Below are positions 1 to 44,846 of a DNA stretch of 44,846 bases, piece after piece. Each line of letters begins with the position of its first letter. Position 1 is the first letter of the stretch. Position numbers and translations under genes: made by a program. The notes beneath the pieces are model-generated. The model was not told where the DNA came from, did not search any database, and saw only the letters and a program-made list of their open reading frames with translations. The stretch comes from Flavivirga aquimarina (GTDB lineage: Bacteria > Bacteroidota > Bacteroidia > Flavobacteriales > Flavobacteriaceae), in NCBI RefSeq assembly GCF_030540835.1, contig NZ_JAUOEK010000128.1, positions 1 through 44,846 on the forward strand. Direction: 5' to 3'.

Positions 1-361
1 TGGCAGACTGAAAGTCTGCTTCGTGAAATATGGTAAAACTGAATTCGTGTGAATTCGTGAAATTCGTGTCAAAAGTTTTTAGAAGCTGAAAGCGACATGC
101 ACTAAAGTACATAGTTTTAACTCCATTTGAGACCAATAAAAACGCTACTTATTTATTATTAAATTCTTGAAAAATTTACACATGTAAGTATTAACTCTCA
201 TTTCGATTCTTTTCAACTAATAATTTAATATTTATTGGTTAAAATGCACTTATTCACGTTAAAATATTGAAAATAAGAAACTTACGTGACTTTGGCATTA
301 CTGTTGTTTCTAAAGAGTATAACCTTCTTGATTTGTATGAATCAAGTTTAAACAAAAAAAG
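1..361. other. Gene-free left flank
   Basis: I see no convincing coding region here. Positions 3-19 form a perfect 7-bp hairpin (GCAGACT, loop GAA, AGTCTGC). Positions 41-68 hold three near-tandem copies of GAATTCGTG. The rest is AT-rich. A further 7-bp hairpin (CTTGATT/AATCAAG, 327-346) lies just before the first gene at 362. The flank may contain the promoter of that gene, but I could not identify a clear TAnnTTTG box. Confidence 0.6.
41..68. repeat. Three near-tandem copies of GAATTCGTG
   Basis: GAATTCGTG occurs at 41-49 and 51-59, and a third copy with A in place of the first G at 60-68, so the period is about 10 bp. A 7-bp hairpin at 3-19 precedes it. Short TTCGTG-rich strings of this kind are dispersed between genes in flavobacteria; that this one belongs to such a family is inference. 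Confidence 0.5.
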
Positions 362-751
362 ATGTTTACATTTAAGAAAAAGGCCATAAAAGAAGATGCT
401 AAATTTATTATTGATATAGTATCCAATTATTCCAATGATGAATCTATAAAAAAATTGATTTCTCCTATTTCTGATGAATATTTTTTGATAGACGATAAAA
501 ACAAAATATCTATTTGTGTAAGTGACGGAAAAATCACGCTATCTAATCATACTTTTTTATATAAAAAGTTATTTAATCTATCGTTTACTGATAAGCTCAA
601 AAAACAAATAAGAGAAGCTATGGAGCAAGAAATGCTTATTTTAAAGGAATCTCTTTTTAAAAATGAAACAGATCTTCTCTCTAAAATTTTAAACTTATCA
701 ACAAAAAAGAACAACCCTTATATTATTAAACCTAACTTTAAAACAAGTTAA
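362..751 (+). CDS. Small orphan hypothetical protein (129 aa)
   Basis: I do not recognise this protein. It is 129 residues, rich in Lys, Ile, Asn and Ser, with no signal peptide, membrane segment or obvious motif. It is probably a soluble cytoplasmic alpha/beta protein with a likely helix at about residues 75-95 (DKLKKQIREAMEQEMLIL). The ATG at 362 follows an A-rich stretch, and a 7-bp hairpin (327-346) lies just upstream, which could affect translation. It converges with the alkyltransferase-like gene only 15 bp downstream. No longer frame competes, so I regard it as probably real, possibly restricted to close relatives. Confidence 0.55.
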   Translation: MFTFKKKAIKEDAKFIIDIVSNYSNDESIKKLISPISDEYFLIDDKNKISICVSDGKITLSNHTFLYKKLFNLSFTDKLKKQIREAMEQEMLILKESLFKNETDLLSKILNLSTKKNNPYIIKPNFKTS

Positions 752-766
752 AAGTATAAACATCGT

Positions 767-1096
767 TTATAGAATTTCGTTAGGATCCCAAAAAACAGTA
801 TCTAAATCCTGTATTTGGTTATCTATAACCTTAACTCCTTCGCTTTCCAATAATTGTTGCATTAAATTCGTGCCATCAAAATGGTGTTTACCTGTTAATA
901 AGCCCTTTCTATTTACAACGCGATGTGCAGGAACATCTTTACCTCCAGAACCATTCATGGCATAGCCTACCATACGCGCACTCCTTGCTGCTCCTAAGTA
1001 GTTAGAAATAGCGCCATAACTAGTCACTCTGCCATAAGGGATTTGTTTGGCAACCTCGTAAACTTTATCGAAGAAATTTAGGGTTTCCGGTTTCAT
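767..1096 (-). CDS. Alkyltransferase-like protein (ATL, MGMT family)
   Basis: This 109-residue protein is the DNA-binding domain of the O6-alkylguanine-DNA alkyltransferase family. Visible family features are IPYGRVTSYGAIS (about residues 19-31), the arginine-finger segment SARMVGYAMNG and the active-site motif. That motif reads PAHRVV where active MGMT has PCHRVV, so the acceptor cysteine is missing. Such ATL proteins cannot transfer the alkyl group. Known members bind O6-alkylguanine, flip the base and hand the lesion to nucleotide excision repair. uvrC is about 36 kb away in the same window, not adjacent. The gene is last in a trmB-lysE-ATL run, 3 bp after the LysE-family gene. Confidence 0.88.
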   Translation of the reverse strand: MKPETLNFFDKVYEVAKQIPYGRVTSYGAISNYLGAARSARMVGYAMNGSGGKDVPAHRVVNRKGLLTGKHHFDGTNLMQQLLESEGVKVIDNQIQDLDTVFWDPNEIL

Positions 1097-1099
1097 AAT

Positions 1100-1729
1100 C
1101 TACAGTTCTTTAATGATATTGATTAGTGTGATAATTGAAATAATACCTGTAATACCTCCAATAACATAATTCATACCTTTTTGAGATGTAAATGATTTCC
1201 CTTTTATTTTATCGAAAAAGAAAATATACATGTATAACATCACGAAAGTCCCCATAGCTGCTCCTGCCACATAAGATATAACACTAATTTGGTCAAAGGC
1301 CATCCACCCAAAAGATGCCAGTGTAATAGTCATATATGCCTGGTAAGGAATCGGGAACACATTAATAGCCGAGAGGAACATACCTTGAAAAAACCGACTA
1401 TGCTTACTACGTATTTGTGGCTCTATTTGTTGCTTAGGTTTTGATTTTGCTATAAGTAAAAAATAGACCGTTATTAGTATAAAAATTACAAACGCAACCC
1501 GTTGTAGAATGTCCACAACTTCTATATGTTTACTTAAATATCTTGCAAAAACAGTAGCTGCATAAGTTTGAAGTACCACAACAACACAAACACCTATAGA
1601 AAACGTAATGCCTCGTGCATACCCTTCTTTTAAACTTATTTTAGCCGCTGTCATATTTAACAGTCCTGGGGGAATAACTCCTATTAAAGCTATAAATAAT
1701 CCTAAAACGAAGATAAAAGTTATGTTCAC
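1100..1729 (-). CDS. LysE/RhtB-family exporter
   Basis: This is a 209-residue inner-membrane protein with about six predicted transmembrane segments. The N-terminal LIGVIPPGLLNMTAAKISLKEG matches the conserved LysE first-helix/loop pattern (PPG followed by a polar LK-G loop). LysE-family proteins export amino acids or other small cationic or neutral metabolites; the substrate cannot be told here. The start is GTG at 1729, sharing one base with the trmB stop codon, which implies translational coupling. The downstream ATL gene follows after 3 bp. There are no adjacent amino-acid biosynthesis genes to suggest a substrate. Confidence 0.8.
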   Translation of the reverse strand: MNITFIFVLGLFIALIGVIPPGLLNMTAAKISLKEGYARGITFSIGVCVVVVLQTYAATVFARYLSKHIEVVDILQRVAFVIFILITVYFLLIAKSKPKQQIEPQIRSKHSRFFQGMFLSAINVFPIPYQAYMTITLASFGWMAFDQISVISYVAGAAMGTFVMLYMYIFFFDKIKGKSFTSQKGMNYVIGGITGIISIITLINIIKEL

Positions 1730-2406
1730 TAATGCTTAATTTTGAATCGAATATACGTAATTGGTTTGTTTTGTTCTAAATATTGCGATTCGTAAAACGT
1801 TTGAATACTAGTAACTTCTTCTGGACTCCCTTCTTGTTTATACACATTATGGTTCGCATAAAGCACCTCATGTCCTGCACCGTGTAATAAACCAAGAGTA
1901 TACCCATGCATGAATTCACTATCGGTTTTTAGGTTAACAACCCCTTCTGCTTTTAGTATTTTTTTATAGCGTTTTAAAAATGTCTCATTAGTCATTCTAT
2001 GTTTAGTACGCTTGTATTTTATTTGCGGATCTGGAAAGGTAATCCATATTTCGTCTACTTCATTTTCTGCAAAAGCATAATCTATTAACTCGATTTGAGT
2101 TCTTAAAAAAGCAACATTTGGAATATCTTCTTCAATGGCTGTTTTGGCTCCTCTCCAAAAACGTGCCCCTTTAATATCTATTCCTATAAAGTTTTTATCG
2201 GGATATTTTTTTGCTAATGCTACAGAGTATTCTCCTTTTCCACAACCTAGCTCCAATACTAATGGGTTTTTATTTTTAAATACCGATGTTCTCCAACAAC
2301 CTTCCAGCTCATACTCACCACTAACCAATTCATTTCTAGATGGTTGAAACACATTTGAAAAAGTCTCGTTTTCTTTAAATCGTCTGAGTTTATTTTTGCT
2401 TCCCAC
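1729..2406 (-). CDS. trmB: tRNA (guanine-N7-)-methyltransferase
   Basis: TrmB forms m7G46 in the variable loop of tRNAs using S-adenosylmethionine. The 225-residue length is normal. The SAM-binding motif VLELGCGKGEYSVALAKKYP is followed by the acidic strand end FIGIDIKGAR. The TrmB signature ITFPDPQIKYKRTKHRM and the downstream TNETFLKRYKKIL are intact, including the DP and KxRHR-like catalytic patch. The start is GTG at 2406 (MGSKNKLRRF), and I see no better ATG upstream. It is the first gene of a minus-strand run with a LysE-family exporter and an ATL gene. Confidence 0.95.
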   Translation of the reverse strand: MGSKNKLRRFKENETFSNVFQPSRNELVSGEYELEGCWRTSVFKNKNPLVLELGCGKGEYSVALAKKYPDKNFIGIDIKGARFWRGAKTAIEEDIPNVAFLRTQIELIDYAFAENEVDEIWITFPDPQIKYKRTKHRMTNETFLKRYKKILKAEGVVNLKTDSEFMHGYTLGLLHGAGHEVLYANHNVYKQEGSPEEVTSIQTFYESQYLEQNKPITYIRFKIKH

Positions 2407-2460
2407 TATTATTTAAGATTTTGGTAAAATTAAGGAAATATACGAGAGTGTTTATATGCT

Positions 2461-2468
2461 TATCTTTG
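2461..2468 (+). promoter_or_regulatory. Candidate -7 box TATCTTTG upstream of the glycosyltransferase gene
   Basis: TATCTTTG matches the Bacteroidota -7 consensus TAnnTTTG. It lies 126 bp before the ATG at 2595, in the divergent gap with trmB. No convincing TTG-type -33 element is seen at the right distance. A 12-bp AT-rich inverted repeat (2507-2518 with 2532-2543) lies in the presumed leader. Confidence 0.35.
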
Positions 2469-2594
2469 TTTTTACTGAAAATTTGCGTGTGGTATTATCG
2501 CAAGATTCTTTTTTAATTAGTTAATACTCTAAATTAAAAAAGATGTTGCTAAAACCTCGACTTTTAAACACAAAAGGCACGCTATAAACTATTT

Positions 2595-3650
2595 ATGAAA
2601 AAACGGATTTTAGTTGCACCTTTAAACTGGGGCTTAGGGCATGCCACAAGAAGCATCCCCATTATTTACGAGTTAATAAAACATGGGTTTGAACCCATTA
2701 TTGCTAGCGATGGAGTTGCTTTAACACTTTTACAGAAGGAATTCCCTAAACTTTCATCAATAGAATTGCCTTCTTACAATGTTACCTATGCTAAAAAGAG
2801 AGCGCATTTTAAATTAAAAATGATTAAGGATTCGCCTAAGCTTCTTAAAGCCATTAAGGCTGAAAAAAAAGCAACGAAGCTTATTGTGGAAACCCATAAC
2901 ATTAAAGGTATTATCTCCGATAACCGATTGGGCGTTTATAGTAAAAAAGTACCATCTGTCTTTATAACTCATCAATTAAATGTTTTAACAGGGAGCACCA
3001 CATGGTTAAGCACAAAAATGCATCAAAAAATCATAAAAAAGTTTAATGTGTGCTGGGTTCCTGATACCGAAGGAGATATAAATTTAAGTGGAAAACTTGG
3101 GCATCGTAATAATTTTGAAATACCTACAGAATATATTGGTCCTTTAAGTAGGTTTGAAAACAAACGTTTGGAGATTAAGACTGATTTAATGGTATTGATT
3201 TCTGGACCAGAACCACAGCGTACACTCCTTGAAAAAAAACTTTTTTTGGAATTAAAAAACTACAAAGGAAACGTGTTTTTTGTTAAAGGCATTATGGAAA
3301 AAGAGCAAACAATACAGATTATAGGAAATATGACGGTTTATAATTTTATGACTTCTAATTTACTGGAAAAAACTATTAATGAAAGTGCGTTAATTATATC
3401 TCGATCTGGCTACACCACTATTATGGATTTAGCAAAACTTAATAAAAAAGCATTTTTTATACCTACACCCGGACAGTTTGAACAGGAATATTTAGCGAAA
3501 AGACTAACAGATTTAGAATTGGTGCCAAGTTGCAGTCAAGAAGACTTTTCATTAGATAAATTAAAAAGTATTTCTTCTTTTAAAGGATTAAAATCTTTTG
3601 ATAGTCATGTGAATTTTAAGAAGCTATTCAACCTTTTCGAGTGTGAATGA
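2595..3650 (+). CDS. MurG-like (GT28/GT-B fold) glycosyltransferase
   Basis: This is a 351-residue cytoplasmic or membrane-associated protein. The N-terminal RILVAPLNWGLGHATRSIPII is the glycine-rich GxGH loop of GT-B sugar transferases. The C-terminal segment ISRSGYTTIMDLAKLNKKAF followed by PTPGQFEQEYLAKRL is the MurG/GT28 donor-binding signature (SGY-T, then PGQ-EQ). Unlike MurG it is not in a cell-wall cluster and the acceptor region differs, so the substrate is unknown. A glycolipid or envelope glycoconjugate is a reasonable guess. Its last 27 bp overlap, tail to tail, the end of the histidine kinase gene. Confidence 0.75.
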   Translation: MKKRILVAPLNWGLGHATRSIPIIYELIKHGFEPIIASDGVALTLLQKEFPKLSSIELPSYNVTYAKKRAHFKLKMIKDSPKLLKAIKAEKKATKLIVETHNIKGIISDNRLGVYSKKVPSVFITHQLNVLTGSTTWLSTKMHQKIIKKFNVCWVPDTEGDINLSGKLGHRNNFEIPTEYIGPLSRFENKRLEIKTDLMVLISGPEPQRTLLEKKLFLELKNYKGNVFFVKGIMEKEQTIQIIGNMTVYNFMTSNLLEKTINESALIISRSGYTTIMDLAKLNKKAFFIPTPGQFEQEYLAKRLTDLELVPSCSQEDFSLDKLKSISSFKGLKSFDSHVNFKKLFNLFECE

Positions 3651-4667
3651 AAACTCACTCCCAACACCAAATTCACTTTCTACATATATTTTTTCGTTGT
3701 GTGCTTCTATGATATGTTTTACTATAGAAAGCCCTAAACCTGATCCTCCTTCTTTACGAGATCCACTTTTATTAACTCTATAAAAACGTTCAAACAACCG
3801 AGGAAGGTGGCTTTTTTCTATACCTTCTCCATTATCTGTAACGCGAATAATAACCTTGTTTTTTATTAAATTTTCAATACTAATTTCGGTAGTTCCTTTA
3901 TCTCTACCATATTTTAAGGAGTTAACAATTAAGTTTGCTAATACTTGCTGAATTCGTTCTTTATCTGCCTTAACCAGCACTGGATTGTTATAGTCAGTAT
4001 CGAAAGTAAGTGTGATTCTCTTTTTGCTAGCTTTAATTTCCAGCATTTCGAATACATTTTTAACTAATTCTACAATATCAAATTCTTCTATATTTAAACT
4101 TAAATCACCAACTTCTAATTTGGTTATCATATCTAAATCCTTAATAATATAGCCTAATCGTTCAACACCTTTACTGGCTCTTTCTAAATACTTTTTTTGT
4201 ATTCTTTTATCGTCCATGGCACCATCTAACAATGTAAGAATGTATCCTTGTACTGTAAATAATGGTGTTTTAAGTTCATGAGAGACATTCCCCAAAAACT
4301 CTTTTCTATACTTTTCTCGAACTTTTAAAGTTTCTATTTCGATCTTTTTATCTCGCGCAAACTTATCAATCTCCTGAGTAAGTGTTCGCATATCTGTAGT
4401 AATAGGTCCTTTACTTAAGCTAGCAGATTCTAAAAGTGTTAAATCATCGTATATTTTTTTAACACGTTTATATATAAATCGTTCTACACTAAATTGAATT
4501 ATTACAAAAGAAAAGATATAAACGCTTACTAAAAAAGCAAGCACGTAAAACCACCTAAACTCATATAAATAGTATAAAAAAACACTCACTAAGAGTGTTG
4601 TGTATAATGCTATATAAAGTGATGTTTTTATTGAAAACCTATATGATCTTTTAAATTTTGCTTGCAT
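3624..4667 (-). CDS. PhoR-like sensor histidine kinase
   Basis: This 347-residue inner-membrane kinase has two transmembrane helices (about residues 14-33 and 38-59) with almost no periplasmic loop. They are followed by a HisKA domain with the phospho-acceptor His130 in GNVSHELKTP and a HATPase_c domain. The ATPase boxes are intact: N box around Asn249 (LANLIVNSLKYG), G1 DNGEGI at 278-283, and G2 GGSGLGLSI at 307-315. With only a short periplasmic segment and no PAS domain evident, it may sense a partner or membrane state. It shares one base with the upstream response-regulator gene. PhoR-like is by architecture only; no pst or phoU genes are nearby. Confidence 0.9.
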   Translation of the reverse strand: MQAKFKRSYRFSIKTSLYIALYTTLLVSVFLYYLYEFRWFYVLAFLVSVYIFSFVIIQFSVERFIYKRVKKIYDDLTLLESASLSKGPITTDMRTLTQEIDKFARDKKIEIETLKVREKYRKEFLGNVSHELKTPLFTVQGYILTLLDGAMDDKRIQKKYLERASKGVERLGYIIKDLDMITKLEVGDLSLNIEEFDIVELVKNVFEMLEIKASKKRITLTFDTDYNNPVLVKADKERIQQVLANLIVNSLKYGRDKGTTEISIENLIKNKVIIRVTDNGEGIEKSHLPRLFERFYRVNKSGSRKEGGSGLGLSIVKHIIEAHNEKIYVESEFGVGSEFSFTLEKVE

Positions 4668-5347
4668 TATTCTACAAACTTGTAGCCTACTCCTTTTATA
4701 GTTTTAAAACTATTATCTCCTAATTTTTCTCTTAACTTACGAATATGTACATCGATTGTTCTACCTCCTACAACAACTTCATTACCCCAAACGGCATCAA
4801 GAATTTCATCTCTTTTAAAAACTTTTCCTGGTTTTGATGCAAGTAAAGATAGTAATTCAAATTCTTTTCTTGGTAAAATAATTTCTTCACCTTTTGAAAT
4901 AATCTTATACTCATCTCTATTTATTACTAAACTCCCTATTTTAACCGTATTGGAGGCATCCTCTTCTTTAAAGCGTCTTAAAAGCGCTTTTACTTTACTA
5001 ACTAAAACTTTTGGTTTTATTGGCTTAGTTATATAATCATCTGCACCAGCGTCAAAACCTGCAACCTGAGAATAGTCTTCTCCTCTTGCTGTTAAAAAAG
5101 TAATAATACAATTCTTTAAGTCAGAATTTTTTCGAATCAATTCACAAGCTTCGATACCGTCCATCTCAGGCATCATTACATCTAGAATAATTAATTGTGG
5201 AAGTTCCTTTTTAGCTTTTTTTACACCTTCATATCCATTCTCGGCAGTAATAACCTGGTAACCTTCACTCGATAAATTATATCCAACGATCTCTAAAATA
5301 TCCGGCTCATCATCAACTAATAATATCTTAATATCATTCTTTTTCAT
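4667..5347 (-). CDS. OmpR/PhoB-family response regulator
   Basis: This is a 226-residue DNA-binding response regulator. The receiver domain (residues 6-120) has the acidic pair Asp12-Asp13, phospho-acceptor Asp56 (IILDVMMPEMDG), the conserved Thr86 (FLTARG) and Lys108 (DDYITKPIKP). A winged-helix domain occupies about residues 130-226, with RTIDVHIRKLREKLG as the recognition region. It is transcribed first, then the kinase, with ATG/TAA overlap. A TATCTTTA sequence at 5382-5389 (one base off the -7 consensus) lies about 35 bp before the start on this strand. The regulon is unknown. Confidence 0.93.
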   Translation of the reverse strand: MKKNDIKILLVDDEPDILEIVGYNLSSEGYQVITAENGYEGVKKAKKELPQLIILDVMMPEMDGIEACELIRKNSDLKNCIITFLTARGEDYSQVAGFDAGADDYITKPIKPKVLVSKVKALLRRFKEEDASNTVKIGSLVINRDEYKIISKGEEIILPRKEFELLSLLASKPGKVFKRDEILDAVWGNEVVVGGRTIDVHIRKLREKLGDNSFKTIKGVGYKFVE

Positions 5348-5550
5348 ACTTATAATAATAAATTATATTTATTTCTTAAAGTAAAGATAAAACTAATAAT
5401 ACGGTTTTATGGATACTCACAAATTAATAACATTAACGTAACAACCAAGTTACAGTAATTTAAACTTTCGACAAAATAACTAAATCTTTAACACTTTTTT
5501 GGCATCACTTTTGCAATGATTTATTACCTTTATAACGTTAAACAGAACGT

Positions 5551-5892
5551 ATGAAAAAAAACTACTTGTTTGTTTTATTTTTAACCTTAACATTTGCGAT
5601 AACTCAGCATGGGTTTGCACAAAGTAATGTTAATGGGGATTCTGTACAACAAAATATAGAAGGTTTGTCTATATATCCCAACCCTGTTAATAAAGGTAAA
5701 ACCTTTATATATTTAACGTCTAAACGTAATTTAACTAAGAAGATTGAATTCTTTAATGTTTTAGGGAAACGGGTTTATTCTATCATTTTAACTGGCAAAC
5801 AAGTAAACATTTCTAATTTAAGTAAAGGAGTCTATATTTTAAAGATTACTGAAAACGACATTAGCGAAACTAGAAAATTAGTGATTAAATAA
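5551..5892 (+). CDS. Minimal secreted protein: signal peptide plus T9SS type A sorting domain
   Basis: This 113-residue protein consists of a Sec signal peptide (residues 1-24, ending HGFAQS), about 15 linker residues, and a Por secretion system type A C-terminal domain. The domain hallmarks are LSIYPNPV (about 39-46), EFFNVLGKRVY, NLSKGVYILKI and the terminal RKLVIK. T9SS CTDs normally direct a large cargo across the outer membrane and are then cleaved; here there is essentially no cargo. It is divergent from the two-component pair and is followed by a terminator at 5917-5948. It may be a stand-alone surface or sortase-related factor, a remnant of a larger secreted protein, or an adaptor. 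Function is not known. Confidence 0.82.
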   Translation: MKKNYLFVLFLTLTFAITQHGFAQSNVNGDSVQQNIEGLSIYPNPVNKGKTFIYLTSKRNLTKKIEFFNVLGKRVYSIILTGKQVNISNLSKGVYILKITENDISETRKLVIK

Positions 5893-5916
5893 TAATATCA
5901 CAACAATTCATAAATT

Positions 5917-5948
5917 TTAAAAGCGTTACCAATGGTAGCGTTTTTTTA
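5917..5948 (+). terminator. Intrinsic terminator after the T9SS-domain gene
   Basis: The stem pairs GCGTTACC with GGTAGCG(T) (two G-U wobbles) around an AAT loop, extended by A/T pairs, and ends in a run of seven T residues. It sits 25 bp after the stop codon. Confidence 0.75.
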
Positions 5949-5955
5949 TTTTACA

Positions 5956-5963
5956 TATTTTTG
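5956..5963 (+). promoter_or_regulatory. Candidate -7 box TATTTTTG for the acyl-protein synthetase gene
   Basis: The box is a full match to TAnnTTTG, placed 12 bp before the ATG at 5975 and directly after the terminator of the preceding gene. The mRNA would have only a few leader bases. No -33 element is clear because that region is the terminator hairpin. Confidence 0.45.
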
Positions 5964-5974
5964 TTTTCATAATT

Positions 5975-6955
5975 ATGATTGATATTAATTCTGTTTTCAA
6001 CATTAATAATCAAACCGAGTTTGAAGATTTAGCGATGCAAATTTTTAAATTTCAATTTGAAAACAATTCTGTTTATCGTTCTTTTTGTGATTTATTATAT
6101 AAACATCCTAGTGACATAAAGGCTATAGAAGATATTCCTTTTTTACCTATTCAATTCTTTAAATCTCATAAAATACTAAGTACTAAAGACACCATTAAAA
6201 CTACTTTCTCAAGTTCTGGTACTACTGGTAGTATAACAAGTAAACATCATGTAACAGATTTAGATATTTATAATAAAAGTTTTAGTAAAGGGTTTCAGCA
6301 ATTCTACGGAAATGTTGAAGACTATGCCATTCTGGCTTTATTACCTTCTTATTTAGAGCGTGAAGGTTCTTCTTTAATATATATGGTAGACACCATGATT
6401 AAACAATCAAAACATGCTGAAAGTGGGTTTTATTTAGATAACTATTCCGAATTGAAAGACACATTAATAACATTGGACTCTCGTGGAAAAAAAATATTAT
6501 TAATAGGTGTGTCTTTTGCCTTATTAGATCTGGTTGAAGCTCATCAATTTAATTTAAATAATACGATTATAATGGAAACTGGTGGTATGAAAGGACGGAG
6601 AAAAGAACTTATTAGGGAAGCACTACATACAACATTAAAAACAGGCTTTGGAGTAAATGCAATACATAGTGAATATGGTATGACCGAGCTTTTAAGCCAA
6701 GGCTATTCTAAAGGACACGGTATCTTTAATTACCCTAACTGGATGCAAATATTAATACGTGACACCGAAGATCCGCTTTCCATACTATCATCGGGTAAAA
6801 CCGGAGGAATAAATGTTATTGATCTTGCCAACATAAATTCCTGCTCTTTTATTGCTACTCAAGATTTAGGTCGTATTAATAATAATGGCACATTCGAAAT
6901 TATTGGGCGCTTTGATAATTCAGATATTCGCGGATGTAATTTGATGGTACTTTAA
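5975..6955 (+). CDS. LuxE-like acyl-protein synthetase / acyltransferase
   Basis: This 326-residue protein resembles the LuxE family, related to the ANL (phenylacetate-CoA ligase) superfamily. The Ser/Thr/Gly-rich ATP loop TFSSSGTTGSITSKHHV (about residues 77-93) and the adenylate-binding-like HSEYGMTELLSQGYS are visible. The C-terminus has a short GRFDNSDIRGCNLMVL segment reminiscent of the ANL hinge. LuxE activates fatty acids as acyl-AMP and transfers them to a protein thiol. There are no lux genes here, so bioluminescence is not implied. Isolated members are common in Bacteroidota with unknown substrates. It is monocistronic, with its own promoter box and a strong terminator further downstream. 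Confidence 0.75.
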   Translation: MIDINSVFNINNQTEFEDLAMQIFKFQFENNSVYRSFCDLLYKHPSDIKAIEDIPFLPIQFFKSHKILSTKDTIKTTFSSSGTTGSITSKHHVTDLDIYNKSFSKGFQQFYGNVEDYAILALLPSYLEREGSSLIYMVDTMIKQSKHAESGFYLDNYSELKDTLITLDSRGKKILLIGVSFALLDLVEAHQFNLNNTIIMETGGMKGRRKELIREALHTTLKTGFGVNAIHSEYGMTELLSQGYSKGHGIFNYPNWMQILIRDTEDPLSILSSGKTGGINVIDLANINSCSFIATQDLGRINNNGTFEIIGRFDNSDIRGCNLMVL

Positions 6956-7420
6956 CCTTATTTAGTACATAGAAAAATTAAACTTTTTAAAAAAAATAAT
7001 TTTCCTGTAAGTTATTTAAAACAGATACGACGAAATAACCAGCTAAGAAAAAGAAAAATTTAATTTGTTAATTGTTTGGTTTGGTTAAGACAAAACCCTG
7101 ATTTTAAAATCAGGGTTTTGTTTTTTTAGGAAGACTATCACCAATTAGTAAACGCTTTTATCCCTTTATATTTCTTCGAGCAATAATCCCTTTTAGAAAA
7201 GTTTTCATCCGTTAAAAGTAAATTTTATTTCATACTATCTATAGTAACTACATTCATAGACCAGAAACCCGTAATAAAGGGTAGATCTTCAACTTTAAAT
7301 GTGCATAAATAATTGATTTAAAAAATCTTTCTGTAGTAAAAATAACATTTTATTTACTTTCCTGTAACGAAATATTTATGCTGAAATTCTAAGTTTACTT
7401 TAATATAAACTAAATTTATT
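6956..7420. other. 465-bp intergenic region with one strong terminator
   Basis: Apart from the hairpin terminator at 7091-7127 I see no gene, RNA or clear operator. The sequence is AT-rich. TTTCCTGTAA occurs twice (near 7001 and 7359), once close to each neighbouring gene, which may be chance. The part after 7130 presumably holds the promoter of the lipoprotein gene, but no TAnnTTTG box is obvious. Confidence 0.5.
7091..7127 (+). terminator. Strong intrinsic terminator
   Basis: Two 15-base arms (7091-7105 and 7106-7120) are perfectly complementary (CAAAACCCTGATTTT and its reverse complement), followed by seven T residues. It is 135 bp after the acyl-protein synthetase stop codon. No other gene lies between, so it most likely ends that transcript. 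Confidence 0.85.
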
Positions 7421-8425
7421 ATGAAAACTAAAACAACACATTTTACCAGCTTTTTTCTATTAACATCTATCGTTTTAGTACTATTTTCTTGTAGTATAGA
7501 TAGCATAGAAAATTCTGAAATTACCGCAACAACTACAACAAAAGAAGAAGCTAAAGCTTCAAAAGTAACGCAAAGCGTGGCTACGGTTACGTACACCGAT
7601 GAAGCTATTGCCCAAGAGTATGCTCCTCAATTTTTCCAGGATGTCGATACTACCGATGGTCCATGTAGTAACCAATCTAAAAGTGGTTCTGCAGATTGGA
7701 TAGCAGCGGTCGATTACGATGGTGACTGGAACACTTCTAACAACTGGGACAACATGGTTTCTGGTAGAAATTCCGGACAACTAAAACCTTATGTTTACTA
7801 TTATGTAACTTACACAGCAACACATTTTTTCATTTTGTATAGTGTGTACCATCCTAGAGATTGGACAGATATCTTATTTTTATGTTCTCTAGATTCTCAT
7901 GAAAACGATATGGAGGCTGTATTAATAACAGCAGAAAGAAACACTAATGGTAGTTTTGGTAGTATTATAAATGCTCAGACTATTTGGCATTCGGATATTT
8001 ACGATTATACTAATAGTGAGTTATTAATAATATCTAACACTAATACTTCTAAGTTCTTTATTGAAGCCAAAGGACATGGTATTAGAAAAATGAACGGTTC
8101 ATCAGACATGGACGGTTCGTACATCGAGTATTATTATGATGGAGCTCCAGCTGTAACGCCAGACAAAGATTCTCATAATTTACCTCAAACCGTACATTAT
8201 AATTTACTTGCTTTAGAAAGTACGTTATGGCTTCAACGCAACAACCCTTTAACTGTAACTGGTACAGCTCTTGTAGGTGATAATGGCAGCGGAAGTAATA
8301 AAGCTAGTACTCCTTGGGGATGGGAAAATGGTGTGCTTTGTAAAAACCCTGCACAATACTTAAAAAATAAATATAATTGGACTAATTTTTCTACAAATTA
8401 TATTAGTGATACCCCAATACAGTAA
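7421..8425 (+). CDS. Lipoprotein of unknown function with a Vps62-like motif pattern
   Basis: This is a 334-residue exported lipoprotein. Residues 1-24 form a lipoprotein signal peptide ending in Cys24 (IVLVLFSC), followed by a low-complexity Thr/Glu/Ala linker (TATTTTKEEAKAS). The mature part has YAPQFFQDVDTTDG near its start, then paired aromatic strands (YVYYYVTYTATHFFILYSVYHPRDW) and SHENDMEAVLIT. The combination of an APxF start, a Y-V-H-Y-like strand, a PRDW-type motif and HENDxE recalls Vps62/DUF946-like proteins, but this is a pattern resemblance only. It is monocistronic, bounded by terminators on both sides. Function is unknown; surface or periplasmic location is inferred. Confidence 0.7.
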   Translation: MKTKTTHFTSFFLLTSIVLVLFSCSIDSIENSEITATTTTKEEAKASKVTQSVATVTYTDEAIAQEYAPQFFQDVDTTDGPCSNQSKSGSADWIAAVDYDGDWNTSNNWDNMVSGRNSGQLKPYVYYYVTYTATHFFILYSVYHPRDWTDILFLCSLDSHENDMEAVLITAERNTNGSFGSIINAQTIWHSDIYDYTNSELLIISNTNTSKFFIEAKGHGIRKMNGSSDMDGSYIEYYYDGAPAVTPDKDSHNLPQTVHYNLLALESTLWLQRNNPLTVTGTALVGDNGSGSNKASTPWGWENGVLCKNPAQYLKNKYNWTNFSTNYISDTPIQ

Positions 8426-8451
8426 TTAAGATAAACACTTATTCTTTTAGC

Positions 8452-8488
8452 AAAATTGCCTTTTTGAAAAATCAAAAAGGCAATTTTT
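8452..8488. terminator. Bidirectional terminator between lipoprotein gene and tyrS
   Basis: The arms 8452-8467 and 8472-8487 are perfectly complementary over 16 bp (AAAATTGCCTTTTTGA and its complement) with an AAAA loop. T-rich flanks are present on both strands. It serves the two convergent genes and touches the tyrS stop codon. Confidence 0.85.
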
Positions 8489-9788
8489 ATTTGATGCGTA
8501 AAACAAAATAGTTTTTCTTTCCGCGCTGCAACAAAACAAACTTATTATTTATTAAGTCTTTATTGCTTATTTTATAATCGTCCTTTACTTTCTCTTTATT
8601 TACAGAAATAGAGTTTTCTTTAAGTGCTCTTCTTGCTTCTCCGTTAGATTTTAAAAAATTAGTTTTTGCAGATAACGCTCCAATCATGTCCAAACCATTT
8701 CCTTCTATTTCAGATTTAGAAATTTCAGCTTGAGGAACTCCATTAAAAATATCATTTAAAGTTTCATCATCATATTTTTCGAAAACATCTTTTGTTGAAT
8801 CTTTACTAAATAAAATATTTGAAGCTTCAATTGCAAACTGTAAATCTTCCTCAGAATGAACCATCTTAGTTATTTCTTCAGCTATTTTCTTTTGAAGAAT
8901 TTTTCGGCCTTCATCTAATTTATGTTCATTAATTATGCTATTTACCTCCTCTTTACTCAAAAAAGTAAAAATCTTAATATACTTTTCGGCATCTTCATCA
9001 CTAGTATCTAACCAATATTGATAGAATTTATATGGTGATGTTCTATTGGCATCTAACCATACATTACCTCCTTCGGATTTTCCAAATTTAGAACCATCAG
9101 ACTTTGTAATTAATGGGCAGGTTATAGCATACCCTTTTCCGTTGGCAATTCTTCTAATTAATTCAGTTCCTGTTGTAATATTACCCCACTGGTCGCTTCC
9201 TCCCATTTGTATGGAGCAATCACTTTCTTTATATAAATGAAGAAAATCGTATCCTTGAACGAGTTGATATGTAAACTCAGTAAAGCTCATCCCTTCAGAC
9301 GACTCTGATGAAATTCTATTTTTTACAGAATCTTTTGCCATCATATAGTTTACAGTAATATGCTTACCAACATCGCGAATAAATTCAAGAAATGAAAAGT
9401 CTTTCATCCAATCATAATTATTCACTAAAACCGCTGCGTTTTGGGCATCGCTCTCAAAATCTAAAAAATGTGATAATTGATTTTTAATGGCATCTTGGTT
9501 ATGGCGCAATGTTTTTTCATCTAACAAATTGCGTTCGTTCGATTTTCCTGACGGATCGCCAATCATTCCTGTGGCTCCTCCAACTAATGCCACCGGTTTG
9601 TGTCCACAACGTTGATAATGTGCCAAAAGCATAATTGGCACCAAATTTCCAATATGTAAAGAATCGGCTGTTGGGTCAAAACCCACATAAGCACTGCGCA
9701 TACTATCCATTAAATGTGCTTCAGCTCCGGGCATTACGGTATGTATCATACCTCTCCATGTTAACTCTTCAACAAAATTCTTTATCAT
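8487..9788 (-). CDS. tyrS: Tyrosyl-tRNA synthetase
   Basis: This class I aminoacyl-tRNA synthetase charges tRNA-Tyr. It has 433 residues, the usual TyrS length. The HIGH motif is HIGN at 45-48 ([10 protein letters not shown]), the tyrosine-binding/dimer region contains [16 protein letters not shown] (195-210), and the KMSKS equivalent is KFGKS at 234-238. A C-terminal S4-like RNA-binding domain starts near residue 375 ([21 protein letters not shown]). It is monocistronic, with a TATCTTTG box on its strand at 9816-9823 and a shared terminator at the end. Nothing is unusual. Confidence 0.97.
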
Positions 9789-9815
9789 TATTATTTATTT
9801 TTTACAAAACTATGG

Positions 9816-9823
9816 CAAAGATA
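9816..9823 (-). promoter_or_regulatory. Candidate -7 box TATCTTTG for tyrS
   Basis: On the minus strand the sequence reads TATCTTTGCC, a full TAnnTTTG match 27 bp before the tyrS ATG. No clear -33 TTG is seen. Confidence 0.5.
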
Positions 9824-10053
9824 AAAATCAATGTATAATTACTTAGGTATTATGAATAATTCTTTACTCGAAAATATATGGTTTAAAAAGCATTAGATGC
9901 TAAAAGTTGTCTCATAGAGCACTTCAATTCTTATCAACATAAACTAAAATCGGGATATTTTATAAATCGGTAGCTTAATAAGTTCTCCTTGACACTCAAA
10001 CAAGACATTTATTTAGCTGTTAATTACACCTAAATACTCTTAAATATTTTATT

Positions 10054-10061
10054 ACTTTCGT
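10054..10061 (+). promoter_or_regulatory. Possible -7 box TACTTTCG just before the epimerase ATG
   Basis: It differs from TAnnTTTG by one base and ends 3 bp before the ATG at 10065. If used, transcription would begin at or next to the start codon. The evidence is weak because one consensus base is missing and no -33 element is clear. Confidence 0.3.
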
Positions 10062-10064
10062 TAC

Positions 10065-11069
10065 ATGATTTTAGTTACAGGAAGTACGGGCTTAGTTGGC
10101 TCTCATTTACTTTACAAACTCGTTAGCAGTAACGAGAAAGTTAGAGCTATTTACAGAGCAGAAAAAAAACTTGCCAACGTAAAATCTGTTTTCGCTACTT
10201 ACACTTCTAACTACGAGTCTCTTTTTAAAACTATTGAATGGGTAAAGGCAGATCTTTTGGATATTCCTGCTTTATCTGAAGCTTTTATAGGGATTACTCA
10301 TGTATATCATTGTGCTGCATTCGTCTCTTTCGAACCAGATAAATATCAAATACTACGGAAAACAAATATTGAAGGAACTGCAAATATTGTAAATCTCTGT
10401 TTATCTAATGCTGTTAATAAACTTTGCTATGTAAGTTCTGTAGCAACTTTAGGAAACGCCATTAATAATGAAGACATTACAGAAGATACTATCTGGAACC
10501 CAGAAGACGATAATAGTGTTTATGCTATTACAAAGTATGGTGCAGAAATGGAGGTTTGGCGTGCTACACAAGAAGGTCTTAATGTTGTAATTGTTAATCC
10601 CGGTGTTATTTTAGGTGCCGGTATTTGGCGTTATGGCACCGGAAGTTTCTTTAAAAAAGCACATAAGGGTTTTAAATATTACACCTCTGGTACCATTCCC
10701 CTTATTGCTATTGAAGATGTGGTTTCTATTATGATAACACTTATAAAAAGCGATATTTTAAATGAGCGCTTTGTATTAGTTGCAGAAAATTGGACTTACA
10801 AACAGTTTTTACAAGCTTTAGCTAAATCGGTTCATGCAAAACCTCCAGAAAAACTGGCTAGTAGTTGGTTATTAAAATTAGTTTGGAAACTAGATTGGCT
10901 AAAAACTAAATTAACGGGTAAACGAAGACAATTAACAAAACATATTGCTAGATCGCTATCTACAGAAACAAAATATAATAGCAATAAAATTAAATCTGTT
11001 TTAAATTACAAGTTTAAACCTATTGACAAAACTATTGATACTATTGGCGATTTTTATCTGAAGAAATAG
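10065..11069 (+). CDS. NAD-dependent epimerase/dehydratase (extended SDR)
   Basis: This is a 334-residue extended short-chain dehydrogenase/reductase. The Rossmann motif VTGSTGLVGSHL (GxxGxxG at 6-12) is N-terminal. The catalytic pair is Tyr153 and Lys157 (YAITK), with CYVSSVATLG supplying the Ser/Thr around 124-127. Related flavobacterial proteins are annotated as NAD-dependent epimerases, dihydroflavonol-reductase-like. The substrate is not determinable; the C-terminal region is basic and helical. A TACTTTCG sequence at 10054-10061 lies 3 bp before the ATG, suggesting a near-leaderless mRNA. Its 3' end overlaps the convergent DUF4296 gene by 29 bp. Confidence 0.85.
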   Translation: MILVTGSTGLVGSHLLYKLVSSNEKVRAIYRAEKKLANVKSVFATYTSNYESLFKTIEWVKADLLDIPALSEAFIGITHVYHCAAFVSFEPDKYQILRKTNIEGTANIVNLCLSNAVNKLCYVSSVATLGNAINNEDITEDTIWNPEDDNSVYAITKYGAEMEVWRATQEGLNVVIVNPGVILGAGIWRYGTGSFFKKAHKGFKYYTSGTIPLIAIEDVVSIMITLIKSDILNERFVLVAENWTYKQFLQALAKSVHAKPPEKLASSWLLKLVWKLDWLKTKLTGKRRQLTKHIARSLSTETKYNSNKIKSVLNYKFKPIDKTIDTIGDFYLKK

Positions 11070-11580
11070 GTGAAATTAAACGGTTTTCTTCTTTAAGTGT
11101 TTTTTGTACCGGTATCTCTGTTAATGAATCCTTTATTCCAAGTACTTTTAAAGAATCTTTAATTTTTAATAAATTTAAGGAGTCTTTTTTCTTAGATACC
11201 AATTTAAGAGAATCTTCTATTCTTATTTTCTCCTCTTCTTCCTTAAACTTCACATTAAGGAACTCTAAACTATCTTTAACCTTAGCATAAATCTCTTCGT
11301 AATCCTTTATATAAAAGGCATAATATTCATTGCTCAGGGCAAACTGTAGGCTATCTATATTGTGCTTGGTAAAAACATACGTGTTCAATTTAACACCACG
11401 ATTTTCCATTACTTTTCTGTTCTTAGAATTTGCAGAGGCTATTAATTTAGCATCAATTAAGATATCGACCATTTTCTCCTTGGATATTAAATTATCGGGT
11501 TTCTTTGGCTTATCTATACTATAACATGCAGAAACAAGTATAATAACACTTAAATATATTGTAAATCGTCTTAAAATCAT
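11041..11580 (-). CDS. DUF4296 lipoprotein
   Basis: This 179-residue lipoprotein has a signal peptide ending at Cys19 (SVIILVSAC). The region of about residues 30-115 (LISKEKMVDILIDAKLI, then VFTKHNIDSLQFALSNEYYA) matches the DUF4296 pattern common in Bacteroidota. The C-terminal 65 residues are a charged Lys/Glu/Asp/Ser-rich tail with repeated DSLK units, likely extended or coiled. Function is unknown. Its ATG overlaps the stop codon of the dihydroorotase gene by 4 bp (ATGA), so it is co-translated with pyrC-like and dpm-like genes. This pairing is a familiar flavobacterial arrangement. Confidence 0.85.
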   Translation of the reverse strand: MILRRFTIYLSVIILVSACYSIDKPKKPDNLISKEKMVDILIDAKLIASANSKNRKVMENRGVKLNTYVFTKHNIDSLQFALSNEYYAFYIKDYEEIYAKVKDSLEFLNVKFKEEEEKIRIEDSLKLVSKKKDSLNLLKIKDSLKVLGIKDSLTEIPVQKTLKEENRLISPISSDKNRQ

Positions 11581-12917
11581 CTATTAAAAGTTAATCGTTT
11601 GGCTGCTTTTACATTATTGAATTTAGAATTTTGATACACTAAACTACCGTTTAAAAATGTATGTGTAATTCTAGATTTAAAGGTTACACCTTCAAAAGGA
11701 GACCACCCACACTTATATAAAATATTATCTTTATTTACAGTCCATGGGTTATTTAAATCTACTAACACCAAATCTGCAAAATAACCTTCTTTAATAAAAC
11801 CCCTTCTCGCAATTTGAAATAAAATTGCTGGATTATGGCACATTTTTTCAACCACCTTTTCTATAGAAATTCTACCTTTATGATACATTTCTAATAGCGC
11901 TGGTAAGGCATGTTGTACCAACGGACCTCCAGATGGTGCTTTAGTATAAACGTTTTCTTTTTCCTCTAAAGTATGTGGCGCATGGTCGGTGGCTATAACA
12001 TCTATTCTGTCGTCTAACAAAGCTTTCCATAATTGTGCTCTGTCATCTTTATTTTTTACCGCTGGATTCCATTTTATAAAAGTGCCTTTTTTATCATAAT
12101 CTTCGTCACTAAACCACAAATGATGTATACAAACCTCTGCTGTAATTCTTTTGTCCTTTAAAGGAATTTCATTGCTAAACAAATTTGTTTCTTTTCCTGT
12201 TGAAAGGTGAAATACGTGTAGTCTTGCACCTGTTTTTTTCGCTAATTCTATAGCTTTAGAAGATGATATATAACACGCTTCTTCGCTTCTTATAATGGGG
12301 TGGTATTTAATAGGGATATCGTCTCCAAACTTTTCTAAATGCTCTTGAAAATTCTTTTTTATGGTTGTTTCATCTTCACAATGAACAGAAATAAGCATAT
12401 TGGTGTTTCTGAAAATTTTCTCCAATACGTCTAAATCATCAACCAACATGTTACCTGTTGAAGAACCTAAAAACAATTTTAACCCAGCAGCTTGGTTTAT
12501 ATCTAATTTTAAAATTTCATCTAAATTATCATTGGTTCCGCCAAACATAAACGAATAATTAGCAGATGATGTTTTCGAAGCAATATCAAATTTCTCTTCT
12601 AACTTTTCAATAGTTGTCGTTTGTGGATTGGTGTTTGGCATTTCTATAAAAGAAGTGATCCCACCAGCTATAGCTGCTTTAGACTCTGTTTCTATATTTG
12701 CTTTATGCGTTAACCCCGGCTCTCTAAAGTGAACCTGATCGTCTATAGCCCCCGGCAATAAATATTTCCCTTCTGCATCTACAACAAGGACATCGTTGGA
12801 TTTCACACTTATCGAATCGCTTATCTCTTTAATATATTCACCTTCAATTAACACATCTCCATTAAAGATAACGCCTTCGTTTACAATATTTGCATTCTTA
12901 ATAAGTGTCGACTTCAT
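11577..12917 (-). CDS. pyrC: Dihydroorotase-like amidohydrolase
   Basis: This is a 446-residue cyclic amidohydrolase with a TIM-barrel metallo-hydrolase fold. Dihydroorotase interconverts carbamoyl-aspartate and dihydroorotate in pyrimidine synthesis. Family landmarks are PGAIDDQVHFREPGLTHK (56-73), the barrel lysine in GLKLFLGSSTGNM, SVHCEDE, CIHHLWFSDE and the metal aspartate in IATDHAPH. The usual first HxH metal motif reads QVH: the first His is Gln62-equivalent. The same DDQVHFREPG form occurs in other Bacteroidota dihydroorotases, so the enzyme is likely still active. It lies 7 bp after the dpm-like gene and overlaps DUF4296 by 4 bp. A hydantoinase-type activity is the alternative. Confidence 0.88.
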   Translation of the reverse strand: MKSTLIKNANIVNEGVIFNGDVLIEGEYIKEISDSISVKSNDVLVVDAEGKYLLPGAIDDQVHFREPGLTHKANIETESKAAIAGGITSFIEMPNTNPQTTTIEKLEEKFDIASKTSSANYSFMFGGTNDNLDEILKLDINQAAGLKLFLGSSTGNMLVDDLDVLEKIFRNTNMLISVHCEDETTIKKNFQEHLEKFGDDIPIKYHPIIRSEEACYISSSKAIELAKKTGARLHVFHLSTGKETNLFSNEIPLKDKRITAEVCIHHLWFSDEDYDKKGTFIKWNPAVKNKDDRAQLWKALLDDRIDVIATDHAPHTLEEKENVYTKAPSGGPLVQHALPALLEMYHKGRISIEKVVEKMCHNPAILFQIARRGFIKEGYFADLVLVDLNNPWTVNKDNILYKCGWSPFEGVTFKSRITHTFLNGSLVYQNSKFNNVKAAKRLTFNR

Positions 12918-12924
12918 ATAACTT

Positions 12925-13647
12925 TTATTTTTTAAAAAGACTTTTTAATTTCATGGAAATAACTCCAAAAATAGCTTCAGAAATGATACTTGAACTTAGT
13001 TTTGATTCTCCTTTTGTTCTATCGGTAAAAATAACTGGTACTTCAATAATCTTAAACTGCTTTAAATAGGCTTTAAATTTCATTTCAATTTGAAACGCGT
13101 AACCAATAAATTTTATAGCATCTAAATTTATTGTCTCAAGTACTTGTCGCTTATAACAAACATAACCAGCTGTTGTGTCGTGAACTTTCATACCTGTAAT
13201 AATACGCACATATTTTGATGCACAATAAGACATAAGCACACGGCTCATTGGCCAATTAACAACATTTACACCTGTTACATATCTGGAACCTATAGATAAA
13301 TCTGCACCATCTAAATGACATGCATTATATAGTTTTATTAAATCTTTTGGGTTATGCGAGAAATCTGCATCCATTTCAAAAATATATTTATAGGTCTTAT
13401 CTAAACACCATTTAAAACCATAAATATAGGCTGTTCCCAATCCCGATTTTTCTTTTCGTGTTTCTAAAAATAATCTATCAGGAAAATCAGTTTGAAGTTC
13501 TTTTACCTTTAAAGCTGTTAAATCTGGTGAATTATCATCAACAATAAGGAGGTGAATACTATCAGATTGAGAAAACACAGCTTTTATAATAGCTTCAATA
13601 TTTTCTATCTCATTATATGTTGGAATGATAACAATTGTATCTTTCAT
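12925..13647 (-). CDS. Polyprenol-phosphate mannosyltransferase-like GT2 enzyme
   Basis: This 240-residue family 2 glycosyltransferase lacks transmembrane helices. Visible motifs are IIPTYNEIENIEAII (7-21), the nucleotide-binding LIVDDNSPD (34-42), the metal-binding EMDADFSHNP (91-100) and the acceptor loop TTAGYVCYKRQVLE. This layout and length match Dpm1-like enzymes, which move mannose or glucose from GDP/UDP sugar to a polyprenyl phosphate for protein or envelope glycosylation. It is first in a dpm-pyrC-DUF4296 transcript. A TACATTTG box on its strand lies about 36 bp upstream of the ATG. The sugar is not certain. Confidence 0.88.
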   Translation of the reverse strand: MKDTIVIIPTYNEIENIEAIIKAVFSQSDSIHLLIVDDNSPDLTALKVKELQTDFPDRLFLETRKEKSGLGTAYIYGFKWCLDKTYKYIFEMDADFSHNPKDLIKLYNACHLDGADLSIGSRYVTGVNVVNWPMSRVLMSYCASKYVRIITGMKVHDTTAGYVCYKRQVLETINLDAIKFIGYAFQIEMKFKAYLKQFKIIEVPVIFTDRTKGESKLSSSIISEAIFGVISMKLKSLFKK

Positions 13648-13682
13648 TCTCTAACTTTATTAAAGATCTTTTTTATTTTTAG

Positions 13683-13690
13683 CAAATGTA
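13683..13690 (-). promoter_or_regulatory. Candidate -7 box TACATTTG for the dpm-pyrC-DUF4296 operon
   Basis: The minus strand reads TACATTTGC, a full TAnnTTTG match 35 bp before the dpm-like ATG. The -33 element is not obvious. Confidence 0.45.
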
Positions 13691-13769
13691 CACTAATAAC
13701 CTTTTATTTTTTTTAAATATTCCTTAATAATTATAAGCATAATGTTAATAATTATAATAATTTTATAGC

Positions 13770-14417
13770 ATGTTTCGGGAGACTATTTCAAATGAGTTAT
13801 ACACAATTTTATTAGTTGCAGGGTTCCTTATTGTAGCTATCGCAAAATTGACTTCTCCAAGACGTTTTGAAGACTTTATATATGTTTTAGGGAATTCTAA
13901 ATACCTTAAAATTTACTCTAGAGAGCAAAAGTTTTTAGATAAATTTGATGCCTTATTATTTGGCAATTTAATTCTTTCTTTATCTCTTTTTATCTTTATC
14001 GCTTACCAATACACGACAGATAATATACCTTTTTCAGCAGATGCCATGTTTAAACTGGCTTTTAGCATTGGTGTTTTCATTTTAATAAAGGTTCTTATTG
14101 AACGCCTTCTTGGTAGCCTTTTCGAAATTGATAATCAAATAGATCAATACCTATTTCAGAAAATTAGTTATAAAAACTACTTAGGTGTTTTATTGCTTCC
14201 TATAAATACGCTACTGCTATTTAGTTTTAAACCGTCTTTACCAATTATATACATAATAGTTGTTTTATTGTTAATTGTTTATATTATTGGCCTTATTACT
14301 TCTTTTAAAACACATCAAAGTTTAATAAAACATAATTATTTTTATTTTATTTTGTATCTTTGCGCTCTCGAAATCTCACCTTATATTATTTTATACAAGG
14401 TGTTTTTTTACCAATAA
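13770..14417 (+). CDS. DUF4271 integral membrane protein
   Basis: This 215-residue polytopic membrane protein has about six to seven hydrophobic segments, for example residues 12-27, 65-82, 90-110, 137-152, 157-176 and 185-210. It contains the conserved interior motif around LLGSLFEIDNQIDQYLFQKISYKNYLG typical of DUF4271 proteins. Function is unknown. It precedes hemD in the same direction, with 26 bp between the two, an order often seen in Flavobacteriaceae. The hemD promoter box appears to lie inside its last codons. No promoter box was recognised upstream of its ATG. Confidence 0.85.
   Translation: MFRETISNELYTILLVAGFLIVAIAKLTSPRRFEDFIYVLGNSKYLKIYSREQKFLDKFDALLFGNLILSLSLFIFIAYQYTTDNIPFSADAMFKLAFSIGVFILIKVLIERLLGSLFEIDNQIDQYLFQKISYKNYLGVLLLPINTLLLFSFKPSLPIIYIIVVLLLIVYIIGLITSFKTHQSLIKHNYFYFILYLCALEISPYIILYKVFFYQ
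14355..14362 (+). promoter_or_regulatory. Candidate -7 box TATCTTTG for hemD, inside DUF4271
   Basis: TATCTTTGC is a full match to the Bacteroidota -7 consensus, located in the last 20 codons of DUF4271 and 81 bp before the hemD ATG at 14444. It would allow hemD expression independent of DUF4271. Confidence 0.4.
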
Positions 14418-14443
14418 TTAGACAGAACAAACTACTTACACGT

Positions 14444-15193
14444 ATGAAAGTAAAGACAATTTTAGTATCTCAACCAGAACCTAAAATAGAGAATTCACCC
14501 TACTTTGATTTACAAGAAAAGCAAAAGGTAAAAATAGATTTCAGACCTTTTATTCATGTTGAAGGTGTCTCTGCAAAAGATATTAGACAACAAAAGGTTG
14601 ATTTAAATAATTACACGGCGATTATTTTAACTAGCAGAAATGCTGTAGATCATTTTTTCAGGATTGCAGAAGAGATGCGATTTAAGGTACCAGATACTAT
14701 GAAATATTTTTGTCAGTCTGAGGCGGTTGCCTTCTATCTTCAAAAGTATGTGGTATATAGAAAACGTAAAATTTATGTTGGTAAACGTACGTTTTCAGAA
14801 TTATCGCCATTAATTAAGAAATATAAAGAAGAAACTTTCTTATTACCTAACACAGATAAAGTAAAACCAGAAGTTCCTGCTACTTTAGACGCATTAGGTG
14901 TTAATTGGAAACAAGCCACTTTTTATAAAACCGTAGTTAGCGATTTATCTGATTTAGCTGATGTGTATTATGATGTTTTAGTATTTTTTAGCCCTTCTGG
15001 AATAGAATCTTTATTTCAGAATTTCCCAGATTTCAAACAAAACGATACGCGAATTGCTGTTTTTGGAAATACTACAATAAAAGCTGTAGAAGAAAAAGGG
15101 TTGCGAGTAGATATTGCTGCACCAACACCCGAAACGCCATCAATGACTATGGCTTTACAGAAATATATTGATAAAGTTAATAAAGGAAAATAA
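14444..15193 (+). CDS. hemD: Uroporphyrinogen-III synthase
   Basis: This 249-residue protein is a cytosolic HemD-fold enzyme that cyclises hydroxymethylbilane to uroporphyrinogen III in haem synthesis. Supporting segments are KTILVSQPEPK at the start, AIILTSRNAVDHFF (the first-domain S/T-x-N/S-AV motif), FLLPNTDKVKPEVPATL, VLVFFSPSGIESLF and the C-terminal IAVFGNTTIKAVEEKGLRVDIAAPTPETPSMTMAL (family GxTT-A, P-T-x-x-A pattern). The frame is open upstream to a TTG at 14360, but the ATG at 14444 (MKVKTILVSQ) gives the family N-terminus. It follows DUF4271 and converges with pckA across a terminator. Confidence 0.92.
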   Translation: MKVKTILVSQPEPKIENSPYFDLQEKQKVKIDFRPFIHVEGVSAKDIRQQKVDLNNYTAIILTSRNAVDHFFRIAEEMRFKVPDTMKYFCQSEAVAFYLQKYVVYRKRKIYVGKRTFSELSPLIKKYKEETFLLPNTDKVKPEVPATLDALGVNWKQATFYKTVVSDLSDLADVYYDVLVFFSPSGIESLFQNFPDFKQNDTRIAVFGNTTIKAVEEKGLRVDIAAPTPETPSMTMALQKYIDKVNKGK

Positions 15194-15211
15194 ACCAATT
15201 ATTCTTATAAA

Positions 15212-15247
15212 GAAAAAGGGACGATTTAAAAAATCATCCCTTTTTTA
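15212..15247. terminator. Terminator between hemD and pckA
   Basis: AAAAAGGGACGATTT pairs with AAATCATCCCTTTTT, one mismatch, with a short A-rich loop and a T run on the plus side. The A run on the left suits the opposite strand, so it can serve both convergent genes. Confidence 0.8.
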
Positions 15248-15285
15248 TTTTATTTAATGTCCCGTCTCTTTAGACGCTTAGTTTA

Positions 15286-16902
15286 TTAAAATGCATAACG
15301 TTGCGGACCTCCACGTCTGATCTCTTCGTTACAATGTGCTTCAAACTTTTTAAAGTTCTCACGAAACGCATTAGTCAATTTAAACGCTGTTTTATAATAT
15401 TTTTCATCATCTCCCCAAGTTGCTCTCGGGCTTAAAACACTTGTTGGCACTCCCGGGCATTCTCTAGGTTGTGCTACACCAAAAACAGAGTGTATATGGT
15501 AATCATCATAATTATACAACCCTAAATCGCCGTTTAAGACAGCATTAATCATAGCTCGGGTATATTTTAATTTCATTCTTGTACCTATACCATAGGGGCC
15601 GCCAGTCCAACCAGTATTTACCAACCACACATTAACTCCCGAATCTGTCATTTTTTTACTTAGCATTTCGGCATATTTAGCTGGGTGTAAAGGCATAAAA
15701 GGCGCACCAAAACATGCTGAAAAAGACGGTTGCGGTTCTACAACACCGGCTTCTGTTCCTGCTACTTTTGCTGTATATCCAGAAATAAAATGATAGGCTG
15801 CTTGACTAGGTGTTAACTTAGATATTGGAGGTAATACTCCAAAAGCATCGGCCGTTAAAAAGAAAATGTTCTTTGGGTTTTTGCCTATTGAAGGTATTTG
15901 AATATTTTCAATATGTTCAATTGGATAACTAACCCTTGTATTTTGGGTAATAGAAATATCTTCAAAATCTACATGTCCGCCTGCATCTAAAATAACATTT
16001 TCTAGAATAGCTCCTTTTTTAATAGCATCATATATTTCTGGTTCATTATCTCTCGAAAGATTAATAACCTTAGCATAACATCCGCCTTCAAAATTAAATA
16101 CAGAATTTCCGGCAGTCCAACCGTGTTCATCATCTCCAATTAAGCTTCTGTTCGGGTCTGTTGATAAGGTTGTTTTCCCCGTACCAGATAACCCAAAGAA
16201 AATAGCTGTATCTCCATCCTTACCTACATTAGCACTGCAATGCATTGGCAATGTATTTTTAAATACTGGAAGTATAAAATTAAGAGCAGAAAAAATGCCT
16301 TTTTTAATTTCTCCGGTATATCCGGTACCTCCAATTAGAGCTATCTTTTTAGAAAAGTTTAAAATGGCAAAATTATGTTGGCGCGTACCATCTTCTTCAG
16401 GGTTTGCCATAAAACCAGGTGCGTTAACCACTGTCCACTCTGGGGTGAAATCTTTTAACTCATCGTCTGTAGGTCGCAAAAACATATTATAAGCAAATTG
16501 ATTGCTCCAGGGGTACTCATTAATAACGCGAATATTTAATTTATAATCTTCGTCTGCACAGGCATAACTATCTCTTACAAAAACCTCTTTATTAGACAAA
16601 TAGTCAACCACCTTATTATATAATACATCAAATTTATCAGTACTAAATGGAATATTAATATCTCCCCACCAAATACGGTCTTGTGTTATATCGTCTTTAA
16701 CAATAAATCGGTCTTTAGGAGATCGACCAGTAAACTCACCAGTATTAACTGCTAAAGCTCCGGATGAAGCTTCTAAACCCAGTCCTTTTTCAACCGTAAT
16801 AGCATGAAGTTGTTCTGGAGAAAGTTGATACTTTACATCGGCATTTTTTATCCCGTATTCCTCTAACGAAATCGTTTTCGCAGCTTGATTGTAGTTTACC
16901 AT
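15286..16902 (-). CDS. pckA: Phosphoenolpyruvate carboxykinase (ATP)
   Basis: PckA converts oxaloacetate and ATP to phosphoenolpyruvate, ADP and CO2, the first committed step of gluconeogenesis. The 538-residue length is standard. Motifs are TGRSPKDRF (58-66, substrate/PEP-binding), the PEPCK-type P-loop GLSGTGKTTLS (237-247), the metal-binding LIGDDEHGW (254-262) and the adenine-binding region near TRAMINAVLNGDL. All are intact. It is a single gene between the hemD terminator and the DUF423 gene. No regulatory motif was recognised. It fits a marine heterotroph that lives partly on amino acids. Confidence 0.97.
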   Translation of the reverse strand: MVNYNQAAKTISLEEYGIKNADVKYQLSPEQLHAITVEKGLGLEASSGALAVNTGEFTGRSPKDRFIVKDDITQDRIWWGDINIPFSTDKFDVLYNKVVDYLSNKEVFVRDSYACADEDYKLNIRVINEYPWSNQFAYNMFLRPTDDELKDFTPEWTVVNAPGFMANPEEDGTRQHNFAILNFSKKIALIGGTGYTGEIKKGIFSALNFILPVFKNTLPMHCSANVGKDGDTAIFFGLSGTGKTTLSTDPNRSLIGDDEHGWTAGNSVFNFEGGCYAKVINLSRDNEPEIYDAIKKGAILENVILDAGGHVDFEDISITQNTRVSYPIEHIENIQIPSIGKNPKNIFFLTADAFGVLPPISKLTPSQAAYHFISGYTAKVAGTEAGVVEPQPSFSACFGAPFMPLHPAKYAEMLSKKMTDSGVNVWLVNTGWTGGPYGIGTRMKLKYTRAMINAVLNGDLGLYNYDDYHIHSVFGVAQPRECPGVPTSVLSPRATWGDDEKYYKTAFKLTNAFRENFKKFEAHCNEEIRRGGPQRYAF

Positions 16903-16959
16903 AATTTGTTATAAAATTATTTATTGCGTAAAATTAAAACAATTATTTTAAATTATCCG

Positions 16960-17361
16960 CTATTTATTGTCGTTTTTAGATTCTATTTTTAAGAAATTCG
17001 CAATCATAACTCCCCATGCTAAAATTAGAAGCAATCCACCTATTGGAGTTACAAAACCAACCGTTTTGAAATTAAAAGTTGTTAACAAATTTGTTGCTAG
17101 CCCATAAATAGATCCTGAAAATAAAATAATTCCCAATACAATTAAATAGTATAAAACCTTTTTCGTTTTTTGTTGAATATATGTAGTAGTTCCTACAAAT
17201 AATAGTAAAATAGCATGATACATCTGGTATCTTACACCTGTCTCAAAAGTTTGTTGGGATTCAACTGTAATTAATTCTTTTAATGCATGCGCCCCAAATG
17301 CTCCTAAAATAACAGCTAATAAACCAAAAATTGATGCTGTAATTAATATTTTTTTGTTCAT
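16960..17361 (-). CDS. DUF423 membrane protein
   Basis: This 133-residue integral membrane protein has four hydrophobic segments (about 5-25, 48-65, 70-92 and 102-125). The N-terminal GLLAVILGAFGAHALKELI is the DUF423 (YgdD-like) signature. Function is unknown in the family. A TAGTTTTG sequence on its strand at 17418-17425 (full TAnnTTTG match) lies about 57 bp upstream of the ATG, inside the 81-bp divergent gap with the saccharopine dehydrogenase gene, and may be its promoter. Confidence 0.88.
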   Translation of the reverse strand: MNKKILITASIFGLLAVILGAFGAHALKELITVESQQTFETGVRYQMYHAILLLFVGTTTYIQQKTKKVLYYLIVLGIILFSGSIYGLATNLLTTFNFKTVGFVTPIGGLLLILAWGVMIANFLKIESKNDNK

Positions 17362-17442
17362 AATATGTGTTTTGTTATAACTATAAAAACCTATTGTATT
17401 TATTAAATTCGCTACTACAAAACTAATTAACTTATTTTCATT

Positions 17443-18807
17443 ATGCGAAAAATTTTAGTCATAGGTTCAGGGAAATCAGCTTCCAGTCTTCTAAAATATT
17501 TGTTAGATAAATCGGGTACAGAAAACCTTTTTATTACTGTTGGAGATTTAAACCTTAATACTGCAAAAAAACTAATTGGTAATAATAAAAATGCTAAAGC
17601 TATATTATTGGACATTTTCGATGCAACATCACGAACCAATGCTATAAAAGAGGCAGATATTGTTGTATCTATGCTCCCTGCCCGTTTTCATATTGAAGTT
17701 GCTAAAGATTGTGTTTTATTAGGAAAACATATGGTTACGGCATCATACGTAAGTCCGGAAATGCAGGCTTTAGATGCCGATGCAAAAGCTAAAGGACTTG
17801 TGCTTATGAATGAAATAGGCGTCGATCCAGGTATAGATCATATGAGTGCGATGCAAGTTTTAGATCGTATACGCAACAATGGTGGGAAAATAATCTTATT
17901 TGAATCGTTTACAGGAGGTTTAGTGGCTCCCGAAAGCGATAATAACCTATGGAATTATAAATTCACCTGGAATCCCAGAAATGTAGTAACAGCTGGGCAA
18001 GGTAGTACCGCTAAATTTTTACAGGAAGGCACCTATAAATACATCCCTTATCATCGTTTGTTTAGGCGTACCGAATTTTTAGACATCGATGGTTATGGAC
18101 GTTTCGAAGCTTATGCAAATAGGGATTCTTTAAAATACCAAAATGTTTACGGACTCGATCATGTTAAAACTTTATATAGAGGCACTATGAGACGCGTTGG
18201 TTTTAGTCGCGCATGGAATATTTTTGTCATATTAGGAATGACTGATGATAGCTATACCATGGATGATAGTGAAAATATGAGTTACCGCGATTTTATAAAT
18301 GCTTTCTTAACTTACAGTCCTTTTGATTCTGTAGAATTAAAGCTAAGACATGCCTTAAAAATTGATCAGGATGATATTGTGTGGGATAAACTCACCGAAC
18401 TCGATATTTTCAATGCTGAAAAAAAGGTGGGACTTAAAAAAGCAACTCCGGCCCAAATACTTCAAAAAATACTTATGGATAGCTGGACACTTGATGAGCA
18501 TGATAAGGACATGATTGTTATGTATCATAAATTCGGTTACGAAAAAGACGGTAAGAAACATCAAATAGACGCTAATATGGTCGTTTTAGGAGAAGATCAA
18601 ACCTATACTGCTATGGCAAAAACAGTTGGTTTACCTGTTGCTATGGCTACACTGGCAATTCTCAACAAGAAAATCACAACGCCCGGCGTTCAAATCCCTA
18701 TTACTAAAGAAGTTTACGAACCTATTTTAAAAGAGTTGGAAACTTTTGGTGTTACATTTAGAGAAGAGGAAATACCTTATTTGGGTTATAACCCACTAAA
18801 TAATTGA
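17443..18807 (+). CDS. Saccharopine dehydrogenase family oxidoreductase
   Basis: This 454-residue cytosolic NAD(P)-dependent enzyme begins with the Rossmann motif KILVIGSGKSASSLL and has a Sacchrp_dh_NADP domain (about 1-125) and a Sacchrp_dh_C domain (about 130-440). Characteristic segments are DIVVSMLPARFH, MVTASYVSPEM, LVLMNEIGVDPGIDHMSAMQ and FESFTGGLVAPESDNNLWNYKFTWNPRNVV. Saccharopine dehydrogenase (glutamate-forming) splits saccharopine into allysine and glutamate in lysine degradation; related enzymes act in polyamine synthesis. No lysine-ketoglutarate reductase is adjacent. An Lrp/AsnC regulator follows 139 bp downstream in the same direction and may respond to lysine or a related amino acid (inference). 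Confidence 0.87.
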   Translation: MRKILVIGSGKSASSLLKYLLDKSGTENLFITVGDLNLNTAKKLIGNNKNAKAILLDIFDATSRTNAIKEADIVVSMLPARFHIEVAKDCVLLGKHMVTASYVSPEMQALDADAKAKGLVLMNEIGVDPGIDHMSAMQVLDRIRNNGGKIILFESFTGGLVAPESDNNLWNYKFTWNPRNVVTAGQGSTAKFLQEGTYKYIPYHRLFRRTEFLDIDGYGRFEAYANRDSLKYQNVYGLDHVKTLYRGTMRRVGFSRAWNIFVILGMTDDSYTMDDSENMSYRDFINAFLTYSPFDSVELKLRHALKIDQDDIVWDKLTELDIFNAEKKVGLKKATPAQILQKILMDSWTLDEHDKDMIVMYHKFGYEKDGKKHQIDANMVVLGEDQTYTAMAKTVGLPVAMATLAILNKKITTPGVQIPITKEVYEPILKELETFGVTFREEEIPYLGYNPLNN

Positions 18808-18892
18808 TATTTAGTTTTATTGTTTCGACTATACTCCGATCATGACTTAGCTTGACATTCAAAAATAAGATCTCATTAAATACTTAATATCA

Positions 18893-18917
18893 ATTTAGTT
18901 TCAAATTGAAACCAAAT
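18893..18917. promoter_or_regulatory. Palindromic operator-like site before the Lrp/AsnC gene
   Basis: GTTTCAA (18898-18904) and TTGAAAC (18906-18912) are perfect inverted arms around a single A. The symmetry extends with ATTT and AAAT on the outside, one mismatch per side, to 25 bp. It lies about 30 bp before the ATG of the regulator, at the expected place for autoregulation. Lrp-family dimers bind palindromes of this size; use by this protein is inference. Confidence 0.5.
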
Positions 18918-18946
18918 AGCTATTTTTATGTTTTAAAATATAATTA

Positions 18947-19417
18947 ATGAAGTCTAAAACTAAACCTATAATAATAGATGGTATCGATAAAAAGATATTG
19001 CGTGCTCTAACAACAGATGCCCGAACACCTATTTTAGAGATCGCACGACATGTAGGTATTTCGGGCGCCGCTATTCACCAACGCTTACGAAAACTAGAAA
19101 AATCTAAACTTATTTCTGGTTCCCAGTTCATTATCGATCCAAAAGTTTTAGGCTATTCTACCATGACTTTTGTTGGTATTTATCTTGAAAAAGCTGTAAA
19201 TACTGAAGATGTTATTAGAGCTTTAAAAAAAATCCCTGAAGTTTTAGAATGTCATTACACTACTGGAGACTGGAATATTTTTATAAAAATGTTAGCTTAT
19301 AACAACAACCATTTAATGCAATTATTGAATACCAAAATTCAAACGATTGTTGGTGTTTCCAGAACCGAATCTATCATTTCTTTAGACCAGCAAATTAACA
19401 GACAAATACGTATATAA
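18947..19417 (+). CDS. Lrp/AsnC-family transcriptional regulator
   Basis: This is a 156-residue regulator. The N-terminal AsnC-type winged helix spans about residues 11-65 (IDKKILRALTTDARTPILEIAR then GISGAAIHQRLRKLEKSKLISG). The C-terminal RAM/ligand-binding domain (about 75-150) includes VGIYLE and VLECHYTTGDWNIFIKM. The family usually senses an amino acid and acts as dimers to octamers. The gene downstream of a saccharopine dehydrogenase suggests an amino-acid catabolic signal. A near-perfect palindrome lies just before its start. A 10-bp hairpin terminator follows at 19473-19501. Confidence 0.93.
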   Translation: MKSKTKPIIIDGIDKKILRALTTDARTPILEIARHVGISGAAIHQRLRKLEKSKLISGSQFIIDPKVLGYSTMTFVGIYLEKAVNTEDVIRALKKIPEVLECHYTTGDWNIFIKMLAYNNNHLMQLLNTKIQTIVGVSRTESIISLDQQINRQIRI

Positions 19418-19472
19418 AGACAAATAAATCAATGTTGGTTAGGTAAAGAGGCTAACTATTTCGGCAAAGCCT

Positions 19473-19501
19473 ATGTTGAGCAAAATTGAAGTGCTCAACA
19501 T
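19473..19501 (+). terminator. Hairpin terminator after the Lrp/AsnC gene
   Basis: ATGTTGAGCA (19473-19482) and TGCTCAACAT (19492-19501) form a perfect 10-bp stem with a 9-base loop, followed by TTGTTTCGTC. The T tract is short, so termination may be partial. Confidence 0.55.
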
Positions 19502-19529
19502 TTGTTTCGTCTTTCAACTCTCTTTTATT

Positions 19530-19967
19530 TTAGCCTATCCAGGAACTCCAAGGAATTCGTGATAAAAATAGAACTAAAGCAATAGTATAAAAGATAGCTA
19601 TTGTTTTTAATTTTGATTTAGACGTTAGTTTCTTTTTGTGCTTAGAATAGCCAATAGTTATTAAAGCTACAGCAATAATATTTACAAAAGGGTGCTCTAC
19701 GAGGTATAACCTTGCTAAGGAATTACTCATTACTTCTCCTCCTAATTCACTCCATAAATCAAATCGGGGAGACACAAAATAAAGTATCAACCCAATTAAT
19801 AATTGAATATGGGATACTATTAAAGTAAATAGTGATTTTCTAAAATCGTTGGCTTGATATTCTTTATCCCCAAATGTTTTTATCAAAGCATTGACTGCGG
19901 CAATTATTAAAACAACAAGCACTAAATATGCCCAATAAGAATGTAATGTTAATATAACGTCGTACAT
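19530..19967 (-). CDS. Small four-helix membrane protein, conserved hypothetical
   Basis: This is a 145-residue integral membrane protein with four hydrophobic helices (about 5-28, 43-64, 88-104 and 118-138). Histidines His8, His53 and His91-equivalent lie in or near helices (TLHSYWAYLV, IVSHIQLLIGL, VEHPFVNIIAV), consistent with the cytochrome-b-like label that similar flavobacterial proteins sometimes carry. No other haem or redox motif is present. Whether it binds haem is unknown. It is monocistronic with a short intergenic region shared with the receptor terminator downstream on the left strand. Confidence 0.7.
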   Translation of the reverse strand: MYDVILTLHSYWAYLVLVVLIIAAVNALIKTFGDKEYQANDFRKSLFTLIVSHIQLLIGLILYFVSPRFDLWSELGGEVMSNSLARLYLVEHPFVNIIAVALITIGYSKHKKKLTSKSKLKTIAIFYTIALVLFLSRIPWSSWIG

Positions 19968-20014
19968 AATATTATTAAAATTTGTTCATACAAATGTACT
20001 AATTAAAAGCATAA

Positions 20015-20062
20015 AAAAGAGGCATCCTAAAAAGTGATGAAACTTTTTTAGATGCCTCTTTT
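20015..20062. terminator. Bidirectional terminator between receptor 1 and the small membrane gene
   Basis: A 21-bp stem (AAAAGAGGCATC at the base) with two mismatches joins 20015-20035 and 20042-20062, with T/A runs on both sides. Receptor gene 1 ends at 20085 on the minus strand, so transcription from it reaches this hairpin next. Confidence 0.8.
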
Positions 20063-20084
20063 AAATTATATATCGACAATTCGT

Positions 20085-22772
20085 TTAGAATTTGTAACGC
20101 ATGCTAAAGTTCCATGTTCTACCTAAACCAAAGTAACCTCTGTTATCAACACTAATACCATTGAACGTATCATCCCCAGCATCAGCAGTTACATTCGTTG
20201 ACAATTCTGAAAGATAAACTTCATAGAAAACATTATTTACATTCGCTCTAAAACTCAAAGATTTATCTTTGAATTTTCCTAATAACATTTTATAAGAAAG
20301 CCCCATATCTACAATATCGTAAGAAGGTAGTTTTAGGTTCTCTTTTGTCCCTCCAACATTAGCATATAAGTTATCGTACATTCTCCAATCTGCATCAAAA
20401 GAAAATCTTTCACAAATTTGATAGTCTATCCCTAAACCAACTGTAAACTGTGCCGCATCACCTACTTTACCTCCATCAATATCTTCAGTTTCAGTGCTAA
20501 TTATATTTTGATCTTCATCTGTTACTCTGGTTAATACTTCTCCTTGATAAACCCAATCTCCAATAGACAAGAACCCTTTTAGTTTTAACTGAGGCATCAA
20601 TTTAGCAATAAAATCTACTTCCACACCTGTGTGTATCTGATCTAATCCTTCTTGTTGCTCATATATTACAACATCATTAACAATATCTGACGATGTTCCT
20701 ACTCTATCTGTCCATGCCGTTCTATAGGCATTGATATTGGCAGAAAAATTTGGGCTTTTAAAACTATACCCTGCTTCTAATCCGAAAATCGTTTCATTTT
20801 GCGTTAGTGGATTTATTTGATTAGTAAAATTCAAGTAAATCGTATCGTGAAAAGGTTGACGAGAATAATAACCTGTATTAAAGAACACATTGTGCTGGTC
20901 ATTAATAATATAGTTTACTCCTGCTTTTACATTAAATCCAAAATTATCTACTTTTTCAGAATCAACTCCATCGGTTATTCCTGCTGGTAAAGCAGTCCCT
21001 GTCCATTGAGGTGAGGTTCCATCTATAAGCGATTGGTCTGCATATTGGTAATGATCAAACCTTTGGTGATATTGGTTTGAAGCTGCTCCCTGAAAAAATG
21101 CAGAAAACCTGTCTCCTGTATACTCTAATTGTCCAAAAATACCTCCATAGGTAATACGCTCATCATTACTATAAGCAATTTTATCTTCTTCTTTAAAATC
21201 GTGGAATAATACTGCCCATGGATTCGCAGATAAATCTTCAGATGTAATCACATTTTTATACGTTCCAAAAGTTCCATAGGTTTGGTGATTGTCGTTCTGG
21301 TCTCTTAAACGTATGTCTTCCTGCCATGATGTAAGTCCGTGAAAATTCTCTACAATTCTAAAATGCTCACCGTAATATGTTCTTAAATCTACTCCAAAGT
21401 TTAACGATAGATTATCTCCTAATTGCATTTCTAAATTAGAAACCATACCATACCAACTGTGTAAATTCATTGAGGATCTTGTTACATAACCGCCTCCGGC
21501 AGCAAAATAACCACCTTCTCCATTTGGCACACTTCTATTGAATGCATAAATCGCATCATAATCAATTCGCCCATCTGCTGTTCTTATGCGATTCCCTCTA
21601 TCTCCAGTTCCTCCTCCACGTCCCCAAGACGCGTATAGTACTGTAGACAAATTAGTATGATCACTAATGTTGAAATCCCAGTTTAAATTAGCTACCGGCT
21701 TATGATAAAAATTTCGTCTCTCTGTTAAATATTCTCCTCCTAATGTACCCCAGTTATTATTGTACTTTCTTCCATATTCTAAATAATCTGAAATACTTTT
21801 AGTGAAATTTTGGTCATGGTATTGAGGTGCTCCAGTTAGTAGGAAATTAAAATTATGCCTATCATTTGGAGTATATCCCACAGATAAAAAGTAGGTTTCA
21901 CCTGCCCCAAAATTACCTTCATTATAGCCATCTCCTTGCCAATGCGATAACATAAAACTAGCACCCCATCCTTTTTCAGATTTTCCCGTGCTATATTGAA
22001 TTGTATTTTTGATGTAATTGTTATTTGCGATTCCTGTATATAAGTATCCTCCTTCTTTTTTATCGGTCGTTTTGGTAACAAAGTTTACTGTACCACCAAC
22101 TGACGAAATGGCTAATTTAGAAGCACCCAAACCTCTTTGTATTTGAACAACACTAGCAATATCATTAACACCAGACCAATTTGACCAATACATTTTACCA
22201 TCTTCCATACCATTAATAGGTTGTCCGTTTAATAAATATCCAACATTGGTTTGATCAAATCCACGAACATTTATTCTCGAATCTCCAAAACCTCCAGCTT
22301 GTCCTGCAACATATACCGAAGGTGTGTTAACCAGTGTCATGGTAATATCCTGTGTCCCTATTTTGTTCTGAATTTCTGATGCCTTAATAGTAGATACTGC
22401 AACGGGCGTATTTCTATCATCGGCTAAATCGATAACTCCGGTTCCAACTATTACTATTTCTTCAAGAGAATTGTCTGGTAATAATTTTATATTACCTAAA
22501 TCTGTATTTCCATTAAACGATACAGTTATAGAAGCATATCCTACAAACGAAATAACAATATTTCCTGACGATGTTTGAGTTTCTATAGTAAAATTACCAT
22601 TGAAATCTGAGGAAACACCATTGGCTGTTCCTTTTTCAACAATATTCGCGCCTGGAAGCGGGGTATTAAGTTCTGTATCTATTATAGTACCTGTAACAGT
22701 ACTTTGAGCCATTGCTGCTATAGTAAATAAAAAGACCGTAGCTGTTATTAAAAGTTGAGTAATTTTCTTCAT
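20085..22772 (-). CDS. TonB-dependent outer-membrane receptor 1 (CarboxypepD_reg type)
   Basis: This outer-membrane receptor has 895 residues from the ATG at 22772 (MKKITQLLITATVFLF), which gives a normal signal peptide ending AAMAQS. The frame opens further to 22805. After the signal comes a CarboxypepD_reg-like beta-sandwich (STVTGTIIDTELNTPLPGANI, then ISFVGY), a plug domain with VIDLADDRNTPVAVSTI, QTNVGYLLNGQPIN and QRGLGASKLAISSVGGTVN, and a 22-strand barrel ending in the aromatic WNFSMRYKF. It imports a ligand with TonB/ExbBD energy. No SusD, TonB or regulator gene is adjacent, so the ligand is unknown. It is a paralogue of the neighbouring receptor. Confidence 0.92.
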   Translation of the reverse strand: MKKITQLLITATVFLFTIAAMAQSTVTGTIIDTELNTPLPGANIVEKGTANGVSSDFNGNFTIETQTSSGNIVISFVGYASITVSFNGNTDLGNIKLLPDNSLEEIVIVGTGVIDLADDRNTPVAVSTIKASEIQNKIGTQDITMTLVNTPSVYVAGQAGGFGDSRINVRGFDQTNVGYLLNGQPINGMEDGKMYWSNWSGVNDIASVVQIQRGLGASKLAISSVGGTVNFVTKTTDKKEGGYLYTGIANNNYIKNTIQYSTGKSEKGWGASFMLSHWQGDGYNEGNFGAGETYFLSVGYTPNDRHNFNFLLTGAPQYHDQNFTKSISDYLEYGRKYNNNWGTLGGEYLTERRNFYHKPVANLNWDFNISDHTNLSTVLYASWGRGGGTGDRGNRIRTADGRIDYDAIYAFNRSVPNGEGGYFAAGGGYVTRSSMNLHSWYGMVSNLEMQLGDNLSLNFGVDLRTYYGEHFRIVENFHGLTSWQEDIRLRDQNDNHQTYGTFGTYKNVITSEDLSANPWAVLFHDFKEEDKIAYSNDERITYGGIFGQLEYTGDRFSAFFQGAASNQYHQRFDHYQYADQSLIDGTSPQWTGTALPAGITDGVDSEKVDNFGFNVKAGVNYIINDQHNVFFNTGYYSRQPFHDTIYLNFTNQINPLTQNETIFGLEAGYSFKSPNFSANINAYRTAWTDRVGTSSDIVNDVVIYEQQEGLDQIHTGVEVDFIAKLMPQLKLKGFLSIGDWVYQGEVLTRVTDEDQNIISTETEDIDGGKVGDAAQFTVGLGIDYQICERFSFDADWRMYDNLYANVGGTKENLKLPSYDIVDMGLSYKMLLGKFKDKSLSFRANVNNVFYEVYLSELSTNVTADAGDDTFNGISVDNRGYFGLGRTWNFSMRYKF

Positions 22773-23122
22773 GATTTTTTGCATAGGATTAATTGAATTA
22801 GTCATGCAAATTAATTGAAGATATGAGCGTTTTTTATTAATTAAGTTTTAACAAATATTTATTAAATACCTGTTTTTAATATATTGAAAACATGAAGATT
22901 AAAAACAAAAAATACTCTAAAGTACTACAAACAAATGGTTCACAGTAAATGACCCACAAAGCTTTATTATGCTAGTGTTAAGATTAAATGAAATTATCAT
23001 TTTTAACTATTTTTATGATCTATATATCTACTTAAATTAAAGCCATTTATTATAAAAGCTCTGGAAAGCAAAAACCGCCTCTAAATAGAAGCGGTTTTTA
23101 AATATTATATATTTAAATAATA
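22773..23122. other. Intergenic region between the two receptor genes
   Basis: About 350 bp, with a terminator at 23071-23098 at its right end for receptor 2. The rest is AT-rich and should hold the receptor 1 promoter on the minus strand. I see no full TAnnTTTG box, no Fur-like palindrome and no small gene. The alternative upstream receptor starts at 22784 and 22805 lie at its left edge. Confidence 0.5.
23071..23098. terminator. Terminator after receptor 2
   Basis: AAAACCGC and GCGGTTTT form an 8-bp stem with partial pairing continuing into CTCT/AGAA and A/T runs at each end. On the minus strand it ends in a T run just past the receptor 2 stop codon. Confidence 0.75.
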
Positions 23123-25702
23123 TTAGAAATTGAAACGCATGCTGCAGTTCCAAGTTCTGCCATAGCCCAATCTAACACCATTATTAACATTAACGCCTTT
23201 CCATGCTATATCTCCAGAATCTACATGGATATTATCTCTTGAATTTTCGATATATACTTCATCAAAAATATTATTGATATTTACTCGGAATTGTAATGAG
23301 TTCTGATCATCTTTTCCTAATAACCATTTGTATGATACACCTGCATCAACAGTATCATAAGATGGTAATTTAATAGTACCTCTATTATTCTCTGTTAAAA
23401 ACTCATCTCCTCCAAAATCAGCATTACCATATAAATTATCATATTGATTCCAATTGGCTCCTACTTTTAAACGTGGTAAAATTTCATAATCCGCACTAAT
23501 ACCAGCTGTAAACTGTGCAGCTTGCCCTATTTTGGCACCATCAATATAACTAGTAGCACCATTTGCTATTACAACTCCAGTATCATCTGTAGTTCTCGTT
23601 GTAATATTACCATCATATTCCCAGTTACCTACTGATACAAATCCATTAATATTTAGTCCATCTGCAAAACGTGTAAATATTTCTAATTCAACCCCGCTAT
23701 GAACTTGTTTCAAAGGACTTGTTTGAGTAAATTCATCGTCAAAATTATCACCATCTGTATCTCTAGAACTATAATCAATTCTATTATCCCAGATTGTATA
23801 ATACACATTTAGATTAGCTGATACTTGATCTCCCAAAAGTTTATACCCTGCTTCCAATCCTGTAATTTTTTGATTGCCTTGAACTAATGGATTCAATTGG
23901 TTGGAACTTCTATCATTTGTAAACAAATCACTATGAAATGGTTGACGTGAATAATACCCTGCATTAGCAAAAACAACATTATTATTATTAATATTATACG
24001 CTGCACCTGCTTTTACATTAAAACCAGTATTATTAACTTTCTCAGATTCTTCAGATTGCCCTTGAATAGCGGCATTAGCATATTCTGTTCTTAAATGAGA
24101 TTGTGTAGAGGCAGATCCTTGAAAAAAAGCAGAAAAATTATCATTAGAATATTCTAATTGTCCAAATACTCCATAATAATTAATATCTTCTTCGTAATCA
24201 TAATTTCCATTACCATGTAAACGCTGTGCATGATCATCATTAGTATTAAAGAATACATTCCATGGATTGATCCCTCCAAAAGCATCTGTTACTTGAAAAG
24301 TTCCACCGTTATAGTTACTAGACCCTTCAACAGAATTTACCGATAAAAATTCGTTCACACTTCTAAAGTGAATTCCATTATACAAACGAATATCGACTCC
24401 TACATTCACACTTAAGTTTTCACTTAATTTATTATTGTAGTTACTTACCAAACCATACCAGTTATGGTTATTATTTGATCCTCTGGCATAAGTGGGAATA
24501 TCATTAGTTCTTCTAGTTGAAGCAAAAGTACCTCGTCCTGCTGAAGCATATAATACAGTGGATAACGTTGATTGATCGTTAATGGTTAAATCCCAGTTTA
24601 AATTAGCGACTGGTTTATGATACACATTTCTTCCTGTTGGATATAACCCTCCATTCAATAGGTTTGGGCTATCTACACCAGAATAGGCAAAATTATATTT
24701 TCTCCCGTTATCTAAATAACGTTGTAGATTATTAAACCCTGAAGTTGCGTGCCATTGAGGTGCTCCAGTTATCATAAAGTTAAAAATATTCTTTTCGTTA
24801 AGTTTATATCCTAAAGAAATAAAGTAAGTTTGCCCTTGCCCGTCTGTATAATCTACATAACCATCTCCTTGCCAATGTCCTAATAAGGCCGTAAAAGCCC
24901 AACCACTTTCCATTATACCTGTTGAATAAGAAGCAGTCGTTTTAGTGTAGTTATCGTTAGCAACCATTTGCTGTACAAAACCACCTTCTTTTTTATCAAT
25001 AGTTTTAGTCACAATATTTACAGTACCCCCAACAGACGAAATGGCTAATTTAGAAGACCCTAAACCACGCTGTACTTGCACCGCTTTCGCCACATCTAAA
25101 ACTCCAGACCAGTTAGACCAAAACATTCTACCATCTTCTGGACTATTAATTGGTTGACCGTTAAGCATGAATGCTGTATTTGTCTGATCAAAACCACGTA
25201 AGAACAGTTGGCCTTCTCCAAAACCTCCACCTTGAATACTTTGCACTGAGGGTGTAGATTTTAAAACTTCGGGCAAATCTGAATTTCCTGTTTTTTCTTG
25301 AATTTGATTCGCTTTAATAGTCGAAACTGCAATAGGTGTTTTTCTACCTTCAGCTAAATCAATAACCCCGGAACCGATAATAACTATCTCATCAAGCGAA
25401 TTATCTGGTGTTAATTTAATATTCCCTAAATCTTGATTACCATTAAATGTTATTGTTATAGAATTATAACCTACATAAGAAATCACAATGTCTCCTGATG
25501 AGGCATTTGTTTGCAGAGTGAAATTACCATCAAAATCTGAAGAAATCCCATTAGAGGTTCCTTTTTCAACAATATTCGCTCCTGGAAGAGGGGAATTGAG
25601 TTCGGCATCTATCACTGTACCTGTAACAGTACTTTGCGCCATAATAACTGTAGTAAACAAAAATGCCACAGTCATGAATAAAAAATGAATCGTTTTTTTC
25701 AT
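23123..25702 (-). CDS. TonB-dependent outer-membrane receptor 2 (CarboxypepD_reg type)
   Basis: This 859-residue receptor has a signal peptide (residues 1-22, ending TVIMAQS), a CarboxypepD_reg domain (STVTGTVIDAELNSPLPGANI, DIVISYVGYNSITI), a plug (VIDLAEGRKTPIAVSTI, DQTNTAFMLNGQPIN, QRGLGSSKLAISSVGGTVN) and a barrel ending WNCSMRFNF. It aligns with receptor 1 along the whole length, strongest in the first 250 residues, and differs most in the extracellular loops. This is the pattern expected after tandem duplication and ligand divergence. A TACTTTTG box lies on its strand at 25740-25747. It lacks a SusD partner, which argues against a glycan utilisation locus. Confidence 0.92.
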   Translation of the reverse strand: MKKTIHFLFMTVAFLFTTVIMAQSTVTGTVIDAELNSPLPGANIVEKGTSNGISSDFDGNFTLQTNASSGDIVISYVGYNSITITFNGNQDLGNIKLTPDNSLDEIVIIGSGVIDLAEGRKTPIAVSTIKANQIQEKTGNSDLPEVLKSTPSVQSIQGGGFGEGQLFLRGFDQTNTAFMLNGQPINSPEDGRMFWSNWSGVLDVAKAVQVQRGLGSSKLAISSVGGTVNIVTKTIDKKEGGFVQQMVANDNYTKTTASYSTGIMESGWAFTALLGHWQGDGYVDYTDGQGQTYFISLGYKLNEKNIFNFMITGAPQWHATSGFNNLQRYLDNGRKYNFAYSGVDSPNLLNGGLYPTGRNVYHKPVANLNWDLTINDQSTLSTVLYASAGRGTFASTRRTNDIPTYARGSNNNHNWYGLVSNYNNKLSENLSVNVGVDIRLYNGIHFRSVNEFLSVNSVEGSSNYNGGTFQVTDAFGGINPWNVFFNTNDDHAQRLHGNGNYDYEEDINYYGVFGQLEYSNDNFSAFFQGSASTQSHLRTEYANAAIQGQSEESEKVNNTGFNVKAGAAYNINNNNVVFANAGYYSRQPFHSDLFTNDRSSNQLNPLVQGNQKITGLEAGYKLLGDQVSANLNVYYTIWDNRIDYSSRDTDGDNFDDEFTQTSPLKQVHSGVELEIFTRFADGLNINGFVSVGNWEYDGNITTRTTDDTGVVIANGATSYIDGAKIGQAAQFTAGISADYEILPRLKVGANWNQYDNLYGNADFGGDEFLTENNRGTIKLPSYDTVDAGVSYKWLLGKDDQNSLQFRVNINNIFDEVYIENSRDNIHVDSGDIAWKGVNVNNGVRLGYGRTWNCSMRFNF

Positions 25703-25739
25703 GATTTAAAAAGAATTAATTATTTGAAATTAGTCGATG

Positions 25740-25747
25740 CAAAAGTA
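25740..25747 (-). promoter_or_regulatory. Candidate -7 box TACTTTTG for receptor 2
   Basis: The minus strand reads TACTTTTGC, a full TAnnTTTG match, 37 bp before the ATG at 25702. No -33 element could be fixed. Confidence 0.45.
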
Positions 25748-25806
25748 CGTATATTAAGACATAATAGCCATACCAAATGTTAATTTTATTAACATTTAAG
25801 CAAAAC

Positions 25807-25840
25807 AAAAGGCACCAATATTAATATATCGGTGCCTTTT
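25807..25840. terminator. Terminator after pgi
   Basis: AAAAGGCACC (25807-25816) pairs perfectly with GGTGCCTTTT (25831-25840). On the minus strand the hairpin follows the pgi stop codon by about 30 bp and ends in TTTTGTTTTG. Confidence 0.75.
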
Positions 25841-25870
25841 CAGTCTTTATGTTAAGAATTTTATATCCTT

Positions 25871-27490
25871 TTACATCAAACTCTTATAATAATTTAACAA
25901 ATTACTAGTGGAAGAATCATGCTCATTATTGTCTGTACTATTAAATTCTTGCAAAATTTTACTTGCTAATTGCTTGCCCAATTCTACTCCAAATTGATCA
26001 TAACTAAAAATGTTCCAAATGATACCTTGTACAAATATTTTATGCTCATACATGGCAATAAGTTTTCCTAAACTTTCTGGAGTTAATTTATTTACAAAAA
26101 TAGTATTGGTTGGTTTATTTCCTTTAAAAACTTTAAAAGGAATTATATCTGGTCGAGCCCCTTCAGCAATTACTTCTTTCTCTGTTTTACCATTTAAAAG
26201 CGCTTCTGTTTGTGCTAAAAAGTTAGAAATAAGTTTATCTTGGTGATCTTGGTTACCATGTAAAGACTTCGTAAAACCAATAAAATCTGCTGGAATTAAT
26301 TTAGTTCCTTGGTGTATTAATTGAAAAAATGCATGTTGTGAATTCGTTCCTGGCTCTCCCCAAATTAAAGTACCTGTTTCATAATCAATAAGGTTTCCAT
26401 TCCTGTCTACGCTTTTACCATTACTCTCCATGATGCCTTGTTGCAAATAGGTAGCAAATTGATTTAAGTATTGAGAATATGGTATAACCGCTTCGCTTTC
26501 TGCTTTAAAAAAATTATTATACCAAACACTTATTAAAGCTAATACAACAGGAATATTGGTTTTAAAATCTTCATTTTTAAAATGGTTATCCATTTTATTA
26601 GCTCCAACAAGCAAGCTTTCAAAATTAGTATATCCAACAGCTAAACTTATGGTTAAACCAACGGCACTCCATAATGAAAAACGACCGCCAACCCAATCCC
26701 ACATAGGAAAAATATTGTTTTCGTCTATGCCAAATGATTTCACACTTTGAATATTAGTAGAGACTGCCACAAAATGTTTTGCTATAGCATCTTCACCTGC
26801 CGATTTTAAAAACCAAGCTTTAATGGTATTAGCATTAGACAGTGTTTCTTGTGTGGTAAATGTTTTCGAAACGACTACAAAAAGTGTGGTTTCTGGATTT
26901 AGTTTTTTTATAACTTCATTAACATGGTCTCCATCTACATTGCTTACAAAATGGGTGGTTAAATGGTTTTTATAATACTGCAAAGAGTCTACCACCATAG
27001 CAGGCCCTAAATCCGATCCTCCAATGCCTATATTTACTACATCTGTAAAAGCCTTTCCTGTAAAACCTTTTATATCACCATTTACAACATCATTTGTAAA
27101 TTGTTTTATCTTTTGTTTTACTTCATATACTTCTGGTATCACGTTAACACCATCTACATAACATTCTGAAGTCTCAGGAGCGCGTAATGCGGTATGCAAA
27201 ACGGCTCTCCCTTCTGTTTGATTGATTAGGTCTCCAGAAAACTGGCTTTTAATGGCGTCTTTTAATTTAACCTCATCGGCTAATTCCAGTAAATAATTAA
27301 AAGTTTCTTCTGTTATTCTATTCTTTGAAAAGTCTACATAAAAATCATCCCATTTAATGGTAAACTTATTTGCTCGTTCTTTGTCTTGAGCAAATAAATC
27401 TTTCATATGAACATCTTTTACAGTTTTAAAATGTTCTTGTAATCGTTTCCATGAATCTGTAGCTGTGGGGTCTATACTTGGTAATGTCAT
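25871..27490 (-). CDS. pgi: Glucose-6-phosphate isomerase
   Basis: Pgi interconverts glucose 6-phosphate and fructose 6-phosphate in glycolysis and gluconeogenesis. The 539-residue length is typical. Family signatures include [43 protein letters not shown], the PGI pattern [19 protein letters not shown], and the C-terminal [17 protein letters not shown] with the catalytic His. The start ATG shares one base with the stop codon of the M23 peptidase gene, and a terminator follows. It is the last gene of the DUF3108-TDO-M23-pgi run. Confidence 0.97.
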
Positions 27491-28818
27491 TAATTTTTAA
27501 ATGAGATTAGATTGTCTTTATTTTCTAATGTTTCTTCCAAAATAGTTTCTCTAAAAGGAATGCTATCTAATTGTACTTTTATAGGTGCTATAAAGTCTAA
27601 ATATCTAACTTTTAAGGAATCTGATATGGGTTTGGCTTCTGGTAATTTTTGTTTAAATGGGTCTACTTGCCTTCCGTTTTTCCAAAAACGATAGCAAACA
27701 TGAGGCCCTCCTGTATTTCCTGTCATACCAACCCAACCAATAATATCACCTTGTTTAACAAACTGACCAACTTTTACTTTTCGGCTTTTCATATGCAGAT
27801 ACTGTGTCTCATAGGTTGCATTATGTCGAATCTTGACGTAATTTCCATTACCACCTCGTCTCCTAGATTCAGTAACTGTCCCATCGGCAGTAGCCATAAT
27901 TGGAGTGCCAATAGCTGCGGCAAAGTCGGTACCTTTATGTGGACGTACTTTATATCCATAAACCGCAATTCTTCTTTTTAAATTATACCTGGAAGAAATG
28001 CGCTTAAATTTTACCGGGGCTTTTAAAAAAGCACGTCTTAGATTTTTTGCTTCTTCATTAAAATAGTCAATAATACCTTTTACTGAATCTGTTTCAAACT
28101 CAAAAGCATAGAAAGGTTCTTTATTATGCTCAAAGTATGCTGCTTTTATATTGTGTACACCAGTATAAATAGTATCGTCAATATATTTATCTGTATAAAC
28201 AACCTTGAATCTATCTCCTTTTTGAAGGCGTCTAAAATCTATAGTCCACGCATAAATTTCGTCTGCCATTTTATATGCTAAACGTGGGCTTAATCCTTGT
28301 TCTTCAAGCGTAAGCGAAATATTCTCTTCTATAACACCCGTGGCTACTTTTTCAACATATTTAATAGGCTTTCTACTTTTATAAGCGTGAATAGAATCTT
28401 GAAAATTAATAACTACATAATCTTCCAAATTTGGCTGATAGATAAAGCATTTTGCCGTTTCTAAAGAATCCTTAATACACAAAAGTGTATAAGGTTTACC
28501 TACTTGCAATCCTCTTCTAATATCAAAAGTATCTTTTGCTTTTTCTGCAATATTGAAAATTTTAGGATACCCCACATTATTACGTTCCAGGATTATACCA
28601 AATGTATCACCTCTTCTTATGGTATCTCGCTTAACAACATAATCATTAAGGTTAAAACCAAATTCATAAATATCTTCTGGAATTTCTTCTACTACTGCTA
28701 ATTCCAATTCCTCCTCTAAAACAGGTTTAGGATCTTCTTTACAAGCAATACATAATATTGCTAATATTAGTGTTATTAAATATTTGTTCCCCAATTTTGT
28801 ATTTCTTTTTCTGACCAT
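27490..28818 (-). CDS. M23-family peptidoglycan endopeptidase-like lipoprotein
   Basis: This is a 442-residue lipoprotein from the ATG at 28818 ([26 protein letters not shown]); the frame opens further to 28872, inside the tryptophan dioxygenase gene, and a TTG at 28794 is possible. After the lipobox Cys an acidic linker leads to a LysM-like/OapA-like N-terminal region ([18 protein letters not shown]) and a C-terminal LytM/M23 domain. That domain has [22 protein letters not shown] (metal-binding HxxxD), [26 protein letters not shown] and [16 protein letters not shown]. The second motif is HxC rather than HxH, so a zinc ligand is Cys. It probably trims or regulates peptidoglycan cross-links. 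It overlaps the upstream gene by 43 bp. Confidence 0.85.
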
Positions 28819-29693
28819 AACTCTGGAAAGAATATTCTTTTTTGATATTTTGGATGCATGTATTTTACCCATTCACTTCCTCCTGTGGCTTCTGCTGTTT
28901 TGCCTCCTATATTTAAATAATGATTTGCCGTATTATAATGCGCCATTACCCATTTTATATTTACTGTGTAATCATAGTGACGCATGGCTTTTATTAATTC
29001 TTTATCTTCTCTTGATTCTTTAGGAAGCGTCTTAAACTTTGTCCAAAGATTATTGGTATAGTAAAACTTTGTAAATCTAATAAATTCATCTTTATATTTT
29101 TCCTCAAACACCGTTAAAAGATAACTTTTTTTGCCTGTTTTATAATCTTTTCCGGCTGCTTGCCAATATAAATGCTCGAAAGCATTTTCGTAAGACGAAT
29201 TTCTATCTATAGTGTCTCTAAACCTTTTATCGATAAGGTTTATAAGTTCTGTCGATGCAAATTCAATTTTTCTGTATTGCGCACTTTGAAAACCACTGGC
29301 TGGTGTTAACGTGGTTCTAAATTTATTATATTGATCGACATCCATACCATCTTTCATGATACTAAAAGAAGAGGTAAGCATATCGAAATACCGACTAATA
29401 CGCATTAATTTTGAAGTAAACACGTCTGTACTAACCTTACTTTCTTTAGCTATTTGGTCTATTTCACCAAGTATCATTTTAAATAAGAGCTCATTGATTT
29501 GGTGATACATGATAAACACCATTTCATCTGGAAAAACAGTACGTTGTATTTGAAGATTTAATAACGCATCTGTTTGGATGTAATCCCAATAATTAATAGG
29601 CTTACCATGTAGTAAACCTTCTAAATGGGTCTCATAATCCTGATCTATAGCTTCGTATTTCTCTTTAAGTTGATTGGTTATTTCCGAATTCAA
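28776..29693 (-). CDS. Tryptophan 2,3-dioxygenase
   Basis: This haem enzyme oxidises L-tryptophan to N-formylkynurenine, the first step of the kynurenine pathway. It has 305 residues, close to bacterial TDO length. Features are VFIMYHQINELLFKMILGEID (His64, Gln65, Glu68; family HQ-xxEL pattern), the substrate loop TPASGFQSAQYRKIE, and the C-terminal haem-ligand region WVMAHYNTANHYL followed by ATGGSEWVKYM, equivalent to the TGG-S loop. All key positions are present. It is 10 bp after the DUF3108 gene, and its end overlaps the M23 gene. Other kynurenine genes are not in the window. Confidence 0.9.
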   Translation of the reverse strand: MNSEITNQLKEKYEAIDQDYETHLEGLLHGKPINYWDYIQTDALLNLQIQRTVFPDEMVFIMYHQINELLFKMILGEIDQIAKESKVSTDVFTSKLMRISRYFDMLTSSFSIMKDGMDVDQYNKFRTTLTPASGFQSAQYRKIEFASTELINLIDKRFRDTIDRNSSYENAFEHLYWQAAGKDYKTGKKSYLLTVFEEKYKDEFIRFTKFYYTNNLWTKFKTLPKESREDKELIKAMRHYDYTVNIKWVMAHYNTANHYLNIGGKTAEATGGSEWVKYMHPKYQKRIFFPELWSEKEIQNWGTNI

Positions 29694-29703
29694 AATATCT
29701 TAA

Positions 29704-30483
29704 TTATCTAACAACTATTCTAAAAGGGTGTTTTAGCCCTTTAAAAGACTCGAGATCAGCCCTAAGAGAGCCAACTGCTAAATCTGCTTTAATTCGCAAA
29801 GGTAATTTATTTTTGTCTTTCGACACCCATAGTGTTAAACTTTCTTCCTCTTTAAAAACACGGCCAGCCATAACATATGGTCTGAATTTTAAAGATTCTA
29901 TTTCTCCAAACTCTGTATCAATAATTTCTTCTCCAAGGTATTGTAGTTTGAAACCATAATTTTCTTCATCAAAAAACATATCTATTCTCACTTCATCACC
30001 TATTCTTAATTTATCTGTATCCAGATTATTACGTAAATAATAAAATGTAGATACCATATCCTGAATATTGGGCTTCGTATCTATTACTGTCTTCTTTTTA
30101 TGCTTTTTATTGTTTACGTATGCTTTATTATTTTCTTGATCAAAATCTATTTCAATATCTTTAGTATGGCCGCCTTCATCTATATTTCTAACAAACTTAT
30201 ATGGCATAATAGTTTTTTTATCGAAATAGCTTTCATACCTGTCCTCTACTTTAAAAAACCATTTTATCATACCTGTGGTCCAACCTTTACCTACTACATG
30301 ATATACATTTTTATTTTTTAATTTAGAGTCTTTAACAGTAAGTGTTGCACTCCCTGCTTTTAAAAAACCGCTATAGCTCATTTTAAATTTGAACCATTCA
30401 CCATTACCAAACGCCGATTCTTGTTGAGAAAAAGACATTTGCATAGCTAATATTGCAATTATTATAAGTAGTATTTTTTTCAT
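29704..30483 (-). CDS. DUF3108 exported protein
   Basis: This is a 259-residue periplasmic or outer-membrane protein starting from the ATG at 30483 (MKKILLIIIAILAMQMSFSQQ); the upstream ATG at 30498 would add five residues. Residues 1-20 form a signal peptide ending SFSQ. The body matches DUF3108: YHVVGKGWTTGMIKWFFKVEDRYESYFD, FVRNIDEGGHTKDIEIDFDQ, DMVSTFYYLRNNLDTDKLRIGDEV and LWVSKDKNKLPLRIKADLAVGSLRADL. Family function is unknown. It is first in the operon with TDO, M23 and pgi. A TATTTTTG box on its strand lies at 30561-30568. Confidence 0.85.
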   Translation of the reverse strand: MKKILLIIIAILAMQMSFSQQESAFGNGEWFKFKMSYSGFLKAGSATLTVKDSKLKNKNVYHVVGKGWTTGMIKWFFKVEDRYESYFDKKTIMPYKFVRNIDEGGHTKDIEIDFDQENNKAYVNNKKHKKKTVIDTKPNIQDMVSTFYYLRNNLDTDKLRIGDEVRIDMFFDEENYGFKLQYLGEEIIDTEFGEIESLKFRPYVMAGRVFKEEESLTLWVSKDKNKLPLRIKADLAVGSLRADLESFKGLKHPFRIVVR

Positions 30484-30560
30484 TTTTATATGGGTCATTA
30501 ATAATGTAACTTCTTAATACATATTTTATTATTCTATTCTAGAAATTACAATTACTATTC

Positions 30561-30568
30561 CAAAAATA
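30561..30568 (-). promoter_or_regulatory. Candidate -7 box TATTTTTG for the DUF3108-TDO-M23-pgi operon
   Basis: The minus strand reads TATTTTTG, a full TAnnTTTG match, 77 bp before the DUF3108 ATG and downstream of the hppD terminator. Confidence 0.35.
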
Positions 30569-30642
30569 AAAAATTTCTTCAGACTCGCTGTTATTAATAA
30601 GAAGAGCTTAACAATAATTTGTTACTAACATTCAAGAAATAA

Positions 30643-30674
30643 AAAAACTCCAACAAATAAGTGATGGAGTTTTT
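30643..30674. terminator. Terminator after 4-hydroxyphenylpyruvate dioxygenase
   Basis: AAAAACTCCA (30643-30652) pairs perfectly with TGGAGTTTTT (30665-30674) around a 12-base loop. On the minus strand it follows the hppD stop codon by 17 bp and ends in a T run. Confidence 0.8.
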
Positions 30675-30691
30675 ATTCAAATTTTTATACA

Positions 30692-31852
30692 TTATAATGT
30701 TCCTCTATTGGCTTGTTCTCTTTCAATAGACTCGAAAAGCGCTTTAAAATTTCCTGCTCCAAAACCACGGGCTCCCATACGCTGAATGATTTCGAAAAAT
30801 AAGGTTGGCCTATCTTCAACCGGTTTTGTGAAAATTTGCAGTAAATAGCCTTCTTCATCTGCATCAATCATGATCCCTAAGTTTTTCAATGTTTCAATAT
30901 CTTCTCTTAATTCATGACTATGTTCTTCTAACCTCCCCGGTACGGCTCTATAATATTCTTCTGGTGGCGTGGATAAAAACTCAATACCTCTAGCCCTTAA
31001 ACTAGAGACTGTAGAAATAATATTATCGGTAGCAACGGCTATGTGTTGAACTCCTGGTCCTTCATAAAAATCTAAATATTCTTCTATTTGCGATTTTTTC
31101 TTTCCTTCTGCCGGTTCATTTATTGGGAATTTTATGCGTCCATTCCCATTGCTCATTACTTTACTCATTAAAGCTGAGTATTCTGTATGGATTTGCTTAT
31201 CGTCAAAAGACAAGAAGTTTTCAAACCCCATAATATCCTCATACCACTTTACCCAAGTATTCATCTCTCCCCAACCTACATTACCTACCATGTGGTCTAT
31301 ATATTTAAGCCCAACTGGTTCTGGATTATAATCTGATTTCCATTCATGAAAACCTGGTAAAAATGTACCATAATAATTTTTGCGTTCAACAAAAATATGT
31401 ACTGTTTCACCGTAAGTATAAATCCCTGCTCTAACTACTTCTCCATGTTCGTCTTTCTCTACAACTGGTTCCATGTACGATTTTGCACCTCTACTTGTTG
31501 TTTCTTGGTATGCTTTTCTAGCATCTTCTACCCAAAGTGCTATTACTTTTACACCATCGCCATGTTTTACAATATGATCGTTTATTGGTGATTTACTGTT
31601 TAGTGGTGTGGTTAAAACCAAACGTATTTTATCTTGTTTTAGCACATAACTTACAGAGTCTTTAGATCCCGTTTCTAAACCTTTATAGGCATAAGATTGA
31701 AATCCAAATGCTGTTTTGTAAAAATGAGCAGATTGTTTTGCGTTACCTACATAGAATTCTACATAGTCTGTTCCTAAAAGAGGTAAAAAATCTTGAGCCC
31801 CTTCAAATATTTTTTCTAAACCGTAGTTTACTGATTTTATGTCTTTACTCAT
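30692..31852 (-). CDS. hppD: 4-hydroxyphenylpyruvate dioxygenase
   Basis: HPPD converts 4-hydroxyphenylpyruvate to homogentisate in tyrosine catabolism. The 386-residue protein has two VOC-fold halves. The iron ligands are His187 (YIDHMVGNV), His270 (GVQHIAVATDNI) and Glu354 (LFFEIIQRMG), all intact. The C-terminal helix ARGFGAGNFKALFESIEREQ closes the active site in known enzymes. It is downstream of hmgA with a 97-bp gap that contains a palindromic element. A terminator follows. I see no promoter box in the gap, so it is probably co-transcribed with hmgA. Confidence 0.95.
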   Translation of the reverse strand: MSKDIKSVNYGLEKIFEGAQDFLPLLGTDYVEFYVGNAKQSAHFYKTAFGFQSYAYKGLETGSKDSVSYVLKQDKIRLVLTTPLNSKSPINDHIVKHGDGVKVIALWVEDARKAYQETTSRGAKSYMEPVVEKDEHGEVVRAGIYTYGETVHIFVERKNYYGTFLPGFHEWKSDYNPEPVGLKYIDHMVGNVGWGEMNTWVKWYEDIMGFENFLSFDDKQIHTEYSALMSKVMSNGNGRIKFPINEPAEGKKKSQIEEYLDFYEGPGVQHIAVATDNIISTVSSLRARGIEFLSTPPEEYYRAVPGRLEEHSHELREDIETLKNLGIMIDADEEGYLLQIFTKPVEDRPTLFFEIIQRMGARGFGAGNFKALFESIEREQANRGTL

Positions 31853-31861
31853 TGTTTATTT

Positions 31862-31946
31862 TTTGTCATTCCCGCGAAGGCGGGAATCTTATTGTTTGAA
31901 ATTGAATTTTGGTAAAATGGGTTCCCGCCTTCGCGGGAATGACAAA
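31862..31946. repeat. GC-rich inverted-repeat element between hmgA and hppD
   Basis: Two perfectly complementary 25-bp arms (31862-31886 and 31922-31946) flank 35 bp of AT-rich sequence. Each arm is itself a hairpin: TTCCCGC-GAAG-GCGGGAA on the left, TTCCCGC-CTTC-GCGGGAA on the right. GC content is far above the surroundings. GTCATTCCCGCGAAGGCGGG-type repeats are widely dispersed in several bacterial groups. It can form two small hairpins or one long one, and sits in the leader of hppD. Confidence 0.85.
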
Positions 31947-31949
31947 TTA

Positions 31950-33104
31950 TTATAACCAAGATTTATGATAATCTTCGTCTGCTATTTTCATAGCTTCTTC
32001 GGTAACCATTAAAGGTTTAAACGTATCTACCATAACGGCAAGTTCATCGGTTTTTAATTCACCTATACTTCTTTCGGCAGCTCCTGGGTGTGGACCATGC
32101 GGAATTCCCGCAGGATGCAGCGAAATATGTCCTGCATCTACATCATTTCTGCTCATAAAATCACCATCTACATAATACAACACCTCATCACTATCTATAT
32201 TACTGTGATTATAGGGCGCCGGAATAGACTCTGGGTGGTAGTCGTACAAGCGCGGTACAAAACTGCACACTACAAAAGCATCTGTCTCGAAAGTTTGATG
32301 TACTGGTGGTGGTTGATGAATACGTCCCGTTATAGGCTCAAAGTCATGAATTGAAAAGGCGTATGGATAATTATACCCATCGTATCCAATCACATCAAAG
32401 GGGTGTGATGCGTAAACCATTTCTATAATATCCCCTTGTTTTTTTACTTTTATTAAAAAATCTCCAGATTCGTTATAGGTTTCTAACTCTTCGGGTCTGC
32501 GAATATCTCTTTCACAAAATGGTGAGTGTTCTAACAATTGTCCGAACCAATTTCTATAACGTTTTGGCGTATATATAGGCCTGTGAGACTCTACTATAAA
32601 CAACCTGTTATCTTCTGTATCGAAATCTATTTTATAGATGATACCTCTTGGCACTAATAAATAATCTCCGTATTTAAAATCGAGATTACCAAAGATGGTT
32701 CTTAATTTCCCGGTTCCTTTATGGATAAAAATTAGCTCGTCTGCATCTGTGTTTTTATAAAAATAATCACTTGTAGATTGCTTTGGCGCTGCCAATACTA
32801 TAGCACAATCGCTGTTTACAAGTACTGTTTTTCTACTTTCTAAAAAATCTTGTTCAGGTTTTATTTTAAAACCTTTTAAACGATACGATTTGATATTATT
32901 TTTTAAAGCAATTTTTGGTGATACACTATATTGTTTTTTAATTTCTTTTACTTGCGTGGGGCGTTGTTCATGATAACTATTTGTGGACATCCCATCAAAG
33001 CCAATCGTTCCAAACAACTGTTCGTAATACAGACTCCCGTCCGGTTTTTTAAATTGAATATGACGCTTATGCGGAATACTCCCTAACTTATGATAAAAAG
33101 GCAT
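31950..33104 (-). CDS. hmgA: Homogentisate 1,2-dioxygenase
   Basis: HGD opens the ring of homogentisate to maleylacetoacetate, the step after HPPD. The 384-residue cupin-fold protein starts PFYHKLGSIPHKRHIQF. The C-terminal iron-site region contains APYNHSNIDSDEVLYYV (His and Glu ligands) and HPAGIPHGPHPG (third His ligand). RPHK-like and GYDGYNYPYAFSI substrate-pocket segments are present. The length is somewhat below the 430-440 residues of mammalian enzymes but usual for bacterial HGD of this type. It is the first gene of the hmgA-hppD pair. Fumarylacetoacetase and maleylacetoacetate isomerase are not in this window. Confidence 0.93.
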   Translation of the reverse strand: MPFYHKLGSIPHKRHIQFKKPDGSLYYEQLFGTIGFDGMSTNSYHEQRPTQVKEIKKQYSVSPKIALKNNIKSYRLKGFKIKPEQDFLESRKTVLVNSDCAIVLAAPKQSTSDYFYKNTDADELIFIHKGTGKLRTIFGNLDFKYGDYLLVPRGIIYKIDFDTEDNRLFIVESHRPIYTPKRYRNWFGQLLEHSPFCERDIRRPEELETYNESGDFLIKVKKQGDIIEMVYASHPFDVIGYDGYNYPYAFSIHDFEPITGRIHQPPPVHQTFETDAFVVCSFVPRLYDYHPESIPAPYNHSNIDSDEVLYYVDGDFMSRNDVDAGHISLHPAGIPHGPHPGAAERSIGELKTDELAVMVDTFKPLMVTEEAMKIADEDYHKSWL

Positions 33105-33382
33105 TGTTTCTAATATTAAAGATTAAAAAAATATAAAAGTTATAGGCGTAAAGCCTTAAACCTTAAAATGGTCTATTTTAAAGATACAATAAACCTGCCT
33201 ACTCAGGATTTCTCTTGATTAGATAGTGTAAGAATTCTAAAAGTCCTTGCCAAAAAGCTTGCATAACTATACAAATATCGTGATTTTTTTGGAGTTTTAA
33301 TTGTATATCTCGTTGTTTTTAAAAGATTTCCACCTTACTGAAACAAGTTGAACACATGTCGTGAGAATGACAAAAGTATTTG
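33105..33382. other. Intergenic region between patatin and hmgA genes
   Basis: About 280 bp without a gene. It should hold the hmgA promoter (TATCTTTA near 33179-33186 on the minus strand is one base off TAnnTTTG). Positions 33329-33374 resemble a worn copy of a flavobacterial dispersed palindromic repeat (TTACTGAAACAAGTTGAAC then GAGAATGACAAA). No RNA gene is seen. Confidence 0.4.
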
Positions 33383-35617
33383 TTAGAACCAAAAACCTAT
33401 ATTGAAAAACCAGACACTTTTTTTCTGTTCGGGAGAATAACTGAATTTTCCTTGTATAGGACCAACAAAAGTGTCTATGGCATAGCCTAATGCATAGCCA
33501 TTATAATCTGAAAAACTAAACCACTCACCAGTTTCAAATATATCGTCATCTACATTTGCCCAGTTTCCTTCTAAGGTAATATGGTGATGCTTAAATATAT
33601 TATAATCAACACTGGCTGATGCTTTTATATAACTATTCCCTGTAAACGAAAGAAAATCATATCCTAAAAACGGTACAGAATTATTTATAAGATTATTACC
33701 ATACCCCCCAAATGTAAAGTCTAATGATTGAGTAGATTTATCTCCTAATTTAAAGCCTGTACTTGTTTGTAAATTGAACGCTAATTTATCTGAAAAACTA
33801 AAGGCATAACCAATATCTGCCTTGGCTATCGAAAATCTATCAAAATTCTCATTGAACCTCGACGCATAAAGATACAAATGCATATCTCCATTAAAATAAA
33901 AGCCTTTTGTTGGAAAGTACTTATCGTCATAAGTATCTAATTTCAAACTCCCAAAAACACTAAAATAATCAGTGTTTTCAAATATAAAACCTTCATCAGA
34001 ATCAATAGATAAAATTGTTTCTGATTTAATTTCCCAACGTTTATGTTCTGCTCCTAAACTTAGAGCAAAATCTTTTCGAAATAGTGTTTGCAAATAAAAC
34101 TGATTGGTTTGATCTTGTAATTCTACATCTATTTTGTTTAGCCCTATTACTGTAGCGTCATCATCATCTAATAATAATTTCGCGTTTATATTTTTATTGA
34201 ATTGCTGATATCTGGATTTTAACCCAATACTCCAGTAAAAGCCTTTATCGATAAAATACTCAAAGTTATACCTAACATTATCGCCTAAAATAATGTCCAA
34301 TGATGCTACATCATTGTTAAATAAAAAATGATTTTTAGTAACATTAACTAATAGAGCACTTTTGTACAAATCATCGTAATGTATTCCTGCTTTTAAAAAA
34401 AGCGTGTTTTCAGTTTCTGTTAATGTTGCAAATAAATCATATCCTTCTTTTTCTTTTGTTTTTTTAAACTCATATTGGAATGCATCAAAATTATTTGTCG
34501 CAACTAAATTATTAACGCCTTCATTAAAGTCTTTATAACTTATTTTCTTATTAAGCTTTAGTTTCAACTTACCCAAAATATAAGACCTTGTGTAGCTATT
34601 TCTTCCTGAAATTGACAGTGAATTAATTATTATACTGTCTTGTGGTTGTATTTTTATTTTTGGCTTAACTTCTTCTTTTACATTTGTTTTTATTAAAGCT
34701 TGTAAGTCTTCTAATTTATTTATGGCGGCTTGCTTGCCGTTTTCAATAATTTTAACCACTTCACTAAAAGATACTACATTGAATTCTTTAACATCTGGCT
34801 TAATATAAATATCTGTTTTTGGAGCCTTTAACTTCATGGATTTAATAGTCCTAAAATTATTAATTTGAAATAAGACTTCGGGTGCAGAAGCTAATTTTTC
34901 ACGATTAACTAATCCGTCTTGCACGTCTATTCCAATAATAACATCCATGCCTTTGGCTTTCAGCTCATCAATCGGGTAATTATTTACTACGCCGCCGTCT
35001 GTTAACATTTGATCATTGATGACTACTGGTTGAAATATTGAAGGTAACGCACCACTGGCTATAGCAGACTGCGCTAAATTTCCTTTTTCTAGCATAACAG
35101 CTTCTCCTGTTTCAATATCTGTAGCAATACAAAAGAACGGAATTGGCAACTCACTAAAGTTCTTTATTTCGTTAACATGAAGTGTTAGTTTTGAAAGTAA
35201 ATTATAAGCATTTTGGCCTCTTGAAAGTGCTGATGGCAACTTAATTTTAAAATCATTAAAAGGAAGTTTTACAGCATATTTCTCATTATTATCACGTTCA
35301 TAAAATGCTTTAGATGCCCTAGGTAAATTATCATTTATAATGTTATCAAAATTTACATTTTTAAAAATAGAATCAAGTTGATTTCCTGAATATCCTGAGG
35401 CATACAATGCGCCAACTATAGCCCCCATACTGGTTCCGGCAACATAATCAACTTTTAGACCTAAGCTATCAATAATTTTAAGAACTCCTACATGTGCCAA
35501 CCCTTTTGCACCACCACCACTAAGAACTAAACCAATTTTAACGTCATCGTTTTTTGGTTCTTGTGAAGATCCCTCAAAACAAATAAAAATCAATATTAAC
35601 GTTAAAACGTACTTCAT
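33383..35617 (-). CDS. Patatin-like phospholipase fused to an outer-membrane barrel
   Basis: This 744-residue exported protein has a signal peptide (1-18, ending GSSQ) followed by a patatin domain (about 25-230). The glycine-rich oxyanion loop SGGGAKGLAH is at 33-42, the nucleophile Ser63 is in GTSMGA, and the dyad Asp207 is in LTDGGVVNNYP, so the lipase is catalytically complete. A POTRA-like segment follows (about 325-390, SLSISGRNSYTRSYILGKLKLKLNKKISYKDF), then a BamA/Omp85-like beta-barrel to the C-terminal WFFNIGFWF. This matches the type Vd-like patatin autotransporter layout. The ATG overlaps the uvrC stop codon by 4 bp. Confidence 0.9.
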   Translation of the reverse strand: MKYVLTLILIFICFEGSSQEPKNDDVKIGLVLSGGGAKGLAHVGVLKIIDSLGLKVDYVAGTSMGAIVGALYASGYSGNQLDSIFKNVNFDNIINDNLPRASKAFYERDNNEKYAVKLPFNDFKIKLPSALSRGQNAYNLLSKLTLHVNEIKNFSELPIPFFCIATDIETGEAVMLEKGNLAQSAIASGALPSIFQPVVINDQMLTDGGVVNNYPIDELKAKGMDVIIGIDVQDGLVNREKLASAPEVLFQINNFRTIKSMKLKAPKTDIYIKPDVKEFNVVSFSEVVKIIENGKQAAINKLEDLQALIKTNVKEEVKPKIKIQPQDSIIINSLSISGRNSYTRSYILGKLKLKLNKKISYKDFNEGVNNLVATNNFDAFQYEFKKTKEKEGYDLFATLTETENTLFLKAGIHYDDLYKSALLVNVTKNHFLFNNDVASLDIILGDNVRYNFEYFIDKGFYWSIGLKSRYQQFNKNINAKLLLDDDDATVIGLNKIDVELQDQTNQFYLQTLFRKDFALSLGAEHKRWEIKSETILSIDSDEGFIFENTDYFSVFGSLKLDTYDDKYFPTKGFYFNGDMHLYLYASRFNENFDRFSIAKADIGYAFSFSDKLAFNLQTSTGFKLGDKSTQSLDFTFGGYGNNLINNSVPFLGYDFLSFTGNSYIKASASVDYNIFKHHHITLEGNWANVDDDIFETGEWFSFSDYNGYALGYAIDTFVGPIQGKFSYSPEQKKSVWFFNIGFWF

Positions 35618-37407
35618 TTATTATGGTAATAGTTATATACTTTTTCTGCTCTAGATTTCCCTACAGCATCTTCTAATTCGTCTAATTTAGCATTTGCTAC
35701 TCGTTTAGCCGATTTAAAATACTTTAACAACTCTACAACTGTTTTATCTCCTATCCCAGAAATCGTTTCTAATTCTGTATTTAACGCACTTTTACTACGT
35801 TTATTTCTATGATGTTCTATACCAAAACGATGCGCTTCATTACGCAATTGTTGTATTATTTTTAAGGTTTCGCTTTTTTTGTCTAAATATAAGGGAATTG
35901 GGTCGTCTGGATAGAATAATTCTTCTAAACGTTTTGCAATTCCAATAATTGCGATTTTCCTTCTTAAATTTAATGCGTCCAGACTTTTTAATGCCGAAGA
36001 CAATTGTCCTTTACCGCCATCAATAATTATAAGTTGTGGTAAAGGTTGCTCTTCTTCAACCAAGCGTTTATATCGCCTATACACCACTTCTTCCATAGAT
36101 GCAAAATCGTCTGGTCCAACCACCGTTTTTATATTAAAATGGCGATAGTCTTTTTTACTGGGCTTTCCATTTTTAAAAACCACACATGCTGCAACCGGAT
36201 TTGTACCTTGAATGTTAGAATTATCAAAGCACTCTATGTGTCTTGGTTCTGTGGAAAGCCTTAAATCTGCTTTCATCTGGGCCATAATCCTATTGGCATG
36301 CCTATCCGGATCTACAATTTTATCTTGCTTGAAACGCTCCATTCTATAATATTTGGCGTTTCGAAGTGATAAATCTAAAATGTGTTTTTTATCTCCCAAT
36401 TTTGGCACGGTTACTTTTATCTCTTTACCTAAATCGACTTTAAAAGGCACATAAACTTCTTTTGAATTAGAATTGAAACGCTGTCTGATTTCAATAATCG
36501 CCAATTTTAAAAGTTGCAAATCTGTTTCGTCTAACTTCTTTTTTATCTCTAAGGTATGCGATCTAATTATTGATCCGTATGAAAGCTGTAAAAAATTAAC
36601 ATAGCCATAACTTTCGTCACTCATTATAGAAAACACATCAACATTGCTAATCTTTGGATTTACAATAGTAGATCTTGCTTGATAATTTTCTAATATTTCT
36701 ATTTTTTCTTTTATTTTCTGGGCTTCTTCAAATTGCATGGCTTCAGCAAATTGTTTCATTTGCTTTTTAAACTGCGACAACGAATCTTTAAAGTTTCCTT
36801 TTAAAATTTCTTTGATAGCTTTTATATTGTCATGATATTCTTGCTCGGTTTCTAAGCCTTCGCAAGCACCTTTGCAATTTTTTAAATGATATTCTAAGCA
36901 TACTTTATACTTACCTGCATCTATTTTTTCTTGAGATAAATGGTAATTGCATGTTCTTAAATGGTACAAGCCTTTTATTAAATCCAACAAGGTTGAAACC
37001 GTTTTCATACTGGTATAAGGTCCAAAATACTCGCTTCCGTCTTTAAAGATTCTACGTGTTGAAAATACTCTTGGAAAACGTTCTTTTTTTATACAAATCC
37101 AAGGATAAGATTTATCGTCTTTCAACATCACATTGTACCGGGGCATATGTTTTTTAATAAGATTGTTTTCTAACAACAATGCATCCGTTTCTGTTTCTAC
37201 TACAATATGTTTTATCCTTGCAATTTTTTTTACAAGTACTCTGGTTTTACCATTATCATGGGTTTTTGTAAAATAAGAGCTAACTCTTTTCTTTAAGTTC
37301 TTTGCTTTACCTACGTATAAAATGGTGTCATTTGTATCAAAATATTGGTACACACCTGGTGCATTTGGCAGGGTTTTTAGCTGTATTTCTAATGCAGGCA
37401 CATCCAT
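35614..37407 (-). CDS. uvrC: Excinuclease ABC subunit C
   Basis: UvrC makes both incisions in nucleotide excision repair after UvrAB mark damage. The 597-residue length is normal. Domains are GIY-YIG (PNAPGVYQYFDTNDTILYVGKAKNLKKRV, about 14-42), a UVR segment (AEAMQFEEAQKIKEKIEILENYQ, about 215-240), the RNase H-like endonuclease with ECFDNSNIQGTNPVAACVVF and IIIDGGKGQLSSA, and a helix-hairpin-helix end (LETISGIGDKTVVELLKYF). All catalytic stretches are present. A TACCTTTG box on its strand lies 5 bp before the ATG, suggesting an almost leaderless transcript. The patatin gene follows with a 4-bp overlap. Confidence 0.97.
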   Translation of the reverse strand: MDVPALEIQLKTLPNAPGVYQYFDTNDTILYVGKAKNLKKRVSSYFTKTHDNGKTRVLVKKIARIKHIVVETETDALLLENNLIKKHMPRYNVMLKDDKSYPWICIKKERFPRVFSTRRIFKDGSEYFGPYTSMKTVSTLLDLIKGLYHLRTCNYHLSQEKIDAGKYKVCLEYHLKNCKGACEGLETEQEYHDNIKAIKEILKGNFKDSLSQFKKQMKQFAEAMQFEEAQKIKEKIEILENYQARSTIVNPKISNVDVFSIMSDESYGYVNFLQLSYGSIIRSHTLEIKKKLDETDLQLLKLAIIEIRQRFNSNSKEVYVPFKVDLGKEIKVTVPKLGDKKHILDLSLRNAKYYRMERFKQDKIVDPDRHANRIMAQMKADLRLSTEPRHIECFDNSNIQGTNPVAACVVFKNGKPSKKDYRHFNIKTVVGPDDFASMEEVVYRRYKRLVEEEQPLPQLIIIDGGKGQLSSALKSLDALNLRRKIAIIGIAKRLEELFYPDDPIPLYLDKKSETLKIIQQLRNEAHRFGIEHHRNKRSKSALNTELETISGIGDKTVVELLKYFKSAKRVANAKLDELEDAVGKSRAEKVYNYYHNK

Positions 37408-37412
37408 GAACT

Positions 37413-37420
37413 CAAAGGTA
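37413..37420 (-). promoter_or_regulatory. Candidate -7 box TACCTTTG for uvrC
   Basis: The minus strand reads TACCTTTGAG, a full TAnnTTTG match ending 5 bp before the uvrC ATG. If used, the mRNA has essentially no leader. Confidence 0.4.
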
Positions 37421-37450
37421 TATTAAATTCTAGATAATGTAAACATTCAT

Positions 37451-37483
37451 TTACCTTTTTTAGTATATTGCAATACTAGGTAA
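37451..37483. promoter_or_regulatory. Nested dyad in the uvrC-rimK divergent promoter region
   Basis: TAGTAT (37461-37466) and ATACTA (37473-37478) are perfect inverted arms around ATTGCA. Outside them TTACCT (37451-37456) and AGGTAA (37478-37483) form a second inverted pair. The dyad is 11 bp before the rimK start and overlaps a TATATTGC promoter-like string. It looks like an operator, but no regulator is assigned. Confidence 0.4.
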
Positions 37484-37493
37484 AGTATATTTA

Positions 37494-38372
37494 ATGAATA
37501 TCGTTGTTTTATCGCGAAACCCTAATTTGTTTTCGACAAATCGCCTTGTTGTCGAAGGTAAGAAACGAGGACATATTATAGAGGTTATAGACCCCTTAAA
37601 ATGTGATCTTATTATCGAAAAAGAGAAACCTACTATTTATTACAAAGACCGTTATTTAGATTACGTGGATGCTATTATTCCTCGAATTGGAGCTTCTGCA
37701 ACCTTTTTTGGTTGCGCTGTTGTTAGACAATTTGAAATGATGAATGTCTTTACTTCGGTTACATCTGATGCCATTATACGATCGAGAGATAAGTTACGAA
37801 GTTTTCAAAGGCTTTCTAAAGCCGGAATTGGTATGCCAAAAACAGTATTTACCAATTACTCTAGAGATGTTGAGAAAGTAATTGCCCACGTAGGAGGAAC
37901 TCCTGTTATTATTAAGCTTCTTGAAGGAACTCAAGGGTTGGGAGTGGTATTAGCTGAAACTAAAAATGCTGCTGAATCTGTTTTAGAGGCTTTTAACGGA
38001 TTGCAAGCAAGGGCTCTGGTTCAAGAATATATCTCGGAAGCAAAAGGTGCCGATATACGGGCTTTAGTGGTAGATGGACAAGTAGTAGGCGCGATAAAAA
38101 GACAAGGTAAAGAAGGAGAATTTCGTTCCAACTTGCATAGAGGCGGCACGGCAGAGGTTATAAAACTTAATGAAGCCGAGTTAAAAGTTGCTATGAAAGC
38201 ATCGCGAGCCTTAAAGCTTCCTATTTGTGGTGTCGATATGCTGCAATCTACAAGAGGGCCTTTACTTTTAGAAGTAAACTCAACTCCGGGCCTAGAAGGT
38301 ATTGAAACTGCCACTGGTAAAAACATTGCTAAAAGTATTATTACTTACGTAGAAAGAAATAGACACAAGTAA
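37494..38372 (+). CDS. rimK: RimK-family alpha-L-glutamate ligase
   Basis: This 292-residue ATP-grasp ligase resembles E. coli RimK, which adds glutamates to the C-terminus of ribosomal protein S6; relatives glutamylate cofactors. Visible parts are the N-terminal NIVVLSRNPNLFSTNRLVVE, the pre-ATP-grasp signature DAIIPRIGASATFFGCAVVRQFE, the ATP-binding VIIKLLEGTQGLGVVLAE and the metal-binding end LLLEVNSTPGLEGIE. All core residues appear intact. It is first of a three-gene operon: the AstE-like hydrolase starts 9 bp later and a 5-formyl-THF cyclo-ligase 2 bp after that. The S6 gene rpsF is not in this window. Confidence 0.92.
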   Translation: MNIVVLSRNPNLFSTNRLVVEGKKRGHIIEVIDPLKCDLIIEKEKPTIYYKDRYLDYVDAIIPRIGASATFFGCAVVRQFEMMNVFTSVTSDAIIRSRDKLRSFQRLSKAGIGMPKTVFTNYSRDVEKVIAHVGGTPVIIKLLEGTQGLGVVLAETKNAAESVLEAFNGLQARALVQEYISEAKGADIRALVVDGQVVGAIKRQGKEGEFRSNLHRGGTAEVIKLNEAELKVAMKASRALKLPICGVDMLQSTRGPLLLEVNSTPGLEGIETATGKNIAKSIITYVERNRHK

Positions 38373-38381
38373 ACAAAATTA

Positions 38382-39356
38382 ATGGCTCATACTAAAAACG
38401 ACATATTGACCATTCTTGGTACACCTATTAAACCAGGCGAAAGTAAAGAGGTTAATTTCGATGTCGCTAATTTACATACATCTACTCCTATAAATGTTCC
38501 GGTGATTATTGAGCGTTCTAAAAAACCCGGGGCAACAGTATTATTTACTGCTGGTATTCATGGAGACGAAGTTAACGGTGTAGAAATTGTTAGGCAAATT
38601 ATTGCAAAAGGTATTAATAAACCAAAACGTGGAACTACTATTTGTTTTCCAGTTATTAATGTTTTTGGCTTTATAAATTTAAAGCGTGAATTTCCTGACG
38701 GACGGGATCTAAATCGTGTGTTTCCCGGAAGTTCGAGTGGTTCTTTAGCAAGTAGAGTTGCACATAAGCTTATACACGAAATCGTTCCGCATGCAGATTA
38801 TATTCTGGATTTTCATACGGGAGGGTCTGGTAGGTTTAACGCCCCGCAAATTCGGGTTGTTAAAGATGATGAGCAGCTTAATGAAATTGCTGAAATCTTT
38901 GGAGCTCCATTTGTATTGTACTCTAAAAACTTAAATAAATCTTTTAGGCATACTTGTGCCAAATTAGGAAAACCTCTGCTTCTTTTTGAAGGTGGAAAGT
39001 CCTTCCATATTGATGATGTCGTAACAAACTCTGGAGTAAATGGAGCTAAACGGGTTTTAAATCATTTAAACATGTTAAACTCCAAATTTAAAGTATCAAC
39101 ACCTAAAAAAGACTGTATTTTTATAAGTGAAAGCAAATGGAAACGTGCCAAATATTCGGGGATGTTCAAGGCATCTGCTAAAATTAGTTCTAAAGTACAA
39201 AAGGGGGATGTGCTTGGTAACATTACAGACCCATATGGTAAGTTTAATTACTTTGTAAAAGCAGACAATTCGGGGTACATTATAAATGTAAATGAAGCTC
39301 CTATTGTTTATCAAGGGGATGCCCTGTTTCATATCTCGACAGCTCTTAGGGAATAA
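38382..39356 (+). CDS. Succinylglutamate desuccinylase/aspartoacylase-family hydrolase
   Basis: This 324-residue M14-fold zinc hydrolase is cytoplasmic. The zinc ligands are His60 and Glu63 in TAGIHGDEVNGVEIV, with His145 in ILDFHTGGSG. The catalytic Glu is in LLFEGGKSF (about 200-205). RDLNRVFPG is the substrate-binding NxR-like loop. A C-terminal barrel-sandwich domain (about 245-320, FKASAKISSKVQKGDVLGNITDPYGKFN) is typical of AstE-like proteins. AstE removes succinyl from succinylglutamate, but related enzymes cleave other amides of Glu/Asp. Coupling to rimK (9 bp apart) suggests it removes glutamates that RimK adds; this is inference. Confidence 0.9.
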   Translation: MAHTKNDILTILGTPIKPGESKEVNFDVANLHTSTPINVPVIIERSKKPGATVLFTAGIHGDEVNGVEIVRQIIAKGINKPKRGTTICFPVINVFGFINLKREFPDGRDLNRVFPGSSSGSLASRVAHKLIHEIVPHADYILDFHTGGSGRFNAPQIRVVKDDEQLNEIAEIFGAPFVLYSKNLNKSFRHTCAKLGKPLLLFEGGKSFHIDDVVTNSGVNGAKRVLNHLNMLNSKFKVSTPKKDCIFISESKWKRAKYSGMFKASAKISSKVQKGDVLGNITDPYGKFNYFVKADNSGYIINVNEAPIVYQGDALFHISTALRE

Positions 39357-39358
39357 TT

Positions 39359-39922
39359 ATGACTAAAAAAGAATTACGCCTTAAGTATAAAACACTTCGA
39401 AAACATTTATCTCCAGAACAAATAGATGAGCTAAGTATTTCAATCGCTAATCTGGTTTTAAAACTTCCTATTTGGGAATATACATTTTATCATTTGTTTC
39501 TTTCTATCGAGGAACAGAAAGAAGTTAATACAGATTATATTCTCAATATTTTATCTGGAAAGGATAAAAACATTGTTATTTCTAAAAGTGATTTTAAAAC
39601 AGGGCTTATGACTCATTTTCTTTTAACTGATAACACAAAGATTAGAAAAAACACTTATAATATTCCTGAACCTGTTGGTGGTATTCCTATTTTAAATGAT
39701 AGTATTGAAATCGTTTTTATACCGCTTTTAGGGTTTGATAAAACAGGAAACCGGGTTGGTTATGGCAAAGGGTTTTACGATCGTTTTTTAGCCGATTGCA
39801 AACAGGAAACCATTAAAATTGGTTTGTCTTTTTTTGAAGCTGAAACCGAGATTACTGATGTTTTTGACAATGATGTAAAATTAGATTATTGTTTAACTCC
39901 AGAAAGAATTTATAGGTTTTAA
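39359..39922 (+). CDS. 5-formyltetrahydrofolate cyclo-ligase
   Basis: This 187-residue enzyme (MTHFS/YgfA family) converts 5-formyl-THF and ATP to 5,10-methenyl-THF. It has an N-terminal KKELRLKYKTLRKHL segment (family K-x-R-x-x-x-R pattern), a central phosphate-binding stretch, and the C-terminal signature IPLLGFDKTGNRVGYGKGFYDRFLA. Everything expected is present. It starts 2 bp after the AstE-like gene, so the three genes rimK-astE-like-5-FCL are very likely one transcript. The pairing with a glutamate ligase is interesting because folates carry polyglutamate tails. The lspA gene converges downstream. Confidence 0.94.
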   Translation: MTKKELRLKYKTLRKHLSPEQIDELSISIANLVLKLPIWEYTFYHLFLSIEEQKEVNTDYILNILSGKDKNIVISKSDFKTGLMTHFLLTDNTKIRKNTYNIPEPVGGIPILNDSIEIVFIPLLGFDKTGNRVGYGKGFYDRFLADCKQETIKIGLSFFEAETEITDVFDNDVKLDYCLTPERIYRF

Positions 39923-40009
39923 TTATTTCAATTGATTAGCTATACTAATAAATCAAGTTCAATGTTATGTAACTTCTGGTTGACGTTTTACTTGTCATTC
40001 CTCTACACC

Positions 40010-40648
40010 CTAACTATTCTCTTCCTTACTTTTCCTTGGAAATGCTTTCTTGTTAAAAACAATAAGCATAACAAAACCTACACTTATCGCTACATCGGCA
40101 ACATTAAAAACAGGTTCGAAAAAAGTAAAGAATTCGCCTCCATAAAATGGTATCCAGTCTGGCAAATAATCATTGTACAAAGGAAGATGCAACATATCTA
40201 CAACCTTACCATGAAGTAAACTATCATAACCTCCTCCTTCTGGCAAAAATGTGGCGACTTGATTGCGACTACCATCAAACAAAACGCCATAAAAAACAGA
40301 ATCTATAATATTACCTAAAGCACCTGCAAAAATTAAAGCAATTGCTAATATTAATATTTTGGAATCTTTGTTTTTTGTTGCTGTATATAACCAGTAACCA
40401 ATTCCAAAAATAGCAACAACCCTAAACAGTGTTAATATTACTTTTGCTGTTCTATCTGATATGAAAGAGGTAAAGTCACTAATTTTTGTCCCCCAGGCCA
40501 TCCCATCATTTTCGATAAAAAATATTTTAAACCAACTAAATACTTCTATATTATCTTGAAGTTTAAAATGGGTTTTTATATATATTTTACTTATTTGATC
40601 AATAAGTAAAATGATGACGATGAGAATGATAGATTTTTTTAAGGACAT
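40010..40648 (-). CDS. lspA: Lipoprotein signal peptidase (signal peptidase II)
   Basis: LspA is an inner-membrane aspartyl protease that cleaves lipoprotein signal peptides after diacylglyceryl transfer. The 212-residue length exceeds the about 165 residues of E. coli. Transmembrane segments are near 5-20, 70-90, 97-118 and 181-199. The catalytic aspartates are Asp116 (LGNIIDSVFYG) and Asp185 (FNVADVAISVG). The extra length sits between them (about 122-178, LFDGSRNQVATFLPEGGGYDSLLHGKVVDML), as in other Bacteroidota. Three lipoproteins in this window are potential substrates. It follows dksA-like and ileS genes across a terminator hairpin at 40665-40696. Confidence 0.95.
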   Translation of the reverse strand: MSLKKSIILIVIILLIDQISKIYIKTHFKLQDNIEVFSWFKIFFIENDGMAWGTKISDFTSFISDRTAKVILTLFRVVAIFGIGYWLYTATKNKDSKILILAIALIFAGALGNIIDSVFYGVLFDGSRNQVATFLPEGGGYDSLLHGKVVDMLHLPLYNDYLPDWIPFYGGEFFTFFEPVFNVADVAISVGFVMLIVFNKKAFPRKSKEENS

Positions 40649-40664
40649 TTTTTCTTTTTAAATC

Positions 40665-40696
40665 AAAAACGTCTCGCTTTAAATCGAGACGTTTTT
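40665..40696. terminator. Terminator between the DksA-like gene and lspA
   Basis: AAAAACGTCTCG and CGAGACGTTTTT form a perfect 12-bp stem with an 8-base loop. On the minus strand it ends in TTTTTGATT. It lies 17 bp after the DksA-like stop codon and 17 bp before the lspA ATG, so read-through is presumably partial or lspA has its own promoter. Confidence 0.8.
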
Positions 40697-40712
40697 AATA
40701 TGTAATTTATAA

Positions 40713-41093
40713 TTATTGCATGTTTTTTGCTTCTATACTTAAAGTAGCGTGAGGTACTAACTTTAAGCGTTCTTTATTTATTAGCTTTTTTGTTACACGG
40801 CAAATACCGTATGTTTTATTTTCTATTCTTATTAACGCATTTTTAAGATCGCGAATAAATTTCTCTTGTCTAATTGCCAATTGCGAATTAGATTCCTTAC
40901 TCATTACAGCACTTCCTTCGTCAAAAGCTTTAAACGTAGGTGACGTATCTTCAGTCCCATTATTATGGTCGTTCATATAGGCACTTTTTATAAGCTCTAA
41001 ATCGTGTTGCGCTTTATCTATTTTCTCTGTAATTAATTCTTTAAACTCTGCTAAATCTTTATCAGAATATCTCACGTTTGCATCTGTACTCAT
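40713..41093 (-). CDS. DksA/TraR-family protein with degenerate zinc finger
   Basis: This is a 126-residue protein starting from the ATG at 41093 (MSTDANVRYSD); a TTG start at 41102 would overlap ileS and is less likely. Residues 8-65 are a coiled-coil (LAEFKELITEKIDKAQHDLELIKSA). The C-terminal segment YGICRVTKKLINKERLKLVPHATLSI aligns with the DksA zinc finger, but only the first of the four usual cysteines remains (RVTKK, KERL and VPH replace the others). DksA proteins bind the RNA polymerase secondary channel and, with ppGpp, alter initiation. Cys-less DksA forms are known in other bacteria. The gene is 6 bp after ileS. Confidence 0.9.
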   Translation of the reverse strand: MSTDANVRYSDKDLAEFKELITEKIDKAQHDLELIKSAYMNDHNNGTEDTSPTFKAFDEGSAVMSKESNSQLAIRQEKFIRDLKNALIRIENKTYGICRVTKKLINKERLKLVPHATLSIEAKNMQ

Positions 41094-41098
41094 AATTT

Positions 41099-44000
41099 TC
41101 AATGTTTTTGTATAAACAATTTAGTATTTACATCATCAAAAGCAATCTCAATACCGTTGTCTAATTTATCAATAATTTCAAGTTCATTAGTTAAAGTTTC
41201 TGTTTTTATATACGACATGTTTGCATTTACAGCATGTATAACATGATCATCTTTTTGAAGTGTTACATCAATTCTATCTGTTACTTCAAAGCCTGAATCT
41301 TTACGTAAATTTTGTATACGATTAATAAGTTCTCTCGCAATACCTTCTCTTCGTAAATCATCAGATATTGTAACATCGAGAGCTACTGTTAACGATCCTT
41401 CATTTGCAACCAACCAACCTTCAATATCTTGAGATGTAATATCTACATCTTCAAGCTCTAAAGTAATATTTTTTCCATTAATTTCAACATCTAAAACACC
41501 ATTTTGTTCAATTTTTTTAATATCATCAGAATTAAATGCTTTAATGGCATTGGCAATTGATTTCATTTCTTTACCAAAACGAGGCCCAAGCACTTTAAAG
41601 TTGGGCTTTATTTGTTTTACTAAAATATCTGAAGCTTCTTCTAAAAGTTCGATACTTTTAACATTAACTTCATGTTTTATTAACTCTGAAACAGCCAATA
41701 TTTCTTCTTTCTGTTGATCATTATCAACTGGAATCATTATTTTTTGAAGTGGCTGACGCACTTTTATTTTCTCCTTAGCTCTTAACGATAAAACTAATGA
41801 TGATATTGTTTGAGCGCTTTCCATTTTTCGTTCTAAACTTTTATCAACAAAGGCTTCATTATAAACTGGGAAGTTCGCTAAATGCACACTCTCAAATGAT
41901 TCTTTTTGGGTCACTGAATTTAAATCTAAATACAATTTATCCATAAAAAATGGTGCAATTGGAGCTCCTAGTTTAGCAATTGTTATCATACACGTATAAA
42001 GCGTTTGGTATGCCGAAATTTTATCTTGTTCATAATCGCCTTTCCAAAAACGTCTTCTACTTAAACGAACAAACCAGTTACTTACATAATCTTGCGTAAA
42101 ATCTGAAATAGCACGTGCTGCTTTTGTAGGCTCGTAATCGGCATAAAAAGCATCTACTTTCTTTATTAATGTATGCAATTCGGATAAAATCCAACGATCT
42201 ATTTCTGGTCGTTCTTTTATAGCTATATCTGCTTCTGAGTAACTAAAGTTATCTAAATTGGTATATAGAGTAAAGAAAGAATAGGTATTATATAGCGTTC
42301 CAAAGAACTTACGTTTTACTTCTTCAACACCTTCTAAATCGAATTTTAAATTGTCCCAGGGGTTTGCATTGCTAATCATGTACCAACGTGTCGCATCGGC
42401 ACCATAGTTCCCTAAGGTTTCAAAAGGATCGACGGCATTTCCTAAACGTTTCGACATTTTCTGTCCGTTTTTATCTAATACCAATCCATTAGATACTACA
42501 TTTTTATAGGCTACTGAATCAAAAACCATGGTTCCAATAGCATGTAACGTATAGAACCACCCTCTTGTTTGATCGACGCCTTCGGCTATAAAATCTGCTG
42601 GAAAAGTTGTTCCTTTATCAATTAAATCGGCATTTTCAAATGGATAGTGCCATTGTGCATAAGGCATAGAACCGGAATCAAACCACACGTCTATTAAATC
42701 GCTTTCGCGGAACATTTTTTGACCTGATGGTGATACTAATACAATGTCATCTACAATGTTTTTATGTAAATCTATCTTGGCGTAGTTTTCTTCAGAGTTA
42801 TTTCCAATTTCAAAATCTTCAAAAATAGCTGACTGTAAAACACCAGCTGAAACGGCTTTACTCATTTCAGATTTTAATTCTTCTACAGACCCAATGCAGA
42901 TTTCTTCTTTACCATCTTCCGTTCTCCATATTGGCAATGGAATTCCCCAATAGCGTGATCGTGATAAATTCCAATCGTTAGCATTTGCTAACCAGTTTCC
43001 AAATCGTCCTTCTCCAGTACTTTTTGGTTTCCAGTTAATAGAATTGTTAAGTTCGTGCATACGATCCTTAACATCGGTCACTTTAATAAACCATGAATCT
43101 AACGGGTAGTAAAGAATCGGCTTATCTGTTCTCCAGCAATTGGGATAGCTGTGCTTATATTTTTCTACCTTAAAGGCTTTGTTTTCTTCTTTTAATTTGA
43201 TAGCAATCTCTACATCTACAGAACGCTCTGGTGCTTCGCCATCATTATAGTATTCATTCTTAACATACTTACCAGCATATTCTCCCATTTCTGGTCTAAA
43301 ACGTCCTTGTAAATCGACAAGCGGTACTAGGTTACCATATTCATCTTTTACAAGCATAGGAGGCACTTCTGGGGTTGCTTGTTTTGCTACCAAGGCATCG
43401 TCTGCTCCAAAAGTAGGTGCAGTATGTACAATTCCTGTTCCGTCTTCTGTTGTTACGAAATCTCCAGAAATGATTCTAAAAGCATTTTCTGGATTATCAT
43501 TTGGCAATGTATAAGGTAATAATTGCTCGTAAGTAATCCCTACTAAGTCTTTACCAACAAATTCTTTTACAACGTAAAAAGGAATTTTTCCTGCCTTGCC
43601 GGCAGGCAGGTTATCTCCCGATTTATAATTTAATAACTCTGATTTATCTTCTACTTGATTGAATTTTTCAGAAAACTGATAGTTAACTAATTTCTTAGCT
43701 AAAACAACATTGATGGGTTCGAACGTATATTGATTATAGGTTTCTACTAATACATAATCAATTTTTGGTCCAACGGTTAATGCCGTATTACTTGGTAATG
43801 TCCATGGTGTGGTTGTCCAAGCCATAAAATAAATATCACCTTCGTTTTGTAAAAAGTCTGGTAACGAATCTGGATTTGCTTTAAATTGAGCAACTACTGT
43901 AGTATCGGTTACATCTTGATACGTTCCTGGTTGGTTTAATTCATGTGAGCTTAAACCTGTTCCTGCTTTTGGTGAATATGGTTGTATGGTATACCCTTTG

Positions 44001-44524
44001 TAAAGCAAGGTTTTATTATAAATTTGCTTTAGCAACCACCAAACACTTTCCATGTATTTAGGATCGTAGGTAATATACGGGTCATCCATGTCTACCCAAT
44101 ACCCCATTTTTTGCGTTAGGTCATTCCATACATCTGTATAACGCATCACAGCTTTACGACAAGCCGCATTATAATCTTCTACCGAAATAGTTTTACCTAT
44201 ATCTTCTTTGGTAATTCCTAATTCTTTTTCAACACCTAATTCGATAGGCAGTCCGTGTGTATCCCAACCTGCTTTACGCTTTACTTGATATCCCTTCATA
44301 GTTTTGTAACGTGGGAAAATATCTTTAATAGCACGTGCTAAAACATGGTGTACTCCGGGAAGACCATTTGCTGATGGTGGCCCTTCATAAAACACATACG
44401 GCTTACTGCCTTCTCTGGTAGAAACACTTTTTTCAAAGATGTTATTTTCTTGCCAATATCGTAGTATCTCGTTTGCTACATTTGGTAAGTCAAGTCCTTT
44501 ATATTCAGGAAATTTAGTGCTCAT
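41099..44524 (-). CDS. ileS: Isoleucyl-tRNA synthetase, eukaryote-like type 2
   Basis: IleRS charges tRNA-Ile and edits valine errors. It has 1141 residues, in the range of the longer type 2 enzymes. The HIGH-equivalent reads GVHH at 57-60 (NGLPGVHHVLARAIKD), not HxGH. The CP1 editing domain has TTTPWTLPSNTAL (237-249) and GTGIVHTAPTFGADDALV (about 360-377). The KMSKS equivalent is KMSKR at 689-693. Residues 305-312 (NLPAGKAG) are encoded by a GC-rich palindrome that looks inserted in frame. The anticodon-binding and extended C-terminal region (about 740-1141) are present without a zinc motif. It is first of ileS-dksA-like-lspA. Confidence 0.95.
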   Translation of the reverse strand: MSTKFPEYKGLDLPNVANEILRYWQENNIFEKSVSTREGSKPYVFYEGPPSANGLPGVHHVLARAIKDIFPRYKTMKGYQVKRKAGWDTHGLPIELGVEKELGITKEDIGKTISVEDYNAACRKAVMRYTDVWNDLTQKMGYWVDMDDPYITYDPKYMESVWWLLKQIYNKTLLYKGYTIQPYSPKAGTGLSSHELNQPGTYQDVTDTTVVAQFKANPDSLPDFLQNEGDIYFMAWTTTPWTLPSNTALTVGPKIDYVLVETYNQYTFEPINVVLAKKLVNYQFSEKFNQVEDKSELLNYKSGDNLPAGKAGKIPFYVVKEFVGKDLVGITYEQLLPYTLPNDNPENAFRIISGDFVTTEDGTGIVHTAPTFGADDALVAKQATPEVPPMLVKDEYGNLVPLVDLQGRFRPEMGEYAGKYVKNEYYNDGEAPERSVDVEIAIKLKEENKAFKVEKYKHSYPNCWRTDKPILYYPLDSWFIKVTDVKDRMHELNNSINWKPKSTGEGRFGNWLANANDWNLSRSRYWGIPLPIWRTEDGKEEICIGSVEELKSEMSKAVSAGVLQSAIFEDFEIGNNSEENYAKIDLHKNIVDDIVLVSPSGQKMFRESDLIDVWFDSGSMPYAQWHYPFENADLIDKGTTFPADFIAEGVDQTRGWFYTLHAIGTMVFDSVAYKNVVSNGLVLDKNGQKMSKRLGNAVDPFETLGNYGADATRWYMISNANPWDNLKFDLEGVEEVKRKFFGTLYNTYSFFTLYTNLDNFSYSEADIAIKERPEIDRWILSELHTLIKKVDAFYADYEPTKAARAISDFTQDYVSNWFVRLSRRRFWKGDYEQDKISAYQTLYTCMITIAKLGAPIAPFFMDKLYLDLNSVTQKESFESVHLANFPVYNEAFVDKSLERKMESAQTISSLVLSLRAKEKIKVRQPLQKIMIPVDNDQQKEEILAVSELIKHEVNVKSIELLEEASDILVKQIKPNFKVLGPRFGKEMKSIANAIKAFNSDDIKKIEQNGVLDVEINGKNITLELEDVDITSQDIEGWLVANEGSLTVALDVTISDDLRREGIARELINRIQNLRKDSGFEVTDRIDVTLQKDDHVIHAVNANMSYIKTETLTNELEIIDKLDNGIEIAFDDVNTKLFIQKH
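43590..43610 (-). repeat. In-frame GC-rich palindrome inside ileS
   Basis: The 21 bases read, on the coding strand, as a 7-bp stem (CCTGCCT/AGGCAGG) with TGCCGGC in the loop and encode N-L-P-A-G-K-A-G. GC is 16 of 21 in a gene that is otherwise AT-rich. CCTGCCGGCAGGCAGG-type repeats are dispersed in some Bacteroidota genomes; membership of such a family is inference. It lies between the two editing-domain motifs. Confidence 0.65.
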
Positions 44525-44846
44525 TTACTATACATTCTTATAAGGATGCGAATTTAAAGAATTTTCAGCAAAAACAGAGAGTTAATTCAAAGAGAAATCG
44601 TCGATTTTATAAAGTATTTACCTATAATTAAAAAATCTAAAATATTAATAATGGTTACCTATAATTCTTCACACATCTTAACAAATCTTTTTTGTATTGA
44701 CTTATTTTAACGTGAATCTTGCTTAAGAGTTCAGAAGTCACTTCGAGTGAAATTCTGGAAGAATTTTGTATCGAGAAGCTTTTTTAGTCGAAAATTTATT
44801 GGTTTTCGATACGATTTTTTGCAAGAATCACTCAAACTGACATAAA
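44525..44846. other. Right flank upstream of ileS, with a dispersed palindromic repeat at the end
   Basis: No gene is evident. The ileS promoter should lie in the first 100-150 bases but no full TAnnTTTG box is visible on the minus strand. The last 105 bp (44737-44841) form an imperfect long inverted repeat described separately. The sequence runs to the window end, so more of that element may lie outside. Confidence 0.5.
44737..44841. repeat. Imperfect inverted-repeat element at the window end
   Basis: Outer arms GTCACTTCGAGTGA (44737-44750) and TCACTCAAACTGAC (44828-44841) are complementary at 12 of 14 positions. Inner arms GTATCGAGAA (44768-44777) and TTTTCGATAC (44803-44812) are complementary at 9 of 10. 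The layout fits the GTCAGTTCGAGTG / TCGAGAAC / GTTCTCGATAC type palindromic repeats that are dispersed between genes in flavobacteria. Copy number in this genome cannot be seen. Confidence 0.7.

Follow-up and report, generated by a model that had tools for sequence, protein, structure and literature searches.

How a 21-bp GC-rich palindrome comes to lie in frame within an essential aminoacyl-tRNA synthetase gene, and whether it arrived there once or repeatedly, is the question raised by this locus. The window (the whole stretch of DNA that was analysed, 44,846 nt) contains the following features.

41099..44524, minus strand: ileS, encoding isoleucyl-tRNA synthetase (IleRS) of 1141 aa (TIGR00392), the host gene.
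43262..43921, minus strand: segment with the editing-domain motifs TTTPWTLPSNTAL ... GTGIVHTAPTFGADD, with the insert in the variable stretch between them.
43590..43610, plus strand: 21-bp GC-rich near-palindrome CCTGCCTTGCCGGCAGGCAGG, whose minus-strand reading CCTGCCTGCCGGCAAGGCAGG encodes LPAGKAG.
43589..43611, minus strand: insertion point, between the second and third bases of the first Lys codon in Asp-Lys-Lys-Ile-Pro.

The ileS product scored 989.5 bits against TIGR00392 (cut-off 621.4), and TTTPWTLPSNTAL and GTGIVHTAPTFGADD are presumably the IleRS editing-domain motifs. CCTGCCTTGCCGGCAGGCAGG was the sole match in the window when up to three mismatches were allowed, and no match was found in 100 dinucleotide-preserving shuffles of the window. 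The initial annotation had described a 21-bp GC-rich palindrome at 43590-43610. It is present as this single match, but it is not perfect, carrying one extra base compared with the perfectly palindromic 20-bp copies found elsewhere. Folded as single-stranded DNA, the 21-bp element formed a 7-bp stem (-6 kcal/mol, z -1.7) and its 20-bp relative an 8-bp stem (-8, z -2.25). The insert codes for LPAGKAG after Asp-Asn, and the translation of ileS placed NLPAGKAG at IleRS residues 305-312, as had been annotated.

The ileS genes of 12 congeneric genomes were compared. The insert was present in six of them (G000, G002, G004, G005, G006 and G008), while the other six (G001, G003, G007, G009, G010 and G011) carried an empty ileS reading Asp-Lys-Lys-Ile-Pro. 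The empty allele reads GATAA/AAAAATT (Asp-Lys-Lys-Ile; the slash marks the insertion point) and the filled allele GATAA-[21 bp]-AAAAATT, so the net gain is 21 bp, or 7 residues. Filled and empty congeners differ by exactly 21 bp, with no base gained or lost at the empty join; in this genome the A-tract of seven bases is split 2 + 5 and zero bases are duplicated. The ileS insert is optional. The six empty congeners carry the exact uninterrupted sequence. Both expectations set out at the start held: 7 residues are missing from relatives exactly at the insert, and further copies of the palindrome exist in the genome (below). Carriers were not monophyletic on the genus ileS and rpoB trees: the carrier G006 was sister to the empty G001 (support 100 on both trees), and the carrier G002 was sister to the empty G009 (support 99 for ileS and 72 for rpoB). 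In a scan of named records, the insert was absent from 79 of the best 80 of 588 ileS loci; the single carrier among these 80 was Flavivirga algicola (L123), whose ileS groups with that of G002 at zero distance, which makes Flavivirga very probably the genus of the 12 genomes.

The same base is occupied in other genera. A family-wide search with the insert-bearing segment gave a match in 385 of 397 genomes, and 41 of 42 loci were read (all except L372); carriers are counted among the matches listed. The ileS of a genome of genus g47 (L289/L354) had a perfect copy at the same base. Within g47, the insert was found in 5 of the 37 genomes having the segment (L354, L357, L358, L359 and L361), scattered on the ileS tree, and four more genera contained a carrier, namely g14 (L365), g219 (L366), g69 (L393) and g146 (L394). 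Carriers thus comprise at least 15 genomes of at least six genera, and in 15 of 15 the position and orientation are the same, the insert following the second base of the first Lys codon. At L358, six extra bases lie directly upstream of the insert, and the insert of L357 is heavily decayed. The distribution was patchy in all three genera whose congeners were read (the window's genus, g47 and g14, where the congeners L403 and L404 of carrier L365 are empty). On a tree of 166 segments, with rows drawn by similarity, a short segment and four duplicate genomes removed, 15 changes were needed for the 15 carriers.

Further copies of the palindrome were then counted outside ileS. This 5.29-Mb draft genome holds six copies of the strict form, the ileS copy included, confirming that the palindrome has other genomic copies, and none of the reversed pattern. 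A looser outer-stem pattern gave 52 hits, a count that mixes several palindrome kinds, and again 0 when reversed. Strict copies occurred in 8 of the 12 congeneric genomes, from 1 to 29 each; G002 and G006, which carry the ileS insert, have no strict copy remaining. In the family, copies were found in 68 of 299 genomes (maximum 19), and in the phylum in 17 of 148; the reversed control was 0 in the listed genomes of the genus, family and phylum searches. These counts at the level of genome, genus, family and phylum support the early reading of a Bacteroidota dispersed repeat within an essential enzyme. The 56 distinct copies fetched from the genus were mostly 20 bp long (34 copies; 14 were 21 bp and 8 were 22 bp), and the ileS copy was the only one inside a long open frame, of 3423 nt; the next longest had 438 nt.

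Many copies are nested within larger repeats. Six of these larger repeats were tried for empty versions; three gave none, and the three with an unoccupied version (filled/empty 7/3, 1/1 and 3/4) showed an exact junction and no target duplication. Target-site duplication, a trait of MITEs, is therefore absent at ileS and in these three larger-repeat contexts, unlike in a MITE. Copies rarely come in pairs, 6 of 126 having another copy within 200 bp, and a GTAG or CGTC tag stood directly at the element end in 0 of 69 collapsed sites and within 8 nt in 5 of 69. As is expected of REP elements associated with RAYT, the short palindrome occurs in several dispersed copies; as is expected of Rickettsia palindromic elements (RPEs), the ileS copy is an in-frame insertion in a conserved gene with empty orthologues, and in-frame copies were also found in other genes. 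In open-licence PMC papers, the palindrome string and its peptides gave no match.

The relation between copy length and reading frame was analysed in a sample of 75 copies, which is not random, the 21-bp and 20-bp copies having come from separate length-specific searches. The exact 21-bp form was found at 36 places in 20 of 397 family genomes, with a reversed control of 0. By a mechanical count, open frames of at least 450 nt contained 20 of 36 21-bp copies, 3 of 36 20-bp copies and 0 of 3 22-bp copies. When the translations were read, 16 of 36 21-bp copies against 1 of 36 20-bp copies were truly within coding sequence (Fisher p 4e-5), the 21-bp copies L287, L297, L304 and L308 and the 20-bp copies L278 and L322 being judged upstream or spurious and the 20-bp copy L319 being taken as coding. 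In this sample, 21-bp copies are commoner inside genes, and the length effect is a frame filter. The 16 hosts were eleven DUF6090-type genes, two MerT-type genes, one E1-E2 ATPase (P-type), one bacterial alpha-2-macroglobulin-domain protein and one ileS of another genus; Pfam was run on one DUF6090-type protein (L263) and one MerT protein, and the rest, ten and one respectively, were assigned by inspection. With DUF6090-type genes accounting for 11 of the 16, the coding copies are not independent. The two MerT-type genes, from two genera, have the insert at the same place. Of the six frames available, all 16 coding copies are read in one of two, LPAGKAG or PALPAGR, which are the two cysteine-free ones, suggesting that cysteine is avoided. 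Viral contigs yielded 33 stretches containing the 20-mer and 7 containing the 21-mer. They were excluded from the frame test and would weaken the frame filter if counted in: 32 of 40 of their 20-mer copies are in frames of at least 450 nt, and many of the stretches have long open frames throughout, presumably due to GC-rich DNA. Separately, in several genera the N-terminal region of DUF6090-type genes was seen to hold the 21-bp element, at no fewer than three different positions (L263, L280, L281, L283, L288, L290, L291, L299, L300, L306 and L311).

We propose that the ileS insert belongs to a REP-like, non-autonomous family of palindromic elements, 20-22 bp in length and spread across the phylum, which would insert without target duplication, as shown for ileS and three kinds of larger repeat. 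Among genic copies, those that survive would mostly be 21 bp in length and in one of the cysteine-free frames. Judging from the distribution, insertion into the A-rich Asp-Lys-Lys-Ile stretch, in a variable and insertion-tolerant region, may have recurred at one and the same base across six or more genera, and within genera filled alleles may then lose the insert or be exchanged for empty ones. Once inside the gene, the palindrome would decay while the peptide is weakly kept. Taken as a whole, this account of a mobile REP-like palindrome, a frame filter, repeated ileS hits, within-genus turnover and decay in the gene is probably right; mobility in trans and repeated insertion are inferred. Since the remaining genera are empty and several inserts show no decay, we favour repeated insertion from genus to genus, combined with loss or exchange inside each genus. 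A permissive A-rich site that takes up the element recurrently is likelier than one old event, with local allele exchange also playing a part. Because target duplication is missing, a single-strand (HUH/Y1-type) insertion route may be guessed.

A rival reading is that a host REP-associated tyrosine transposase (RAYT) mobilised the insert. Matches to Y1_Tnp were present in 12 of 12 congeners, the absence of target duplication fits, and one Y1_Tnp gene of this genome has CCTGCCGGCAGGCAGG about 280 bp upstream, on one side only. However, this was the only one of 30 fetched Y1_Tnp loci with a related palindrome; the other 29 had none (30 of the 63 matches were fetched). Where Y1_Tnp genes do have flanking palindromes, these differ in sequence, Y1_Tnp genes also occur in genomes without a strict copy, and the element ends lack a GTAG or CGTC tag. 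We regard RAYT mobilisation as possible but doubtful. As a separate observation, Y1_Tnp proteins of ~500 aa (G000:C153:39482-41145, L085 and L092) lie between long palindromes, CCTGCCAGGTTTTTAAAACCTGGCAGG and AGACCTGTCAGGTTTT.AAAACCTGACAGGTCT with near variants; these genes and their flanking palindromes are likely a RAYT/REP pair. A DUF559 nuclease was also considered as mobiliser and was rejected, a related palindrome being found at only 1 of 30 DUF559 loci. No mobiliser emerged from either set of loci.

What can be seen of a target at the ileS site is its A-rich stretch. No strong target motif was found, and flank-to-flank pairing was slightly raised over reshuffled flanks. Hairpin-loop targeting was dropped as a main claim, the flank pairing being barely above that of reshuffled flanks (10 of 500 reshuffles reach it). 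Insertion into tRNA genes was likewise rejected: at 131 joined sites no ARAGORN tRNA spanned the junction, and 3 were nearby. By eye, the 20-bp copies L055, L242, L261, L262 and L323 adjoin tRNA-gene-like pieces. That the 21-bp palindrome is a miniature site-directed, homing-like element of just seven codons, written repeatedly by some enzyme or repair process into one ileS base (Asp-AA/R-Lys-Ile) and into recurrent DUF6090 and MerT positions in several genera, and removed or replaced scarlessly, we consider unlikely.

About equally unlikely is that a filled or empty ileS allele spread horizontally among species or genera by homologous recombination, with no need of repeated insertion. The patchiness among close relatives would fit such exchange, as would the Glu that the g47 carriers L357, L359 and L361 share before the insert where their sisters have Asp. 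On the other hand, in comparisons between genera the flanks match the host's own genus, L365 going with L403 and L404 in g14 and L354 lying among its congeners. The 150-bp flanks on both sides of the insertion point divide the evidence within Flavivirga. Those of G001 are closest (once tied) to carrier G006 and those of G003 to carrier G000, which speaks against exchange, whereas the flanks of empty G009 resemble those of empty G001 and G010 more closely than those of carrier G002, its sister on the ileS tree. Farther from the insert, G002 is the nearest or tied-nearest to G009. These comparisons show no sign of local gene conversion for G001 and G003 and may indicate it for G009, which makes allele exchange somewhat likelier.

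Less probable still is one ancient insertion in the Flavobacteriaceae ancestor, followed by vertical inheritance and exact loss in nearly all descendants. The agreement of all 15 carriers in position and orientation would be explained by it. Moreover, the first branches of the outgroup-rooted genus ileS tree, G008 and G004, are carriers, and in the genus a single gain with some five losses accounts for the pattern about as well as five or six gains do. However, the empty alleles at nearly all the named-record loci would need very many exact losses, and sequence reading found no short direct repeat at the ends to explain an exact 21-bp deletion. At such an age one would hardly expect the perfect inserts that G000, L354 and L359 retain, and undecayed copies sit in lineages separated by many empty ones. 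Dating the insert by its decay was given up, because the 12 changes in the six Flavivirga inserts fit, by branch lengths, one old gain and several gains alike.

Measured against the undecayed element, each of the 15 inserts differs by 0 to 10 changes. Counted per genus, 16 of 32 changes are synonymous against 31% expected (p 0.019), and the peptide is therefore weakly constrained. All six outer-stem pairs are kept in five inserts, and one to four pairs are broken in the other ten; a compensated outer-stem pair, with changes on both sides, was seen only once, in L357. The hairpin does not look to be kept for its own sake in the gene. Peptide variants include NQPTGKAG, NSPSGKPE, NPSAGVAG and NQPDGKAG. 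Selection for a function of the heptapeptide, as an adaptive extension of the editing domain, would agree with the synonymous excess and with the same peptide in at least six genera, but is very improbable, as half of the congeners lack the insert, its sequence drifts among carriers, the same peptides occur in unrelated proteins, and other inserts at the same spot (L362 and L400) speak for tolerance.

These other inserts, in the ileS genes L362 and L400, are about 35 and 70 residues long, so that permissiveness is a property of the region itself. Among solved structures, the best relative, 8c8w, aligns to query residues 19-262 and 310-1127, so the insert borders a stretch without counterpart in that structure. 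An AlphaFold2 model of the ileS segment, built from 32 sequences and of modest quality (mean pLDDT 60, pTM 0.59), shows the insert as coil between helix 93-97 and strand 114-122 (segment numbering). The suggestion in the initial annotation that the insert is tolerated on a surface loop is thus plausible, resting on coil in a modest model and on a position at the edge of the stretch unaligned with 8c8w.

Other insertions were seen in the same enzyme. The ileS genes of G003 (L026) and G007 (L027) contain two more in-frame repeat-like peptide insertions, GSRQPELVPGSHDEAPKQVRND and SPLTPKGGIENSI. A DUF559 domain lies in frame within IleRS of 3 of the 12 congeners, G004, G006 and G011 (L109 and L116; G011 from the alignment), and also, patchily in the same genus, within LeuRS (leuS L098 and L105) and RecG (recG L117 and L122). 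These DUF559 insertions are edged by the repeat-like peptides LPPKSSKGGL and SLPSGEISGAS, and further DUF559 matches occur in frames of the same lengths, including two in the window's own genome (C107 and C146). The DUF559 insertion looks like a homing-type element in essential genes.

Three known systems bear comparison with the palindrome. In the excerpts of two papers (PMC2229807, PMC3733652) that describe the work of Ogata et al. (2000), RPEs are palindromic repeats that lie in frame in conserved genes, are tolerated and also occur between genes, and the present palindrome is like them in these respects. RPEs are 105-146 bp long, and one enzyme stays active with its insert (excerpt of PMC2229807); the present element differs from those described in being 20-22 bp long, in belonging to another phylum and in occupying the same ileS base in at least six genera. 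The comparison with RPEs made at the outset is apt as an analogy, drawn from these descriptions. The excerpt of PMC3733652 counts RPE-4 and RPE-6 among CGTC REPs, places GTAG/CGTC-tagged REPs within ORFs, tRNA synthetases included, and mentions REPs at about the same recB site in two Xanthomonas species. The Bacteroidota element resembles the intragenic REPs described there as a short palindrome within an ORF with a tRNA synthetase among its hosts, but differs from them in its missing end tag, its few pairs and the lack of a partner RAYT seen at 30 loci. Yeast mitochondrial GC clusters are, in the excerpt of PMC4464245, mobile GC-rich palindromes of 30-80 bp in an AT-rich genome, also found in the coding gene VAR1. 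They share with the present element the GC-rich palindrome in an AT-rich genome and the entry into a coding gene; they are longer and organellar, whereas this one is bacterial, and the likeness is by description, not sequence. By analogy, the Bacteroidota family would work like RPEs or intragenic REPs.

Peptide-forming palindromes in the excerpts of PMC2229807 and PMC3733652 come from Rickettsia and other mostly proteobacterial genomes. New here is a Bacteroidota family in which close species have natural filled and empty alleles, copies pass a frame filter, and an essential gene is recurrently hit at one base. Two old questions thereby become open to testing: by what means such very short palindromes move, and whether they can go on adding peptides to enzymes. 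Inspection by eye also showed a large imperfect repeat-like stretch (gtcacttcgagtg...gtatcgagaag...) closing the window, at 44730-44846.
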